A stretch of 64,000 bases of DNA from Cytophagaceae bacterium. GTDB taxonomy: Bacteria; Bacteroidota; Bacteroidia; Cytophagales; Cytophagaceae. The notes beneath the pieces were generated by a model. It was not told where the DNA came from and did not search any database. It worked only from the letters and a program-made list of their open reading frames with translations. Of this stretch, positions 1 through 64,000 are shown piece after piece (within the stretch, counting starts at the first letter, position 1; each line of letters opens with the position of its first letter). The stretch is taken from the NCBI GenBank assembly GCA_025454925.1, contig JALONM010000016.1, forward strand, positions 1 to 64,000, read 5' to 3'. The position numbers and the translations under genes are program-made.

Positions 1-36
1 AAATTTCCAGACCGATCCGATCACCAGCCCCAAAAC

Positions 37-75
37 AAAAAATCCTTCCAATCATATTGATTAGAAGGATTTTTT
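37..75 (-). terminator. Terminator of tRNA-Lys
   Basis: A 12-bp perfect outer stem (37-48 with 64-75, AAAAAATCCTTC against GAAGGATTTTTT) encloses a 5-bp inner stem (AATCA with TGATT) and a 3-nt loop. Read on the minus strand it lies just 3' of the tRNA gene and ends in a T run continuing into TTTTTTGTTTT, as an intrinsic terminator should. Confidence 0.75.
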
Positions 76-82
76 ACTCTTG

Positions 83-155
83 TGATCCCGCTGGGATTCG
101 AACCCAGGACCCTAACATTAAAAGTGTTATGCTCTACCAGCTGAGCTACGGAATC
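83..155 (-). tRNA. tRNA-Lys (anticodon UUU)
   Basis: The minus strand folds into a full cloverleaf. The acceptor stem is GATTCCG with CGGGATC, containing one T-G wobble. The D arm contains AGCTCAGCTGGTAGAGC. The anticodon arm is TAACA-CTTTTAA-TGTTA, giving anticodon TTT (lysine). The T arm is CTGGG-TTCGAAT-CCCAG, followed by discriminator A. CCA is not encoded. The gene is preceded by a good promoter match and followed by an intrinsic terminator, so it is a single-gene transcription unit. Confidence 0.95.
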
Positions 156-202
156 CTATTTTTCTCTTGCAATTGATATCTTCTATATCGTAATTGCGGA
201 TG

Positions 203-233
203 CAAAGGTAGTAGTCTGAAATCAAAAATCCAA
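203..233 (-). promoter_or_regulatory. Promoter of tRNA-Lys
   Basis: On the minus strand a TTG (233-231) is followed after 20 nt by TACCTTTG (210-203), matching the Bacteroidota consensus TTTG-N19-TAnnTTTG. Transcription would start near 197, leaving a leader of about 40 nt before the tRNA. The upstream half lies only a few bases before the start codon of the divergent gene at 236. Confidence 0.55.
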
Positions 234-235
234 TA

Positions 236-958
236 ATGATTGCCAAAATATTTTATTTTTTAGGAATATATTTTCTAATCTTTTGTCAATCAGTGTTGTC
301 TGGCCAAATTAATTATTCACTTTTACAACAAGCCGATTCCCTTTTTGACCACAAACGATTTACAGAGTCTCTCAGTCTTTATGAAAAGATATACCAACAA
401 GGCGAATACAGCCCTCGAATGTTGACAAGGTTGTCCCTCATCCACGAGGGACTCGGAAATTATACCATGGCGCTTTATTTTCTGGATGTTTATTATTCTA
501 AAATTCCCGATCAGGAAGTGCTCAGAAAAATGGATGAATTGGCATCGCGGTACAACCTCGAAGGCTATGATTATAATGACCTGGTTTTTTTTATTTCCTT
601 GTATAAAGAGTACCGGACCTACCTGGTGATTTTGTTTTTGATTTCTTCACTCATGTTCCTCTTGTATTTGTATTTGCGCAAACGTCAGGAAGGTAAAGTA
701 GGATGGAGGCCCATTTTTTTTATGATCATATTGGGAGCCATTTATTTATTATCGAATTATGATATTGTGCCCTCCAAAGGCATAGTAAACAAGGATGCCG
801 TGCTGATGTCGGCGCCATCTGCCGGCTCCGACCGTTTGGGTGTCATCAACAAAGGCCACCGGCTTACCATCCGCACGCAGCAGGATATTTGGTGCAAAGT
901 ACAGTGGCACGGACAAGTTGCTTACATTCGCGAAAACAATGTCTTGTTTGTTCGCTAG
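236..958 (+). CDS. TPR and SH3-like domain membrane protein
   Basis: A 240-residue envelope protein. Residues 1-23 form a signal peptide (cleavage near VLSG-QIN). Residues 28-110 look like two or three TPR-type helical pairs (QQADSLFDHKRFTESLSLYE is a typical repeat). Two membrane segments follow at about 129-147 and 157-174. Residues 183-240 resemble a bacterial SH3 fold, with the pattern NKDAVLMSAPSAGSD, then a gap, WCKVQWHGQVAYI. The order TPR, membrane, SH3 resembles BatE-type proteins of Bacteroidota, but no other bat genes are present, so no specific role is assigned. It is likely anchored in the inner membrane with the TPR part in the periplasm. It is transcribed away from tRNA-Lys and converges on the EamA gene across a repeat-filled gap. 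Confidence 0.75.
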   Translation: MIAKIFYFLGIYFLIFCQSVLSGQINYSLLQQADSLFDHKRFTESLSLYEKIYQQGEYSPRMLTRLSLIHEGLGNYTMALYFLDVYYSKIPDQEVLRKMDELASRYNLEGYDYNDLVFFISLYKEYRTYLVILFLISSLMFLLYLYLRKRQEGKVGWRPIFFMIILGAIYLLSNYDIVPSKGIVNKDAVLMSAPSAGSDRLGVINKGHRLTIRTQQDIWCKVQWHGQVAYIRENNVLFVR

Positions 959-1017
959 TGCTGATGGAATGTACGTAGTCGTTTTTCCATAAAATTCGGT
1001 TGACATGTATAGAATGA

Positions 1018-1130
1018 TTGGGGCAGCCCCGCGCGGGCGCGCGGGCCGGGCTATACGCTGCTACTACCCATACAGCTGTGCGCAACGCACAGCTGTATGG
1101 GCGGTATCCGCTCCTATCCCTGCTGCGGCT
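1018..1130 (-). repeat. Family A repeat, copy A1 (degenerate)
   Basis: GC-rich element read in reverse orientation relative to A2. It keeps the internal CGGGCTATACGC and the CTATCCCT block of the family, but both outer ends are altered (GGGGCAGCCCC instead of GGGCGTGTCCC, and CTGCTGCGG instead of CTCACGC). It contains a perfect 16-bp hairpin, 1067-1082 with 1086-1101 and a CAA loop. Open reading frames here are products of the repeat. Confidence 0.7.
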
Positions 1131-1168
1131 AGCCTGTTTTTAATAGATATCAACAAATGACATTCCTG

Positions 1169-1216
1169 TTGGGTGCTCCGGTTTTTCTCTGCGGAAGAAT
1201 TTCTGTTGCCCAATTT
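1169..1216. repeat. Family B repeat remnant
   Basis: The stretch around CGGAAGAATTTCTGTTG resembles the tail hairpin of family B (CAATAGAAGAATTTCTATTG) with several substitutions. It lies between A1 and A2, so the order A (reverse), B piece, A (forward) matches the locus at 10.5-11.0 kb. Confidence 0.4.
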
Positions 1217-1240
1217 CATTGCTTGACACCTGTGGTATTC

Positions 1241-1374
1241 GCGTGAGGGATAGAGGCGTGTACCCCACAGGGAGCGGTGGCGCCAGCAGGCGCCACCGCG
1301 AACGAGGAGTACACCCGATAGCCCGGCCTGCAGCGATGTGGCGCCATCAGCGCCACACCGCAAGGGACACGCCC
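1241..1374 (+). repeat. Family A repeat, copy A2
   Basis: Complete forward copy, beginning GCGTGAGGGATAGA and ending GGGACACGCCC. The interior has a hairpin GGTGGCGCC with GGCGCCACC, the block GATAGCCCG, and a second hairpin GTGGCGC with GCGCCAC. Ends and central block are shared with the other copies, while the hairpin sequences differ between copies. Confidence 0.8.
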
Positions 1375-1455
1375 AAAATCTATTTGAAATCTTTGTACCA
1401 ACACATAACGAGAGACGAAAGAGGCAACTCAAAGACCAAACCTTGGCAATGCTTG

Positions 1456-1626
1456 AACTGGCTTTTCTCCATAGAAGCGAAGCGCACTATGGAGAAAGCT
1501 CATGGATCGTAGATCCATGGCCGGTCATCCCGACTTAGAAAATCATGGGCTTAGAAAAGAATTTCTTTTATTCGATTCCTTCTCAAGCCCTTGATTTTAG
1601 TAGTCGTTTTTCAATAGAAGAATTTG
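1456..1626 (+). repeat. Family B repeat, copy B1 (overlaps EamA gene 3' end)
   Basis: It contains TTTCTCCATAG with CTATGGAGAAA (first hairpin), CATGGATC with GATCCATG (second hairpin), CGACTTAGAAAATCATGGGC (left arm of the third hairpin) and its partner AAGCCCTTGATTTTAG. The right part, from about 1583 onward, is also the last coding stretch of the EamA transporter on the other strand. The final tail hairpin is cut off by that gene. Confidence 0.85.
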
Positions 1627-2443
1627 CCAGAATAAGAACAATTCCTCCCATCGACATCCAGGTGAGGTTCTCTTCAAAGAAAACATACCCAAACAACAAC
1701 GAGATGACGATGCCTAAAAAATAAACATAGCTTACCCCCGATACCTCTTCTGCCTGGTAGGCCTTTGTCAGGTACCATTGTCCGGCATGCGTGCATAGGC
1801 CAATGAAAAGTAAAAAAATCCATTCTACAGGTTGTGGCCAGGTCCAGTGCATGAGTGTATAAGGCAACACCAGCATCATGCTTACGCTAGGAAAGTATAC
1901 CATAATGACCAAAGGATGTTCCGTATCGCGAAGTTTGCGTACCGTAAAGTGTGCCCCTGCGGTGCATAAAGCGGCCGCCAGGGCAGTGGCCAATCCTAGC
2001 ATGGATATACGTTCGTCGACTCCTTTGAGAAAACACACCCCGGCAAACGATAAAGAGAAAAATAACCAATGATGCGCTTTAATTTTTTCCTGCGTGAAAA
2101 GGGCTGCCAGCAGCAGCGTAAAAAGTGGGATTAAGTTGGAAATGGTTACCGCGGTTGCAAGAGGCAATAGCCGAATGGAATAGAAAAAGCAAAAGAGAGA
2201 AGCCGTGCCAATGATTCCCCGGAACAACAACCAGGCCTTGGAATTTCCCGACCAGGGTATTTGCTGCTGGCGCAACAAGTACACACAGATTACCCAGGAG
2301 ATCACCGAGCGAATGCTGATCACCTGATGCACCGGTATGCCAGGAATGGCCTTGATAAAAGCATGCATCAGGGCAAACAATCCCACCGACAACATCATAT
2401 ATCCTACACCTTTTCGAATTTTGATCATCAGCGGGTATTTCAT
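1583..2443 (-). CDS. EamA (DMT) family transporter
   Basis: A 286-residue drug/metabolite transporter superfamily protein with about ten hydrophobic segments arranged as two EamA repeats (roughly residues 10-140 and 150-275). Family members are inner-membrane metabolite exporters, and the substrate cannot be read from sequence. It starts 63 bp after ispE on the same strand and may be co-transcribed with it. The last 14 or so codons (ANSSIEKRLLKSRA) are encoded by repeat B1: the same DNA, read in the repeat's orientation, matches non-coding B copies elsewhere in the window. The natural C-terminus has therefore been replaced or extended by a repeat that also supplies the TGA stop. The transmembrane core is intact, so the protein is probably functional. 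Confidence 0.85.
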   Translation of the reverse strand: MKYPLMIKIRKGVGYMMLSVGLFALMHAFIKAIPGIPVHQVISIRSVISWVICVYLLRQQQIPWSGNSKAWLLFRGIIGTASLFCFFYSIRLLPLATAVTISNLIPLFTLLLAALFTQEKIKAHHWLFFSLSFAGVCFLKGVDERISMLGLATALAAALCTAGAHFTVRKLRDTEHPLVIMVYFPSVSMMLVLPYTLMHWTWPQPVEWIFLLFIGLCTHAGQWYLTKAYQAEEVSGVSYVYFLGIVISLLFGYVFFEENLTWMSMGGIVLILANSSIEKRLLKSRA

Positions 2444-2506
2444 CTACTAAGCGTGGGAGCGGATAAATCAGAAGGGATGCACAAGGCGAAAACTTCTGGC
2501 GGCTCA

Positions 2507-3316
2507 CTAAGCATTCATGCGACCTTGCTGCACAAGGTAATGAGAAGGAAAAGAAATAACGGGTTCCTCTTCAAAGAGCCCTACCACCGTTGAACCACTT
2601 CCCGACATCGTGGCATACACCGCCCCCGCCCGATAGAGGCTTGATTTAATGTCGGCCAGTTCGGGATATGCCAGGAAAACAGATTTTTCAAAATCATTAT
2701 GAATAAGATCTTTCCAGCGCGAAGGAGCTTCTTGTATGCTTTTTCTCAAATCAAAAGGAGCAGGACTTGCTTGTACACCTCCATAGGCCTGCGCTGTGGA
2801 AACATGTAGGCGCGGGTATACCATCACGATATGCGCAGGAAAATTGATGGGAGCAATGGCTTCAAATTGATCGCCTTTTTCGTAAGCAAAAGTAGCTTTG
2901 TTGCGGATAAAAAAGGCACAATCGCTGCCCAATGGGCGTACCAGCGATTCCAGCGTTTCAGTAGAAAGTTGAAGTTGAAACAGGTCCGAGAGCATGCGCG
3001 CCGCAAAGGCCGCATCCGCCGAGCCGCCGCCGAGGCCAGCTCCCATAGGAATATTTTTTTGTAGAATAATCGATACAGGTGGCAGGTCGTACAACGATGC
3101 CATGCGCCGGTACACTTTCATGACCAGGTTGTCTTCAGGGTTGCCCGTTACCGAATGTCCAGATACTTGCAAAGAGGTTTGTTCGGCGCGAACAATTTCC
3201 AGGGCATCGTACCAGGGCACCGGAACAAATACTGTTTCCAGGTTATGATATCCGTCGCTGCGTTTTTCAGTGATGTATAAGCCCAGGTTTATTTTGGCAT
3301 TTGGAAATTGTAACAT
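2507..3316 (-). CDS. ispE: 4-diphosphocytidyl-2-C-methyl-D-erythritol kinase
   Basis: A 269-residue GHMP-family kinase that phosphorylates CDP-methylerythritol at the 2-hydroxyl in the MEP (non-mevalonate) route to IPP and DMAPP. It acts in the cytoplasm. The N-terminus carries PNAKINLGLYI with the catalytic-site lysine (Lys8). The glycine-rich ATP loop PMGAGLGGGSADAA lies at 90-103. Asp132 in GSDCAFF is the expected catalytic aspartate. The C-terminal GHMP motif is MSGSGSTVVGLF. Length is normal for the family. A good promoter lies 24-60 nt upstream, and AGGAGA before the ATG is one of few clear ribosome binding sites here. Presence of this gene indicates that isoprenoids come from the MEP pathway. 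Confidence 0.95.
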   Translation of the reverse strand: MLQFPNAKINLGLYITEKRSDGYHNLETVFVPVPWYDALEIVRAEQTSLQVSGHSVTGNPEDNLVMKVYRRMASLYDLPPVSIILQKNIPMGAGLGGGSADAAFAARMLSDLFQLQLSTETLESLVRPLGSDCAFFIRNKATFAYEKGDQFEAIAPINFPAHIVMVYPRLHVSTAQAYGGVQASPAPFDLRKSIQEAPSRWKDLIHNDFEKSVFLAYPELADIKSSLYRAGAVYATMSGSGSTVVGLFEEEPVISFPSHYLVQQGRMNA

Positions 3317-3345
3317 CTCACGTTCTCCTAAAGTAGTCTAGCAAA

Positions 3346-3376
3346 CAAAGGTAGGTTGGCAATTTTCAATCCGCAA
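3346..3376 (-). promoter_or_regulatory. Promoter of ispE
   Basis: On the minus strand TTG (3376-3374), 20 nt, then TACCTTTG (3353-3346). The predicted start near 3340 gives a leader of about 24 nt with AGGAGA close to the ATG. Confidence 0.5.
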
Positions 3377-3802
3377 GGATTGCCATTGCTAATTATTTCG
3401 CTTTTGAAACATCGCCTGGTCCTGCAGGATGTGCTCATTTAAATTTTCTGCACTTCTTTTTATGGAAATTCCATTTCTGTGCATCTAAAGAGTAAAATAA
3501 ACTAATTCCTACAATGAATTTGAATGCAACATAGGGCTCCATTCGGAAAAACGAAACCGAATATCGATCGGTTTCGTTTAGGTCGGAGCTATCACAGCGA
3601 AAAGGTCATGGCCGATACGTTCTTGATAGGCTCTGACCTTACACAGGAAAATGAAGTAAAGATTGTTTTAACGAACTAAGGATTGTATATTTTCTCCGTT
3701 TTCAATAACACAGAGCGGCCTGATTCGTTGGATCGATTATTCTTTACCTTAAGGCCAGCGCATACAGCCTTTTAAATTGTATGCAACAAACAATATCACA
3801 AA
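3377..3802. other. Intergenic gap between ispE and the A2M gene
   Basis: No open reading frame of coding character. The only structure is a perfect 12-bp inverted repeat with a 7-nt loop, 3549-3560 with 3568-3579 (AAACGAAACCGA with TCGGTTTCGTTT). It has no T tract on the plus strand and only a short one on the minus strand. Because the flanking genes diverge, it is not the terminator of either, and an operator or leader hairpin is possible. I see no clear TAnnTTTG promoter for the A2M gene. Confidence 0.5.
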
Positions 3803-6800
3803 ATGAAAATACTTTTCAGTAAAAGTATGGTTACCTGGGTAACCCTTTTTTTTGGTTGGTTTTTATTTACCACAACTAGTATGGCACAACAAAAAGAGTA
3901 TGCAGCGCATTGGAAGAAAGTGGATTCTTTCTCTCTAAAAGGTTTGCCGGAGTCGGCGCTAAAGGAAGTAGACTTGATTTTTAAAAAAGCCTCCGAAGAA
4001 AAGAATGTAGAACAATTGGTCAAAGCATCCATTCATCAGCTTAAATTCAAATCCTGGAGGGAAGAGGATGCCGTTGCCAAAAATATTGAAGATTTGGAAG
4101 CCCACCAGCGTCAGGCGGAGCCTGCTGCCAAAGCCTTGCTGAATAGTATGCTTGCCGAAATTTACTGGTCATACTACCAGCAAAACCGCTATAAATTTTC
4201 CAATCGAAGTGTCACTTCCGAATACAACGCAACGGATTTGCGCACCTGGGATTTGCAAAAGTTGGTGGAACGAGTGCGCGATAAGCACCTACTGGCACTT
4301 CAGGATAAAGAGGTCCTTAAAAAAATCTCCACCACCTCGTACCCTGAGTTAATTGATGCCGGTTACAATACAGCAAGTCTTCGTCCTACCTTGTATGATT
4401 TTGTAGCCCACCGGGCTATTGATTTTTTCAGCGGAGAAGAGCCCAATATAACCAAACCTGCCGAACAGTTTAGCTGCAATGATCCACGCTTTCTGTCCAA
4501 TGCATCCGCGTTTGCTACCTTCCCCATTACTACTCCCGATTCACTTTCATTCCGCTTTTTTGCTATGAAAATCATGCAGGAAATGATCGTGTTTCATTTA
4601 GCCGACAAACAGCCTGCCGCGCTAGTCGATGCCGATTTACTCCGTTTGAGGCATGCGTTTACCTGGTCCACAGATCCGGAGAAAGACGTACGCTACCTGG
4701 AGGCACTCCAACATCTTGAGAAGACCTACCAGGAACATGAGAGCAGCGCAGAAGCCAGCTATTATATTGCTTTTTGGCATTATGAAAAGGGCCATGCTTA
4801 CAAGCCACTGCAGTCTTCGCCAGTACAGTGGGAATATAAAAAAGCATTGGAAATTTGTGATCGAATCATCGCTTCACGCAAGGGCACAGCGGGCGCCATC
4901 AATTGCCAAAGTCTGAAAGACCAGATCTTGTCCAAAGAAATCTCCTTGACCGTGGAAGAGGTACAGTTCCCGGAAAAACCTTTTCGCGTCAGAGTCGCAT
5001 ATAAAAATGTTCCGGCCCTTTTTTACCGGATCTATCCCACTACGGGAGATGAGTTGGAAAAAATTCGCGAAGAAGCCGACAATTATTATAAGAAAAATAA
5101 AGAGTATAAGTCCTACGACCAGTTGCTCATAGAATATTTTACCAAAAAGCAGGCCATCAAATCCGGACAATACAAACTGCCCTTGGAAGGCGACTATCAG
5201 ACGCACAGTGCGGAAGTATCGTTGGCTGCGGTTCCTGCCGGCGAATACGTTATCCTTTGTTCCGACAACAGTCTTTTTCAATTTAAAACAGGAGTAGTAT
5301 CGTTTGAAATCACACAGGTTTCCAATATTACCTTCCTTCGCAAGAATACAGTAAATCAAGATCATGAATTTTATGTGCTGCACCGTGAAACAGGCCAGCC
5401 ATTGCAAGGTGCCCAGGTACAGCTGTGGTATGAAGTATACGATTACAGAACATATAAGTACAAACGAGTAAACGGAGGACAATACACTTCCGATACCGCT
5501 GGCTACTTTATAGTTCCTGCCAGCACCGAAGAATCCAAATCGTATTCCATCGACATCACCTGGAAAAACGACCGCTATTTTCGCAGCAGCAAAGGCGCCC
5601 GGCAGCGAAGTTTTTACCTTAGTCGCAAGCCGGAAGAATATTCCTATGAATCCTATCAAACTACCTACTTCACCGACCGCAGTATTTATAGGCCCGGACA
5701 AACGATTTATTTCAAAGGTCTCCTGATTAAAACAGATCATTTTAAATCGCACTCGGTGGTTCCAAATTTTCCAGTAGTGGTAACGCTTTATGATGTGAAT
5801 CATAAAGAGGTATCCAAGTTGGAATTAAAGACCAACGAGTTCGGTACCTACAACGGAAGCTTTACAGCCCCTAGTGGTGTGCTTACCGGACAAATGCACA
5901 TTACAGACGGATACGGCAGTACGTACGTAAGCGTCGAAGAATATAAGCGCCCTAAGTTTGAAGTCAAGATGCTTCCTGCCCAGGGAAGTTTCAGACTAAA
6001 TGATATGGTAACTGCGAAAGGCGAAGCCAAATCCTATTCTGGAGCTCCGGTCGATAATGCTCAGGTGAAATACCGGGTGGTGCGCGAAGCCCGCTTCCCT
6101 TGGTGGTGGTGGTGGCGCTGCGGATCGTTTCCAAGCTCTCCGGCAGTGGAAATTACCAGCGGCTTCACCAAGACCAATGAAAAAGGTGTTTTTGAAGTAT
6201 CGTTCAAAGCGATCCCCGATGCTTCTGTTTCGGCTGAGGCAAGGCCTACCTATACGTATAAGGTTTACGCTGATGTAGTAGATCTTAATGGAGAAACCAG
6301 AAGCGGAAGCGGAACGGTGACTGTTGGCTACGTAGCATTGCAACTGGATGTGCAGATCGAAGATCGTGTGTTGAAGAATTCTAAAAACACATCCTTTACT
6401 ATCAAAACCAATAACCTGAATGGTGAATTTGAGCCTGCCAAAGGAACGATTACTGTGTATCAACTGCAGTCACCCGGCAGAATTTTCAGATCAAGACTTT
6501 GGGAACGCACCGACAAACAGGTATTGACGAAAGAAGAATTCTACGCCCAATTTCCTTACGATGTATACGAAGATGAAAGCAACAGTGCCCAATGGACACG
6601 AAAGAAAATGCAGACGTACTCGTTTAATACTGCCGACAAGAAAGAAATTCAGCTTAAAGAACTTTTTGGATATGCCCCTGGCAAATATGTGATCGAAATA
6701 GAATCGGTAGATGCTTTTGGAAATCCTGTAAAAGAATTTAAAGAAGTAACCTTGTACGATGCCGAAGCCACAGCGCTTCCCTATGCCGAAGAAAATTGGA

Positions 6801-9800
6801 TCCATGCCGTTCAGGCCACCGGAGAGCCCGGCGAAACCGCCATCATCAATATCGGTTCTGGCTATGAACAAGTGCGCATGATATATGAATTGGTGCAGGA
6901 CGGAAGGGTGCTGAAGCGGGAAATTCTTACGCTCAACAAATCCCAGCAACGCATCCAGGTGCCTTTAAAAGAAGAATACCGTGGCAATATCGGAATACAC
7001 ATGGCCTTTATAAAAGCGAACCGGGTATACACACAGGCGCTTACGATAGAAGTACCTTATAGCAATAAGGAACTTGATATTTCATTTGAAACTTTTCGGA
7101 ATAAATTACTGCCAGGAGAGAAGGATCAATGGAAAATGAAAATTTCCGGATACAAAGGTGATAAAGTGCTGAGCGAAATGGTAGCCACTCTGTACGATGC
7201 TTCCCTCGACGCCTTCAAGCCACATGCCTGGAATTTTAATCCGTATCGTTACTATTATCAAAGTTCATTATGGGATTCAGGCAATAGTGGATTTGGAGTA
7301 AGCCAGTTTAATAATTATGCCATCAATTGGAATCAGGTGGCTGCTATGTACTATCGCCAGTATAGTCATCTCAATTGGTTTGGATATTCGTTCTATTCCA
7401 GTTTCAGAAATTATTATGCTTTTGATACCCGGCGCGAGCGATCCCTGCCTGCTAAAAGCATGATGAAGAAATCAAAAGATGCTCCTTCACCGTCCTTGTC
7501 TATGGATGAAGGCGCAGAAATGGAAGAGTCCGCAGCTCCGATAGCCTTAGCCAGTAGCGAAGTAGACGATAGTGTAAAAGGACAAGTGCAGGAGAAAAAA
7601 CCTTCAGGAGGTTCGGGAAAAGAGGATAAAAAAGATTCCGGAGAAGTGCAGGTTCGCAAGAACATGCAGGAAACGGCTTTCTTCTATCCGGTTTTGCAAA
7701 CAGATGAAAAAGGAAATGTGATCATCAGTTTTACCATTCCTGAAGCCTTGACCAAATGGAAAATGCTGGGCTTTGCACATAGCCAGGATTTGCGCATTGG
7801 ATCTGTTACCAATGAGTTGGTCACTCAGAAAGAATTGATGGTAGTTCCCAACGCTCCGCGGTTTTTCAGGGAAGGAGATCAGATAACGTTTCAAACGAAA
7901 GTAACCAACCTATCCTCCAAAAAAATGTCGGGAATGGTATCGCTCCAGTTGTTTGATGCCATCAGCATGAAGCCCCTGGACGATTTGTTTGCCGGTACTA
8001 AAGGAAACCGGGAAGCCGGTCCCAGCAAAGGAATTCCGGAAAATCAATTCGACGCAGAACCCGCTCAGAGTGCAATGGTAGAGTGGTCGTTGAAAATTCC
8101 TGAGGGAATCGGAGCCATCACTTACCGTGTCATTGCTCGGGCCGATAAATTTTCAGACGGAGAAGAAATGGCCATTCCGGTGTTAACCAACCGCATGTTG
8201 GTTACTGAAAGTTTACCGCTTCCGGTAAGAAGCAAACAGCAAAAGACGTTTGTGTTGGAAAAGCTTTCCAACAATCAATCACCAACCCTGCGTCATCATA
8301 AACTTACCCTGGAGTTTACCTCACAACCAGCGTGGTATGCCATTCAGGCATTGCCCTACATGATGGAGTATCCTTACGAATGTGCCGAGCAAACCTTTAG
8401 TCGATTGTATGCCAACAGCATTGCTTCGCACGTGGTAAACAGCGATCCTAAAATCAAAAGAGTGTTTGACAGCTGGCAACAAGCAAGTCCGGATGCTTTG
8501 CTCAGTAACCTCGAAAAAAATCAGGAACTTAAAGCGGTACTCCTGGAGGAAACTCCTTGGGTAAGACAAGCCAACAATGAAACAGAGCGCAAGCGCCGGG
8601 TAGCCGTGCTGTTCGATTTAAACCGCATGAGCAATGAGCTTGACAGGGCCATCGATAAGTTGAAAAAAATGCAAAAAGCCGGTGGCGCCTGGCCTTGGTT
8701 CGACGGCCTGCCCGAAGACCGTTACATGACTCAGCACATCATCTGTGGTATAGGCCATCTGGATAAACTAGGCATCCGCATAATCAAAGAGGATGATCGT
8801 TTGGTGGATATGACCGAACAGGGTATTCAATACCTTGATCGTAAAATTTCTGAAGATTATATAGAACTGAAGAAATTGGAAAAGAAAGGTCACATCAAAC
8901 TTTCCGATAATCATACCGGATATACACAGATTCATTATTTATATACCCGGAGTTTCTTCAGCCAAGGCATGAACGATGATACCAAAGAAGCTGTGGAGTA
9001 TTACAAAGGTCAAATTAAGAAATACTGGCTGGAGAACGGCATCTACATGAAAGGTATGATTGCGTTGGCGTTGCATCGATCCGGTGAAAAGGAAATTTGC
9101 AAAGACATCATTAAATCCTTAAAAGAGTTCTCCCTCAAGTCGGAGGAAATGGGTATGTATTTCAAAGAAGGCTGGGGAATGTATTGGTACCAGGCCCCCA
9201 TCGAAACACAAGCGCTCATGATTGAAGTCTTCGACGAAGTGGCCGCAGACCAACAATCGGTAGACGATTTAAAAGTATGGTTGTTGAAGCAAAAACAAAC
9301 CACCGATTGGAAAACTACCAAAGCCACAGCAGAAGCCTGCTATGCCTTGTTGCTGAAAGGTACCAATTGGTTGGCCAGCGACGACATGGTAGAAATTCAG
9401 GTAGGTTCAGAAAAAATAAATCCTCAAACCCGCCCCGATATGAAAGTGGAAGCAGGTACCGGATATTTCAAAACCACCTGGAACGGCAGTGAAATAAAAC
9501 CAGAGATGGCCAAGGTGAAAGTGCATAAAAAAGATGAAGGCGTAAGCTGGGGAGCATTGTATTGGCAGTACTTTGAGCAGTTAGATAAAATTACGCCGCA
9601 CGAAACGCCTATCTCTATTAAGAAAGAACTTTTTGTGCAACAGAATTCCGCTACGGGTCCGGTAATAAAACCGATCAGCAAAGAAGCCTTGCAGGTGGGA
9701 GACCTGATCAAAGTACGCATTGAAATCCGCGTAGATCGTGCCATGGAATACGTGCACCTCAAAGATATGCGTGCCTCCGGACTAGAGCCAGTGAACGTTC

Positions 9801-10024
9801 TTTCAGGCAGTCGCTATCAGGATGGATTGTATTATTACGAAAGCACCCGCGATGCTGCCACGCACTTCTTCATTCACTACCTTCCCAAAGGCACCTATGT
9901 ATTTGAATATCCGTTGCGCGTTTTCCATAAAGGAGATTTCAGCAATGGCATTACACAAATGCAATGTATGTATGCGCCAGAGTTCACCACCCATAGCGAA
10001 GGCATTCGCATACAAGTAAAATAA
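3803..10024 (+). CDS. Alpha-2-macroglobulin family protein (giant, with thioester motif)
   Basis: A 2073-residue secreted protein. The signal peptide ends near TSMA-QQ at residue 28. There is no lipobox cysteine, so it is soluble in the periplasm or exported rather than a lipoprotein. An MG2 domain is marked by DRSIYRPGQTIYFKG near residue 630. A low-complexity Lys/Glu/Ser stretch at about 1215-1290 precedes the A2M core, where QETAFFYPVLQTDEKGN opens the domain. The thioester motif CAEQ (Cys1527, Gln1530) is intact, followed by the alpha-helical toroid and a C-terminal MG10-like domain. Bacterial A2Ms are thought to trap attacking proteases. In many bacteria they pair with the penicillin-binding protein PbpC, but no such gene is adjacent here. 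A run of five TGG codons (6101-6115) encodes five tryptophans in a Trp-rich loop. Confidence 0.9.
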   Translation: MKILFSKSMVTWVTLFFGWFLFTTTSMAQQKEYAAHWKKVDSFSLKGLPESALKEVDLIFKKASEEKNVEQLVKASIHQLKFKSWREEDAVAKNIEDLEAHQRQAEPAAKALLNSMLAEIYWSYYQQNRYKFSNRSVTSEYNATDLRTWDLQKLVERVRDKHLLALQDKEVLKKISTTSYPELIDAGYNTASLRPTLYDFVAHRAIDFFSGEEPNITKPAEQFSCNDPRFLSNASAFATFPITTPDSLSFRFFAMKIMQEMIVFHLADKQPAALVDADLLRLRHAFTWSTDPEKDVRYLEALQHLEKTYQEHESSAEASYYIAFWHYEKGHAYKPLQSSPVQWEYKKALEICDRIIASRKGTAGAINCQSLKDQILSKEISLTVEEVQFPEKPFRVRVAYKNVPALFYRIYPTTGDELEKIREEADNYYKKNKEYKSYDQLLIEYFTKKQAIKSGQYKLPLEGDYQTHSAEVSLAAVPAGEYVILCSDNSLFQFKTGVVSFEITQVSNITFLRKNTVNQDHEFYVLHRETGQPLQGAQVQLWYEVYDYRTYKYKRVNGGQYTSDTAGYFIVPASTEESKSYSIDITWKNDRYFRSSKGARQRSFYLSRKPEEYSYESYQTTYFTDRSIYRPGQTIYFKGLLIKTDHFKSHSVVPNFPVVVTLYDVNHKEVSKLELKTNEFGTYNGSFTAPSGVLTGQMHITDGYGSTYVSVEEYKRPKFEVKMLPAQGSFRLNDMVTAKGEAKSYSGAPVDNAQVKYRVVREARFPWWWWWRCGSFPSSPAVEITSGFTKTNEKGVFEVSFKAIPDASVSAEARPTYTYKVYADVVDLNGETRSGSGTVTVGYVALQLDVQIEDRVLKNSKNTSFTIKTNNLNGEFEPAKGTITVYQLQSPGRIFRSRLWERTDKQVLTKEEFYAQFPYDVYEDESNSAQWTRKKMQTYSFNTADKKEIQLKELFGYAPGKYVIEIESVDAFGNPVKEFKEVTLYDAEATALPYAEENWIHAVQATGEPGETAIINIGSGYEQVRMIYELVQDGRVLKREILTLNKSQQRIQVPLKEEYRGNIGIHMAFIKANRVYTQALTIEVPYSNKELDISFETFRNKLLPGEKDQWKMKISGYKGDKVLSEMVATLYDASLDAFKPHAWNFNPYRYYYQSSLWDSGNSGFGVSQFNNYAINWNQVAAMYYRQYSHLNWFGYSFYSSFRNYYAFDTRRERSLPAKSMMKKSKDAPSPSLSMDEGAEMEESAAPIALASSEVDDSVKGQVQEKKPSGGSGKEDKKDSGEVQVRKNMQETAFFYPVLQTDEKGNVIISFTIPEALTKWKMLGFAHSQDLRIGSVTNELVTQKELMVVPNAPRFFREGDQITFQTKVTNLSSKKMSGMVSLQLFDAISMKPLDDLFAGTKGNREAGPSKGIPENQFDAEPAQSAMVEWSLKIPEGIGAITYRVIARADKFSDGEEMAIPVLTNRMLVTESLPLPVRSKQQKTFVLEKLSNNQSPTLRHHKLTLEFTSQPAWYAIQALPYMMEYPYECAEQTFSRLYANSIASHVVNSDPKIKRVFDSWQQASPDALLSNLEKNQELKAVLLEETPWVRQANNETERKRRVAVLFDLNRMSNELDRAIDKLKKMQKAGGAWPWFDGLPEDRYMTQHIICGIGHLDKLGIRIIKEDDRLVDMTEQGIQYLDRKISEDYIELKKLEKKGHIKLSDNHTGYTQIHYLYTRSFFSQGMNDDTKEAVEYYKGQIKKYWLENGIYMKGMIALALHRSGEKEICKDIIKSLKEFSLKSEEMGMYFKEGWGMYWYQAPIETQALMIEVFDEVAADQQSVDDLKVWLLKQKQTTDWKTTKATAEACYALLLKGTNWLASDDMVEIQVGSEKINPQTRPDMKVEAGTGYFKTTWNGSEIKPEMAKVKVHKKDEGVSWGALYWQYFEQLDKITPHETPISIKKELFVQQNSATGPVIKPISKEALQVGDLIKVRIEIRVDRAMEYVHLKDMRASGLEPVNVLSGSRYQDGLYYYESTRDAATHFFIHYLPKGTYVFEYPLRVFHKGDFSNGITQMQCMYAPEFTTHSEGIRIQVK

Positions 10025-10035
10025 ACCACCCTCCA

Positions 10036-10070
10036 AAGGCAGATCCGAAAGGTTCTGCCTTAATTTTTTT
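10036..10070 (+). terminator. Terminator after the A2M gene
   Basis: An 11-bp stem with one mismatch (AAGGCAGATCC with GGTTCTGCCTT, GAAA loop) followed by TAATTTTTTT. The next gene starts only 5 nt later, so that gene depends on read-through or on this being leaky. Confidence 0.65.
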
Positions 10071-10075
10071 ACAGA

Positions 10076-10432
10076 ATGGCATATATTTTTTGGCTCGCGT
10101 TGTTCATTTTTCTTTTCCTGACCTTGGCATTCAAGCCCTGGAATTATACCCAAGCTTCGTGCTGGTCTGAATTGAATGTTGAAAAAGTTTGTACGTATGT
10201 GGAATGGAAAGACAAGACTTCTAAAATTGGAAAGGTGCTGGTGGCTAACTACGAAGTAAAATTGGAAGGGGAAAAATTACTCTTTTATAAAAAAAATTCT
10301 TCCATCCTTCAGTTTACCGTCACCAAAACGGAAGGCATACAAATGGCCGGCACCAGCAGCAAGTACCACAAGGGCAAAGCTGAGCGCGCGTTTTGCGAGC
10401 TGTTAAAATATGCCACCTTGCGTGGTTATTAA
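10076..10432 (+). CDS. Small single-pass membrane protein, unknown function
   Basis: A 118-residue protein that I do not recognise. Residues 3-21 form a hydrophobic N-terminal segment (signal anchor). The remainder is a compact, probably beta-rich domain with two cysteines (29 and 38) and the basic stretch SSKYHKGKAERAF near the C-terminus. Normal codon use and a complete frame support a real gene. It sits 51 bp after the A2M gene with a terminator between them, so co-transcription is uncertain. Confidence 0.55.
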   Translation: MAYIFWLALFIFLFLTLAFKPWNYTQASCWSELNVEKVCTYVEWKDKTSKIGKVLVANYEVKLEGEKLLFYKKNSSILQFTVTKTEGIQMAGTSSKYHKGKAERAFCELLKYATLRGY

Positions 10433-10487
10433 ATCGGTATTTTCAAAATTGTTGATTCAAAATTCCTAAAGTCCATAATTTTGATTT

Positions 10488-10525
10488 TCTTTTTCTATGG
10501 AAGAATTTTTATGGAGAAAGGAGCG
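10488..10525 (+). repeat. Family B repeat remnant
   Basis: TCTATGGAAGAATTTTTATGGAGAAA resembles the tail hairpin of family B with changes. It lies directly before family A copy A3. Confidence 0.4.
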
Positions 10526-10540
10526 TTAAGGGATCTTCTT

Positions 10541-10623
10541 GGGCGTGTCCCGCGCGGCCTGTCGGCCGCCCTGGGTCGGGCTATACGCTAGCGCCTATGG
10601 CGCTGCGCTGCTATCCCTCACGC
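10541..10623 (-). repeat. Family A repeat, copy A3 (short)
   Basis: Reverse-orientation copy running from GGGCGTGTCCC to CTATCCCTCACGC, with CGGGCTATACGC inside and short hairpins GCGGCC with GGCCGC and AGCGCC with GGCGCT. A separate 8-bp hairpin (GTTGGCGC with GCGCCAAC) follows immediately. At 83 bp it is the most compact copy with both ends intact. Confidence 0.8.
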
Positions 10624-10651
10624 GTGTTGGCGCTGCGCGCCAACAAATTTC

Positions 10652-10895
10652 AACCGGCTTTTCTCCATAGAAGCGAAGCGCACTATGGAGAAAGCTCATG
10701 GATCGTAGATCCATGGCCGGTAATCCCGACTTAGAAAATCATGGGCTATGGAGAAAGCTCATGGATCGTAGATCCATGGCCGGTAATCCTAGCGAATAAA
10801 ATCAGAGGCTTTGAAAAGAATTTTTTCTTGTTCTATTCATGCTGAAACCCTTGATTGGATGAGTCGTTTCTCCACTGAAGAATTTCTAAGGAGAT
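10652..10895 (+). repeat. Family B repeat, copy B2 with internal duplication
   Basis: Starts AACCGGCTTTTCTCCATAG. The block CTATGGAGAAAGCTCATGG followed by the GATCGTAGATCC hairpin and GGCCGGTAATCC occurs twice in direct orientation (about 10682-10727 and 10746-10790), so the copy is about 60 bp longer than others. The tail hairpin is degenerate (TTTCTCCACTG with TAAGGAGATA). It is flanked on the left by A3 (reverse) and on the right by A4 (forward). Confidence 0.8.
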
Positions 10896-10921
10896 ATATT
10901 GTTTAAAACAAGGCAGGATTT

Positions 10922-11018
10922 GCGTGAGGGATAGAGTGTAAAGCCTGGCGTCGTGGTGGCGCTAGAGGCGCCACCACCGGCCCTTGTGGCGTCTTCAGCG
11001 CCACAAGGGACACGCCCC
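10922..11018 (+). repeat. Family A repeat, copy A4
   Basis: Forward copy from GCGTGAGGGATAGA to GGGACACGCCCC. Two hairpins: GGTGGCGC with GCGCCACC, and CTTGTGGCG with CGCCACAAG. Compared with A2 and A5 it lacks the GATAGCCCG block. A3 and A4 form an inverted pair around B2. Confidence 0.8.
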
Positions 11019-11108
11019 ATATCCTTTGGTATTGCTCCCAATCAAGATTCATTAATGATGAAAGATTTAGCAGCATACCCAAGGAGTATCAGTATCTTGG
11101 ATTTCCGA

Positions 11109-11765
11109 TTAAAGCAGTAAAGGCAACAGTTTATAATAAACGATAAACGCCATTACGCCGGTTCCGAGCGCCAATACAACGATGCCATGCTCTCTTTCTG
11201 TTTTATTGAATAAATAAACAGTTTCGCCATTTGGCAGCGTTTTTTTTCGCGAGCGCATCAGGTAACCGCAAATGATTGCTCCAGGAAAAAATAAAACACA
11301 CATCAGGTACCCAAGCACGATGCCTGTATAATTGGTGCTCCCCGGAATTTTGAGTTCTTCGATGCGCTCCTGTTCCAGATTCCTCAAACGATCCTCGCTT
11401 ACATGTTCCTCACGTTTAGCTAAAAGTAGTTTAGCCATGGCAGCGTCCTCAGGGGCCCACTCATCTTTTTTTCGAAGCAAATTCCAAAGTTCTCCAATGG
11501 TAAATTCCTGCAGATAGTGATCCGGCGGAATATCTTGCAAGGTTAATCGATGCTTCGATTCCCACAGCAAATTCGTTTGACTGAAGTATTCCGGCGGAAT
11601 GCTCACGTGATATCTATATTCCAGCATATTGGCTCCATATACCTCATTCAGGTACATAGAAGAATGAGAAGTTTGATATGGAATAGCATGCTTCTCTAAT
11701 ACATCGCAAAATTCCTGCATGGATGCTTCGTCCTCAAACGAACGGTAGTTTTGAAAGGAACTCAT
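11109..11765 (-). CDS. Membrane protein of unknown function downstream of the Omp85 gene
   Basis: A 218-residue protein. The N-terminal 70 residues (NYRSFEDEASMQEFCDVL onward) have the layout of small domains that compare two-helix/strand units across a residue pair, loosely like DUF2007-type modules. This is an impression, not an identification. A charged middle stretch (about 95-140) is followed by two transmembrane segments near 147-168 and 193-216. It begins 14 bp after the Omp85-family gene on the same strand and is the last gene of the ruvA-sprA run. Function unknown. Confidence 0.65.
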   Translation of the reverse strand: MSSFQNYRSFEDEASMQEFCDVLEKHAIPYQTSHSSMYLNEVYGANMLEYRYHVSIPPEYFSQTNLLWESKHRLTLQDIPPDHYLQEFTIGELWNLLRKKDEWAPEDAAMAKLLLAKREEHVSEDRLRNLEQERIEELKIPGSTNYTGIVLGYLMCVLFFPGAIICGYLMRSRKKTLPNGETVYLFNKTEREHGIVVLALGTGVMAFIVYYKLLPLLL

Positions 11766-11779
11766 GTGCGTATTTAACT

Positions 11780-13504
11780 TTAAAAGCGGCTGGTAATGCC
11801 AAAATGAATTTTGGATAAATTAATACTAATGTCAGTATCGGCCGACCGACCAAGGGAATATACAAAATTAAATACTCCGGCTGGAGTAGAAAACGATAAG
11901 CCAGCTCCAAAGCCAAGCGGCCAGTCATAACGGCGTTGCGGATTGATTGGATTGTCTAAATACCCCTGGTCTGCAAACAGCAATAGGTACGACGTTTCCT
12001 CCGTGTAAAATCGATATTCCAGTGTTGCCACTCCATACGTAGCGGCAAAAAAGTTATTTTCGTTGAAGCCCCGCAACGACCTCAGTCCACCAATCCGGTA
12101 CAAGTCGTTCAGAAATACATTCTCCTGGTTGTTGAATAATTTTCCTCCTTGGATCCTCGAAAGAATGACACTCCGCTTGCCTAGTTTAGAATAGCGTTCC
12201 ACAGAAGATTCTACATTCCATTGCTGTGAATTGAGTTGTACATTCGCATAAGCAGATTCTGCTATACCATTATTTTTCCTGATGATTTTATTTCCCAAGG
12301 TACCTTGTGTTTGAACTATCCAGCCGCGATGCGGGAAAAAATAGTCATCCGTTTTATTCCATTCCAACCCAAGCCCATACATATAATGGTTGTAATCGGA
12401 AAAGGGAAGTTTATTGTTCTGTATCTGGAGTACATTCTCCGAAAGTACACGCGAAGTTTTGAGTCCTGTGATGAGATTAATTTTCGTATAATTTCCGATT
12501 CGATTAGATCCAACCAAACGGCGATTGATGGAAAGAAAAGTACTGTCTTGTTTCAGCATCTGAAACGTAAATTTCATGTCCAGCGGCGATCCCAGCAAAC
12601 GAGGATGCGCGTAGGTGAAATCAAGATTTTGAGTGAGCTCCTTAATTTTTTTCCATTCCAATTGCAGGGTTTTTCCAGTACCAAAAAGATTACGGAGGTT
12701 CAGGTTCAATTCTCCGGTGAGCAGCAAGCGCCGGTTATTACTTTCGTTCGGAAGAAATCCGATGATACCATCGGCCGTGCTTACTTTTTTGTCTTTCAAA
12801 AAAACAACCACGGTAGCTTTGTTTTCGCGAAAGTTAACCAAGGCAGGTCTCATGGAAATCAGGTATGGCAATTCGCGAAGCAATACAGGAATTTGATCGA
12901 TTCGGTCTTGCGCATACAATTGATCTTTGTAAATTCTCAAGTGCCTCGATAGAAATCGTTTTTTTACTTTTATTTTACCTTCAATCTGTAAAGAGTCAAA
13001 GTAAATTTGTGGACCTTTATCCCAACGCAACACCGCCTCCACTTCATTATTCCGCAGTTGAAACGAATCCAGGCGAATGCTGGCAAAAGGCAATCCATTG
13101 TTCTCAGACCAGCGTACAATGCTGCTTTCCAATTTGGCAATTTGTTTTGCCTGCAAAGGTGCCTTACGGTAATCCCTTGCATGAAAATTAATTTTCGATA
13201 ATACAAGCTCCGGTACATTTCCTCTGCGAAGATAAGCCCATCGAAAAGAGTCTCCACAATACAAGTAAGCACGAATGCTTCGGCCCTCCTGGCAAATACT
13301 GTCGTAGCCGGCAGTCAGAAAGGAACGCGCGTGCCATTCTTCTTGCTTGCGCTTTAAAAATTGAAAAGCAGAAAGGCTGTCTTTGAATATTTCTTGCTGA
13401 TCCTTCACACTGCTATCGCTGTGCAGGATGCGCAGTGTATAGTTTTGTTGGCCTGAAACAATCAGGGATATCAGCAACGATATAATCAATACTAGTATCC
13501 GCAT
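11780..13504 (-). CDS. Omp85-family outer-membrane protein (POTRA plus beta-barrel)
   Basis: About 574 residues from the ATG at 13504. A TTG seven codons upstream is a less likely start. The signal peptide ends near IVSG-QQ. Residues about 95-240 contain POTRA-like units, for example the stretch YFDSLQIEGKIKVKKRFLSR. The C-terminal half is a beta-barrel of the D15/BamA type with the loop-6 motif GGLRSLRGFNENN and a terminal aromatic (ITSRF). Omp85 proteins insert or translocate proteins or lipids at the outer membrane. With fewer POTRA units than BamA, it is more like TamA/ShlB-type members. It starts 38 bp after sprA on the same strand, which raises the possibility that it helps assemble the huge SprA barrel; that is inference from position only. 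Confidence 0.85.
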   Translation of the reverse strand: MRILVLIISLLISLIVSGQQNYTLRILHSDSSVKDQQEIFKDSLSAFQFLKRKQEEWHARSFLTAGYDSICQEGRSIRAYLYCGDSFRWAYLRRGNVPELVLSKINFHARDYRKAPLQAKQIAKLESSIVRWSENNGLPFASIRLDSFQLRNNEVEAVLRWDKGPQIYFDSLQIEGKIKVKKRFLSRHLRIYKDQLYAQDRIDQIPVLLRELPYLISMRPALVNFRENKATVVVFLKDKKVSTADGIIGFLPNESNNRRLLLTGELNLNLRNLFGTGKTLQLEWKKIKELTQNLDFTYAHPRLLGSPLDMKFTFQMLKQDSTFLSINRRLVGSNRIGNYTKINLITGLKTSRVLSENVLQIQNNKLPFSDYNHYMYGLGLEWNKTDDYFFPHRGWIVQTQGTLGNKIIRKNNGIAESAYANVQLNSQQWNVESSVERYSKLGKRSVILSRIQGGKLFNNQENVFLNDLYRIGGLRSLRGFNENNFFAATYGVATLEYRFYTEETSYLLLFADQGYLDNPINPQRRYDWPLGFGAGLSFSTPAGVFNFVYSLGRSADTDISINLSKIHFGITSRF

Positions 13505-13542
13505 GAGAAAAGAGCTATTCAACAAAACCGTTGATTACCGCA

Positions 13543-16500
13543 CTACGACAAGCTAAACCGGAGTTGCAGTCCGAACGACGTAGTATTTCTTTTGAACGAA
13601 GTAGAAACACGTGGAATGGCTCGTGTATGTTCGAAATAAAATTGAGTGGTAAGCCGTTGCGAAACATTATAGGAGGCAGTAGGCCGGAATTGAATGTTGG
13701 TGTTGCCTGCTGTAATGATGCTGTTTTCATCCAACACACGCTGGTATGCTTTATTATCTTTGACGCTGAAATCAATTCTTACATTCAATTCTCTCTCTAA
13801 AATTTTATCTCTGCCTCGAACTTTGAATGGCAATTTGGTGCCTGATTTGGCAAAGCCAAAACCAACTGTAATATCGTTGCTGATGTCTTCACGCATTTGG
13901 ATGTTGGATAAGGCCAGTGTTAAGTTTCTGGAACGCTTGTATTCGATGCGGTACGAAAGTTTTCCTTTGGTTTTGATATTGATGCCAAGGAAAGGTCCGA
14001 AGTTTTCACGAATGTTCACCTGTTCTAATAAATATACAGGTAATAACAAACTGTCGTCGTTGAGTACCCCCTGTCCCGACTGAAACTGACGGTCAATATC
14101 AAAATCGGGTCGAATGTAATCATATCCGTACAAGGTGGAAGAACTGAAACTACCGATAGAATACATAGAGTTGTACGTATGTGTCAGTGTTATGGAAGTA
14201 AATCGTTTACTGAGTATAGGTATTTTGTTCAGACCTGAATAGTTGATGCTCCAGTTCGGCAATGGCAATTTAGGGAAAGAGCTGAGTTTTACTTTTTGTG
14301 GGTCTCTGCCGGTGTAAGCCGCGAGGAATGCAGGAATCAGCACGTCTTGGGAATTATTGCTGTAGCCCGTGTTGCCAAGCCGGGAACGGATAATGGTTCT
14401 GTACGATTGAAAACGATCGAAGAAGGGATTGGAATTAGTGGTTTCGCTATTTCTTCCGAAGCTACTGAGAATCGATATGGTAGATAGGGAGTAAGTACCC
14501 GTGCGAGAAGGACTTTCGGAAACATAAAACATGCTGTCCGGATTTTCGGAGGATACACGGAATAATTCCTGATAGTTCCAGCCTTTGTTCTTCTTCATGT
14601 CGACCATGATTTTAAAATCCTTGAAAGGTTCTACCGTTGTATTAGCAGTAAATCCTACGGTCTGATTCGCGAGGAAAGGAGCGTTGAGTTCCCGTTCTTT
14701 GGATATCCATCCATTTTCAGCCATATCAAAACGCACATTGGTGTTTTGCGATCCAAACATAAAAGGAAGAATATCTCCGGAATTGCTCATCTGGGAAGTG
14801 TTTCCGCGGGTGTCAACGCCAAAGTAAGTTGGTACCGGCATATATCCTGTAATCGACATACCCTGAGCGATGTTAGCCCTCAGGTTAATGTTTCGGATAA
14901 GCATCAATGTACGCAACGCAGCCTTTAAGGCTTTCATGTCGGGTTTTGTTTCGGTGGTGTCCTTGGCGGCCGCTTTCTTTTTGGCTTCCTCTGCCTTTTG
15001 CAAGGCTGTTTTTTTGGGAGCCGGGCTGTTGATGCTTTTCAGGAATTTTGATTTGTTGTAGAGCATTTCAAAATTCAATTTAGTGTCGACACTCAGGTCT
15101 CGTTTGTTTTGTAACAAGTTACCCATGGTATCTCGCTGAATCAAAGAACCGGAAGCCCAGATGGCGCTGGTGCCGTATTTCAGATTGGTGTTGTTGATCC
15201 ATGCAAATACTGGAAATTTATCGATCGGTAATTTATAAGTAAGAGATGCCGATTGTTCAAAGTTTTTTAAGCGCCCCATGTTTTTAAAATTGCTCCAAAC
15301 GGAATCTTTATAGGCCTGGTCGCCCGGAGCGCGCGCAGGTTCATCTACAATAGCCAGAGCAGCGGCGTCGTAATTCAAATTGATGTTTTTGGTAAGTCCC
15401 CAGCCAAGCGCATAAGAGCGGTTGAGCGTGAAGGCTTTTTCATACAAGGCTTCCTGTCCTGCCGTCAGAGGACCGGATTCATAATATTGCGTCCGGATTA
15501 ATCTTCTGTCCAAATCATTACGGAACGTAAAAGTATTGGGAACAAAAGAAAGGTTGAAGTCCTTGATAGGTTTGAAATAGGCAGATTTTACTTTTGATTT
15601 TTTGAAAGGTTCCAGAGGTTTGGCTTTGAATGAATAGGTGTATTCTACTCCGCCTTTGTAATTTAAAAAAGTATAATCTTTCAATTCATACGAAGTTCTT
15701 TTGGTTTCATTATACCCTACAGTAAAAGAGAGGTTTTCGATGTCCCAAAAATGCGACTTGGCATCTTTCTTTACTTTTACTTTTTTGAAGTTGGTAAAAC
15801 TTATTGTTCTTCGTGTGGTAATGTCGTAAACCAATCTCCTGTATTCCCGTTTTTCTTCGGCAGATTTATTTTCCAGCGAACGATCCATCTTCACGTCTTT
15901 GTCAAGGGGATTGTATTCAGGCATCACTTGTTTGCGGTCATAGCTCACATACATGGGGAGTTTGATGCCGGCTTTCTCCGGGATAAACTTATCTAGGGTC
16001 ACCGCTGCCGAAGAACCATATTCCAAAGTATTGGCCAATTCACGCTGCGAGATCCGCTGATCAAGGGATCCGAAGCCTACACTGGTAAATTTACCGGAAG
16101 CAGTTACCGTGGCCAGGTCAGCGAGTTTGGCGTTCACCCTCGCCATCGTGGCCCAGGAAGATTTTCGGACAAATTGAGTTGTCCGCAATTCATTGACCCA
16201 AATATTACCCGATTTCTCAGATCGGTCGTTGTCCGCCGGATCCAGCGGATTGATATCCGGATTCCGGATACCAACCATTAAAATCGTAACCGTGCTCAGG
16301 TCCGGATTCCCTGTCACATGGACCCAATATTTACCAACTTTTTGTTTAAAGGAAGCTTGTAAATTATTATTCGTAGCCTCATTTCTGGCGAGCTTTACAT
16401 TAATTATGTCCTCGATGGCAATATCAATTTCGTTTTCCTCGCGCCATACCTCGTTTTGGGCTGCATTGCCGGGTTGACTGAAATAAAGGGGTACTTCTAC

Positions 16501-19500
16501 TTCGTAAAAGTTTTGAGTAAGGTCAGTTCCCAATCGAAGGAAAGCAGTAAGTTGACCGTTTTTAACGTCGCTGGGGGCATCCGCATGTATAAACATGTTG
16601 AGGCGCTTATAGTTGAGAAGGTTTAGTTCACTGATGTTTTTAAAAGCGGCTTTGGCGTTTTTATTGTCAAGGTCCGTAACGGAAATCTTTAATGATTGCT
16701 CATTGATTTGCCTGTTAATGGTAGAGGTGGCATCCTGATCGCGGATTACGCCGGGAGGAAGTACATATGGGTAAGGCTGCCCGGGAGAAATAGATCCATT
16801 TTCCTCCACATTTACCGTAGAGATCAAAAGAGGATCATCGTCAATTTCTGGATCGCTCGGTGCGAAACTATTTTCCGGCAAATCGCCAACATAAGCACGC
16901 CACTGGTTAGATACCAGTTGCAGTTGAGCAAAGCGCAAGGCCACAGGACTTTCAAATCCGGTCATATACATACGCATGAAGCGTATACTTTTAAATCCGG
17001 ATATGTTGCCAATGGTAGCGTTTGGATTACGAATAGGAATCCGGAACTGATACCAGGTGACTGTTTCGGAAGCCCCTTCCTGCTTGGGATCAGGAACGGT
17101 AGTAGTGGTTTTGCCCACAATAAAATTCTGACCCACCTGAAATTGCGTTGGGTCAATATTGATTTCATATTCGTAATACTCGTTTACCGTGCTCAGGGTG
17201 TTATCCTGGTTGATGTCTTCGTTATCTGGCTGTACATAATTGGAAGCGGTAGGGTTGTCGGTGGGCGAATTGTTTTCCATTCCGGAGAAACGCTTATATC
17301 GCTTAGTAAGCCCATCCTCATCTCCAAAACGTCCATCCAGGTAATACACAAAGTCATCGTTCGATCGGTCATCCGGATTTTCTGCCGGACCTACTGCCGG
17401 AAATTTTGATGCTTCTTCAGTGTTACTAAGTCCGTCGAGTCCTACGTCTTGTAAAGAACGAGATGCCGGGTTGTTGTCGAAAGCATTGTTTAAAGGAGTG
17501 CGGGTTGGAATTTTCCCCCACGTATTATCCTGCACAGAACTTTGGTCAGAACCTACCGGGATGCCATTTTCAGACGATTGTAATTCGTCTTTCAGCACGT
17601 CTTCCGAAATATTTCCCAGGTTAAAAAATAGTTTTCCTCGGTTGGAGGCGTTAAAAGGAACACCGTCGATATCGTTAATCAGGTTGGGAGCGGTATCGTC
17701 GATATAGGGACTCATCATCCAAAATTCCAGGTATTGAATATTGGCATTGTCGAAATCTATATCGTTCCGGATATCGCGGGTAATACCAGCCCAATTACCA
17801 GATGAAATGCCTAAACTGGGATTGTAGTTGTAAGGTCCACGCTCCTGAGGGAAATACACCAGATCTAGTGTAGTTTGATTTTGTTGTAATTGCTGATCCA
17901 CATAGCCTGGGAAAATTTCTCTCACGGCAATTGGCCTGTCGAAATGATTTCTGCCTATATTTTCTACCAATAAATTGGTATTACCTTGACCGGATATGTA
18001 CAAACTTTGATCGGCATTGTACCAGGAGAGCAAAGCCCTGCGGTATCCATTGTTTAGAGATCCTGAGCTTGCTTCGGGGAAACGCAGTGGGGTAGCGGCC
18101 AATCGCCAGCGAAAAGGGGAGCGCACAAAATCAAACGGAGTTTCTGCCGATTCAAAATCGTCGATGAATGCAGCTCCACCCTCTCCATTCTGATCCAGGG
18201 CTTTGTTGTAGCCAGGAATAAAGTGCGCAAATTCACCTTGTGCTGTAATGGTCGATACAGCCTTTGTTTGAATAATGGGCAAGGCATCCACCAATTTGGT
18301 GAGCAACCTCGAGTCGCGTTTGTAATTGGCATCGAGTCCCCAGAGCGTATTGCTCGAAGGTTCATCCCCAATATTTACACGTGTGATGGTGGGTCTTTCG
18401 TTCTGATGCAGAAATGTACCCCCAAACGAAACATCTTTATTGATCACGTACTCCAATCGTGTACCCATAAAGGATTTTTGCCGTACGTTAAATAAATCTT
18501 GTTTTTCGTAATTGATTTTGACCTCTTGGCCCGAAGCGAGAATTCCTTCGTTCAGAATGCGGACTTTACCTTGGCTATAATCTACGGTATAATCTACTCC
18601 CTCTGTCAGGGCCCGGCTGCCGGCGGTTACCTTAACCGATCCGGGAGCAATGTTGATTCCCTGCAATGGAATTTCATTCGAAGAGCTGGATTGAAAGCGT
18701 CCTTTAAAGTAGTATTTATTTTTTCTGGAAATTTGACTCGCATCGCTTTTGGTAGAGTCGTAGAGCTCATAAAAATTGTATTTGTCTTTGAGTTCCGCTT
18801 CGTTGTTGTTGAACTGCGAAGCAATGGTGGCGCCGAAAGGCTCTAATACAGGGAAAATGATACGTCCAAATTTGGGATCAATGGTAACATTTTCTACAAA
18901 GTCAAAATTTCCATCCGGATAGGGGTCTCCGTTCATGTTCAAACGGTCGAGGCCGAAAGTGCGCACCAAGGGAACATTTTTAGTACGCTCACCTTCTTGC
19001 AGTGTAGGAATATCGGCACCAGAAATATCATCGCGATAGATCACACGGAATTGAAATCCTTCTCTTGAAATCTGTGAACTTCCCAGGTTGTAGATGTTTT
19101 TCATCATCAAATCCCAGGTTGGCAAATTGGTTTTAATACTGGCTGGTTTCAGCAATTTCAGGAAGATGACCTCGTCGGTGGCATTACTATCCACAGCATC
19201 TCCGTTGAGGTCTCCCACTTTGTAGTTTTTTCCATCGAAGGAATATTCATAGGCTACAGCCAGTATCTCATAAGGTCGTAAGGGTGTGGTTAGGGAAATA
19301 TAACCTAAGTCTGCGTTGTAGGTGAATTCTTCGTTGCGGAGTTTACGGGCATTGTTGAGCACTTCAAAATCAGTACCCTTTACGAGTCCATCGGCTTCTA
19401 ATTGGTTGGCGACCGAAATAGGATTCCGGTAAAGATCTCCCGGGTCTTTAGTATAGCGGCGTAAATGGTTTACACTATCGTATGCCGGGGCATTAGTAGG

Positions 19501-20709
19501 AATGGTAGGAATTATGATATTGCTGTTGTACACATTGCTGGCATTTTCACCTAAATCCAGAAAGGCAACCACATTTCTCAAATCGGTAGTAGTGTTATTA
19601 CTATTGGTAATATACACCGCAATACGTCCAGGAGTCATTTTTACACCTGAAGTTATAATAGGAGTAGTACTGAGAGCTTGTTCGTATCGGTCTCGGAAAA
19701 ACTGTCCTAAGAAGAAGTGCCTGTATTCATCATAATTATCGGCGCGAATCTCAAACGTGCGGCTGGTGGCACCTCCCTGGGCTTTGATTTCTTCCGCTTT
19801 ACCACGTTGCGTTGAAAATACGGAGGTAGCGGAGAGTCTTCCGAATTGCATTTTGGTTTTAACACCAAAAAGGTTTTGAGCGCCTGAAATTAAATTGGTA
19901 TTGACCGGCATACTTACCTGTCCTACTTCAATTTTCTGTATAATATCTTCTTCGTAACCTATAAATTCTACCTTAAACTGGTTTTGAAAATCAAAAGTAG
20001 CTTTGGTATCCCAGTTTACATTCATTTTGATGCGATCCCGATTCTGTCCGGTTTTTAGTTTTTTACCGATCACACCGGTAAGGTTAAACTGCATCTGATT
20101 GTCAAAATCAAAGTTGCCTTGGCTTTGCTCACGTCTGGCAATTTGCGGGTTGAAGGTTTTTTGGTGTTTATAACCAAAATCCAATGTAACCATCCCATTT
20201 GGACGGATGTCTACATAATCTTCTTCGGTAATCTGGAATTTTAGGTTGAGAGATTTGGGATCTGTTTTTTTTCCTCCGACACCAGTGCTGTCGTTGCTAT
20301 AACTTTTGTTCTGCCAATACGAGCGTACCATTTTGCGCTGTTGCAATTTGCGGAACTCCTCTGTGGTCATGATGGTACTGGGGCGGTATTCCAATTCACC
20401 CGATTTTTCATCGATGATAAAAAATTCGCCACTGGAATCTAATTGAATGTCGGTTTTAATCGTGGAAGGGTCTTCCAACAGGAAATTTGATTCGCTTTCC
20501 GGATTCGAAAGAGGGTCTCCTCGGCGGTCTTTGGGCACATAGGTAGGCCTTCGGGGCTTGGGTTCCTTTTTTCCGGTATCCAAAAGAAAGAACGGTGAAA
20601 ATTTTTCTTTCCCAAACTTTTTACCGGAGATCTTGGAGAGTCCGATGCCTGTCATGAGAAGTATTCCAGAAAAAAGAAAGATATTTAAACGCGAAATCCG
20701 CAAATTCAA
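13543..20709 (-). CDS. sprA: Type IX secretion outer-membrane translocon SprA (Sov)
   Basis: A 2388-residue protein matching the size and composition of SprA, the giant single-chain barrel that forms the T9SS export channel in the outer membrane. Long Asn/Tyr/Phe-rich beta-strand repeats run throughout. Recognisable stretches are the N-terminal FRKLQQRKMVRSYW region and the C-terminal TSFGLQLRFSLS ending in a barrel-like strand. The N-terminal hydrophobic stretch RLNIFLFSGILLM serves as signal peptide. The start is a TTG at 20709: a stop codon lies four codons upstream, and the first ATG (20655) would remove the signal peptide, so TTG is preferred. It follows ruvA by 25 bp, an arrangement I recall from other Bacteroidota. 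Its clients would include the sorting-domain proteins at 52.8 and 59.9 kb. Confidence 0.95.
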   Translation of the reverse strand: MNLRISRLNIFLFSGILLMTGIGLSKISGKKFGKEKFSPFFLLDTGKKEPKPRRPTYVPKDRRGDPLSNPESESNFLLEDPSTIKTDIQLDSSGEFFIIDEKSGELEYRPSTIMTTEEFRKLQQRKMVRSYWQNKSYSNDSTGVGGKKTDPKSLNLKFQITEEDYVDIRPNGMVTLDFGYKHQKTFNPQIARREQSQGNFDFDNQMQFNLTGVIGKKLKTGQNRDRIKMNVNWDTKATFDFQNQFKVEFIGYEEDIIQKIEVGQVSMPVNTNLISGAQNLFGVKTKMQFGRLSATSVFSTQRGKAEEIKAQGGATSRTFEIRADNYDEYRHFFLGQFFRDRYEQALSTTPIITSGVKMTPGRIAVYITNSNNTTTDLRNVVAFLDLGENASNVYNSNIIIPTIPTNAPAYDSVNHLRRYTKDPGDLYRNPISVANQLEADGLVKGTDFEVLNNARKLRNEEFTYNADLGYISLTTPLRPYEILAVAYEYSFDGKNYKVGDLNGDAVDSNATDEVIFLKLLKPASIKTNLPTWDLMMKNIYNLGSSQISREGFQFRVIYRDDISGADIPTLQEGERTKNVPLVRTFGLDRLNMNGDPYPDGNFDFVENVTIDPKFGRIIFPVLEPFGATIASQFNNNEAELKDKYNFYELYDSTKSDASQISRKNKYYFKGRFQSSSSNEIPLQGINIAPGSVKVTAGSRALTEGVDYTVDYSQGKVRILNEGILASGQEVKINYEKQDLFNVRQKSFMGTRLEYVINKDVSFGGTFLHQNERPTITRVNIGDEPSSNTLWGLDANYKRDSRLLTKLVDALPIIQTKAVSTITAQGEFAHFIPGYNKALDQNGEGGAAFIDDFESAETPFDFVRSPFRWRLAATPLRFPEASSGSLNNGYRRALLSWYNADQSLYISGQGNTNLLVENIGRNHFDRPIAVREIFPGYVDQQLQQNQTTLDLVYFPQERGPYNYNPSLGISSGNWAGITRDIRNDIDFDNANIQYLEFWMMSPYIDDTAPNLINDIDGVPFNASNRGKLFFNLGNISEDVLKDELQSSENGIPVGSDQSSVQDNTWGKIPTRTPLNNAFDNNPASRSLQDVGLDGLSNTEEASKFPAVGPAENPDDRSNDDFVYYLDGRFGDEDGLTKRYKRFSGMENNSPTDNPTASNYVQPDNEDINQDNTLSTVNEYYEYEINIDPTQFQVGQNFIVGKTTTTVPDPKQEGASETVTWYQFRIPIRNPNATIGNISGFKSIRFMRMYMTGFESPVALRFAQLQLVSNQWRAYVGDLPENSFAPSDPEIDDDPLLISTVNVEENGSISPGQPYPYVLPPGVIRDQDATSTINRQINEQSLKISVTDLDNKNAKAAFKNISELNLLNYKRLNMFIHADAPSDVKNGQLTAFLRLGTDLTQNFYEVEVPLYFSQPGNAAQNEVWREENEIDIAIEDIINVKLARNEATNNNLQASFKQKVGKYWVHVTGNPDLSTVTILMVGIRNPDINPLDPADNDRSEKSGNIWVNELRTTQFVRKSSWATMARVNAKLADLATVTASGKFTSVGFGSLDQRISQRELANTLEYGSSAAVTLDKFIPEKAGIKLPMYVSYDRKQVMPEYNPLDKDVKMDRSLENKSAEEKREYRRLVYDITTRRTISFTNFKKVKVKKDAKSHFWDIENLSFTVGYNETKRTSYELKDYTFLNYKGGVEYTYSFKAKPLEPFKKSKVKSAYFKPIKDFNLSFVPNTFTFRNDLDRRLIRTQYYESGPLTAGQEALYEKAFTLNRSYALGWGLTKNINLNYDAAALAIVDEPARAPGDQAYKDSVWSNFKNMGRLKNFEQSASLTYKLPIDKFPVFAWINNTNLKYGTSAIWASGSLIQRDTMGNLLQNKRDLSVDTKLNFEMLYNKSKFLKSINSPAPKKTALQKAEEAKKKAAAKDTTETKPDMKALKAALRTLMLIRNINLRANIAQGMSITGYMPVPTYFGVDTRGNTSQMSNSGDILPFMFGSQNTNVRFDMAENGWISKERELNAPFLANQTVGFTANTTVEPFKDFKIMVDMKKNKGWNYQELFRVSSENPDSMFYVSESPSRTGTYSLSTISILSSFGRNSETTNSNPFFDRFQSYRTIIRSRLGNTGYSNNSQDVLIPAFLAAYTGRDPQKVKLSSFPKLPLPNWSINYSGLNKIPILSKRFTSITLTHTYNSMYSIGSFSSSTLYGYDYIRPDFDIDRQFQSGQGVLNDDSLLLPVYLLEQVNIRENFGPFLGINIKTKGKLSYRIEYKRSRNLTLALSNIQMREDISNDITVGFGFAKSGTKLPFKVRGRDKILERELNVRIDFSVKDNKAYQRVLDENSIITAGNTNIQFRPTASYNVSQRLTTQFYFEHTRAIPRVSTSFKRNTTSFGLQLRFSLS

Positions 20710-20734
20710 AAACGTTAATTACAAAAGATTGATG

Positions 20735-21328
20735 TTATGCCATTTTGAGTGCCTGACGAATAAGTTCTTCTAGGCTGATTTCCTCTCCATTTTTTTTGAT
20801 AATGATTTCGAGGTTTTTTTCTGCACTACTTTTAGGTATTCCCAGTGTCACCAAAGCTGTTAACGCCTCTTGCTTCTTTAAATTGTGGGAAGCTCCTAAA
20901 ATGGGAACATCATTGGAGATGAGTGCTTTCCTCATTTTTTCTTTCAATTCCAGAATAAGCCGTTGCGCTGTTTTCGCTCCAATGCCTTTTATGCTCTGTA
21001 CCGTACGGATGTCCTCTTGCGCTATCGCTTGCTGCACTTCTTGCGCGCTAAGCGAAGAAAGCATCATGACCGCCGTGGAAGGGCCTACTCCTGATACTGA
21101 CAGAAGGTCCTGGAATACGCGCTTCTCCACCATGTCAAAAAATCCAAATAAAGTATGGGCATCTTCTTTGATATGCAGAAATGTATAAAGTTTGCATACT
21201 CCTTTTAGCTCCTTTAACGCAGCAAAGGTGTTGAGTGATATACGCAAATGATACCCGATGCCATGATTGTCTAGCACCGCATACGTCGGATCCAGATGCG
21301 CTAATTCTCCTTCAATGTAAGCAAACAT
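20735..21328 (-). CDS. ruvA: Holliday junction branch migration protein RuvA
   Basis: A 197-residue cytoplasmic DNA-binding protein. As a tetramer it holds a Holliday junction for the RuvB motor and RuvC resolvase. Domain I (oligonucleotide-binding fold) spans about 1-62, beginning MFAYIEGELAHLDPTYAVLD. Domain II carries two helix-hairpin-helix motifs, FQDLLSVSGVGPSTAVMMLS and VQSIKGIGAKTAQRLILELK (about 72-130). The C-terminal domain III (150-197), including TALVTLGIPKSSAEKNL, binds RuvB. Length is normal. It heads the minus-strand run into sprA. Confidence 0.95.
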   Translation of the reverse strand: MFAYIEGELAHLDPTYAVLDNHGIGYHLRISLNTFAALKELKGVCKLYTFLHIKEDAHTLFGFFDMVEKRVFQDLLSVSGVGPSTAVMMLSSLSAQEVQQAIAQEDIRTVQSIKGIGAKTAQRLILELKEKMRKALISNDVPILGASHNLKKQEALTALVTLGIPKSSAEKNLEIIIKKNGEEISLEELIRQALKMA

Positions 21329-21555
21329 AAATACGGTTACGCTGTAAAATAGGCGCTAAAATAAGAAATTTGTATCTGATAACAAGCAACTTACCCTTTA
21401 AGCCGCAGATTTTAAATCCTGGCTCCTATTTTTTGTCTCCTACCTCGGTTTCAATTAGTAAATTGAGTGCACAAAATGACTACAGAAGTGTAAAAAAGTC
21501 TAACTTTACGAGTTCAAACCGCTCTTAATGAGCATCATTAATACAAAAAAATAGT

Positions 21556-24500
21556 ATGCTGAAATTACTTGCCAAAGCGTTTAAAATTAAAACCAAGTCT
21601 GAACGCGATGTTGCCTCCATACAACCTCTGGTAACTGCCACCTTGGCAGAATATGCCCGCTTGACTCAACTCTCCGATGACCAGCTGAGAGAAAAGACCG
21701 TGGAAATAAAAGCCACCATTCAACGCAGTCTTGCCGGAATTGACCAGGAAATTAGCGCTGCTCAAAATCAGGCCAATATGGAGGCCGATGTATCTAAAAA
21801 AGAACAACTGTATCAGGCGGTAGATAAACTACAAAAGGATCGCAATAAGAAACTAGAAGTTGTGTTGTTGGAGCAATTGCCATTGGCTTTCGCCGTGGTG
21901 AAGGAAACAGCACGTCGTTTTAAAGAAAATACCAAATTGGTTGTTACCGCCAATATGCACGACAAAGCCTTGGCTGCTCGCAAAGCCAATGTGGTTATAG
22001 AAGGGGAGAAAGCTACCTGGCATAACAAATGGATGGCTGCCGGCAATGAACTTACCTGGGAAATGCTGCATTATGATGTGCAATTAATTGGTGGTATCGT
22101 GCTGCACCAGGGTAAAATTTCAGAGATGGCTACCGGAGAAGGAAAAACCCTGGTAGCTACACTTCCTGCCTACCTCAATGCGCTTGCCGGGCAGGGTGTA
22201 CACATCGTAACGGTAAACGACTACCTTGCCAAGCGGGACTCCGAGTGGATGGCTCCGTTGTTTGAGTTCCATGGATTAACGGTGGATTGCATCGATAAGC
22301 ACGAAGCCAATTCAGAAGCCAGAAGAAATGCCTATTCAGCCGATATAACGTACGGTACTAATAATGAATTCGGCTTTGATTATCTCCGTGATAATATGGC
22401 CAGAAGTCCGGAAGAACTGGTGCAACGTAAATTGCACTATGCCATGGTCGATGAGGTGGACTCCGTATTGATTGACGATGCGCGTACTCCACTTATTATT
22501 TCAGGTCCTGTGGGTAAAAGTGATGAGCAGGATTTTTATGAATTGAAGCCGCGTGTATCCAAATTGGTAGATGCCCAGAAAAAATTGGCCAACGATTACC
22601 TCGTTCAGGCTAAAAAACTCATCGCTGAAAAAAATGAAAAGGAGGGTGGTATTTCCTTGTTCCGTGCCTTCCGCGCCTTGCCGGGTAATAAAGCGCTTAT
22701 TAAATACCTTAGTGAGCCGGGCATCAGGGCAATACTGCAAAAGACAGAAAATATTTTCCTGGAGTCTAACCAGCAGCGCATGCCCGAAGCCGATGCGCCT
22801 TTGTATTTCGTAATCGATGAAAAAAATAACTCCGTTGACTTAACCGATAAAGGAATAGACTATATCACCGGAGAAAGCGAAGATCCTATGTTGTTTGTAA
22901 TGCCCGATATCAACTTGGGGATTGCGGCCATTGAAAAAGACAACAGCCTTTCCGGCGAAGAGAAACTACATGCCAAAGAAGCCTTGCTCAAAGATTACTC
23001 CATCAAGTCTCAACGCATCCATGTAATTACTCAATTATTAAAAGCATACACGCTTTTTGAAAAGGACATAGACTATATCATTGTCGAAAATAAAGTAAAA
23101 ATTGTGGATGAGCAGACCGGCCGGGTCATGGAAGGTAGAAGATATTCCGATGGTCTGCATCAGGCACTGGAGGCCAAGGAAAATGTAAAGGTAGAAGAGG
23201 CAACTCAAACCTATGCTACCATTACCTTGCAGAATTATTTCCGCATGTACCACAAACTGGCCGGTATGACCGGTACTGCCGAAACGGAGTCAGCAGAGTT
23301 GTGGGATATTTACAAACTCGACGTAGTGGTAATCCCTACCAATAAGTCCATCAGTCGCAAAGACATGGAAGACAAGGTATACAAGACTACTCGAGAAAAA
23401 TTCAACGCGGTGGTGGAAGAAATTGTAGACCTTACTTCCAAAGGCCGTCCGGTGTTGGTGGGTACCACCTCGGTTGAGAATTCGGAATTGCTTAGCCGTA
23501 TGTTGAAAATGCGTAACATTCAACATCAGGTATTGAATGCTAAACTTCATAAAAAAGAAGCCGACATTGTTGCCGAAGCCGGTAAGTCTGGCACCGTAAC
23601 CATTGCCACCAACATGGCGGGTCGTGGTACCGATATTAAGCTTACTCCGGAATCCAAAGCGGCGGGAGGATTGGCCATTATTGGTACAGAACGACATGAA
23701 TCGCGTCGTGTAGACAGACAGCTTCGTGGACGCTCTGGTCGTCAAGGTGACCCAGGTAGCTCTCAGTTTTTTGTTTCCCTCGAAGACAGCTTAATGCGTC
23801 TCTTCGGATCCGAGCGTATTGCCAAACTCATGGACACCATGGGACTCAAAGAAGGAGAGGTAATTCAGCACTCGCTGATAACAAGTTCCATTGAACGTGC
23901 CCAGAAAAAAGTAGAAGAAAACAACTTCGCACAGCGTAAACGCCTGTTAGAGTACGACAACGTTATGAACTCGCAACGTGTTGTTATCTATACACGTCGT
24001 CGTAACGCTTTGTTTGGCGATCGTTTACAGCTCGACGTATTGTCGGTATTATACAGTACCTGCAGCGATTTGCTTACTAATACCGCCGGAAGTTACTCCA
24101 ACTTCCAGCTTGCCGTCATCAGTACCTTCGGCTTCAATACATCCATTACCGAAGCAGATTATAGCAAAAAATCCGATGAGCAATTGGTAGATAAATTGTA
24201 CGACGAAGTATATGAGTTGTATGAAGAGAAATACAAAAAGCTTGCGACTCAGTCTTCTCAGGTATTCAAAGAAATTCATCAGAACCAGGGAGACCGTATT
24301 CGTTATGTAATGGTTCCATTCACCGACGGACTCAAGCATTTAGGAACTACCGTGGAGTTGCAAAAAGTGCTCGCCAATCCGGCGGCTGAACTGCGTGCTT
24401 CGCTGGAACGCAACGTATCCCTCGCATTCATCGACATGGGCTGGAAAGAACATCTACGCGAAATGGATGACTTAAAACAAGCGGTCCATACTGCCTACCT

Positions 24501-24900
24501 CGAACAAAAAGATCCCCTTATTATTTATAAAGGAGAAGGATACGATCTTTTTAACCGGTTCATGTCTAAGCTGAACATGGAAATGATTACCTTTTTGTTT
24601 AAAGCAGAAATCGAAACCAACAACCCTGCCGATATACAAGAAGCCAGACAGCAGAAGCAGCGCGAAAAGGTAAAGACACAAAAGGAGGAGGCCGGCTCGG
24701 TATTGGGCAGTGGACCACGTCCTAACCCTACCTCTGTGGTGCAGCAGGAAGAAAAGCAACAACCTGTCAAAGCAATCAAGGTAGCCGGAAGAAACGATAA
24801 AGTAAATGTGCAATACATGGATGGCACCATTAAACGCGAAGTGAAATTCAAAACAGTTGAGGACGATATTGCCAATAATCGTTGTGTACTGATTGACTAG
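21556..24900 (+). CDS. secA: Preprotein translocase ATPase SecA
   Basis: A 1114-residue motor ATPase that pushes unfolded preproteins through SecYEG. Walker A ATGEGKT lies near residue 192-198, and the DEAD-type Walker B is MVDEVDSVLIDDARTPL near 295. The preprotein cross-linking domain and second nucleotide-binding fold follow (TNMAGRGTDIKLTPES, then DRQLRGRSGRQGDPG). The protein is longer than the E. coli enzyme (about 900), with an insertion around 310-480 (LVDAQKKLANDYLVQAKK and following), a feature I recall from Bacteroidota SecA. The C-terminal zinc-binding motif of E. coli SecA is absent, and the protein ends ANNRCVLID. It precedes a lipoprotein gene with a 6-bp gap and probably shares its transcript. 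Confidence 0.96.
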   Translation: MLKLLAKAFKIKTKSERDVASIQPLVTATLAEYARLTQLSDDQLREKTVEIKATIQRSLAGIDQEISAAQNQANMEADVSKKEQLYQAVDKLQKDRNKKLEVVLLEQLPLAFAVVKETARRFKENTKLVVTANMHDKALAARKANVVIEGEKATWHNKWMAAGNELTWEMLHYDVQLIGGIVLHQGKISEMATGEGKTLVATLPAYLNALAGQGVHIVTVNDYLAKRDSEWMAPLFEFHGLTVDCIDKHEANSEARRNAYSADITYGTNNEFGFDYLRDNMARSPEELVQRKLHYAMVDEVDSVLIDDARTPLIISGPVGKSDEQDFYELKPRVSKLVDAQKKLANDYLVQAKKLIAEKNEKEGGISLFRAFRALPGNKALIKYLSEPGIRAILQKTENIFLESNQQRMPEADAPLYFVIDEKNNSVDLTDKGIDYITGESEDPMLFVMPDINLGIAAIEKDNSLSGEEKLHAKEALLKDYSIKSQRIHVITQLLKAYTLFEKDIDYIIVENKVKIVDEQTGRVMEGRRYSDGLHQALEAKENVKVEEATQTYATITLQNYFRMYHKLAGMTGTAETESAELWDIYKLDVVVIPTNKSISRKDMEDKVYKTTREKFNAVVEEIVDLTSKGRPVLVGTTSVENSELLSRMLKMRNIQHQVLNAKLHKKEADIVAEAGKSGTVTIATNMAGRGTDIKLTPESKAAGGLAIIGTERHESRRVDRQLRGRSGRQGDPGSSQFFVSLEDSLMRLFGSERIAKLMDTMGLKEGEVIQHSLITSSIERAQKKVEENNFAQRKRLLEYDNVMNSQRVVIYTRRRNALFGDRLQLDVLSVLYSTCSDLLTNTAGSYSNFQLAVISTFGFNTSITEADYSKKSDEQLVDKLYDEVYELYEEKYKKLATQSSQVFKEIHQNQGDRIRYVMVPFTDGLKHLGTTVELQKVLANPAAELRASLERNVSLAFIDMGWKEHLREMDDLKQAVHTAYLEQKDPLIIYKGEGYDLFNRFMSKLNMEMITFLFKAEIETNNPADIQEARQQKQREKVKTQKEEAGSVLGSGPRPNPTSVVQQEEKQQPVKAIKVAGRNDKVNVQYMDGTIKREVKFKTVEDDIANNRCVLID

Positions 24901-24906
24901 TTGGCT

Positions 24907-25410
24907 ATGAAACGAATACTTTTTTTATCGGTCATTTTTTTGCTGGCGGCCTGCACTGCAGCTCGCTCGCAAAAAACGGTAGCCACGCCCGATACCGGCA
25001 AGGTGATGTCGGAGGATCTTTCCAAAATAAGACCCACCTATCCGCCTCAGGCCAAACAAACGGCCACTACCACAGCTACCCCAGCGCCGGTTGGAGACGA
25101 CACCCGCAAGGTTAATGAAAAGCTGGATTCCATAAGGGTTTTCAATGGCTCTATTTCAATTGCCGAAGGATACCGCATTTTGTTGTATAACGGAAACAGC
25201 AGCGAAGCTTCGCGCGATGTGCGCCTGCAGGCAGCTAGCCTGTTTCCTTCCATACGTACTTACATCGAATGGAAGGCTCCTTCCTTTAAAGTAAAACTTG
25301 GGGATTTTCAAGACAAGCTAGAGGCTTATTATGTCCTTTCAGAGCTTCAGAAATCATTTCCAACTGCCATCATGGTGCCTGATAAAATATATTTGCGCAC
25401 CTCGGAATAA
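24907..25410 (+). CDS. SPOR-like domain lipoprotein
   Basis: A 167-residue protein from the ATG at 24907, preferred over a TTG two codons upstream because it gives a clean lipoprotein signal: MKRILFLSVIFLLAACTAAR, lipid-modified Cys16. A Pro/Thr/Ala-rich linker (about 30-75) leads to a C-terminal domain (about 85-160) with GYRILLYNGNSSEASRDV and FKVKLGDFQDKLEAYYVLSE. That pattern fits SPOR-type repeats, which bind denuded peptidoglycan glycan strands. It is likely anchored in a membrane facing the periplasm. It lies 6 bp after secA and 33 bp before the M20 gene. Confidence 0.8.
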   Translation: MKRILFLSVIFLLAACTAARSQKTVATPDTGKVMSEDLSKIRPTYPPQAKQTATTTATPAPVGDDTRKVNEKLDSIRVFNGSISIAEGYRILLYNGNSSEASRDVRLQAASLFPSIRTYIEWKAPSFKVKLGDFQDKLEAYYVLSELQKSFPTAIMVPDKIYLRTSE

Positions 25411-25443
25411 TGCCTGTTATATCCACGACATTGAACGCTAGCC

Positions 25444-26637
25444 ATGAGTGTGAAAAATAAAATACAAGAGCTTGCTCAACGGGAATTTGAGCAGGTTGTG
25501 CGTCATCGTCATCACCTGCACAGCCATCCGGAGTTGTCGTTTGAAGAAGTGCAGACTTCTTTGTATGTGCAGCAACAACTGAAATCCATGGGCATAGCTG
25601 AAGTATCTGTGATGGCAGACACGGGAGTGGTAGCCATGATTCGCGGGCAGCATCCCGAAAAAAAGACCGTGGCATTGCGCGCCGATATGGATGCCCTGCC
25701 TATTCAGGAAACCAATGAGGTAAGTTACAAGTCTACCAGGCCTGGTGTTATGCACGCCTGCGGCCACGACGTGCATACCTCCTGCCTGCTGGGCGCTGCC
25801 AGCATCCTGCAACAGGCGCGTCAGGATTTTGAAGGAAGCATCAAACTGATTTTTCAACCCGGTGAAGAAAAAATTCCGGGTGGAGCCTCACTCATGATTC
25901 GAGATGGGGTGCTTCAAAACCCCGCGCCTCGGCATATTTTGGGTCAGCATGTTATGCCCTCCATTCCTGTGGGTAAAGTAGGCTTTAAGCCAGGCATGTA
26001 TATGGCCAGTGCCGACGAAATATACATTACCGTCAAAGGCAAAGGTGGCCATGCCGCCATGCCCGATAAAAACATCGACCCTATCCTTATTGCTTCACAT
26101 ATATTAGTAGCGCTTCAGCAAATTGTAAGTCGTAACTGCGACCCTCGCTTGCCCTGCGTATTGTCCTTCGGTAAGATTGTGGGCATGGGCGCTACCAACA
26201 TAATCCCCGACGAAGTGAAAATTGAGGGCACCTTTCGCACCATGGATGAGAATTGGCGTGCAGAGGCTAAAAAGAAAATGAAAAAAATGGCGGAAGCCAT
26301 TGCCGAAGGAATGGGAGGGACCTGTGAGTTTACCATCCTGCAGGGCTATCCTTTTTTACGTAATGCCGAAGACCTCACCCATAGAATGAAGGCGGCGGCC
26401 ATCGATTTTCTGGGTGAAGAAAACGTGGTGGATCTCGACATCTGGATGGCTGCCGAAGATTTTGCATTTTATACTCAACAAGTTGATGCCTGTTTTTATC
26501 GACTCGGAGTGCGCAATGAAGCCCGTGGCATTACCTCCGGTGTGCATACTTCCACTTTTGATATCGACGAACAGGCCTTGCTTACCGGCAGTGGACTGAT
26601 GGCCTGGCTTGCACTGCAAGATCTGCGTTCTACCTGA
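25444..26637 (+). CDS. M20-family amidohydrolase (N-acyl amino acid hydrolase type)
   Basis: A 397-residue cytoplasmic metallo-amidohydrolase of the hippurate/N-acyl-L-amino-acid hydrolase group. Metal-site signatures are present: ALRADMDALPI, HACGHDVHTS (Cys106, His108), the glutamate pair Glu141-Glu142 in FQPGEEKIPGG, and His169 in LGQHV. The C-terminal histidine lies in SGVHTSTFDID. A dimerisation/lid domain (about 190-300) carries VKGKGGHAAMPDKNIDPI. Family members cleave N-acyl groups from amino acids, but the actual acyl and amino acid specificity is not visible. It follows the SPOR lipoprotein by 33 bp, so it is probably the last gene of the secA transcript. Confidence 0.92.
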   Translation: MSVKNKIQELAQREFEQVVRHRHHLHSHPELSFEEVQTSLYVQQQLKSMGIAEVSVMADTGVVAMIRGQHPEKKTVALRADMDALPIQETNEVSYKSTRPGVMHACGHDVHTSCLLGAASILQQARQDFEGSIKLIFQPGEEKIPGGASLMIRDGVLQNPAPRHILGQHVMPSIPVGKVGFKPGMYMASADEIYITVKGKGGHAAMPDKNIDPILIASHILVALQQIVSRNCDPRLPCVLSFGKIVGMGATNIIPDEVKIEGTFRTMDENWRAEAKKKMKKMAEAIAEGMGGTCEFTILQGYPFLRNAEDLTHRMKAAAIDFLGEENVVDLDIWMAAEDFAFYTQQVDACFYRLGVRNEARGITSGVHTSTFDIDEQALLTGSGLMAWLALQDLRST

Positions 26638-27130
26638 TGCACATCCTTTGCAGTACCGGCAAACTCCAGAGGTTTTTGTTTGCGTTTCTATTGATCATGA
26701 TAATTATTGAAAAATAATACAAGGATCCTGAAAAGGTTTTCTTTTTCTAGTACTTAATTTTTCTAAGATTGTTTGCCTGGCGCATCTGCCCAATGGAATA
26801 CAGTACAGCAAGTAAAGAGGAACATCCTATATAAAAATATCCTCTGAATTTCTTCAGAGGATATTATCCCGGATGCGCATCATGCTGTGAAGCACTTCTA
26901 AGGTTTCCCCAAAACTTAAAAAAAGCGACATCGAGCGCTGATGCTTCGCGTACTAACACACGATACTTGTAGCTAAATAGACATCGTGCTTGCAGGTATG
27001 ATTCCGGAAGCTTTCATGGCCTAATGTTGGGATAAGGCCATTCATATGGTTACAACACATAGAGATGTGCATTGGTAAACATCTTGTGTAAATTACAATC
27101 GGTATTCATAAATTTTTTTCGGAAAAGGCC
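26638..27130. other. Gene-free gap between convergent M20 and dagK-side genes
   Basis: No coding frame seen. It holds a perfect 13-bp hairpin with a TTTC loop at 26836-26865 (AATATCCTCTGAA with TTCAGAGGATATT), which may act as a two-way terminator although its T tracts are short. No copies of repeat families A or B occur here, unlike most other convergent gaps in the window. Confidence 0.5.
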
Positions 27131-27244
27131 TCAAGAGGACAGTTCATTCAAGCGGAAAGGTACGTACTTGATCACTTCATAGTTTTCATTCCCATAAGGA
27201 TCATAGAGGCGTATATTATGTAGAAAGGAATTTAATTGCCTCAC
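27131..27244 (-). CDS. Possible 37-codon mini-ORF overlapping the dagK stop
   Basis: A GTG (27244-27242) shares two bases with the TGA of dagK, a GTGA overlap typical of translational coupling. It opens a frame of 37 codons with a coding-like composition: LYDPYGNENYEVIKYV near the middle and VPFRLNELSS at the end, then TGA. It is too short for the usual ORF cut-off. It may be a real small protein or the surviving 3' end of a larger gene that was cut away. I do not recognise it. Confidence 0.35.
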   Translation of the reverse strand: MRQLNSFLHNIRLYDPYGNENYEVIKYVPFRLNELSS

Positions 27245-28110
27245 CGGAGCGGAACTACTACCCGCAACGCTTTTGATTCTATTGTCCAATGCAGTTCTTG
27301 GGCAATTCCAATGATTTCTCCATCGGCATGGTATGGAAACTCTTCTGATAAAGTAAGCTTGCAGGAAGAATGGCTAAAGGAAGAATAATAGGCACTGTTG
27401 CGCAAGGATTTCCGGATGAGCCTATACCCAAGCATTGGCAACAGCCTCAGCGGAAAAGGTTTCACCATACAAAAATCGAGTTTGCCATCGCTGATGTCGG
27501 CCAGTGGCGCAATCCAGGCATTGTTGCCAAATTGTCCGGCATTGGCGGCGGTAAATAAAAATGCACGCTGAGCTTCTTCTCCTTCAATATGCATTTGCAA
27601 TCCCTCAAACTTCCTGATCTCTCTCCACACGGTTTTTAAATAGCCCTTCAATCCGCGGTGTGGTAGTTCTTCAAACTTTTTTCCGATAAGGGAGTCGAAG
27701 CCTACGCCCGAGGTGCAAAAGAACGGATGCTGGTTCACATAGCCAACATCAATCGGTACTACCTGGCAATTCGCCAAGGCCTGTACGGCTTGTTTATCCA
27801 GCAATGGAATTTGTAAATGTCGGGCGAACCCGTTGCCAGAGCCGTACGGAATAATACCCAGTGCAGGCGTTTTTCCTATCAGCTGTGAGGCCACCTCGTT
27901 TATGGTACCATCCCCGCCTGCTGCCACCACATAATCCCAGGCTTCATCGATGCCGCGCTTGGCCAGTTCTTTCGCATGTCCGGCGTGCGTCGTAAAGTCC
28001 AGGCGAGTTTCGAACTGTGAGGAAGGCAAAAATTGATTTACCAGGTCTTGCAAATGCCCTTTTTTACGATCGCCCGATTTGGGGTTTACAATAAATAAAA
28101 TTCGTTTCAT
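27241..28110 (-). CDS. Diacylglycerol kinase / YegS-type lipid kinase family protein
   Basis: A 289-residue protein of the DAGK catalytic family (YegS, DgkB, LCB5 group) that phosphorylates a lipid hydroxyl such as diacylglycerol, using ATP, at the cytoplasmic face of the membrane. It carries the N-terminal NPKSGDRKKG, the nucleotide loop GGDGTINEV (65-73) and PYGSGNGFARHL (88-99). The C-terminal part is the beta-sandwich domain with DGKLDFCMVKPF. It overlaps the preceding DUF2071 gene by 4 bp (ATGA), so the two are translationally coupled. The lipid substrate is unknown. Confidence 0.9.
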   Translation of the reverse strand: MKRILFIVNPKSGDRKKGHLQDLVNQFLPSSQFETRLDFTTHAGHAKELAKRGIDEAWDYVVAAGGDGTINEVASQLIGKTPALGIIPYGSGNGFARHLQIPLLDKQAVQALANCQVVPIDVGYVNQHPFFCTSGVGFDSLIGKKFEELPHRGLKGYLKTVWREIRKFEGLQMHIEGEEAQRAFLFTAANAGQFGNNAWIAPLADISDGKLDFCMVKPFPLRLLPMLGYRLIRKSLRNSAYYSSFSHSSCKLTLSEEFPYHADGEIIGIAQELHWTIESKALRVVVPLR

Positions 28111-28820
28111 GCTCTTATCTGCTTGCCACTTCGAACGATAATTGAAGAACCTTCGGCCAGGAAAGCTGAATGCGGCACGCCTTGTATAAAGGGAGTGAAT
28201 GCTGGTCCGTACAAACCTTCTACATCTAGCTGCACCTTCACATCCTGCACGGGAAGTATTTTCCAGGAAGGATGCTCAACCCCATATTCCATGGTAATTC
28301 CCGGAGCAAAGCGGTTATACCCCCAATAATGTTCGGTAATAAATTCTTCAATGGATCCCTGTTGAAATGTGTAGGCGCTTCCAGCGAGGTGAGCGCGAAC
28401 GAAATTGTTTTTGCCAAATACATATTCTACCTTCCCTCGTTCCTGGTTGAGTTGCAACGTATGCCGCATGGGCATGGCTACGTAAGGTTCGCGGTACAGG
28501 TAGCGCGCTACCAATGCAATCAATGGTTTAGGAACGATTTCTTTAATAAAAACGACACCACGCTTCCATGCATTCCCTTCTTTTCTTTTAACATAAAAAC
28601 GAAGATTGAATTCTTCAAAATTAATATGTCCAGGAATTTTGATTGATTTCACCCGTGTATTTTCAAACATAAATCCTACCAGGCTTACCAGATGCTTGTT
28701 TTCAAAGGTGTCCAATTCGGTATGAGCTGGAAGATATTCCTGCAGTATTTCAGGGTTTATTTCGTAATTAATCATCAACAGATGTTTCCAATCTGCCTTT
28801 AGAAATATGGATGCTGCCAT
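28107..28820 (-). CDS. DUF2071 (YqjF-like) family protein
   Basis: A 237-residue protein from the ATG at 28820. A GTG two codons upstream is also possible. The family pattern is visible: ADWKHLLMINYEINPEILQ near the N-terminus, LVSLVGFMFENTRVKSIKIP, then the acetoacetate-decarboxylase-like beta fold with VRAHLAGSAYTFQQ. YqjF/DUF2071 proteins share the acetoacetate decarboxylase fold, and their biochemical role is largely unknown. Coupling by an ATGA overlap to the lipid kinase suggests a shared lipid or acyl metabolism role, but this is inference. Confidence 0.85.
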   Translation of the reverse strand: MAASIFLKADWKHLLMINYEINPEILQEYLPAHTELDTFENKHLVSLVGFMFENTRVKSIKIPGHINFEEFNLRFYVKRKEGNAWKRGVVFIKEIVPKPLIALVARYLYREPYVAMPMRHTLQLNQERGKVEYVFGKNNFVRAHLAGSAYTFQQGSIEEFITEHYWGYNRFAPGITMEYGVEHPSWKILPVQDVKVQLDVEGLYGPAFTPFIQGVPHSAFLAEGSSIIVRSGKQIRA

Positions 28821-28929
28821 GCGCACAAGGTACTAAATTATTTCTTTCTCCTCTATCGCGTATATTTTCAGGTGGAGTTGGCTGTGCTTTCCTTCGCGAC
28901 TAGTTGCTTCTGTTCAGCCAGAAACCCTT

Positions 28930-31809
28930 TTAATGCGAGGCGCCCGACAGCAGCGTTTGAATAATTTCTACAGCGGCGTCGGCCAGTATGGTGCCTGGTC
29001 CAAATACTTCGAATACTCCTGCCCGTTTCAGCTCGATGGCATCTTCCTCCGGAATAATACCTCCTGCAATGATTACTATTTCAGGCAGCCCCAGTCGTTT
29101 TAGTTCCTCTATCAATTCGGGTATTAGTACTTTGTGAGCACCGGTCATGGAAGAAACACCGATAAGATGTACATCGTTTTCCATGGCTTGTTTGGCAATT
29201 TCAGACGGAGTGCTAAACATCGGGCCGAGGTCTACATCAAAGCCCATGTCGGCAAAAGCAGTAGCTACCAGGTGAGCTCCGCGGTCATGTCCGTCTTGGC
29301 CTAGCTTGGCCACCAATATCCGTGGTCGTCTTCCTTCCAACCTTGAAAACTCCTCGCACAGCGTACGAGCTTTCTCCATATTCATGTCATTGCTCATGGC
29401 TTTTCTATAAACCCCCGAAAGCATGGTGTATTGTGGTTCGTAACGACCGAATGCAGATTCAAGGGCAGCGCTGATTTCGCCAACGGTTGCTCTGTTTCGT
29501 GCAGCTTCCAGGCATAATTCAAACAAGGGTTCATCTTCCTTGGCGGCTGCCTTGCTTAACCGTTCCAGGCATTTTTTCACAGCTTCGGAGTTGCGTGTGT
29601 TTCTTAGCTTTTCCAATTTTTGACATTGGTCTTTTTGCACCGCTGTTTGATCGATGGAGCGCAGGGTTATGCTTTTTTCTTCCGGTGGAAGGTAGGCATT
29701 GAGACCAACCTGAATTTCTATACCCTGATCGATTCGCGCCTGACGCATGGTGGCTTCTTTTTCAATTTGCATTTTAGCCCACCCGTTGCGCACGGCTTCG
29801 GTCATGCCTCCCATTTCTTCAATACGAGACAATAACATACGTGTATCTTCGATAAGCTCTTGGGTACGTTGTTCTATAATTTCAGTGCCTGCCATTGGAT
29901 CAACCACCTCGCATATTCCACATTGCTGCAAGTATAATTGAGTATACCGTGCAATGGCTGCCGACTCGTCTGTTGGCAGTGCGAGTGCTTCGTCGAAGGA
30001 GTTGGTGTGCAATGATTGCGTGTGACCAAACACTGCGCTCATGGCTTCCAGCGTTGTGCGCGCGATGTTCACCATAGGCGATTTGGCACCCAAACTCCAT
30101 CCCGAGGTTTGGCAATGTGCCCGCAGCATGCAAGACCGTTCTTTTTCTGGCTTGAACCGTTGCATTTGTTCCGCCCAAATAAGGCGCGCAGCGCGGAGTT
30201 TAGCTACTTCAGTAAAGAAGTGCATGCCTATACCCCAAAAGAAAGAAAGGCGGGGAGCAAATTGATCCACCGCAATACCGGCCTTGATACCAGCTTTTAC
30301 ATACTCCAAACCATCGGCTATGGTAAAGGCGAGCTCCTGAGCCGCAGTAGCGCCTGCTTCGTGCATGTGGTAGCCACTGATGCTGATGGGGTTGAATTTG
30401 GGCATATGGCTGGAAGTAAAACGGAAAATATCCGTTATCAATCGCATGGAAGCCTTAGGGGGATATATATACGTATTGCGAACCAGAAACTCTTTTAAGA
30501 TGTCGTTTTGTATGGTTCCACTTAAGGATGCCAGCGAAGCGCCTTGCTCTTCCGCTGCCACCAGGTAAAAGGCCAGAATGGGAAACACCGCACCGTTCAT
30601 GGTCATCGATACAGAGATGGAAGAAAGATCTATGCCTTCCAGCAACATCTTCATATCTTCTACAGAGTCGATGGCCACGCCGGCCATGCCTACATCGCCC
30701 TTTACACGCACATGGTCTGAGTCGTATCCGCGATGGGTAGGCAAATCAAACGCAATGGAAAGCCCTGTTTGCCCTGCAGCCAGGTTCTTTTTATAAAAAG
30801 CATTGGATTCTTCGGCAGTTGAAAAACCTGCATATTGTCGAATGGTCCAGGGTTTGCCTAAATACATGGAAGCGTATGGACCTCTCAAATAGGGTAGACT
30901 GCCAGGGGCGGATTGTACATGAGGGAATACCTTGGGTCCTTTTAGGGCATATTTGGGAGGTTTTAGCCTTGCCACCTGGGCCACTTGATGCTGAAGCATC
31001 CAGTTGCCTTTCAGAAGGTGTTTGCCATCCAGCCCGCCTTCGTGTCTCAAAACGGCCGGAATGCTAAGGAAATACCAACGGTCTGAAAAGGGCATGAGGG
31101 ATGGGAAACAATATTCAAGGGCATCAGCGTCGCCCAATATGCTCACTGCGCTCAACACGGTGGCTTCCACCAGGGCTTTTCCTAGTTCCTGGTTGCCAAT
31201 CAGGATGCGAACAGCTATTGGATTTGGATAGAGTGCGCGCAATGCTTTTAATAATTGAAGTAATGCGATAACATGGGCTGTCGCTTCTACTTCTACCCAA
31301 AATTCATCTTCCGGCCTCAGTTGGTCCCTCAAGGCATGAAAATGCGCTAACAGGTCTGAGGTATTGTTAGAAAAACGTACGCATATACTCGTACCAATTC
31401 CGGAATCCTTACGTGTTGATTCGGGAATTGCTGAAAAACTGAACCATCGCTGTTGCGCTGGGGGTATCGCATTGACTACCAGGTCGCGCAACTCTTTAGA
31501 TTGGAAGTTTTCTTGTAAAAGTACAATTTCTTGAACGCCGTATTGAAGGTAGTTTTTTAGGTCGAGGATCGACTCTTTGTCGGGGTGTAGGGGGGAGTAA
31601 CGAAGGCTCAAAAAATCGTTGGATTTTCTAGTATTTGATAACTGTTTATGTATCAGTTCTTCAACGAATGAAGTGTGGGTTGAAGCAAAAAAACAAGCAG
31701 TCTCCCATTTTTTAGTATGAATAGATGAAGGGTGTGATAATTCTTGTTGAACACGCTGTATCCATTGATTATAGAGGGTTTCAGAAGAATTGGAGTGGGA
31801 AGAAGCCAT
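28930..31809 (-). CDS. Methylmalonyl-CoA mutase with N-terminal extension
   Basis: A 959-residue B12 enzyme from the ATG at 31809 (a TTG 14 codons upstream is less likely) that interconverts (R)-methylmalonyl-CoA and succinyl-CoA. Residues from about 305 onward match the large catalytic subunit. RQYAGFSTAEESNAF contains the substrate-binding tyrosine (Tyr326), PPKASMRLI the expected arginine, and SGYHMHEAGA the active-site histidine. The C-terminal cobalamin domain has KLGQDGHDRG (His841, lower axial ligand) and IIAGGIIPEEDA. The first 300 residues resemble the small-subunit type scaffold seen in two-subunit mutases, so this looks like a fused or single-chain arrangement. Some usually constant positions differ: VFGHTQSLHTN (Gly to His) and AAIARYTQ (Asn to Tyr). 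Retained Tyr and Arg argue for methylmalonyl-CoA rather than isobutyryl-CoA. Confidence 0.88.
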   Translation of the reverse strand: MASSHSNSSETLYNQWIQRVQQELSHPSSIHTKKWETACFFASTHTSFVEELIHKQLSNTRKSNDFLSLRYSPLHPDKESILDLKNYLQYGVQEIVLLQENFQSKELRDLVVNAIPPAQQRWFSFSAIPESTRKDSGIGTSICVRFSNNTSDLLAHFHALRDQLRPEDEFWVEVEATAHVIALLQLLKALRALYPNPIAVRILIGNQELGKALVEATVLSAVSILGDADALEYCFPSLMPFSDRWYFLSIPAVLRHEGGLDGKHLLKGNWMLQHQVAQVARLKPPKYALKGPKVFPHVQSAPGSLPYLRGPYASMYLGKPWTIRQYAGFSTAEESNAFYKKNLAAGQTGLSIAFDLPTHRGYDSDHVRVKGDVGMAGVAIDSVEDMKMLLEGIDLSSISVSMTMNGAVFPILAFYLVAAEEQGASLASLSGTIQNDILKEFLVRNTYIYPPKASMRLITDIFRFTSSHMPKFNPISISGYHMHEAGATAAQELAFTIADGLEYVKAGIKAGIAVDQFAPRLSFFWGIGMHFFTEVAKLRAARLIWAEQMQRFKPEKERSCMLRAHCQTSGWSLGAKSPMVNIARTTLEAMSAVFGHTQSLHTNSFDEALALPTDESAAIARYTQLYLQQCGICEVVDPMAGTEIIEQRTQELIEDTRMLLSRIEEMGGMTEAVRNGWAKMQIEKEATMRQARIDQGIEIQVGLNAYLPPEEKSITLRSIDQTAVQKDQCQKLEKLRNTRNSEAVKKCLERLSKAAAKEDEPLFELCLEAARNRATVGEISAALESAFGRYEPQYTMLSGVYRKAMSNDMNMEKARTLCEEFSRLEGRRPRILVAKLGQDGHDRGAHLVATAFADMGFDVDLGPMFSTPSEIAKQAMENDVHLIGVSSMTGAHKVLIPELIEELKRLGLPEIVIIAGGIIPEEDAIELKRAGVFEVFGPGTILADAAVEIIQTLLSGASH

Positions 31810-31990
31810 GTATGCACGCAAAAATGTTACTACATTTTCAGTATACGACAAAGTAATTCACTGAGAAAATTTTTTCGACTTTTTTTTCAAAAAAATATTT
31901 TTTTCGTGGAACATAAGGCCTCTGTTTCACGGTATTGATTAATCAAGAATCGTGTGTATTTTATAAAGATTATTATGTGAACAAATGGGT

Positions 31991-31998
31991 TATTTTTG
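31991..31998 (+). promoter_or_regulatory. Candidate -7 element of dnaA
   Basis: TATTTTTG matches TAnnTTTG exactly, 120 bp before the dnaA ATG. No TTTG sits at the ideal 19-20 nt spacing upstream, so this is a partial promoter match. The leader would contain a short hairpin (CCCTC with GAGGG, 32071-32088) and AAAGGAG about 16 nt before the ATG. Confidence 0.4.
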
Positions 31999-32117
31999 CG
32001 TCTGTGAGGATATTAAAAAGTCAATAGGGATCCCCCTTTTTTTTAAATTATTTTTTTCCTCATTTTTGTTACCCTCTCGCACAGGAGGGATTACAAAAGG
32101 AGAAATATTAGATTTTT

Positions 32118-33488
32118 ATGATAGATATAAAGGACTGTAAATCAACTTGGAACAACTGTATTGAACACATCCGCGACATGGTGGGTGAACAGAGTTTTAA
32201 GACTTGGTTTGAGCCTATTGTGCCTGTCGCCCTTCAAAACAATGTATTGACCATCCAGGTTCCCAGCCGCTTTTTTTACGAATGGCTGGAGGAACACTAC
32301 GTTCACGTATTAAAGGATGCCATACATGCTGAATTAGGGTCGAAAGGACGTCTGGAGTACTCGATACTCGCGGACTCAAGCAAGTCAGAACCTAAATCCA
32401 TTCCCACCGCCCAATCAAAGGTGTCGTCCCAAACCAAAGAGGATACCTATTCTCTGGATTCGGACTTAAACGCCAATTATCAGTTCGATAATTTTATTGA
32501 AGGGGACTGCAACAGACTCGCCCGTTCGGCAGGTTTGGCAGTTTCTAACAAGCCTGGCGCTACCGCTTTCAACCCGTTGATGATCTATGGCAAAGTAGGT
32601 CTTGGTAAAACGCACTTAGTTCAAGCCATCGGAAACCAGATTAAGAAAAATTTCCCTGGTAAGCATGTATTATATGTCTCTTCCGACAAGTTTACCAACT
32701 TGTTCATGGAGGCAGTAAAGAATAATAATACCCGTGATTTCTCCAATGCATTTTTGAAAACAGATGTTTTGGTATTTGACGATGTACAATTCTTTGCCAA
32801 CAAAGAGAAAACGCAGGAGATCTTTTTTCACATCTTTAATGATTTGCACCAGAGTGGTAAGCAAATTATTATGACCAGTGATAAAGCTCCTAAGGATTTA
32901 ACAGGATTTCAGGAGCGTTTGCTCTCTCGCTTCAAATGGGGCTTGACCGCAGATCTTCAAACCCCTGACTTTGAAACACGTGTTGGCATTATCAATAAAA
33001 AGGTAGAGTCGGAAGGCGTTTTTATTCCTAACGATGTACTGGAATACCTTGCTTATAGCATCGATACGAATGTGCGTGAGCTGGAAGGCGTAATCATTTC
33101 CATGATTGCTCAATCTTCGCTTACTCAGCGTTCGATTGACCTGGAGTTGGCGAAGCAAACCATTGCCACCATCGTTCAGAATATTGAGGCTGAAGTCGGA
33201 ATCGATTACATCATGAAGTTTGTATCCGATTTCTTCTCCGTAAGCATCGATCAGATGAAAGATAAAACGCGTAAGCGCGAAATCGTGGTGGCTCGTCAGG
33301 TAAGTATGTTCCTTGCCAAGGAATATACCAATATGTCGCTGAAATCAATCGGTTCACATTTTGGTGGTCGCGACCACAGTACCGTTATCCATGCCATCCA
33401 ATCCATCAACAATTTAATGGAGACAGATAAGAAATTTAATGCCACCATGCAGGAGGTATTTAAAAAGATAAAGCTGAAATCAGCGTAA
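32118..33488 (+). CDS. dnaA: Chromosomal replication initiator DnaA
   Basis: A 456-residue AAA+ protein that binds DnaA boxes and opens the replication origin. Domain I (about 1-80) carries VGEQSFKTWFEPIVPVAL. A short linker (90-120) follows, then the AAA+ core with Walker A GKVGLGKTHL (near 158-167) and Walker B VLVFDDVQFF (near 216-225). The domain IV DNA-binding signature is SLKSIGSHFGGRDHSTVIHA. Length is normal. It is divergent from the mutase gene and followed by a strong terminator. I found no cluster of TTATCCACA-type DnaA boxes in the flanking gaps, so the origin is probably not immediately beside the gene. Confidence 0.97.
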   Translation: MIDIKDCKSTWNNCIEHIRDMVGEQSFKTWFEPIVPVALQNNVLTIQVPSRFFYEWLEEHYVHVLKDAIHAELGSKGRLEYSILADSSKSEPKSIPTAQSKVSSQTKEDTYSLDSDLNANYQFDNFIEGDCNRLARSAGLAVSNKPGATAFNPLMIYGKVGLGKTHLVQAIGNQIKKNFPGKHVLYVSSDKFTNLFMEAVKNNNTRDFSNAFLKTDVLVFDDVQFFANKEKTQEIFFHIFNDLHQSGKQIIMTSDKAPKDLTGFQERLLSRFKWGLTADLQTPDFETRVGIINKKVESEGVFIPNDVLEYLAYSIDTNVRELEGVIISMIAQSSLTQRSIDLELAKQTIATIVQNIEAEVGIDYIMKFVSDFFSVSIDQMKDKTRKREIVVARQVSMFLAKEYTNMSLKSIGSHFGGRDHSTVIHAIQSINNLMETDKKFNATMQEVFKKIKLKSA

Positions 33489-33520
33489 AATTTTGCTGTG
33501 ATTTTCCTTTTGAACTCAAG

Positions 33521-33551
33521 AGTCCCGTTGTGATAAACGGGACTTTTTTTT
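33521..33551 (+). terminator. Terminator of dnaA
   Basis: Perfect 9-bp stem (AGTCCCGTT with AACGGGACT, 6-nt loop) followed by seven T residues. Confidence 0.85.
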
Positions 33552-33686
33552 GAGACATCGGCATTTTTTTTTACGGCTGATCTGCGCTAATAGACTTGTC
33601 GTGACCAAATCCTCATTCATAGTTATCGGCAGGTTCATCCAATACTTGATAAATAAAAACATCCACCCTAAAGTTCATTTGTATAC

Positions 33687-35915
33687 ATGTCATCGAATGT
33701 TCATTTTTCAGTAATTGCCACGGAACTTTCCGTGAAGGAATGGCAGGTAAAAGCCACTGCCGAATTGTTGGAGACGGGCGCTACCGTACCGTTCATTTCG
33801 CGCTACCGCAAGGAGGCCACCGGGCAACTGGACGAGGTGCAGATTGCCGCCGTGCGTGACCGCCTCGAGCAGCTTCGCGAGTTGGATAAACGTAGAGAGT
33901 CTATTCTTGCCTCACTAAGCCAAATGGAAAAGTTGAGCAAAGAATTGGAAGAAAAAATTCTGGCGGCCAGTACACTTTCACAATTAGAGGATTTGTATTT
34001 GCCGTACCGACCGAAGCGTAAAACAAAGGCATCCATAGCACGCGAAAAGGGGCTGGAGCCTTTGGCCGAACGCATGAAACAAATGCAAGGTACACCGGAA
34101 CAAGCTGCAGAAGCATTTATTGATGCGTCGAAAGGGGTGAATAGTTTGGAAGAGGCATTGGCAGGCGCGCGCGATATAATGGCCGAATGGATCAGCGAAG
34201 ATGCCCCAACACGCGAGGGAATGAGAACTTTATTCGTAAGTAAAGGAACGTTCAGCACCAAAGTGTTTCCAGGAAAAGAAGAAGAAGGGGCTAAGTTTAA
34301 AGATTATTTTGAATGGCAGGAGCCCATTGCCAAAGCCCCATCGCACCGTGTATTGGCCATGCGTCGTGGTGAAAAGGAAATGGTGCTGATGTTGGATGTA
34401 TTGCCACCGGAAGAAGAAGCTTTGTATTTGCTGGAAAAAAACTTTTTAACTAACCCTCGTTCTGCCTGGGCGGATCAGATGCAACTGGCCATTAAAGATG
34501 CCTATAAGCGTTTGTTGCGCCCTTCCATGGAAACTGAAGTGCGCATGCAAACCAAAACCAAAGCCGACGAGGAAGCGATTCGGGTGTTTGCTGAAAACTT
34601 ACGCCAGTTGCTGCTGGCATCGCCGCTAGGCCAAAAACGCGTATTGGCCATAGATCCTGGATTTCGCACAGGTTGCAAGGTGGTATGCCTCGATCAGCAG
34701 GGGAAAATGTTGCATCACTTTGTGATTTTTCCACATGAAAAAAATAAACAAGCGTCCACCGAAGCGGAGCTTCGGCATGTGATTAAAACCTACGAGATAG
34801 AAGCCATTGCCTTGGGCAATGGCACGGCAAGCCGCGAAACGGAACAGTTCCTTAAGCAACTGCAGCCCGGAGTACCCTTGCTTGTGGTGAACGAGAGCGG
34901 CGCTTCGGTATATTCAGCCTCTGATGTGGCCCGGCAAGAATTTCCGGATTACGATGTTACCGTGCGCGGCGCGGTATCCATCGGCCGTCGCTTGATGGAT
35001 CCGCTGGCGGAGCTGGTAAAAATTGATCCCAAGGCCATTGGTGTTGGGCAATACCAGCACGATGTAGACCAGAACGCATTGAAAAAAAGTTTGGACGACG
35101 TGGTGATGAGTTGTGTAAATGCAGTAGGAGTAGAGGTGAATACAGCCAGCAAAGAACTGCTGAGTTACGTGTCGGGTCTTGGTCCTTCGTTGGCACAAAA
35201 TATTGTGGAATATCGCAACAGCCATGGTCCGTTTAATAGTCGTGAAGCCTTGCGTAAAGTGCCTCGCCTGGGTGATAAAGCTTTTGAACAGGCGGCTGGT
35301 TTTCTTCGCATCCGCGAGGCTGTGCATCCGCTCGATGCCAGCGCGGTTCACCCGGAATCCTATCCCTTGGTAGAGCGCATGGCCACTGACTTGGGCTGCA
35401 AGCTCGAGGATTTGCTGAAGCAAGACGCCCTTCGCAAACGTATTGAACTGAAAAAATATGTGAGTGATCAGGTGGGTTTGCCAACGTTGCGTGATATCTT
35501 GAATGAACTCGAAAAGCCAGGACGCGATCCGCGTGAAAAATTTGAAGAGTTTCAGTTTGCTGAAGGAATCAATAAGCCGGAAGACTTACGTGTCGGGATG
35601 AAATTGCCTGGTATTGTAACCAACATCACCCGCTTTGGAGCCTTCGTGGATGTTGGGGTACATCAGGATGGCCTGGTGCATGTGAGTGAAATTTCCGATA
35701 AATTTATTTCAGATCCGGCCGAAGTATTGAAAGTTTCGCAACGGGTAGAAGTAACTGTAACCGAAGTAGACCTGGCAAGAAAACGCATCAGTTTATCCAT
35801 GAAGGGTGCTTCGAAGCAAGGCCCTAAGCCCGACAAAAAACGTGAGCCCCAGAAGGAGAAAGAGCTTAGCATGGAAGACAAACTCCATCAATTAAAAGCC
35901 AAGTTTGGCAAGTAA
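33687..35915 (+). CDS. tex: Tex-family transcription accessory / S1 RNA-binding protein
   Basis: A 742-residue cytoplasmic nucleic-acid-binding protein, member of the Tex (YhgF) family, which associates with RNA and the transcription elongation machinery. N-terminal HTH/Tex region: FISRYRKEATGQLDEVQI. YqgF-type RNase H fold: VLAIDPGFRTGCKVVCLDQ near residue 320. Helix-hairpin-helix region: SGLGPSLAQNIVEYRN and VPRLGDKAFEQAAGFLRI. C-terminal S1 domain (about 635-710): GIVTNITRFGAFVDVGVHQD, then GLVHVSEIS. The end is a basic tail and KLHQLKAKFGK. All canonical parts are present. It converges on the outer-membrane protein gene across a repeat-filled gap. Confidence 0.94.
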   Translation: MSSNVHFSVIATELSVKEWQVKATAELLETGATVPFISRYRKEATGQLDEVQIAAVRDRLEQLRELDKRRESILASLSQMEKLSKELEEKILAASTLSQLEDLYLPYRPKRKTKASIAREKGLEPLAERMKQMQGTPEQAAEAFIDASKGVNSLEEALAGARDIMAEWISEDAPTREGMRTLFVSKGTFSTKVFPGKEEEGAKFKDYFEWQEPIAKAPSHRVLAMRRGEKEMVLMLDVLPPEEEALYLLEKNFLTNPRSAWADQMQLAIKDAYKRLLRPSMETEVRMQTKTKADEEAIRVFAENLRQLLLASPLGQKRVLAIDPGFRTGCKVVCLDQQGKMLHHFVIFPHEKNKQASTEAELRHVIKTYEIEAIALGNGTASRETEQFLKQLQPGVPLLVVNESGASVYSASDVARQEFPDYDVTVRGAVSIGRRLMDPLAELVKIDPKAIGVGQYQHDVDQNALKKSLDDVVMSCVNAVGVEVNTASKELLSYVSGLGPSLAQNIVEYRNSHGPFNSREALRKVPRLGDKAFEQAAGFLRIREAVHPLDASAVHPESYPLVERMATDLGCKLEDLLKQDALRKRIELKKYVSDQVGLPTLRDILNELEKPGRDPREKFEEFQFAEGINKPEDLRVGMKLPGIVTNITRFGAFVDVGVHQDGLVHVSEISDKFISDPAEVLKVSQRVEVTVTEVDLARKRISLSMKGASKQGPKPDKKREPQKEKELSMEDKLHQLKAKFGK

Positions 35916-35935
35916 CCAGCGCAAAGGCCGAAGGT

Positions 35936-35957
35936 AATGGATCGCAGAACCATAGTT
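35936..35957 (+). repeat. Family B repeat remnant
   Basis: ATGGATCGCAGAACCATAG resembles the second hairpin of family B (CATGGATCGTAGATCCATG). It lies directly upstream of A5, repeating the B-A adjacency of other loci. Confidence 0.35.
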
Positions 35958-35971
35958 TGAAATATGTTTAT

Positions 35972-36104
35972 GCGTGAGGGATAGAGTGGAAAGGCCTGGC
36001 GGCGCGGTGGCGCTGCAAGCGACACCGCGCCACCAAGGACTTGCAGCGATAGCCCGACCCACAGTGGCGTGGCGCCTAGGGCGCCACCACGAAGGGGCAC
36101 GCCC
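35972..36104 (+). repeat. Family A repeat, copy A5
   Basis: Forward copy from GCGTGAGGGATAGA to GGGGCACGCCC. Hairpins: GGCGCGGTGGCGCTG region with CACCGCGCCACC, then GATAGCCCG, then GTGGCGCC with GGCGCCAC. It sits between tex and the convergent outer-membrane gene. Confidence 0.8.
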
Positions 36105-36138
36105 AAAATACAGTATTGAGTTTGGGTAATATCGAAAT

Positions 36139-36345
36139 GGCCTCGCCGGCCGGGCATTACTTTTTTAAATGGCCCAAAAAAGTAATCAAAAAAGTCAAGG
36201 CCTGTATGGAAATTACGCTAAAATCAACTCGACTACGCTGAATGATTTAAACTCGAATTTCTTTTTGACAAAAGAAATTCTCAAACAGTAAATCGTTCTG
36301 ATCGCTTCGTCTCCTTGATTTCTTAACGCTATTTCCATAAGGGCC
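36139..36345. repeat. Large fold-back element
   Basis: Nested inverted repeats. ATTACTTTTTT pairs with AAAAAAGTAAT (36156-36166 with 36176-36186) inside GGCCT with AGGCC. Then TATGGAAAT (36205-36213) pairs with ATTTCCATA (36331-36339), flanking an inner hairpin GAATTTCTTTT with AAAAGAAATTC (36255-36265 with 36270-36280). I recall similar ATTACTTTTTT and AAAAAAGTAAT blocks as recurrent intergenic elements in Bacteroidota genomes. No protein is encoded. Confidence 0.6.
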
Positions 36346-36438
36346 GTTTTGAAAATGAAATGAGTTATGTGAGCTGTAATTATTTACTGTGTTAAATTTC
36401 GTTGGACCGTTGCGCACATCTCTACTGTCTAATTAGGG

Positions 36439-37803
36439 TTAAATAAAAATCTGGTATTGCAGCACGAGGCCATTGCGCCATTCGCCTCGTTTTACTTGGT
36501 TAGCCGATGGTGCATAGTAGGTAGGGCGCAGCTCGTAATCCAAGCTGAATTTCGTTTTATGTCCTTGTGGCATCAGATTTACACCGAGGTGGTAAACGTG
36601 CATAGGGCCTTGAAGCCGTTTCCAGGATGCCAGGTGTGCAGAAATATAAGGAAGCAGTAAAGGTCCTTTTTCTCCTAAGAAATTCTTTGGGAACAGATAT
36701 CCCAACTGCATATACAAGGCCGTACCAGTGCCAAACATAGGGAATGCGTTTCCAAACGTTGGCCCGGCACCGCTGAGCGCGTTGGTATTGCCCATGGCAG
36801 TGGCCGGATTCATAAGTCCGTTGTATCGTAAATAATTGTGGCCGAAATCGTACGAAAAAAATCCGGCATAGGCCGATAAGGCGCTTCCCTTGCCAGGGTT
36901 GATGGGAATATCCAGAAACGATTCCACACACCAGAGTAATTGATTGTGGTAGATTGTATCTGCACCAACAGAGTCCCTCGTCCAGGTGGCATTTTTTTGA
37001 GAAATGATTCCACTTGCTACATTCCATACTTTCTTTTTGCCCAGATAGGTACCTGTCATGTAAGGGGTGGTATGCGGTTCATGCTCGAGGAACTGATACA
37101 TCAGGTAGGCTTGGTATTGTTTATGCCTGCCTTTTTGAGCAAAGGTGGCATTGGGCGATAGGGCCGGGAGTACAGCGCCATTAGTGCCAATTGGGAAGGG
37201 GTCGCTCATCACCAGGCGATAGTCAAGGTTACCAAGTTGTCCGCGAGCATATACACTAAGTTTTCTTGAGAATTCATCGGTTTGGTCTACGGTGGCCTGA
37301 GCAAAAACAGGGACATCCATGGTTAGTATGGTGCCTATGCTGGGCTGTGAAAACCTGGATAAGCCGTTGGCAATGGTAAGGCCGCCGCCCACCTTGAGCT
37401 GGTTACCCTGGCTGAGCCGGTATTCGCACAATGCGTCGTGAAAAAATGCTGCAAACTTCCGGTTATTGGCCTGGTTGGTGTATTGCGCATTGAAGTTGTT
37501 TTGTCCAAATTGAAAATACAGAAATCCCCTTCGACTCACTTGACCGAATAATTGAATTCTGGTTCTTCGGAGTCCCAGGTCTACGGTATGTGGTGCCGCA
37601 ACGCCGTTCGACAGTGTGCCGGGGTTGCTTTCTACCCAGCGCAGCCAGGTTTGGTTTAAAAAAGTTGCCTGAAAATATAGACTTCCATCCTCGTTGAGGT
37701 TTAATTTCAGGTTGTCACGATCCAATCGGAGCTTGCCAAGGCTGTCTGTTTGCGCACACAGTACCAAGTTCCAAAGGCTAAAGGCTAGTATCCAGGGTTT
37801 CAT
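36439..37803 (-). CDS. Outer-membrane porin-like beta-barrel protein
   Basis: A 454-residue protein with a short signal peptide (cleavage near VLCA-QT) and alternating amphipathic strands throughout. Strand-rich segments include GLRRTRIQLFGQVSRRGFLY and YLYFQFGQN-like stretches, and the chain ends with the aromatic terminal strand LVLQYQIFI. The overall pattern fits a porin of the phosphate/anion-type superfamily, but the exact family and solute are not evident. It is divergent from dabA with a 106-bp gap, so the two may share regulation, and it could supply bicarbonate or other anions across the outer membrane. That link is inferred from position. Confidence 0.75.
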   Translation of the reverse strand: MKPWILAFSLWNLVLCAQTDSLGKLRLDRDNLKLNLNEDGSLYFQATFLNQTWLRWVESNPGTLSNGVAAPHTVDLGLRRTRIQLFGQVSRRGFLYFQFGQNNFNAQYTNQANNRKFAAFFHDALCEYRLSQGNQLKVGGGLTIANGLSRFSQPSIGTILTMDVPVFAQATVDQTDEFSRKLSVYARGQLGNLDYRLVMSDPFPIGTNGAVLPALSPNATFAQKGRHKQYQAYLMYQFLEHEPHTTPYMTGTYLGKKKVWNVASGIISQKNATWTRDSVGADTIYHNQLLWCVESFLDIPINPGKGSALSAYAGFFSYDFGHNYLRYNGLMNPATAMGNTNALSGAGPTFGNAFPMFGTGTALYMQLGYLFPKNFLGEKGPLLLPYISAHLASWKRLQGPMHVYHLGVNLMPQGHKTKFSLDYELRPTYYAPSANQVKRGEWRNGLVLQYQIFI

Positions 37804-37909
37804 TGTTTTTTTGTTACAATCCTACGCTGCAAATCTGTGGCAAATCTGAATCACAGGCCGCCGCTCGAACTTCAAATTTAAAACAGAATTATATTGCAAC
37901 TTCGGATAA

Positions 37910-40429
37910 ATGAAAAAAAATATGGCAGGTACTTTCGTTGAAATGCTGGAAGAAATTCGTCCCTATTTACCAGCCCAGGCACCCCTGAAAGATTTTATAT
38001 TTCAGAATCCCTTGCGGGCATTCCAGAAAGAGAAATTTTTTGACGCGGTAATGCATGCCTCCGAAGTATTTGGCTATAAAACGCTGCTGTCGCTCCAGGA
38101 ATATAGGGAGCGCTACCAGCAAGGACTTATTCTGGAAAAGGTGTTAGATAAGACCCTGGAACGCACTAAGCCAGGGGAAGAGAAATGCTGGAAAGAAAAA
38201 TTGCTGATCCAGGAATATTTGCGCCGGGAAACTCCACGCATCGGGAAAGTTCGAAATGCCTGGAAAAATGCCTATAAACTGGACATGGATTCGTTGGTGC
38301 ATCCGGTATTATTCAGAATGGTTTGTTCCTACCTCGATCAAGGCATTTCTATTTGGAATTTTCCTGAACACCAACCGGGTTTTCTCGAATCGCTCAGGGA
38401 AATGGAGCGTATGAGCTTTTCAAGTTTTTTTAAAACGTCCAGGCCCTCGAAGATTCTTAAAGAAGGTAAGCTTTCAATCGAAACGCTGCTATCCATGGTG
38501 GTTGGTCCTTCCGATTTGCATTCCTCTTATTTGTACGATCAGTTGTTTGCCCATCAGGGCTGGTCCGGTTTGGTTTCGGTGCTTGAGACGAGGCCAGATG
38601 TATTGCTGGATTCGAGGCCCATTTCACTGCATGATTTTATTTATCTCGAGCTGTTATTGGAGTTGGATGTGATGGATAAACTATACAAACAGTGGAAACC
38701 TTTAGGAGAAAAGATCCGGTTGGAACCTACGGCGCTGTTTGAACATTTGCATCACACCGAACTGGATGAGGTGTTGCATGTGTGGCAGGAAGCCATGGAA
38801 TGGTCGTATTATGACCAGGTGCTGGCAGGCATCCAGCTTACCAAGCCGAATCAGCATATCGAGCGCCATGCCTCTCCAAGTTTCCAGGCTATGTTTTGTA
38901 TTGATGACCGGGAATGTTCGTTCAGGCGCTATCTGGAGGCCGAAGATCCTTCCTGCGAAACGTTTGGTACACCGGGCTTTTTTAGTGTTGAATTCTATTA
39001 CAAACCTAAAAACGGGCAGCATGTCATCAAGCTATGTCCGGCGCCTGTACAACCTTCTGTAGTCATCGAAGAACTTTCGAATACCAAAGACGCAAAAAGG
39101 GACCTTCATTTTAACAAGCGGTCGCATGGTTTGTTTGGGGGATACCTAACCTCTCAAACCTTGGGATTCTGGTCTGCATTCAAATTGGTTTCAGGTATTT
39201 TCAAACCTACCATGGATCGGACAACGGCTTCGTCGTTTATGCATATGAACCAGGTAGCGGAGCTTTCTATTGAAAACAAAAATCCACAAGATAGCTACCT
39301 TGGCTACCGGATTGGATTTACCCTGGAGGAAATGATTACCCGGGTGGAAAGCCAATTGAGGAGCATTGGATTGACCAAAGATTTTGCGCCATTGATTTAT
39401 GTGGTAGGTCATGGAGGGAGCAGTGCAAACAATCCTTTTTATACAACGATGGATTGTGGTGCTTGCTCATGTCGCCCAGGCTCAGTGAATGCCAAGGTGT
39501 TCAGTTATATGGCGAATAAGCCAGAGGTTCGTGCGGCACTTGTCGGCAAAGGCATCCTGATTCCTGATGCCACTCAATTTGTAGGGGGTATACACGATAC
39601 TACTCGCGACGATATCATGTTTTTTGAGGAAGAAATGCTGAGTTCAGAAAATGCGAAACTTCACCAGAAAAATCGCAAACATTTTGAAAGGGCGCTGAAC
39701 AATAATGCCAAGGAACGTTCCCGCAGATTTGAAATGATTGACACACGCCAGTCTCCGGAAGCGATTCACCAACAGGTACAAATACGATCGGTTTCGATAT
39801 TTGAGCCCAGACCAGAATTGGACCACGCTACCAACGCCTTGTGTATTGTAGGACGCAGAAGCCTTACCAAAAATGTGTTCCTCGACCGCAGGGCATTTAT
39901 GAATTCTTATTATTATAAGAATGATCCGGAAGGCCACTATTTATTTCAAATTTTAAAAGCTGCCACGCCGGTATGCGGAGATATAAACCTGGCGTATTTT
40001 TTCTCCAAAACTGATAATAATAAGCTGGGTGCAGGCAGTAAATTACCCCACAATGTAATGGGCCTCATGGCTGTGGCAAACGGAAGTGAAGGCGACCTTC
40101 GGCCGGGCCTGCCTGCGCAAATGGTAGAGTCGCACGAACCTTTGCGCTTGCTGATGATCGTAGAACATTATCCGGAAGTAGTATTATCGGTGGTGCTGGA
40201 AAATCCTCCTTTGAAAGAATACTATTGCAAGGACTGGGTGCACTTGGTTTGTTTACATCCAGAAAATGGAATGGTATATCGCTTAGAAAATGAAACCATG
40301 AAGCCTTACCAGGTATTACATACATCGCTGCCTGAGGTAAATGATTTTATTCCATTGATTGAAAATAGCCATCCGAAACAACATATTCCTGTACATATAA
40401 AAAACCTGAAAGCCGGAATTGCCGGATAA
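37910..40429 (+). CDS. dabA: Inorganic carbon uptake protein DabA (DUF2309)
   Basis: An 839-residue protein of the DUF2309/UPF0753 family. DabA is the carbonic-anhydrase-like subunit of the DAB complex, which couples an ion gradient through DabB to one-way hydration of CO2 to bicarbonate at the inner membrane. The zinc-site residues of the characterised Halothiobacillus protein (Cys, Asp, His, Cys) are all present with the right spacing. Cys330 and Asp332 lie in MFCIDDRECSFRRYLE, His501 in VVGHGGSS, and Cys516 in TMDCGACSCRPGS. The His-to-Cys distance of 15 matches. Length is within the family range. The DabB start codon lies 4 nt after the stop, so the pair is one operon. A heterotroph may use it to supply bicarbonate for carboxylation at low CO2. 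Confidence 0.93.
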   Translation: MKKNMAGTFVEMLEEIRPYLPAQAPLKDFIFQNPLRAFQKEKFFDAVMHASEVFGYKTLLSLQEYRERYQQGLILEKVLDKTLERTKPGEEKCWKEKLLIQEYLRRETPRIGKVRNAWKNAYKLDMDSLVHPVLFRMVCSYLDQGISIWNFPEHQPGFLESLREMERMSFSSFFKTSRPSKILKEGKLSIETLLSMVVGPSDLHSSYLYDQLFAHQGWSGLVSVLETRPDVLLDSRPISLHDFIYLELLLELDVMDKLYKQWKPLGEKIRLEPTALFEHLHHTELDEVLHVWQEAMEWSYYDQVLAGIQLTKPNQHIERHASPSFQAMFCIDDRECSFRRYLEAEDPSCETFGTPGFFSVEFYYKPKNGQHVIKLCPAPVQPSVVIEELSNTKDAKRDLHFNKRSHGLFGGYLTSQTLGFWSAFKLVSGIFKPTMDRTTASSFMHMNQVAELSIENKNPQDSYLGYRIGFTLEEMITRVESQLRSIGLTKDFAPLIYVVGHGGSSANNPFYTTMDCGACSCRPGSVNAKVFSYMANKPEVRAALVGKGILIPDATQFVGGIHDTTRDDIMFFEEEMLSSENAKLHQKNRKHFERALNNNAKERSRRFEMIDTRQSPEAIHQQVQIRSVSIFEPRPELDHATNALCIVGRRSLTKNVFLDRRAFMNSYYYKNDPEGHYLFQILKAATPVCGDINLAYFFSKTDNNKLGAGSKLPHNVMGLMAVANGSEGDLRPGLPAQMVESHEPLRLLMIVEHYPEVVLSVVLENPPLKEYYCKDWVHLVCLHPENGMVYRLENETMKPYQVLHTSLPEVNDFIPLIENSHPKQHIPVHIKNLKAGIAG

Positions 40430-40433
40430 CGTT

Positions 40434-42302
40434 ATGGATGTCATCATCAATATTTTTATTCTCATTCCCCTGCTAGGGTATTTATTGCAGCTCTTTTTGC
40501 CTGGGGACCGTGAGCGCTGGATGTCGGCTGTCGCTGTATTTACACTGGGATTGCAATCTGTTTCAGCGATTGTTTTTTTTGTGTATTGGCTTTGGAACGG
40601 CGCTCCAACGCTTAACATCAAAGACTTGGTGTTGTTTCAGGAAATCGGATTCGAATTTTTTATCGACTTTTTATTTGACAAAATTACCGCCGTATATCTT
40701 TTTGTAGGTTCGTTTCTTACGTTTCTTATTACGGTATACAGCAAAGCCTACCTGCATCGCGAACCTGGCTATAAGCGGTTTTACAATTCGGTTTTGTTGT
40801 TTTACCTGGGTTACAATATTGTAATTTTTTCCGGTAACCTGGAAACCATGTTTATCGGTTGGGAAATATTGGGTGTATCTTCCTTCTTGCTGATTGCCTT
40901 TTACCGCAATCGATTTTTACCGGTAAAAAATGCGGTGAAAGTATTTACTGTTTACCGCATTGGCGATGTTGGGATATTGCTGGCGATGTGGTTGAGTCAC
41001 CATTTCTGGTCGGAGAATGTTACGTTTTTAAAACTGAGTCATGATTTGCTGGTGCACGAACATTTGAAAAATCATAGTGTGACGGGCGTTTTTATTTCGT
41101 TGATGATTTTACTTACAGCTTCGGCTAAGTCGGCGCAACTTCCTTTTTCGTCCTGGCTCCCCAGGGCCATGGAAGGACCGACGCCCTCCTCCGCCATTTT
41201 CTACGGATCCCTTTCGGCGCATATAGGAGTATTTTTATTGCTCCGTACATTTCCCTTCTGGGAACATCAAACCTCCGTACGTATTGTTATCGCCATGGTA
41301 GGCTTGGCTACTGCTATTGTATCGGCATCGATTGCGCGTGTACAATCTTCCATTAAAAGTCAGGTTGCGTATTCTTCTATTTCACAAATCGGAATTATTT
41401 TTATTGAGATGGCTGCCGGGTTTGAAAATCTTGCCTTGTTTCACTTTGCCGGAAATTCATTTTTACGTACGTATCAAATTCTTACTTCGCCCTCAGTGGT
41501 TATTTATCGTTTGCGTGAGCAGTTTTATAATTTCATTCCAAGAATTCCTACCATTGAAGATGCCTTGCCCAAGCGAATTGAAAATACTTTGTATATGCTG
41601 AGTTTGAAAGAATGGAACCTTGATACGCTGCTTTTTCGCATGATTTGGAAACCATTGAAATGGATGGGTAATCGCTTACATTTTTTAAACCGCTCCTCTG
41701 TTTTTTATTTTTTCATTCCGGCATACCTGGGAGGTTTATTACTCTTGTATTTTCAACATCAATTGCCGGAATCCTTGCACCATCGGCTTCCTTTGTTCTT
41801 CGCGGGCATAGGGTTGCTTATGGTGTTAAAATCTTTTAATGAGCGCCGAAGTGCCAGTCTTGCTTTTCTTTTAATTATTCAAAACCACTTCTGGATTGCA
41901 CTGGCTATTTCGTTTAATGAATCATACAGCTATTCCCAGAATCTCTGGTATCTGAGTGGCATCATGGTAGCAGGTGTAGTGGGTTATATCTGCTTGTACC
42001 TCCTGGGTAAAAAGAACAGGCACGTTAATCTGTTGCAGTTCCATGGGCATTCTTATCGCTTTCCGGGATATTCAAATGTTTTCCTGGTAGCAAGCTTAGG
42101 ACTTACCGGCTTCCCGATTACTCCTACCTTCATCGGAGAGGACTTAATTTTTTCTCATATACATGAGGAACAATTTTTTCTTGCCCTGGTTGTTTCCTTG
42201 TCCTACATCGTAGATGGCTTGGCCTGTATACGTATTTATGCCCGTGTATTTCTGGGTCCTCATGCCCGATCGCAATACGATATGGCGCGTCGGTCTTCTT
42301 GA
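40434..42302 (+). CDS. dabB: DabB, NuoL-like cation-translocating subunit
   Basis: About 622 residues from the ATG at 40434; a TTG at 40419 that overlaps dabA is less likely. It is a polytopic inner-membrane protein with about 14 helices and the proton-pump fold of complex I NuoL/Mrp antiporters. Motifs: GWEILGVSSFLLIAFYRN (TM5 glutamate region), ASAKSAQLPFSSWLPRAMEG (TM7 lysine) and GPTPSSAIFYGSL. In the place of the usual HAFFKA motif of NuoL there is FHFAGNSFLRTY. No other complex I genes surround it, and it is directly coupled to dabA, so it is the DAB partner and not a respiratory subunit. It probably carries the H+ or Na+ current that drives CO2 hydration by DabA. Confidence 0.9.
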   Translation: MDVIINIFILIPLLGYLLQLFLPGDRERWMSAVAVFTLGLQSVSAIVFFVYWLWNGAPTLNIKDLVLFQEIGFEFFIDFLFDKITAVYLFVGSFLTFLITVYSKAYLHREPGYKRFYNSVLLFYLGYNIVIFSGNLETMFIGWEILGVSSFLLIAFYRNRFLPVKNAVKVFTVYRIGDVGILLAMWLSHHFWSENVTFLKLSHDLLVHEHLKNHSVTGVFISLMILLTASAKSAQLPFSSWLPRAMEGPTPSSAIFYGSLSAHIGVFLLLRTFPFWEHQTSVRIVIAMVGLATAIVSASIARVQSSIKSQVAYSSISQIGIIFIEMAAGFENLALFHFAGNSFLRTYQILTSPSVVIYRLREQFYNFIPRIPTIEDALPKRIENTLYMLSLKEWNLDTLLFRMIWKPLKWMGNRLHFLNRSSVFYFFIPAYLGGLLLLYFQHQLPESLHHRLPLFFAGIGLLMVLKSFNERRSASLAFLLIIQNHFWIALAISFNESYSYSQNLWYLSGIMVAGVVGYICLYLLGKKNRHVNLLQFHGHSYRFPGYSNVFLVASLGLTGFPITPTFIGEDLIFSHIHEEQFFLALVVSLSYIVDGLACIRIYARVFLGPHARSQYDMARRSS

Positions 42303-42325
42303 TTCTTACAAGCCATAAATAATTC

Positions 42326-42361
42326 AGCCCTCGTTATCTCCGAAAAAAAATAACGAGGGCT
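42326..42361. terminator. Two-way terminator between dabB and the GH5 gene
   Basis: Perfect 12-bp stem, AGCCCTCGTTAT with ATAACGAGGGCT, and a 12-nt A-rich loop, midway between convergent genes. The T tract is weak (GTTGGTTTT) on the plus strand. Confidence 0.65.
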
Positions 42362-42396
42362 GTTGGTTTTACGAATTATTATTGGAATCAAAAAGG

Positions 42397-43647
42397 TTAT
42401 TTGGTATTCATGCCAGTCTTGAAACTTGTTTCTGGAATTTTCAGGCCCAAGGCATCTATATAGCCAGGATTGTCTTGACAATTTTTAGCTTTAGAATTTT
42501 CAATAAACTGCATCAAGGCTTTCATGCAAAGTTGTGCATCGGGTCGGTTTTCCCTGATGCCTTCGTAAGTAGATCGATTGGATTTAGCGTATTGAATCAA
42601 TAAATTATAATTCGCAGGCAGGTCGAAACTTACCACGCCACGGGTACTTTCAGGTTTTTTATACGGCCAGAAACACCAACCGATTTCATTTCTATCCAAT
42701 AGGCTTCTGAACGATTTGATCCAGGCGTCGGTATTTTCACCGGATTCTCCCAGCCAGATATTGGCCTGGTATTTTTCTCTGAAATTGACATACTGTTGAA
42801 TTTCACCTTGCACCGTGTCGCACCAGTATTTATGAAAGGTATATGATAAATTGGGATCGAAAGGTTTGGAAAATATCGAGAAGTTGGTGTTCCATTGTGC
42901 ACCACCCAAAAAGATGATGTGCTTGCTGTCTTTGCTGCGGATGCCTGTGACCATGCGTTTGTAAAGGGGTTCCAATAAATGGCTTAGACTGTCTTTGTTG
43001 AAATAATGTGCCAGGGGTTCATTTAACAATTCATAACCCAGTACGTATTTTTCTTTTTTGTAACGAGCAGCAATTTCGGTCCAAATGGCAATACATTCCT
43101 GTTGGGCTGCATCGGATTTAAACAACCATGGGTAGCCATAGCTATCGTCAATATTATCGCCGGTCTGTCCGCCAGGAGCACCATGCATGTCCAGAATTAC
43201 ATACAAGCCCTGGCTACTACACCACTGTACAATTTTATCGAGGTATTGGTAGCCTTGTTCTTTGGTTTTTAAAACGCCCAAATACCCTTCTCCGGTAAGC
43301 ACGCGATAATGGAAGGGAACACGAACCGTATTGAATCCTAATTTCTTAATATGCACAATATCTTCTTCTGTGATATACGTATCGAGAAATGATTTCCAAA
43401 ATACAGCAGCGTTGTCGGGGCCAACCGCTTCGCAAATCATCTGGTCGATAAGACGGGGAGAGTTTACCTTTTCAAATTTAAACATGTAGCCTTCCGGCAA
43501 AAGCCAAAAGCCGACATTCGTGCCTTTCATGATAATTTTGTTCCCATCGGCATCCAGAATATCTTTCCCCGCGATTTTTGCGAATTGGGCATGGAGCATA
43601 TTGGTGTACAGACTCACCAATACAAAAACAGCAAACAATTGTTTCAT
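42397..43647 (-). CDS. Glycoside hydrolase family 5 enzyme (exported)
   Basis: A 416-residue secreted endo-glycosidase of the cellulase/GH5 group. Signal peptide to about residue 20 (MLHA-QF). The (beta/alpha)8 barrel begins at NKIIMKGTNVGFWLLPEGY. Conserved GH5 elements: NTVRVPFHYR, ILDMHGAPGG, the acid/base glutamate Glu210 in YELLNEPLAH, FHKYWC, and the nucleophile Glu301 in WLGESGENTDAW, followed by GWCFWPYKKPES. No sorting domain is visible, so it is probably periplasmic or surface located by another route. Likely substrates are beta-1,3/1,4-linked glucans or mannans, and specificity cannot be told from sequence. It stands alone with no polysaccharide-utilisation partners nearby. Confidence 0.92.
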   Translation of the reverse strand: MKQLFAVFVLVSLYTNMLHAQFAKIAGKDILDADGNKIIMKGTNVGFWLLPEGYMFKFEKVNSPRLIDQMICEAVGPDNAAVFWKSFLDTYITEEDIVHIKKLGFNTVRVPFHYRVLTGEGYLGVLKTKEQGYQYLDKIVQWCSSQGLYVILDMHGAPGGQTGDNIDDSYGYPWLFKSDAAQQECIAIWTEIAARYKKEKYVLGYELLNEPLAHYFNKDSLSHLLEPLYKRMVTGIRSKDSKHIIFLGGAQWNTNFSIFSKPFDPNLSYTFHKYWCDTVQGEIQQYVNFREKYQANIWLGESGENTDAWIKSFRSLLDRNEIGWCFWPYKKPESTRGVVSFDLPANYNLLIQYAKSNRSTYEGIRENRPDAQLCMKALMQFIENSKAKNCQDNPGYIDALGLKIPETSFKTGMNTK

Positions 43648-44085
43648 TTTCGTGTTGTTAAGGGTTCGGCCTTATAAGCTCTGGTTGGGGCGACAGTAGT
43701 AAAGGCATTGAGAAATGGTAAGGATTATTAAGTTTTTTCCCTAGAAAATTGTATTTATTATTAGTAAAAAGAGGTGTAAATAAGACAATATTAGTGGCTC
43801 TTTGTCTATTTTAAGACAAAGATAGAATACAGATTACGAATGATTTAGGGATTTTATATGGGGATTGATTTCGTTTAAATAACACGTTTTAAAAAAGGAG
43901 GCTTTTGAGCAGTCTCTTCTCGCTGATAATTCTGAAGATGGAGATGGAAATTAAAATTCAATCAGCTTTTCTGCATAGAAATGGAGTGGATCATTGTGAT
44001 TGATTGACCACCGTTTATATAAAAAATGGATGCAAATCATACTGCCAGAATTATTATGCACCAGCAGGATATAGGAGGCTTGCTA
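43648..44085. other. Intergenic gap with a short hairpin and family B traces
   Basis: No coding frame. A 9-bp hairpin, TCTTTGTCT with AGACAAAGA, lies at 43799-43822 upstream of the GH5 gene and may belong to its control region. Around 43956-43990 the bases AATCAGCTTTTCTGCATAGA resemble the start of family B (AACCGGCTTTTCTCCATAGA) and are probably an eroded copy. Confidence 0.4.
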
Positions 44086-44520
44086 TTACTTGCATCCTCT
44101 TATTTCAAAGTCGATTTCTTTTTTGCGTTCCTCAGAAAGGATACAATCTTCCCTTGCGCTCAATTGCAAGTCGTCGATGCCTGAAAGGTATTTTTTTGCT
44201 TTCTTCATCGTAGTGGCTTTTTCCGCTTTTTCGGCAAGCTTAAGACCTTTATGTGATTTTTTCAGCGCACGTTGGCTGAGCTTCATGGCTTTCTGCCATT
44301 GCGGACGCGCTCCTGCGCATGGCTTGGCCTGGGCACGGTATCCTTCGTACATTGTTTTAAGCTCTTCCGCTTTTTTTACCAAACTCATCAGGTTTTCCTT
44401 TTTTTGACGTGCTTGTCCTTTGAGGTATTCGGAATTGGCCGTATCGCCGCTTGCGACGAAGGGATCTGCGCAGGCGATGGATATCTTGACTACAAACAAA
44501 ATAACAAACAAAGATTTCAT
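44086..44520 (-). CDS. Small secreted lysine-rich protein, unknown
   Basis: A 144-residue protein from the ATG at 44520, chosen because it gives a proper signal peptide (MKSLFVILFVVKISIACA-DP); an upstream in-frame start would put 13 polar residues before it. The mature part is Lys/Ala/Glu-rich with long amphipathic helices (KKAEELKTMYEGYRAQAKP, LKLAEKAEKATTMKKAKKYL) and four cysteines including CILSEER and the terminal RGCK, so disulfides are possible. I do not recognise it. It is divergent from the cassette at 44980. Confidence 0.6.
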   Translation of the reverse strand: MKSLFVILFVVKISIACADPFVASGDTANSEYLKGQARQKKENLMSLVKKAEELKTMYEGYRAQAKPCAGARPQWQKAMKLSQRALKKSHKGLKLAEKAEKATTMKKAKKYLSGIDDLQLSAREDCILSEERKKEIDFEIRGCK

Positions 44521-44729
44521 ACCGGATAGCTCTTTTAGGCAAAATACAATTAAACCCACATTTCTCCACGTTTCCTTTAAAATTAGACCAGGAACCCCAC
44601 GCTTGGTTGAACACCTGAAGCACAGCCCTTATCACTCTGAGTTCGCCCACTATTCAGGGTTCTGTTGGAAAATTAGGGTATACGAAATCTGAAATAAACT
44701 GGCCGAACTTCCGTAAAGGATCTTTTAAC

Positions 44730-44910
44730 GGACTTTACTCCATACAAACCAAGCGTACAATGTTGAAAGCTCATGGATCGTAGATGCATGGCCGGTAATC
44801 CCGATATAGAAAACCAGGGGCTTAGAAAAACATTTCCTGTGTTTTTTCCATCTGAAACCCTTGATCTTGGTTGACATTACTCCATAGAAGAATTTCTATT
44901 GAGAAATTAG
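44730..44910 (+). repeat. Family B repeat, copy B3 (degenerate)
   Basis: Recognisable by GAAAGCTCATGGATCGTAGA, GGCCGGTAATCCCGA, the TTAGAAAAACATTTC stretch and a tail hairpin CTCCATAGAAGAATTTC with CTATTGAG. The first hairpin is disrupted. It ends about 70 bp before the start codon of the three-gene cassette, the only B copy located between divergent genes. Confidence 0.7.
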
Positions 44911-44979
44911 AATTTAAATTTCTATATTTTCGTCCATAAGCATTACCTAATAAGCCATTTTTTAACATTACCTTTTTTT

Positions 44980-46221
44980 ATGTCTGGAATTGTTGCTGTG
45001 GATGTAGCCATTGGATTGGTATTCATCTATTTACTTTACAGCCTGTTGGCTACTATTCTTCAGGAAATTATTGCTACCAATTTAAGCTTCAGGGCCAAGG
45101 TGCTGCAAAAAGCCATTGAGCGCATGCTGGATGAAGCCGAGGAGGAACATTCCTGGTGGGCTAAATTTCAAGCCCGGTTTTCTTCTTGGAAAAAAATTCT
45201 ACTGCCCAATAGTCCTGATAAAACGAAATTGTCGGGGAAATTTTATAATGCTTCCCTGGTGCGCATGCTGGGGGAAGATCGTTGGCATCAATTGCCTTCG
45301 TACCTGAATAGCGGAAATTTTTCCAAAGTACTGCTGGATTGGCTTAAGCATGGCCTCAAGCCCGGTGGGAGCGTAAAAGAAACCATTGAGTCGGTACTGT
45401 TTGTGAAGCCTGGCGAAACATACCCCGAATGGTTGCCCATGCTGTATCACGGAGGAAAAGTAGAGGAAGGCAAAGAACGCGAACTCCTGCTGTATTTGCG
45501 CAGCTTGTGGATAGATTCCCATTCGGATGCAGAAAAATTTAAGCTCCTGCTGGAACAATGGTTTGATGAAACCATGCAACGCACCACCGGATGGTACAAG
45601 CGGTACGTGCAAATCATTTTATTCGGCATCGGATTCTCCATGGCATTGGTCTTTAATGTAGACACCATTTCCATTACCAAAAAGTTATCGAAAGATCCAG
45701 ACTTGAGAAATGAACTAACAAAATCAGCTTCCAGTTTTTTGGCGGAGAACAAAGATCTAAACGAAGAAATGAAAGCCCGCCAGCGCACCATCGATTCCTT
45801 GTTGAAATCGGATACCAGCCGCAGCACCAAAGACAGCTTGCTCCAGGCGCAAACAAAGGCAGACAGCCTTGCAAGGCTGGTAATTCAGCGTAATAAAGAG
45901 TTATGGAATAAGGCTAAAACGTTGTACGAGCAAGACATCGCGGGGGTGCAGCAGTTGCTGGGCCTTGGTTGGAAAAAGGGAAGCTATACCACCTACTTCG
46001 GAACCTTCTCTGCTCCGGTTCCTATAGGAGGATGGAGCTTTTCGATACTCATCGGATGGATCATTACCGCGCTAGCCATTTCGCTCGGCGCACCTTTTTG
46101 GTTTGATATGTTGAATAAGTTGATGAAGCTGAAAGGCACAGGATCTAAATCTCAAGATTCCAATCTGCAGACAACGACCTCCAGCCAACCTGCCGCCACC
46201 ATAATGCAACGTAAAGGATGA
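44980..46221 (+). CDS. Cassette gene 1: inner-membrane protein, unknown
   Basis: A 413-residue membrane protein with three hydrophobic segments: an N-terminal one (about 3-30, VDVAIGLVFIYLLYSLLATI), one near 208-230 (VQIILFGIGFSMALVFNVD) and one near 353-382 (WSFSILIGWIITALAISLGA, then PFWFDMLNKLMKL). Between the first two is a charged cytoplasmic or periplasmic region of about 175 residues. Between the second and third is a helical, Ser/Lys/Asp-rich stretch (about 235-315) that could be a coiled coil. The ending SLGAPFWFDMLNKL recalls a motif I have seen in uncharacterised membrane proteins of several phyla. The stop overlaps the start of the next gene by 4 bp (ATGA). Not assigned to a known system. 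Confidence 0.75.
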   Translation: MSGIVAVDVAIGLVFIYLLYSLLATILQEIIATNLSFRAKVLQKAIERMLDEAEEEHSWWAKFQARFSSWKKILLPNSPDKTKLSGKFYNASLVRMLGEDRWHQLPSYLNSGNFSKVLLDWLKHGLKPGGSVKETIESVLFVKPGETYPEWLPMLYHGGKVEEGKERELLLYLRSLWIDSHSDAEKFKLLLEQWFDETMQRTTGWYKRYVQIILFGIGFSMALVFNVDTISITKKLSKDPDLRNELTKSASSFLAENKDLNEEMKARQRTIDSLLKSDTSRSTKDSLLQAQTKADSLARLVIQRNKELWNKAKTLYEQDIAGVQQLLGLGWKKGSYTTYFGTFSAPVPIGGWSFSILIGWIITALAISLGAPFWFDMLNKLMKLKGTGSKSQDSNLQTTTSSQPAATIMQRKG

Positions 46222-47222
46222 AAGTAGTTGTAAAAGACTTTTTGAACGTACGTGTTGGCGCGCCTCAGTTGGATGCGCCTTGTTACCAATACCTCGCTCC
46301 GGGAAGTGAAATTGAGGTACTGGATGAACTGGTAAGCGGACATGCGTACGAAGGAATTTCTACCTGGCTGGTTGATGCAGCGCGCAACTATTACTGGTCG
46401 GGTGGTGTGCATCCCTTTCAAATCCCACTTCCACAGAGAGTTCCGGAGGCTCGTTCCTGGGAAGAAGCAGTCAATACATATCCGGGGAAAGGCACCTCGG
46501 TAGGCGTTGCGATTTTAGACTCAGGAGTGTATTTACCTCATGCCGTAATTGGTCCGAGAATAAAATATTTTGAAAGCTTCCTGTATGGTAATTCTAAAAC
46601 GATTCTTTCATCGCATGGACATCGCGTCGCAGGAATTTTGGGTGCAGAAAAAGATCCGGTGCGCAATCAATCGGATTTGTTTATGTTCCTTGTCAGCAAA
46701 GACGTGCATGTAGATTCGTATGCGGTAGAACTGGCCTTGCTGGAAATTGATGCCAAACCCCAATTATTTCCTGGCCTTCGGCTTATCAATCTTAGTTTAG
46801 AAATACAGCCTTCATACGTGGCCCGCCTGCAGCCAATCATAGACAAGCTTTATGCGAAGGGAATTCTCCTCGTAGTAGCCGCCGGGCAAGATGGCGCGCC
46901 TACTGTCATGTATTCCCTTAAAAACGTGGTTAAAGTGGCTACCTTTGATCCTTCCAATACCGCCACGTATCGAAGGCATGGCTTTCCCCTGAAGGATTGT
47001 ATTTATTTTCTCAACTATCCCATTCCAACCTTCGGAAAAACCGATACGCAGCCCGATTCCAGCATTCAGGACGATAGCGCCTATTGTGCTTTCATGACTT
47101 CATTGTTGGCCAGACGTCTTGAACTTTCTTCCAACGAAAACCTGTTCGACTATACACGTCACATTTCTTCCCCTATACGTTCAGTTTCTGAAGTACACCC
47201 ATTTACTCCTTACCTAATATGA
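46218..47222 (+). CDS. Cassette gene 2: SH3-like plus divergent subtilisin (S8) fold protein
   Basis: A 334-residue protein with no signal peptide, so probably cytoplasmic. Residues 1-66 resemble a bacterial SH3 module (NVRVGAPQLDAP, ending NYYWSGGVHPF). Residues about 85-300 follow the S8 protease order. The catalytic Asp is Asp101 in VGVAILDSGV, the catalytic His is His133 in SSHGHRVAGILGA, and the likely Ser is Ser287 in DDSAYCAFMTSLLAR. Two key positions are unusual. The oxyanion-hole Asn of the AAGN motif is Gln224 (LLVVAAGQDG), and the GTS preceding the Ser is DDS. The enzyme may be weakly active, specialised or a binding protein. It overlaps gene 1 and gene 3 by 4 bp each. Confidence 0.8.
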   Translation: MKVVVKDFLNVRVGAPQLDAPCYQYLAPGSEIEVLDELVSGHAYEGISTWLVDAARNYYWSGGVHPFQIPLPQRVPEARSWEEAVNTYPGKGTSVGVAILDSGVYLPHAVIGPRIKYFESFLYGNSKTILSSHGHRVAGILGAEKDPVRNQSDLFMFLVSKDVHVDSYAVELALLEIDAKPQLFPGLRLINLSLEIQPSYVARLQPIIDKLYAKGILLVVAAGQDGAPTVMYSLKNVVKVATFDPSNTATYRRHGFPLKDCIYFLNYPIPTFGKTDTQPDSSIQDDSAYCAFMTSLLARRLELSSNENLFDYTRHISSPIRSVSEVHPFTPYLI

Positions 47223-49369
47223 AAAACATCTACGTATTTTTTTGCTTCATCCCCGGGTTCCTGCTGGCCCAGTCGCCATCGCTTTGGCAAGATGCCCTGG
47301 CCTTAAAAAAGATGGTTACTCTATACGACAGAGGTAATCAAAAATACCAGGTGGCCATCACCAAAGAAAATGTGCAAGCCTGCACAGAAATTTCTTCGCG
47401 TTATGGATTTATTCCCACCAACAATACAGCCTCTCTTCCAGCAGATTTACTCAGCTTTTGGGAAAAGAATGAATTTTTTCAGATTGCCAGTATCGTGCAA
47501 TCATCGGATGAATTGAAAGAGGTAAAGTTTAATAAGAACGACATTCAGAATTTTTGGAAAGAAAATTCCGGAGGTTTCAAAGCACAGAATCTTGCCGACG
47601 GCCTGGCGAAATTTTTGGTGGAACGCACCAAACAAGAACTCACCATATATTTCTTTCAGAAATTTAAAAGTGATTTAAATAAGTACGATGAATTGTCGAA
47701 ACTTTTCCCCGCAACCTGGTTGGTACTATCCACTATTGGCGAAGATATTTATTTGTTTGAAGCATACCTCAATACCTTGCGCGAAGCCTTTGCCAAGGAC
47801 ATGATAGGCTTTTACGAAAACTTTACACGCTTCCTCGAACACCCCCGTGTGCAGGGATATTTTGCCAACAGGCCTGAGTTTAAAGCCGTACTTACCACGT
47901 CCATGTATCTGATTAAGAATTTTTCGGAAGGCAGACATCCGGGTCTCATCCTAGAGGAATTTGACACGAATACCCTGAGTTCTTTCTCCAATCTGAAAAA
48001 CGCAATGAGCCTGATTCAACTCTTGTCTACTTCCCTAAAATCTGGCGGAGAATACTATTGGATTGCAAAAGAAGAGTGGACTCAGCTTCAAAACAACGAT
48101 ACCCTATCGTTTATTTATTTGGGATTGTTGTATAAAAACGCAGAAGAAATTTCGTTTTCAACGCCACAAAAGCAAGTAAAAGTTACCGATTGGTTGAAAA
48201 CTGCAAAGAAAAGTAATCTACGCATTCGTGAAACACTTGTCTTTTTGCAATCGTTGCTATCTCAAGCTAAGCAAATCAATACTCGCCTGGTAGCCTTGCA
48301 GCAAAGCGAAGCCAAGGGACAACAGTTTCCCCAAATCATCGATGCCTTTCTGGAATTTATTTCTATTTCATCAGGATTTCTGGAACTCAGCTATGTAGAT
48401 TTGGGAGAGGAGGAGACAAAATTGAAGACCCAAGTCCAGGATTTATTAAGCAACGGAACCTTGTCCAGAAATTTATTGTCGGATATCCAGTTGGGTAATT
48501 ATGGTAGTGCAGTCATCAGTGCCGTACATATTCTCAATGCTTGCAAGCCTGGCGCAGTGTCGGAAGGTATGGAGGATAAACTAAAAGCATTTGTGGAGGA
48601 ATTAAATAAAGATAAATCCAAAAAAGAAAAATGGAAGCTCAAAGATTTTGTAGCAGAGTTGAGCCTGGCCAAATTAGATTCTATAGCCAATAAATATCCG
48701 GCGTTGAAATCGAAAGCGGAAGAAATAGCACGGTATCACCTGTCTTCTCAATTGGAATTGCTGAAAGGACTGTTGTTGCGCTATGGCACCTTTGCGTCGA
48801 TGATGGCGCAGGCTAAAAATTCGGAAGATGTTAAAAACGCCATTGCCACCATTGCCTTACCCGCCGGAAGCTCGCTTATAAAGCGCGAAACACGCATGAA
48901 CGTAGCCCTCAATGCTTATGTGGGCTTGTTTACAGGCAATGAAAACATTATCGGAATTGGTAAAGAAAAATGGTTTAATTCGTTTGGAGTGACAGCTCCC
49001 GTCGGAATTACCCTGAGCAAAGGCCATTCGGTTTTCTTTATTGCAGGAACAAAAAAGGGATGGTCGAGCAGTTTGTTTATTTCCGCTATCGATATCGGAA
49101 CGCTGGTGTCGTATCGGTTTAAGAACAGCACCACCACACAGTTGCCAGAGTTGGAATGGAAGCATATTCTTTCTCCTGGATTATTTTATTCATTGGGCAT
49201 TCCTAAAAGTCCCTTGTCCATTACCGTTGGTACGCAAATCGGACCGAACCTGCGAGGTATTACCTCCGGGGCGGCGGATTTATCAGATGCCATGTACGTG
49301 CGCACCAGCATAGCCTTGTGCGTAGATATTCCGTTGCTCAATTTTTACAACCGCACCGAACGCAAGTAG
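47219..49369 (+). CDS. Cassette gene 3: large exported protein with barrel-like C-terminus, unknown
   Basis: A 716-residue protein. The signal peptide ends near FLLA-QS (residue 17). Residues about 40-540 are mostly alpha-helical with Leu/Lys/Glu-rich stretches (FPATWLVLSTIGEDIYLFEA, VQDLLSNGTLSRNLLSDIQL) and no recognised domain. Residues about 560-716 turn beta-rich with alternating hydrophobic strands (NVALNAYVGLFTGNENI, GITLSKGHSVFFIAG, PLSITVGTQIGPNL), which could be a small outer-membrane barrel or a beta domain. The export signal and the lack of a sorting domain suggest a periplasmic or outer-membrane location. It begins inside the stop of gene 2 (ATGA). Confidence 0.7.
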   Translation: MKNIYVFFCFIPGFLLAQSPSLWQDALALKKMVTLYDRGNQKYQVAITKENVQACTEISSRYGFIPTNNTASLPADLLSFWEKNEFFQIASIVQSSDELKEVKFNKNDIQNFWKENSGGFKAQNLADGLAKFLVERTKQELTIYFFQKFKSDLNKYDELSKLFPATWLVLSTIGEDIYLFEAYLNTLREAFAKDMIGFYENFTRFLEHPRVQGYFANRPEFKAVLTTSMYLIKNFSEGRHPGLILEEFDTNTLSSFSNLKNAMSLIQLLSTSLKSGGEYYWIAKEEWTQLQNNDTLSFIYLGLLYKNAEEISFSTPQKQVKVTDWLKTAKKSNLRIRETLVFLQSLLSQAKQINTRLVALQQSEAKGQQFPQIIDAFLEFISISSGFLELSYVDLGEEETKLKTQVQDLLSNGTLSRNLLSDIQLGNYGSAVISAVHILNACKPGAVSEGMEDKLKAFVEELNKDKSKKEKWKLKDFVAELSLAKLDSIANKYPALKSKAEEIARYHLSSQLELLKGLLLRYGTFASMMAQAKNSEDVKNAIATIALPAGSSLIKRETRMNVALNAYVGLFTGNENIIGIGKEKWFNSFGVTAPVGITLSKGHSVFFIAGTKKGWSSSLFISAIDIGTLVSYRFKNSTTTQLPELEWKHILSPGLFYSLGIPKSPLSITVGTQIGPNLRGITSGAADLSDAMYVRTSIALCVDIPLLNFYNRTERK

Positions 49370-49490
49370 GAGGCCTCTAACAGGAAATGAATAGTTGAAT
49401 GGGATGCAGATGGTAAGCAAGACCTCTTGAAGTATGGAAAATTAGTTAATATTGCATTCGCGTGCAGATCCTAAACAGGCAATAGAGAAG

Positions 49491-50516
49491 ATGGATTTTA
49501 TTTTGACATTTATTCGGGAAAACTACCTCACCGTCATGATCGCCGGATCGATGCTGGGCATAGGTCTGTTGTTTGAAATTCTTATTTTCCCACGGCTGCG
49601 AAAATATGTATTACAAAAAGATCCCGAGCATGGCAAAGTAATTATGGGTTCGTTGCGGGGCATCTCTTTTACCATCGCCTTGGGCATAGGGATTTTAATT
49701 CTCATTAACCGATTGGAATTGGAGCCTCCCTACGGAATATACATCCGGAATAGTTTATGGGTAGTACTGGTGCTCCTGGTCACCTGGCTGGTGGCCCGCA
49801 TCGTAGGCCGTCTGATCAACACCACTACCGACCGCGATAATTCCGGATTTTCCGGAGCTACCATTTTTGAAAATGTGTTTAAAATCGTTACCTATTCCCT
49901 GGGAGTATTAGTAGCCATGCAGGTCATAGGGATTCCGATTGCGCCGATCATCACCGCGTTGGGCGTGGGTGGTTTGGCGGTGGCACTGGCCCTGCAGGAT
50001 ACGCTTTCCAATTTGTTTTCTGGCTTGAACATCATTGCCTCCAAGAAAATTCGCCCGGGAGATTTTATCAGGCTCCAATCCGGGGAAGAAGGTTTTGTAG
50101 AAGACATCAACTGGCGTACAACTACGCTGAGAGAAACAGCCGACAATATTGTAGTTATTCCCAATTCCAAATTGGCCAGCGCCATTCATAAAAATTATAA
50201 CCTCCCCGACAACGAAGTGATGGTAGGGATTACCGCCATGGTGGACTATCAGAACGATATAGAAAAAATAGAACAACTGGCAGTGCAACAAATGCAAGCT
50301 TGTATTGACCAGTTAGATTTTTGCGTTAAAAATCAACAACCGGCTTTTCGCTGGCAACAGTTTAACGATAATGGATTGCAGTTTTCGGTTTTTCTTAAAG
50401 TAACCGACTACAGCTTGTACGGAATTTTGAGGCATGAATTCATGCGACGCTTTCTTATTGCATGCCATCAGCAACATGTGCGTTTGCCAAGATTTACAGT
50501 GGATAATGCTCGTTAA
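49491..50516 (+). CDS. MscS-family mechanosensitive channel
   Basis: About 341 residues from the ATG at 49491 (preceded by AGAGAAG); a TTG 13 codons upstream is less likely. Inner-membrane small-conductance channel family that releases solutes under tension. Three N-terminal hydrophobic segments lie at about 9-30, 55-80 and 92-110, then a pore helix with the family pattern ALGVGGLAVALALQDTLSN. The beta domain follows with KIRPGDFIRLQSGEEGFVED, then INWRTTTLRE and IPNSKLASAIHKNYN. The C-terminal alpha/beta part is short. Length is near that of E. coli MscS (286) plus an N-terminal extension. It stands alone as a transcription unit. Confidence 0.9.
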   Translation: MDFILTFIRENYLTVMIAGSMLGIGLLFEILIFPRLRKYVLQKDPEHGKVIMGSLRGISFTIALGIGILILINRLELEPPYGIYIRNSLWVVLVLLVTWLVARIVGRLINTTTDRDNSGFSGATIFENVFKIVTYSLGVLVAMQVIGIPIAPIITALGVGGLAVALALQDTLSNLFSGLNIIASKKIRPGDFIRLQSGEEGFVEDINWRTTTLRETADNIVVIPNSKLASAIHKNYNLPDNEVMVGITAMVDYQNDIEKIEQLAVQQMQACIDQLDFCVKNQQPAFRWQQFNDNGLQFSVFLKVTDYSLYGILRHEFMRRFLIACHQQHVRLPRFTVDNAR

Positions 50517-50582
50517 ATCGGGTTATGCAGCTATCGCTTTCCTTACTAATGAATTTGGATTCGGAGTAATACCGATGAATAT

Positions 50583-50713
50583 GGGGCGTGTCCCTTGTGG
50601 TGGCGCCTGCGGCCTGGCGCTATACGCGCCACCACTGCGGGCCGGGCTATACGCTTGTACTCCTCGTGGCACCTGCCGGCACCACTGCGGGGTACCGCTT
50701 CTATCCCTCACGC
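50583..50713 (-). repeat. Family A repeat, copy A6
   Basis: Reverse-orientation copy from GGGCGTGTCCC to CTATCCCTCACGC, with CGGGCTATACGC inside. It has a long hairpin GTGGTGGCGC with GCGCCACCAC and a smaller one formed by GTGGCACC-like bases. Between the convergent mscS and glyS genes. Confidence 0.8.
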
Positions 50714-50734
50714 AAATGACAGCCTTGTAAATTA

Positions 50735-50912
50735 CATCATAGAAGCGAAACTCATACGTCCCAAAGTCCTTGGATCGCAGAGCCATGGCCGGCAATTCCG
50801 ACTTAGAAAATCATGTGCTTAGAAAAGAATTTCTTCTATTCGATTCCTTCTGAAGCCCTTGATTTTATTAGTCGTTTGTCAATAGAAGAATTTCTATTGA
50901 CAAATTAGGGTT
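50735..50912 (+). repeat. Family B repeat, copy B4
   Basis: The start is eroded (ATCATAGAAGCGAAACTCAT), but from GGCCGGCAATTCCGACTTAG onward it is nearly identical to B5 over more than 110 bp. The tail hairpin is perfect (TTTGTCAATAG with CTATTGACAAA). It is joined directly to B5 in tandem. Confidence 0.85.
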
Positions 50913-51102
50913 AAACCGGCTTTTCTCAATAGAAGCGAAGCGCACTATTGAGAAAGCTCATGGATCGTAGATCCATGGCCGGTAATCCCGACTTAGAAAA
51001 TCATGTACTTAGAAAAGAATTTCTTCTATTCAATTCCTTCTGAAGCCCTTGATTTTATTAGTCGTTTGTCAATAGAAGAATTTCTATTGACAAATTAGGG
51101 TT
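50913..51102 (+). repeat. Family B repeat, copy B5
   Basis: Full-length copy with all four hairpins. The first is TTTCTCAATAG with CTATTGAGAAA, in which the C-G pair of B1 and B2 (TCCATAG with CTATGGA) has become an A-T pair on both arms. It follows B4 head-to-tail with a 190-bp period. Confidence 0.9.
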
Positions 51103-51134
51103 GAAGAATTTATAGGAAGAAATTGGAGAGTAAC

Positions 51135-51170
51135 AAAAAAGACCTTGAAGTATTTTCTCCAAGGTCTTTT
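51135..51170 (-). terminator. Terminator of glyS
   Basis: Perfect 11-bp stem (AAAAGACCTTG with CAAGGTCTTTT, 12-nt loop), followed on the minus strand by a run of T residues. Confidence 0.8.
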
Positions 51171-51191
51171 ATTGTTGCTCGAGTACGTCGA

Positions 51192-52673
51192 TTATATTTT
51201 TTCCAGGATGGTGCGGAAACTTACCTCTTTGCGAATTTTAAGTCGTAACTCTTCGATCTTCACGCGCTCTTGTAAAGTAGTGTCCCGGTGACGAATGGTT
51301 ACCGTATCATCCTCCAAGGACTGGTGATCCACCGCAATGCAGAAGGGAGTGCCGATTACATCCTGACGTGAATAGCGTTTCCCGATAGAATCCTTTTCTT
51401 CGTACACGACATTCATATCCATTTTCAGGTCGTTGAAAATTTTCAAGGCTTTTTCAGGTAATCCGTCTTTTTTGGTAATGGGCAGAATGGCCGCCTTCAC
51501 CGGAGCCAGGGCCGGATGTAGTTTTAAATACACGCGTTCTTTTCTGTCTTCACCTTCGCCGGTCACCTCTTCCGTATAAGCATTGCAAAGCAAAGCAAGG
51601 AAAGTACGATCAGCGCCTACTGAAGTTTCCACTACATACGGAACGTAATTTTTATTCAGTTCAGGATCGAAGTATTGTAATTTTTTCTTTGAGAATTTTT
51701 CGTGATTTCCTAAGTCGAAATCTGTTCTAGAGTGAATACCTTCAATTTCTTTGAATCCAAAAGGAAATTGAAATTCGATGTCCACGGCTGCGTTGGCATA
51801 ATGTGCCAGCTTCTCATGTGGCTTATAGCGCAGTTTCTCGGCCGGTAGTCCAATGGCTTTGTGCCAGCGCAATCTTTTTTCTTTCCACTCATCGTACCAT
51901 TTCATTTCCGAACCTGGCTGAATGAAGAATTGCATCTCCATTTGTTCAAATTCGCGCATGCGGAAGGTAAACTGACGGGCTACTATTTCGTTCCGGAAAG
52001 CTTTACCAATTTGGGCAATGCCAAAAGGTACTTTCATGCGTCCGGTTTTTTGTACGTTCAGGTAGTTGACAAAAATACCCTGGGCCGTTTCAGGACGCAG
52101 GTAAATGGTATTGGCTTCGTCGGCTACAGAACCCACCTGGGTAGAGAACATCAGGTTAAACTGACGCACTTCGGTCCAGTTGGCGGTACCGCTGATGGGA
52201 CAAGTAATTTTTTCGCGCACAATTAAATCGTAAACGCCCTTCAGATCGTTGGCTTCGAGTAAGCGGGCCAATTCTTTTTCCAGCGCATCGCCTTTGTCTT
52301 TTTGGCCAGCCGCGGCAAGGGCTGCAGAGCGCTCTTCTACCAGCACATCCGCACGATATCTTTTTTTGGAATCCTTGTTGTCGATCATCGGGTCGTTAAA
52401 TCCATCCACGTGACCGCTGGCTTTCCAGGTAGTAGGATGCATGAAGATAGCTGCATCCACCCCTACAATATTATCATTCAGCTGCACCATGGCTTTCCAC
52501 CAGGCCTGCTTCAAATTATTTTTTAATTCAACACCGTTTTGTCCGTAATCATACACAGCCTGTAAGCCATCGTAAATTTCACTGGATGGGAATACAAATC
52601 CATATTCTTTAGCATGCGAAACTACTTTCTTAAAAATCGCATCGTCAACCGGAGCAGTAACTTTATTTTCCAT
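51192..52673 (-). CDS. glyS: Glycyl-tRNA synthetase (single-chain type)
   Basis: About 493 residues from the ATG at 52673 (MENKVTAPVDD); an upstream TTG lies inside the promoter and is rejected. Cytoplasmic class II synthetase, homodimeric type, charging tRNA-Gly. Visible elements: the N-terminal VSHAKEYGFVFPSSEIYDGL, then GVELKNNLKQAWWKAMVQ. The motif 2 region is TIYLRPETAQGIFVNYLN, with IAQIGKAFRNEIVARQFTFR. The motif 3 region is YVVETSVGADRTFLALL. The anticodon-binding domain runs from HPALAPVKAAILPI onward. This is the eukaryote-type alpha2 enzyme and not the alpha2beta2 form. Its promoter almost touches the ATG. Confidence 0.95.
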   Translation of the reverse strand: MENKVTAPVDDAIFKKVVSHAKEYGFVFPSSEIYDGLQAVYDYGQNGVELKNNLKQAWWKAMVQLNDNIVGVDAAIFMHPTTWKASGHVDGFNDPMIDNKDSKKRYRADVLVEERSAALAAAGQKDKGDALEKELARLLEANDLKGVYDLIVREKITCPISGTANWTEVRQFNLMFSTQVGSVADEANTIYLRPETAQGIFVNYLNVQKTGRMKVPFGIAQIGKAFRNEIVARQFTFRMREFEQMEMQFFIQPGSEMKWYDEWKEKRLRWHKAIGLPAEKLRYKPHEKLAHYANAAVDIEFQFPFGFKEIEGIHSRTDFDLGNHEKFSKKKLQYFDPELNKNYVPYVVETSVGADRTFLALLCNAYTEEVTGEGEDRKERVYLKLHPALAPVKAAILPITKKDGLPEKALKIFNDLKMDMNVVYEEKDSIGKRYSRQDVIGTPFCIAVDHQSLEDDTVTIRHRDTTLQERVKIEELRLKIRKEVSFRTILEKI

Positions 52674-52679
52674 AAGGGG

Positions 52680-52710
52680 CAAAGATAAACTGAAATATCC
52701 AAGTTCCAAA
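52680..52710 (-). promoter_or_regulatory. Promoter of glyS
   Basis: On the minus strand TTTG (52710-52707), exactly 19 nt, then TATCTTTG (52687-52680): a perfect Bacteroidota promoter. Transcription should start within a few bases of the ATG at 52673, so the mRNA would be leaderless or nearly so. Confidence 0.65.
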
Positions 52711-52796
52711 GGGCAGGAATTACCGCTGCGCAGATTGCAGTCTTTTTGCCATGGTAAATGGACGAGTTGCCCAAGCTTAGTATTATAAATAGATGC

Positions 52797-54392
52797 TTAC
52801 TTAACTAGAATAAGTTTTTCGCTTTTGATGGTGTTCCCATCTTTTTTGAAGGTGAGCTGATATATTCCATTAGGAAGATTTTCAGCATCATACGTATACT
52901 TTCCTTCGAGACGACAAGAAGTACATTTTTTTAACACACTCTTTTCCTGACCCAAAAGATCGACAATCGTCACCTCGATGTTTCCTTCCATGCTTTCCGA
53001 AAATTCGATATGCAATTCAGTAGCAACTGGGTTTGGAAAGGCAATAATTCCAGAGAGCCCTTCATTATCCGCTATACTTTTATTCTCAGTTGTGTAGTCG
53101 CGTTGGAACCTCAATGAAACAGCGGTGCTAGTGGTAAGATTAGGACTTGTAAATTCTACTTTGTTTCCACCAACACAATTGCAAGTAACTCCAGTATATT
53201 GAATGTAAAATTTTGTGGGTCCATTGATGGATCCTGTGTTTGGGTCATATGGAAGTATAATGTCGTTATAGCTGAAGCTCTCTTTGGTAAGAGAGATTTT
53301 AAAAGGCCCATAGTTGTTTCCAAGTGATACTTTCAAGTCTCCCATCAGTTCTGTGGCGGTAACAGTAAATGAATCAATTTTAATTTGTTCTCCCGGTAAA
53401 ATGTAATTTGGGAAACTAGCTGTATCGGTGTTAACCTGGGGTTTGCGGATGACAGCAGATATGGGAACAGTCAGTGATTTTGTAGTTCCGCTGGAGGTAC
53501 TTTGCATGGTATAAGTAATTTCTCCACTATAGGTGCCAGAATTGGTATAATTTAAACGAACATAGTAAGATGTATCAATAGAACTACAGCCTGTACTATT
53601 GATCGTAATAGAACTGGAAAAATCAGATTCATCTTTGGCAAATGTGTAAGCTGGATTCGTAGAGGTGATTACAACCGGGGCAATTGCATTCTCAACATGC
53701 AGGGATAAATAAGCGCTGATGTAATTCCCAAATCGTTGTATTCCAAAGTCAATCGAATTGCCGCTAGGATAGCTGGTTGTAATGATTGGCTGACCTTCGG
53801 AAGCATAGGCAGAACCTGCAATAATTTGATGTATTCTTAACTTTGTATCCGTAAGAGCAGGTATTTTGAAAATCAAGTTGTCCCAGATTGTCCCAGCACC
53901 CATACTAAAATCGTATTCAAATGTTTGCGGTTCAGTGGTAACCGACAAATTCTTTTCCGTGTGAAGTAAAGCACTCCCATTAGCAACGGCAACCGTAACG
54001 GTAGCATGGGTGGAGGCTGAAAGAACGATGCGTACTATTCTATTGCTACTGGGCGATGCACCAGTATTAATAGAAGAAATAAAACCTGCGTAAGAGTTTA
54101 ATTGAAATTTTAAGGAAGCATCTGTGGCATCTGCATTCGTCCAATCTACTTCAAACACATTGGGTGATGCTTCCGATGAAAATGCAGGAGCTGTGGTGCC
54201 TGTACCTTTGGAACCTATCCATTTGTATCCTTCATAGTTGCTGCCGGGATTTCCATAAATGGAACCGCACATATTATATATAAATCCTGTTTTGGGTGTA
54301 CCGACAATAGGATATTGAATGTAGCCAGGATGTTGACAAACAACGTATAATGGAAGGCCAAGAAAACAGAGAAGAAGAGTGAAATTTTTCAT
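52797..54392 (-). CDS. T9SS type A sorting domain protein, unknown function
   Basis: About 531 residues from the ATG at 54392, which gives a clean signal peptide (MKNFTLLLCFLGLPLYVVC-Q). The mature part is beta-rich, with a possible carbohydrate-binding or Ig-like fold and Ser/Thr/Asn-rich strands. The last 80 residues form a type IX sorting domain: IAFPNPVATELHIEFSESM, VTIVDLLGQEKSVL, LPNGIYQLTFKKDG and the ending KLILVK. It would cross the outer membrane through SprA, with the domain removed and the protein attached to or released from the surface. Catalytic residues are not evident. It is separated from the atp genes by a strong terminator. Confidence 0.85.
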   Translation of the reverse strand: MKNFTLLLCFLGLPLYVVCQHPGYIQYPIVGTPKTGFIYNMCGSIYGNPGSNYEGYKWIGSKGTGTTAPAFSSEASPNVFEVDWTNADATDASLKFQLNSYAGFISSINTGASPSSNRIVRIVLSASTHATVTVAVANGSALLHTEKNLSVTTEPQTFEYDFSMGAGTIWDNLIFKIPALTDTKLRIHQIIAGSAYASEGQPIITTSYPSGNSIDFGIQRFGNYISAYLSLHVENAIAPVVITSTNPAYTFAKDESDFSSSITINSTGCSSIDTSYYVRLNYTNSGTYSGEITYTMQSTSSGTTKSLTVPISAVIRKPQVNTDTASFPNYILPGEQIKIDSFTVTATELMGDLKVSLGNNYGPFKISLTKESFSYNDIILPYDPNTGSINGPTKFYIQYTGVTCNCVGGNKVEFTSPNLTTSTAVSLRFQRDYTTENKSIADNEGLSGIIAFPNPVATELHIEFSESMEGNIEVTIVDLLGQEKSVLKKCTSCRLEGKYTYDAENLPNGIYQLTFKKDGNTIKSEKLILVK

Positions 54393-54485
54393 AACTAAGT
54401 AAACGTTGGAGGTATTGTAAAATGACCCAATAAAAATAAGGCTACTTTTTATAGGATTCAATTTTATTAATTGACAAGCCTGAAA

Positions 54486-54518
54486 CGAAAAAAGCCACTG
54501 ATACAGTGGCTTTTTTCG
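54486..54518 (-). terminator. Terminator of atpD-atpC
   Basis: Perfect 15-bp stem with a 3-nt ATA loop, CGAAAAAAGCCACTG with CAGTGGCTTTTTTCG. T-rich on both strands. Confidence 0.9.
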
Positions 54519-54536
54519 AATAGTTGTATAAGAACT

Positions 54537-54785
54537 TTACTTCAGGATGGCTTCCGCCAGTACCGACACTTTATTGTTGGATACTTCTACCAAACCTCCA
54601 TCAATCATAAACTTTTGTTCTTCCTTAGCAGATTTTCTAACGGTAACCAGCCCACGCTGTAAATTACTTACGAGGGCGGCGTGTCCGCCGAGTACTTCAA
54701 ACAAACCATTCACTCCAGGAAGGTTAACTGAATATACCTCGCCGCTGAAAACTTTTTCGTCAGGAGTAAGAATTTCTAGAATCAT
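54537..54785 (-). CDS. atpC: F-type ATP synthase epsilon subunit (short form)
   Basis: An 82-residue subunit of the F1 central stalk, covering only the N-terminal beta-sandwich domain: MILEILTPDEKVFSGEVYSV, PGVNGLFEVLGGHAALVSNL, GGLVEVSNNKVSVLAE. The C-terminal helical pair that inhibits ATP hydrolysis in E. coli is absent, which is usual in this phylum as I recall. It follows atpD by 53 bp in the same transcript, with the other subunits elsewhere in the genome. Confidence 0.93.
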   Translation of the reverse strand: MILEILTPDEKVFSGEVYSVNLPGVNGLFEVLGGHAALVSNLQRGLVTVRKSAKEEQKFMIDGGLVEVSNNKVSVLAEAILK

Positions 54786-54802
54786 ACCTACAAGTGTTGT
54801 AT

Positions 54803-54826
54803 GAAAGGGATCCGGAGATCCCTTTC
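54803..54826 (-). other. Intercistronic hairpin between atpD and atpC
   Basis: Perfect 10-bp stem with a 4-nt loop, GAAAGGGATC with GATCCCTTTC. It has no T run on the minus strand, so it is more likely an mRNA-stabilising or processing hairpin than a terminator. Confidence 0.5.
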
Positions 54827-54838
54827 GTTTTTAATTTC

Positions 54839-56417
<1,579 letters not shown>

Positions 56418-56618
56418 GCAAGACTTTTATTTTAGTGTAAGATATATGCACAAATTACTGGCTTACATTTAAAAGGCTCATAGTAAGTACGTTGAACATG
56501 CCTGTGGCTTTTTTATAGACGCATGGTAGGTATAAATTCAAAGAAATTGTGCTATTTCGTTGAGCATTAATGTATAAGAATTGTTCTATTGCTTGTATTC
56601 GACGACTAAACGCTGCTC

Positions 56619-58553
56619 ATGGTGCCAGAAAAAAATAGAAAAGTGCTAGTTTCATCTGATTCCGGTCTGAAGCTATTCCTGTATGCAAGCATAGTAGTTT
56701 TTCTAGGTATTCATGGCTTGAGCTTTTCTCAGGTTCCTAAAAATCTGTGGGGCTTACGAAATCCAGGTAAGGAACAACTTAGGTTTTGTTCCGCCTGCCA
56801 GAAAACACTGGCCAATATGCCTCCTGATGTGCATTACGGAACCTTTATTCAGGATGGGAAAATGTATTTTACCATCGATAATCCAGAATGGTTTTTCAAA
56901 ATATTTTCCGGTAAATGGGATGGCTTTGCCTTCGACATCATTCGGCGCGATCAGTACGAATGCGGCAGAAAGGTGGAATTGGCAAATTCCTGGGCCTACC
57001 GCGGAACTTTGCTGAAGCCAATGTATCGGAAGAATATGGAGGGCCGGATGTTTGAAACCGACCAAGGCTATCTGGTGGTTGAATACGCGGACTTACCTCC
57101 AGGATTCGATGAAAATTCGATTGAATGCAATTTGCTGATTTTAAAAAATAAATACCTCTGTCATTATGCTAATTTTTATGATTTACGGGGACAAAAATGG
57201 CAGTTGTTAAAAATGCCCTTGCTGATGGACAGCATTACCGACCTGCAGCACCGCCAGCGAGAGTTACTCTTTAAAAAAGATTGGAAATTTATTATTCCCT
57301 TTGAAAAGAATAAAATTGAATATGCGGCGGAAGATGTTAAGCCTTTGTATGATTCCTTGTTGCATAACGATTTTAGCATAAAGTCCATCCGGATTCTGGC
57401 ATTTTCCTCGGTGGAAGGACCGCTGGAAAATAACATACGCTTGCAGGAAAGCCGCGCCCAGAGTATTGTTCAAGCCCTTCAATCCTTTCAGGTAGGCGAC
57501 TCTATTCCTTCACACATAGAAGCCAGTGAAAACTGGGTGGAATTTTTCGATGATATTGATACGGGTCCTTATTCAGCATGGAAAAGTTTATCGAAAGAGG
57601 AAATCAAAAAACGCCTGGAGGACCGCAAAACTTCGTATGATTTGGAGAAATATTTAAAGAATCATCGTAAGGCAATCCTCCAACTTGAATTACAGAAAAA
57701 AGTTAGTCTAAACGATACCAATCCTCTGCATATTAAAAAGGCATTTCAACGTGATCTGGATTCGAACAGAATTTCACAAGCGCTGAAGCTGCAGTATGAG
57801 ATTTTTGAAAATATAGAAGCCGGACGATTGAAAGATTCTATTTGGAGTTTGATTGATATACCGGAAAAGCCCTCCTTGGCCGCATTGCTGTTGAACAGGG
57901 AGGTGTTTAGTTATAACAGACATACCAAAGAAGCTCGCCAGGCAGAGCAGTCTATGGTGGCCTTGCAGAAGCTCATGCCTTCCAATACCCAACTGCAATT
58001 TAATTTAGCAGTCATCCGTGTTCAGTTACTTTATGAAGGGGATACCACCGTAGATGCCGATGCGTTGGGCAAACAAATTGCCTGGTTGCAAGGCAAAGTG
58101 CCTAATAATCGTTACCTGCGTCTGATGATCAACTACAGCATCATGCAATGCGAACGTTTTCAAAAGCAACGTAATTACTCTGCCAAGGATAAAGCCATAC
58201 AGTATATTTACAAAACGTGTCCTTCTCTGGTGCTTAGTGATGAGGATGCCCTTAGTCTGAGTAAGTTTTATGTGGCGTATTCCAAATACGATTGGGCAGA
58301 AGCCATGCTGCTGCCCTTTGCCAAACGTATCGACGCCCTGGAGGATCTAATCTTCTTTTATATCAACCTCACCATTGTGAAGCCGAGGGTAACATCTACC
58401 AACATATATCGAACCATTATGTTGAATGCCATCAACCGGAACCGGAGCCGGTTTTGTAAATTATTTGATCCTTTTGGCAAAGGAGGCATAAGTTTTCAGC
58501 TCCTGGAAAGCGAATATTTAAGGAAAACGTACTGCGAAAATTGCCTGAAATAA
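56619..58553 (+). CDS. OmpA-like domain envelope protein with helical C-terminus, unknown
   Basis: A 644-residue exported protein. The N-terminal hydrophobic segment (about 17-38) ends LSFSQ. Residues about 40-215 form an unknown beta-rich domain with a CSAC motif (57-60) and further cysteines. Residues about 222-300 resemble an OmpA-type peptidoglycan-binding domain (IRILAFSSVEGPLENN, then RLQESRAQSIVQALQSF). Residues about 350-644 are helical and TPR-like. The chain ends YCENCLK, giving a second CxxC. Two CxxC motifs at opposite ends could bind a metal or form disulfides, but neither is a heme site because no His follows. Function unknown; an envelope-linked scaffold is the best guess. Confidence 0.7.
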   Translation: MVPEKNRKVLVSSDSGLKLFLYASIVVFLGIHGLSFSQVPKNLWGLRNPGKEQLRFCSACQKTLANMPPDVHYGTFIQDGKMYFTIDNPEWFFKIFSGKWDGFAFDIIRRDQYECGRKVELANSWAYRGTLLKPMYRKNMEGRMFETDQGYLVVEYADLPPGFDENSIECNLLILKNKYLCHYANFYDLRGQKWQLLKMPLLMDSITDLQHRQRELLFKKDWKFIIPFEKNKIEYAAEDVKPLYDSLLHNDFSIKSIRILAFSSVEGPLENNIRLQESRAQSIVQALQSFQVGDSIPSHIEASENWVEFFDDIDTGPYSAWKSLSKEEIKKRLEDRKTSYDLEKYLKNHRKAILQLELQKKVSLNDTNPLHIKKAFQRDLDSNRISQALKLQYEIFENIEAGRLKDSIWSLIDIPEKPSLAALLLNREVFSYNRHTKEARQAEQSMVALQKLMPSNTQLQFNLAVIRVQLLYEGDTTVDADALGKQIAWLQGKVPNNRYLRLMINYSIMQCERFQKQRNYSAKDKAIQYIYKTCPSLVLSDEDALSLSKFYVAYSKYDWAEAMLLPFAKRIDALEDLIFFYINLTIVKPRVTSTNIYRTIMLNAINRNRSRFCKLFDPFGKGGISFQLLESEYLRKTYCENCLK

Positions 58554-58737
58554 CTCCAATTGTATTATTTAATACTTTTTTACCAGGAGGATGTAAAGTT
58601 CCTATTATGGTATTTTTTCTCTTTTTAGTGTTTTTTGTCTCTTTTTTAAATGTTTATTTTTGAACCTTCTATTCACGTATTTTTCTTTTTTTAGTATAAT
58701 TTGGATTAAAAATTAACCTGATTTTGCGCATTTTAAT

Positions 58738-58745
58738 TACTTTTG
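58738..58745 (+). promoter_or_regulatory. Candidate -7 element of the PAS gene
   Basis: TACTTTTG matches TAnnTTTG, 69 bp before the ATG at 58814. The upstream TTG is not at the ideal spacing, so this is a weak call. Confidence 0.3.
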
Positions 58746-58813
58746 ATGAAAACTAATTCAAAAAATAACGTATATGCATATAATTACGATATTATTTAAA
58801 TTAGACATTATTT

Positions 58814-59272
58814 ATGGTAAGAAGTATGAAGCCCGCGTTGATGGAAAATAATGTACTGACGGTACGGTTTATTAAAACCATTTTGGATTTAATGCCATTT
58901 CCTGTTTTTATAAAGGATGAATTCAGAAACTATTTTCTGATCAATCCTATGGAAGCTGCTTTATTCAATCTCCCCGAAGCGGAGATTTTAGGTAAGTCGG
59001 ATGAATTTTTTATTGGTAGTTTGGAAGAGTTGGCGGTTATTATCAGCTCCGATAACGAAGTTTTGTTTCACGAGAAAACAATTGAATTGCCCAATCAGAC
59101 ATTTACCATTCATGGACATAAGCATGTGTTCCGCACCGTTAAGCAGCCCATTGTTAATCCTTTTACAGGTAAGACCAATGTATTGGGCTATTCGGTAGAT
59201 GTTACAGACGAAGTCCAGTTACAAAAGCTGAAAAAAGTAGTAACCATGTGCAGCAATCCTTTTATGTGCTAA
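58814..59272 (+). CDS. Stand-alone PAS domain protein
   Basis: A 152-residue soluble protein, essentially one PAS fold (about 20-140): LDLMPFPVFIKDEFRNYFLI, EAEILGKSDEFFIGSLEELA, then FRTVKQPIVNPFTGKTNVLG and YSVDVTDEVQLQKLKK. PAS domains sense small ligands, light or redox and usually sit on kinases or regulators. Here there is no output domain, so it would have to act by binding a partner. The terminal CSNPFMC holds two cysteines. It has its own terminator, so it is a monocistronic gene. Confidence 0.8.
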   Translation: MVRSMKPALMENNVLTVRFIKTILDLMPFPVFIKDEFRNYFLINPMEAALFNLPEAEILGKSDEFFIGSLEELAVIISSDNEVLFHEKTIELPNQTFTIHGHKHVFRTVKQPIVNPFTGKTNVLGYSVDVTDEVQLQKLKKVVTMCSNPFMC

Positions 59273-59313
59273 CACGGATATTGTTGCAATTAATTCACAA
59301 ACTGTATTTTCAT

Positions 59314-59365
59314 AAAGCGCACATCCGGTTTATTGATGAAACGGATGTGCGCTTTTCTTTTTTAT
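59314..59365 (+). terminator. Terminator of the PAS gene
   Basis: Long stem AAAGCGCACATCC with GGATGTGCGCTTT, extended across a one-base bulge by GGTTT with AAAC, followed by TTTTCTTTTTT. Confidence 0.85.
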
Positions 59366-59749
59366 TTTAGAAGTTATTTGCAAGAGACTCTGAAAGCCTT
59401 ATCGACTCTACTCCTCATCGCCGGATACTTGTTTTTTTGAAATCACTTTACCTTAGAAGTGCAATTGTAATATTGGTATAGAACGACAGATTATTTTTAG
59501 AAATCATTGGGAACTTATATTTCCTAATTGGTTTAGTCGCATTGGCAATGCTTTAAATCACCAGATTATGTTTGCTAAGCGAAACAGTATGCGAATACAA
59601 TGAAATTAAGCACGATTTCATGTCGATATAAAGTAAAATGGAGTAGGGTGTCGACTATTTTCATTTTTTTGTTTTTCAAGCCAATTGATTCGACCTACTG
59701 CATATTAACTCGTTGATAATAAGCGTGAGAGTTGTTGGGTAGGCGTTAC
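59366..59749. other. Gene-free stretch upstream of the 59.9-kb gene
   Basis: About 380 bp with no coding frame and no copy of repeat A or B. It ends in the terminator-like hairpin described separately, so it may hold a short non-coding transcript or a long leader. Confidence 0.4.
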
Positions 59750-59799
59750 CAACCTCTTAAAAATGGGCATATTTTATCGCCTTAAGAGGTTGATTTTTT
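59750..59799 (+). terminator. Orphan terminator / possible attenuator
   Basis: CAACCTCTTAA pairs with TTAAGAGGTTG (59750-59760 with 59782-59792), followed by ATTTTTTG. No coding gene ends here. Just upstream, GTTGGGTA (59734-59741) can pair with TACCAAC, which overlaps the left arm, so two mutually exclusive folds are possible. It lies 64 bp before the ATG of the next gene. Confidence 0.5.
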
Positions 59800-59863
59800 G
59801 TCGAGACTGCATTCTTAGAGTTTTGATTCCTTAAACTCCGTGAAGTATAAACACACAGACACT

Positions 59864-62800
59864 ATGACGTATCTATTTACTTCACGATTTGGTAATACCA
59901 AGGGTGTTGCCAATGGGAATCCGATTCCCAGGAACAAATTGTTCCATGTAATTTTTATTATTTCGATGGTTTTGTCGCTAGGCTTGCTAGCGCAGTTACC
60001 AGCAGGATTTGTGCTTAGGGAGGTAGCTCCAAGAGCCTTTACAAGAGCACTTGCCATTGCCCATGCTCCGGATGGACGAATTTTCGTGGCTGAAAAAACT
60101 GGTGCCATTAAAGTCGTTCAGAATGGAGTGGTCTCAACGATCACAACGATTCCAACAAATACCCAAGGAGAAAATGGATTGTTGGGAATAACCTTGCATC
60201 CTAATTTTTCTTCTAATGGAAGGGTATATATTTTCTATACAAATGCTGATTTTACATTTCATTTAATTGATTATTTTTCGGTAAGTACAACTAATCAAGT
60301 TTCAGCTAGAACAAATATATTACGCTTGGATGCGATTACAAACATCTTTCATAACGGAGGAGGTTTAGTTTTTGTTAATGGTAATTTATATGTTGCTTGT
60401 GGTGAAAATTTTGCAGCTTCAAGTGTATTGATGAGTTGGGAATCCACTAAAGGTAAAATTTTAAGATTGACAGACGAAGGTCAACCAGCTCCAGGAAATC
60501 CATATTTTGGCGAAGCAGGAGCCTCAAGAATAAGAAGAAGTATTTGGGCAATAGGATTTAGAAATCCATTTAGCATGACAGTAGATAGAGTAAGAAACAG
60601 GATTTATGTAAATGATGTAGGTACAAGTTGGGAAGAAATTAATGACATAACCAGCCCTGATCCTGCAAGAAATTACAACTATGGCTGGGGAGCTCCGAAT
60701 GGTGGCGATGGTGCAGGGGTTGCTACTAGTTCAAATACCATTCCTCCAATATATAATCATAGAACTGGATTTTTTGGAGGTGGTTGTAGCGCAATTACGG
60801 GCGGATTAATTTACAGTCCAGCAGTAGCCACCAATTATCCTGCTCAATTCAGAGATCAGTTTTTTTTCTCTGAATGGTGCAATTCTTGGTTTAAGACATT
60901 TCCGATAAGTAATCCTAGTGCTCCAACTTCAGATTTTGGAACTAATTTGAATTTCAATAAAGCCTTGTGCTTATCAATTGGAAACGATGGCAATATCTAT
61001 TTTGTCAGACATAATGAGAATCCAAATCTTGAGGGCACTCTATTTAGAATTGAGTATACATTACAAAGCGCTCCCCAGATTTTATCTCAGCCTGCAAGCA
61101 GGACTGTAAACGTAGGCGATGCTGTTTCATTCTCCGTTACCGCTTCAGGTGCCGCACCTCTAATCTACCAATGGCAGCGCAATGGAGTGAATATAGTAGG
61201 AGCTACATCTGCTAGTTATTCCATATCTGCCGCCACTGCTGCAGCAGCCGGTTCCTACACGTGTATCGTAAGCAATACTTCAGGAACAGTAACTAGTAAT
61301 GTAGCGACTTTGGTCGTTAATGCTTTCAATGCAACTCCGGTTGTGGACATCCTTACACCTATTAGTTCCCAAACCTGGAATGTTGGAAATATTATTTCCT
61401 ATAGTGGTAGTGCTACCGATGCAGAAGATGGGGTTTTACCAGCCGCTAATTACGAGTGGGAGGTACTTCTATTCCATCAGGATTGTGCAACTTGTGGACA
61501 TTCTCACCCTGGACCCAATGCTCCGGATGGAGTTACCTCTGGCTCTTTTGTGGCTGACAATGGAGGAGAGCCGTCGCCGAATATTTGGGTGAGATTATTT
61601 CTGAGAGTACGTGATTCACAAGGAAGAGTAGGTGTAGATAGTGTAGATTTACAACCAAACAAAGTGGATTTAACATTTAATTCGACTCCGGTAAGCGCTC
61701 AAATAACTGCGGGGAGTAATTTGTTAGTCGCAAGCCCATTCACCAGACCTTTTGTTGTAAATGCCACGATTACATTGGCAGCATCTACAACGGCTATGAG
61801 TGGTAGTGGTACCACCTACAACTTCAGCTCCTGGAATATTGGTGGCACAGCAAGCAGAACCCTCACGGTTCCTGCCACGGCTACTACCTATACAGCTACC
61901 TACACTGAGGCAATCAATACTCAAACGCCATTCGGCGGAACTGCAGCAGCCATACCAGGTACGGTATTGGTGCAAAACTATGACCTCGGTGGACAAGGCA
62001 TTGCCTACAACGATTTAACTACTGGTAACGCCGGCAATCAATATCGCACCACAGAGGCGGTAGACCTGGAGCCATGCAGCGAAGGTGGATTTAACATCGG
62101 TTGGGCACAAGCTACTGAGTGGACCGAGTACACCGTAAATGTAAGCCAGACGGGTTCTTACAGCGTGGCCTTCCGTGTTTCTACGCCATTGACTGGCCGC
62201 ACCGCGCACCTCGAAATCAATGGGGTGAACATCTCTGGCCCTGTAAGCCTGCCGGCTACCGGCGGATACCAGGCTTGGCAAACCGTAACCGTGCCTTCTG
62301 TAAATCTTACTGCAGGTACTCAGGTGTTGCGTCTGGTAATGGATTCCGATAATTTCAATATCTCACGTTTGGTATTTACATTAAACGGAGCCAATACTCC
62401 TCCTACTGTTTCGCTCACTGCACCTGCAGCCAATGCCAGCTTTACCGCTCCGGCTTCTATTACCATCAGTGCTACTGCCGCCGATGCTAATGGAACGGTA
62501 AGCCAGGTAGAGTTTTTCCAGGGAACTACCAGATTAGGTGTTGACCTTACGGCTCCCTATTCCTTCACCTGGACAGGTGTAGCCGCTGGTGCTTATAGCA
62601 TTACGGCAAGAGCTACCGACAATGCCGGTGCTACCACTACCTCCGCTGCTGTAGCAGTAACCGTAACTGCCGCTGCAACACAAACTCCTTATGGGGGAAC
62701 GGTTAAGTCCATTCCTGGTCGAATTGAAGCTGAAGAATACGATTTGGGCGGACAAGGTGTAGCTTTCAACGATGGCTCTGCTGCAAACCTGGGTGGAGTA

Positions 62801-63439
62801 TTCCGCACCGATGGAGTCGATATTCAAGCTACTGCTGATGCCAATGGTGCATTCAATGTGGGTTGGACAACAGCCGGTGAGTGGTTGGAATACAGCGTGA
62901 ATGTTCAAACCGCCGGCGTTTATACGCTTACGTTGCGTGTAGCTACTGTTGCCGCAGGTAATACCATCGCTGTTTCTATGGACGGATCTAACATTACCAG
63001 TGCTCCCGTTTCATTGCCTCTTACAGGTGGATGGCAAACCTGGCAAACGGTAATCGTGCCTAATGTTTCCCTATCGGCAGGAAATAGAATTTTGCGTTTA
63101 ACATTTGTACAAGGCGGAGTGAACTTAAACTTTGTAAGTTTTGCATTGCCTGCACCAATCTTTACCGATGTGAATGAAGCGACAGATGCGAATGCAGTGC
63201 TGTCTGTGTATCCAAACCCAGCATCCAGTGAGATGACGGTGAAAGTGCCAGCTTCTTCCAATATTTCCGAACTAAGCATCAGCGATGCTAATGGAAAAGT
63301 AGTATACTCCAGATCTCTGCCAGCACGTTCAGAGGCTCAAGAACTTCATGTTGATTGTTCTTCTTTTGATGCTGGAACCTACTTCATCAAAGTAGTTCAG
63401 AATGGAAAAACGATCAGTCAGAAATTTATGAAGAAGTAA
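59864..63439 (+). CDS. Modular T9SS protein: sugar-dehydrogenase beta-propeller, Ig-like and two CBM6-type domains
   Basis: About 1191 residues from the ATG at 59864; a GTG at 59840 is an alternative. The N-terminal 45 residues hold an atypical, long signal region (LFHVIFIISMVLSLGLLA). Residues about 45-400 form a glucose/sorbosone dehydrogenase-type propeller (DGRIFVAEKTGAIKVVQNG, GENGLLGITLHPNF, GFRNPFSMTVD). An Ig-like domain (about 405-485) and a PKD-like segment follow. CBM6-type modules lie near 690-840 and 945-1095, sharing YDLGGQG and the GYQAWQTV / GGWQTWQTV pattern, and are separated by an Ig-like repeat. The C-terminal type A sorting domain has VYPNPASSEMTVKV and the ending GKTISQKFMKK. 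It is likely a surface enzyme oxidising sugars at polysaccharides. The first third is visibly more AT-rich than the rest. Confidence 0.87.
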   Translation: MTYLFTSRFGNTKGVANGNPIPRNKLFHVIFIISMVLSLGLLAQLPAGFVLREVAPRAFTRALAIAHAPDGRIFVAEKTGAIKVVQNGVVSTITTIPTNTQGENGLLGITLHPNFSSNGRVYIFYTNADFTFHLIDYFSVSTTNQVSARTNILRLDAITNIFHNGGGLVFVNGNLYVACGENFAASSVLMSWESTKGKILRLTDEGQPAPGNPYFGEAGASRIRRSIWAIGFRNPFSMTVDRVRNRIYVNDVGTSWEEINDITSPDPARNYNYGWGAPNGGDGAGVATSSNTIPPIYNHRTGFFGGGCSAITGGLIYSPAVATNYPAQFRDQFFFSEWCNSWFKTFPISNPSAPTSDFGTNLNFNKALCLSIGNDGNIYFVRHNENPNLEGTLFRIEYTLQSAPQILSQPASRTVNVGDAVSFSVTASGAAPLIYQWQRNGVNIVGATSASYSISAATAAAAGSYTCIVSNTSGTVTSNVATLVVNAFNATPVVDILTPISSQTWNVGNIISYSGSATDAEDGVLPAANYEWEVLLFHQDCATCGHSHPGPNAPDGVTSGSFVADNGGEPSPNIWVRLFLRVRDSQGRVGVDSVDLQPNKVDLTFNSTPVSAQITAGSNLLVASPFTRPFVVNATITLAASTTAMSGSGTTYNFSSWNIGGTASRTLTVPATATTYTATYTEAINTQTPFGGTAAAIPGTVLVQNYDLGGQGIAYNDLTTGNAGNQYRTTEAVDLEPCSEGGFNIGWAQATEWTEYTVNVSQTGSYSVAFRVSTPLTGRTAHLEINGVNISGPVSLPATGGYQAWQTVTVPSVNLTAGTQVLRLVMDSDNFNISRLVFTLNGANTPPTVSLTAPAANASFTAPASITISATAADANGTVSQVEFFQGTTRLGVDLTAPYSFTWTGVAAGAYSITARATDNAGATTTSAAVAVTVTAAATQTPYGGTVKSIPGRIEAEEYDLGGQGVAFNDGSAANLGGVFRTDGVDIQATADANGAFNVGWTTAGEWLEYSVNVQTAGVYTLTLRVATVAAGNTIAVSMDGSNITSAPVSLPLTGGWQTWQTVIVPNVSLSAGNRILRLTFVQGGVNLNFVSFALPAPIFTDVNEATDANAVLSVYPNPASSEMTVKVPASSNISELSISDANGKVVYSRSLPARSEAQELHVDCSSFDAGTYFIKVVQNGKTISQKFMKK

Positions 63440-63471
63440 TTCTTTTTCATTACTGACCGATTCATACAAGT

Positions 63472-63509
63472 ACGAAATGCACTGCCTTTGGCAGTGCATT
63501 TCGTGTTTT
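63472..63509 (+). terminator. Terminator of the 59.9-kb gene
   Basis: Perfect 15-bp stem ACGAAATGCACTGCC with GGCAGTGCATTTCGT, TTT loop, followed by GTTTT. Confidence 0.85.
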
Positions 63510-63510
63510 A

Positions 63511-63689
63511 AAACCGGCTTTTCTCCATACAAGCGAAGCGAACGATGGAGAAAGCACATGGATCGTAGATCCATGGCGGTAATCCCGACCTAGAAAATCA
63601 TGGGCTTCGAAAAGAATTTCTTCTGAAGCCCATGATTTTATTAGTCGTTTCTTAATAGAAGAGGTCCTATTGAAAAATTTGAGTTTAAA
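63511..63689 (+). repeat. Family B repeat, copy B6
   Basis: Starts AAACCGGCTTTTCTCCATAC. The third hairpin is better paired than in other copies (CATGGGCTTC with GAAGCCCATG) and its loop is shorter. The tail hairpin is partly decayed (TTAATAGAAGAGGTCCTATT). It begins 2 bp after the preceding terminator, between convergent genes. Confidence 0.85.
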
Positions 63690-63758
63690 CACCACGCAGC
63701 AAATTCCTCAGAAATGTATTGGAAGGGTGGGTGGAAATTTTTTTGCTGGGGTCCGTTG

Positions 63759-64000
63759 TTATAAACAGGATTGTAATTTCATCATTAAACGGTACGAAGT
63801 GCCTGGCGCATTAATTTGATTAACCGTACCGGCGAAGAATGTTTTCTTTTCAGGAAGATAATAGGCGAAAGCTCCGGAAAGTCCTGAATGACCCAGGAAT
63901 TCAGGACTTTTTTGAAATAGCATAAAGACACGTGGAAGTTTAAATCGCATCAGTCCTATCCCATATTCAATAGGAAACATAACATCGTTCCATACATACA
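63759..64000 (-). CDS. Serine beta-lactamase-like hydrolase, C-terminal part (gene continues past the window)
   Basis: A reading frame open from the window edge to a TGA at 63759, about 79 codons. The C-terminal pattern of the beta-lactamase/class C serine-hydrolase family is visible: MFPIEYGIGLMRFKLPR, then PEFLGHSGLSGAFAYYLPEK (HSG is the KTG-equivalent triad), then TFFAGTVNQINAPG. The catalytic SxxK motif lies outside the window. Family members hydrolyse beta-lactams or peptide and ester bonds, and the substrate cannot be predicted. Confidence 0.75.
   Translation of the reverse strand, partial: YVWNDVMFPIEYGIGLMRFKLPRVFMLFQKSPEFLGHSGLSGAFAYYLPEKKTFFAGTVNQINAPGTSYRLMMKLQSCL

Follow-up and report, generated by a model that had tools for sequence, protein, structure and literature searches.

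A recurring three-gene cassette of Bacteroidota combines two unnamed membrane-associated protein families with an exchangeable enzyme

The 64,000-nucleotide stretch of Cytophagaceae DNA considered here (the window) carries three plus-strand open reading frames at 44980-49369 (Table 1). We refer to gene 1 as MEM, gene 2 as the S8 protein, and gene 3 as EXP. An earlier description made from the letters of the DNA (the sequence-only reading) had these genes joined by ATGA overlaps, and the open reading frame coordinates confirm that both junctions are 4-bp ATGA overlaps. The GC content of the trio does not differ from that of the window (44.4% vs. 43.9%), and the cassette is surrounded by ordinary genes, including an adjoining mechanosensitive-channel-like gene. 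A repeat named B3 had been said to directly precede the cassette. This repeat (44723-44910) is real, being a non-coding dispersed element of ~190 bp, but its position beside MEM is meaningless because ~40 copies, 77-82% identical, are dispersed across the genome. Two full copies and one partial copy occur elsewhere in the window (1453-1625, 50763-50908, and 50911-51098).

Table 1. Coordinates of the cassette and its features within the window
Feature	Position	Strand	Description or basis
MEM	44980..46221	+	413 aa, three-helix inner-membrane protein, N-out/C-in predicted
MEM TM1, aa 9-27	45004..45060	+	topology prediction
MEM TM2, aa 212-230	45613..45669	+	conserved N226/D228 at TM2 end
MEM TM3, aa 353-371	46036..46092	+	runs into G-A-P-F-W-F-D signature
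S8 protein	46218..47222	+	334 aa, SH3-like domain and divergent subtilase, without signal peptide
SH3-like N-terminal domain of S8 protein	46218..46412	+	kin to domain on GH25 lysozyme and Amidase_2 proteins adjoining MEM elsewhere
Catalytic Asp101 codon	46518..46520	+	invariant in 8 homologues
Catalytic His133 codon	46614..46616	+	invariant in 8 homologues
Gln224, oxyanion-Asn position	46887..46889	+	alignment of 8 homologues
Catalytic Ser287 codon, DDS replacing GTS	47076..47078	+	Ser invariant in 8 homologues
EXP	47219..49369	+	716 aa, exported; helical body and C-terminal barrel-like domain
EXP signal peptide, aa 1-17, Gln at +1	47219..47269	+	hydrophobicity; Bacteroidetes Q-rule (PMC5837995)
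EXP C-terminal beta domain, aa 558-716	48890..49366	+	weak OmpX/NspA/OmpA-like structural matches

Topology prediction agrees with the earlier description of MEM as a three-segment inner-membrane protein. By hydropathy, three transmembrane segments occur in all 8 MEM rows belonging to trios, with two or four in a few of 18 other rows. Reading the orientation from the positive-inside pattern, we predict an external N-terminus, a large cytoplasmic loop (residues 31-208), a periplasmic loop (residues 229-350), and an internal C-terminus. The best conserved parts of the protein include TM1 and the cytoplasmic end (PFWFD), and the periplasmic loop is among the least conserved. This loop measured 141 residues in the presence of an exported partner versus 99 in its absence (p = 0.007, across rows that are not independent). 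The AF2 model of MEM had a pLDDT of 82.6 and matched nothing in the PDB by fold, nor did its sequence. A lipocone enzyme, as described in PMC12419801, was considered as the identity of MEM and not adopted. The GAPFWFD signature did not appear in the open-access literature searched.

Gene 2 matched the Pfam S8 profile at E = 4e-4 (20.1 bits, just under the curated cut-off of 21.8) and subtilisins at 3e-6 with phmmer, and its close relatives match the S8 profile strongly, above the cut-off. Judged by its sequence, gene 2 appears to be a divergent S8 subtilase. The Asp, His, and Ser that had been picked out in S8 order are invariant over 8 homologues. A 3-sequence alignment placed Ser287 off the GTS serine, and the loss of the nucleophile that this suggested was dropped given that Ser is invariant across 8 sequences. 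Alignment also bore out both reported substitutions in the window protein. Gln occupies the oxyanion position in the window alone, where most relatives have Asn and two have Asp, and DDS stands at the GTS site in the window and in L018. The possibility that the window protein is a pseudo-enzyme scaffold with active relatives, which is compatible with every other reading considered below, draws on these substitutions and on the retention of both N and GTS in L014, L099, and L101. We nonetheless regard it as unlikely, because all 8 homologues retain Asp, His, and Ser and the Asp in two relatives implies that the oxyanion position drifts within the family.

EXP had been described as exported with a beta-rich C-terminus, and both features were recovered. 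Its signal peptide ends in LLA directly before a Gln at +1, in line with the Bacteroidetes Q-rule for signal peptides (PMC5837995). A signal peptide was seen at the start of all 20 EXP rows examined, counting three, cut or of ambiguous start, that show its hydrophobic core instead. The structural model (pLDDT 72.9) comprises a helical body and a C-terminal strand domain. With Foldseek, the top match of the latter was OmpA (E = 0.026, probability 0.91), a weak match, and similarly weak matches were obtained to the 8-stranded outer-membrane barrels OmpX (Z = 5.2) and NspA (Z = 5.1). These weak but consistent matches suggest that EXP has a helical periplasmic body followed by an OmpX/OmpA-like barrel. 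The structural matches of the helical body were designed or coiled proteins only. We found no gasdermin or nuclease match for EXP. Searches of Pfam, NCBIfam, PADLOC, and PHROGs gave nothing significant for MEM or EXP, which upholds the earlier statement that the trio fits no recognised system; there were only isolated weak matches, the best of them obtained with a single EXP relative (3e-4).

The sequence-only reading would have been refuted by homologues that do not co-occur elsewhere, but the trio proved to be a recurring unit. Searches recovered EXP from 8 of 148 relatives and, at the level of the phylum, from 16 of 395 genomes. We read the operons at 23 EXP loci, with EXP split over two open reading frames at one (L019). 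The order MEM, S8 protein, EXP is kept at 8 loci of distant Bacteroidota (the window, L014, L018, L099, L100, L101, L102, and L103). Neighbouring genes overlap or lie at most about 93 bp apart, save at L100, where a GH25 lysozyme gene is inserted between MEM and the S8 gene. At other loci EXP is accompanied by different enzymes: MEM fused to a trypsin-like domain (L098), a transmembrane trypsin protein preceding EXP (L113, L015), a caspase (L104), M48-like proteins (L106, L016), secreted trypsins (L107, L109), a patatin (L108), or an M15 peptidase (L013). Pfam confirmed the S8, C14, M48 (L106), trypsin (L107), M15, CHAP, NlpC, and GH25 partners, with the patatin falling just below its cut-off, and the protease calls in L015, L016, L109, L113, and the MEM fusion of L098 are motifs read by eye. 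No enzyme partner of such kinds was seen for EXP in L105, L110, L111, L017, or L019.

In the EXP tree, the S8 cassettes of the window, L101, and L103 form a supported group (96/97) with the trypsin fusion of L098, and support is poor elsewhere. We take this grouping to mean that one protease has replaced another while EXP stayed the same. MEM and EXP are the conserved membrane parts of the cassette, and the enzyme is exchangeable. EXP was not found on plasmids when the L013 copy was used as a query. Two further features of EXP neighbourhoods were observed. Downstream of EXP and its trypsin partner, L015 (10635-15500) encodes one protein with a caspase domain and another that is large and TIR-like in appearance, and in two genomes of one genus a 1450-aa protein without a Pfam match lies divergent beside EXP (L017:3630-7988 and L019:1666-6075).

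The presence of MEM was associated with the absence of a signal peptide on the enzyme. Among proteases beside EXP, 0 of 9 with MEM carried a signal peptide compared with 6 of 6 without MEM (Fisher p = 2e-4, where loci are related by descent and p-values are indicative only). Signal peptides were called by hydrophobicity rather than with a trained predictor. All 20 of 20 MEM-linked enzymes examined are signal-less, peptidoglycan hydrolases included. The exceptions fall outside the protease set: the M15 peptidase (L013), an NlpC protein (L016), and the patatin (L108) are signal-less in the absence of a full-length MEM, although L016 retains a MEM fragment of 75 aa.

A second association with MEM involves the SH3-like start of the S8 protein. 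No SH3 profile, SH3_3 included, matched the window protein, and a profile search showed that its SH3-like domain is common to a GH25 lysozyme and two amidases (Amidase_2). We counted 9 copies in 296 genomes, 8 of which adjoin MEM, using a profile built from MEM-linked copies, which tests where else the domain occurs and does not amount to its discovery. The ninth copy (L182) is the tail of an amidase-like open reading frame without MEM. The one protein on which SH3_3 itself was seen is a GH19 enzyme encoded beside another MEM (L157), where it scored just below its cut-off.

MEM is also found without EXP. In four such cases (L063, L065, L072, and L152) an amidohydrolase-type gene starts 3-11 bp after it, with Amidohydro_2 confirmed in L072 only. 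Elsewhere it adjoins a patatin-like gene (L057), a papain (L144), an Amidase_2 with the SH3-like domain (L155, L156), or the GH19 enzyme of L157, and it is fused to trypsin in L055, L061, and L062. Two peptidoglycan hydrolases beside MEM that were tested match phage endolysins, and MEM itself was found in only one viral contig. Plasmids of Rhizobium, Caballeronia, Paracoccus, and Agrobacterium carry MEM with neighbours that include patatin, an amidase with a peptidoglycan-binding domain, and vanadium haloperoxidase; the patatin and haloperoxidase neighbours were observed on the proteobacterial plasmids L169, L170, and L172. Several copies of MEM have no evident enzyme partner (e.g., L145, L147, L151, and L153). 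A recQ-like helicase gene adjoins MEM in three genomes (L145, L147, and L148), and in L148 the genes after MEM encode a 119-aa protein and then an exported protein of 445 aa, which may represent a second kind of partner.

Our preferred reading, to which we assign a probability of roughly 0.36, sees in the trio one form of a modular device that would span the envelope and hold or release hydrolases lacking a signal peptide. It builds on a conserved operon, enzyme exchange, the link between MEM and signal peptides, and the MEM-linked SH3-like domain, all drawn from computation, together with a predicted layout of inner-membrane protein, enzyme, and outer-membrane-anchored protein. The trans-envelope device proposed in the sequence-only reading survives in its layout and its conserved cassette, but it belongs to a broader modular family whose members carry different proteases, and the window holds only one version of it. 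In the proposed mechanism, MEM would serve as a platform or gate in the inner membrane for a signal-less enzyme made in the cytoplasm. After export by Sec, EXP would be held in the outer membrane by its barrel and extend into the periplasm towards the periplasmic loop of MEM. When triggered, MEM would let through the enzyme with its SH3-like domain (a subtilase in this cassette), which would act at the wall next to EXP. Passage of the enzyme by MEM, contact between EXP and MEM, and an outcome of controlled wall opening or lysis rather than housekeeping are the inferred parts of this mechanism. The biological role may be lysis, defence, or export.

The occurrence of the SH3-like domain on wall hydrolases, together with the signal peptide carried by the protease whenever MEM is missing, suggests that the enzyme works in the periplasm or wall and crosses by way of MEM. 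Passage of this kind has precedent, as folded endolysins and toxins can pass through holins (PMC9527704). Several observations count against such a device. MEM is unlike any holin and has no PDB match; the trypsin fusions sit at its predicted cytoplasmic end, which is easier to understand as a tethered cytosolic effector; amidohydrolases, patatins, and haloperoxidases, all found as partners, do not belong to the enzymes of the wall; and the M15 (L013) and NlpC (L016) proteins are signal-less without a nearby full-length MEM. A more specific and more speculative proposal, which we consider doubtful, is that MEM is a new cell-encoded membrane gate admitting SH3-marked signal-less hydrolases to the wall, with EXP completing the route in Bacteroidota and the cargo being exchangeable.

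The main rival shares the same anatomy and treats the cassette as a trans-envelope alarm. EXP would sense damage or attack at the level of the outer membrane or periplasm and MEM would relay the signal, while the enzyme stays in the cytoplasm and cuts host or invader proteins in defence or programmed death; where MEM is missing, the exported protease would meet EXP directly. The fusion of trypsin to the predicted cytoplasmic tail of MEM favours this alternative, as does the receptor-like combination of a well conserved cytoplasmic end and a poorly conserved periplasmic loop. Interchangeable effectors, including caspase and patatin, are a theme of conflict systems (PMC7159879), and restriction-modification genes lie near two loci (L013 and L105), although these were hand-picked without a control and are not evidence of enrichment. 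However, an alarm leaves unexplained the signal-less peptidoglycan hydrolases that sit beside MEM with the same SH3-like domain, and MEM, the S8 protein, and EXP match no PADLOC system beyond a weak similarity of the S8 protein to IetS (E = 0.003). We consider the alarm possible, if somewhat unlikely, and a sensor role accounts for the data no better than enzyme release into the wall does.

Envelope homeostasis would instead make the cassette a regulated protease complex for quality control of the outer membrane or wall, with EXP as its substrate or regulator. By family, the periplasmic trypsin and M48-like partners do resemble quality-control proteases, and the window trio sits among ordinary genes beside the mechanosensitive-channel-like gene. 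Yet the patchy spread of EXP and the exchange of partners are unlike housekeeping, and we find this explanation rather unlikely. Still less probable is a module of lysis genes that frees contractile injection (eCIS) particles. Pvc16 genes occur near MEM or EXP at three loci (L143:5643-6266, L144:5608-6231, and L108:12160-12810) and in 9 of 22 EXP genomes compared with 38 of 198 sampled (p = 0.03), a weak enrichment that is raw for genome size and kinship. The remaining 13 of 22 EXP genomes are without Pvc16, and most cassettes, including that of the window, are far from any such gene. The only Pvc16 gene found in the window's own genome is on contig C89 and the window is on C75, which places the cassette outside the eCIS cluster. 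With the enrichment only weak, EXP was rejected as an eCIS part.

MEM and EXP mark a recurring three-gene device with a swapped enzyme, and no earlier description of it was found in the open-access literature searched or in Pfam, NCBIfam, PADLOC, and PHROGs, in which both families are unnamed. If enzyme release is correct, the device would constitute a new bacterial export or lysis route; if the alarm is correct, it would be a new kind of envelope immunity.

The cassette resembles known systems in part. Gene 2 shares with subtilase family S8 the Asp/His/Ser order and matches its profile just under the cut-off, but the window protein differs in having Gln for the oxyanion Asn, DDS for GTS, no signal peptide, and an SH3-like start. 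Bacterial gasdermin-protease pairs comprise a constant partner beside interchangeable proteases, and the protease activates the partner. The same arrangement is found in nuclease-protease pairs (PMC12799240). Unlike the constant partner in either kind of pair, EXP has a signal peptide and a predicted outer-membrane-like barrel. Insofar as sequence comparison can tell, neither MEM nor EXP has a counterpart among the protein families of the holin-endolysin-spanin or EACC1-caspase systems. The former, along with type 10 secretion, likewise involves an inner-membrane protein, signal-less wall hydrolases, and a protein reaching the outer membrane, and its folded cytoplasmic enzymes also need a membrane conduit (PMC9527704). 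In contrast, MEM ranges from 310 to 780 aa across its family, much of it in a cytoplasmic domain that is large, and no holin family in PHROG, Pfam, or NCBIfam matched it; EXP is a Sec-exported protein with a predicted helical body and barrel rather than a spanin, and proteases are the enzymes most often found beside it. EACC1 has a single helix where MEM has three, is mainly actinobacterial, and has no described exported barrel protein such as EXP, but the EACC1-caspase conflict systems share with the present cassette a constant membrane component, a protease, and various hydrolases that can take one another's place (PMC7159879).
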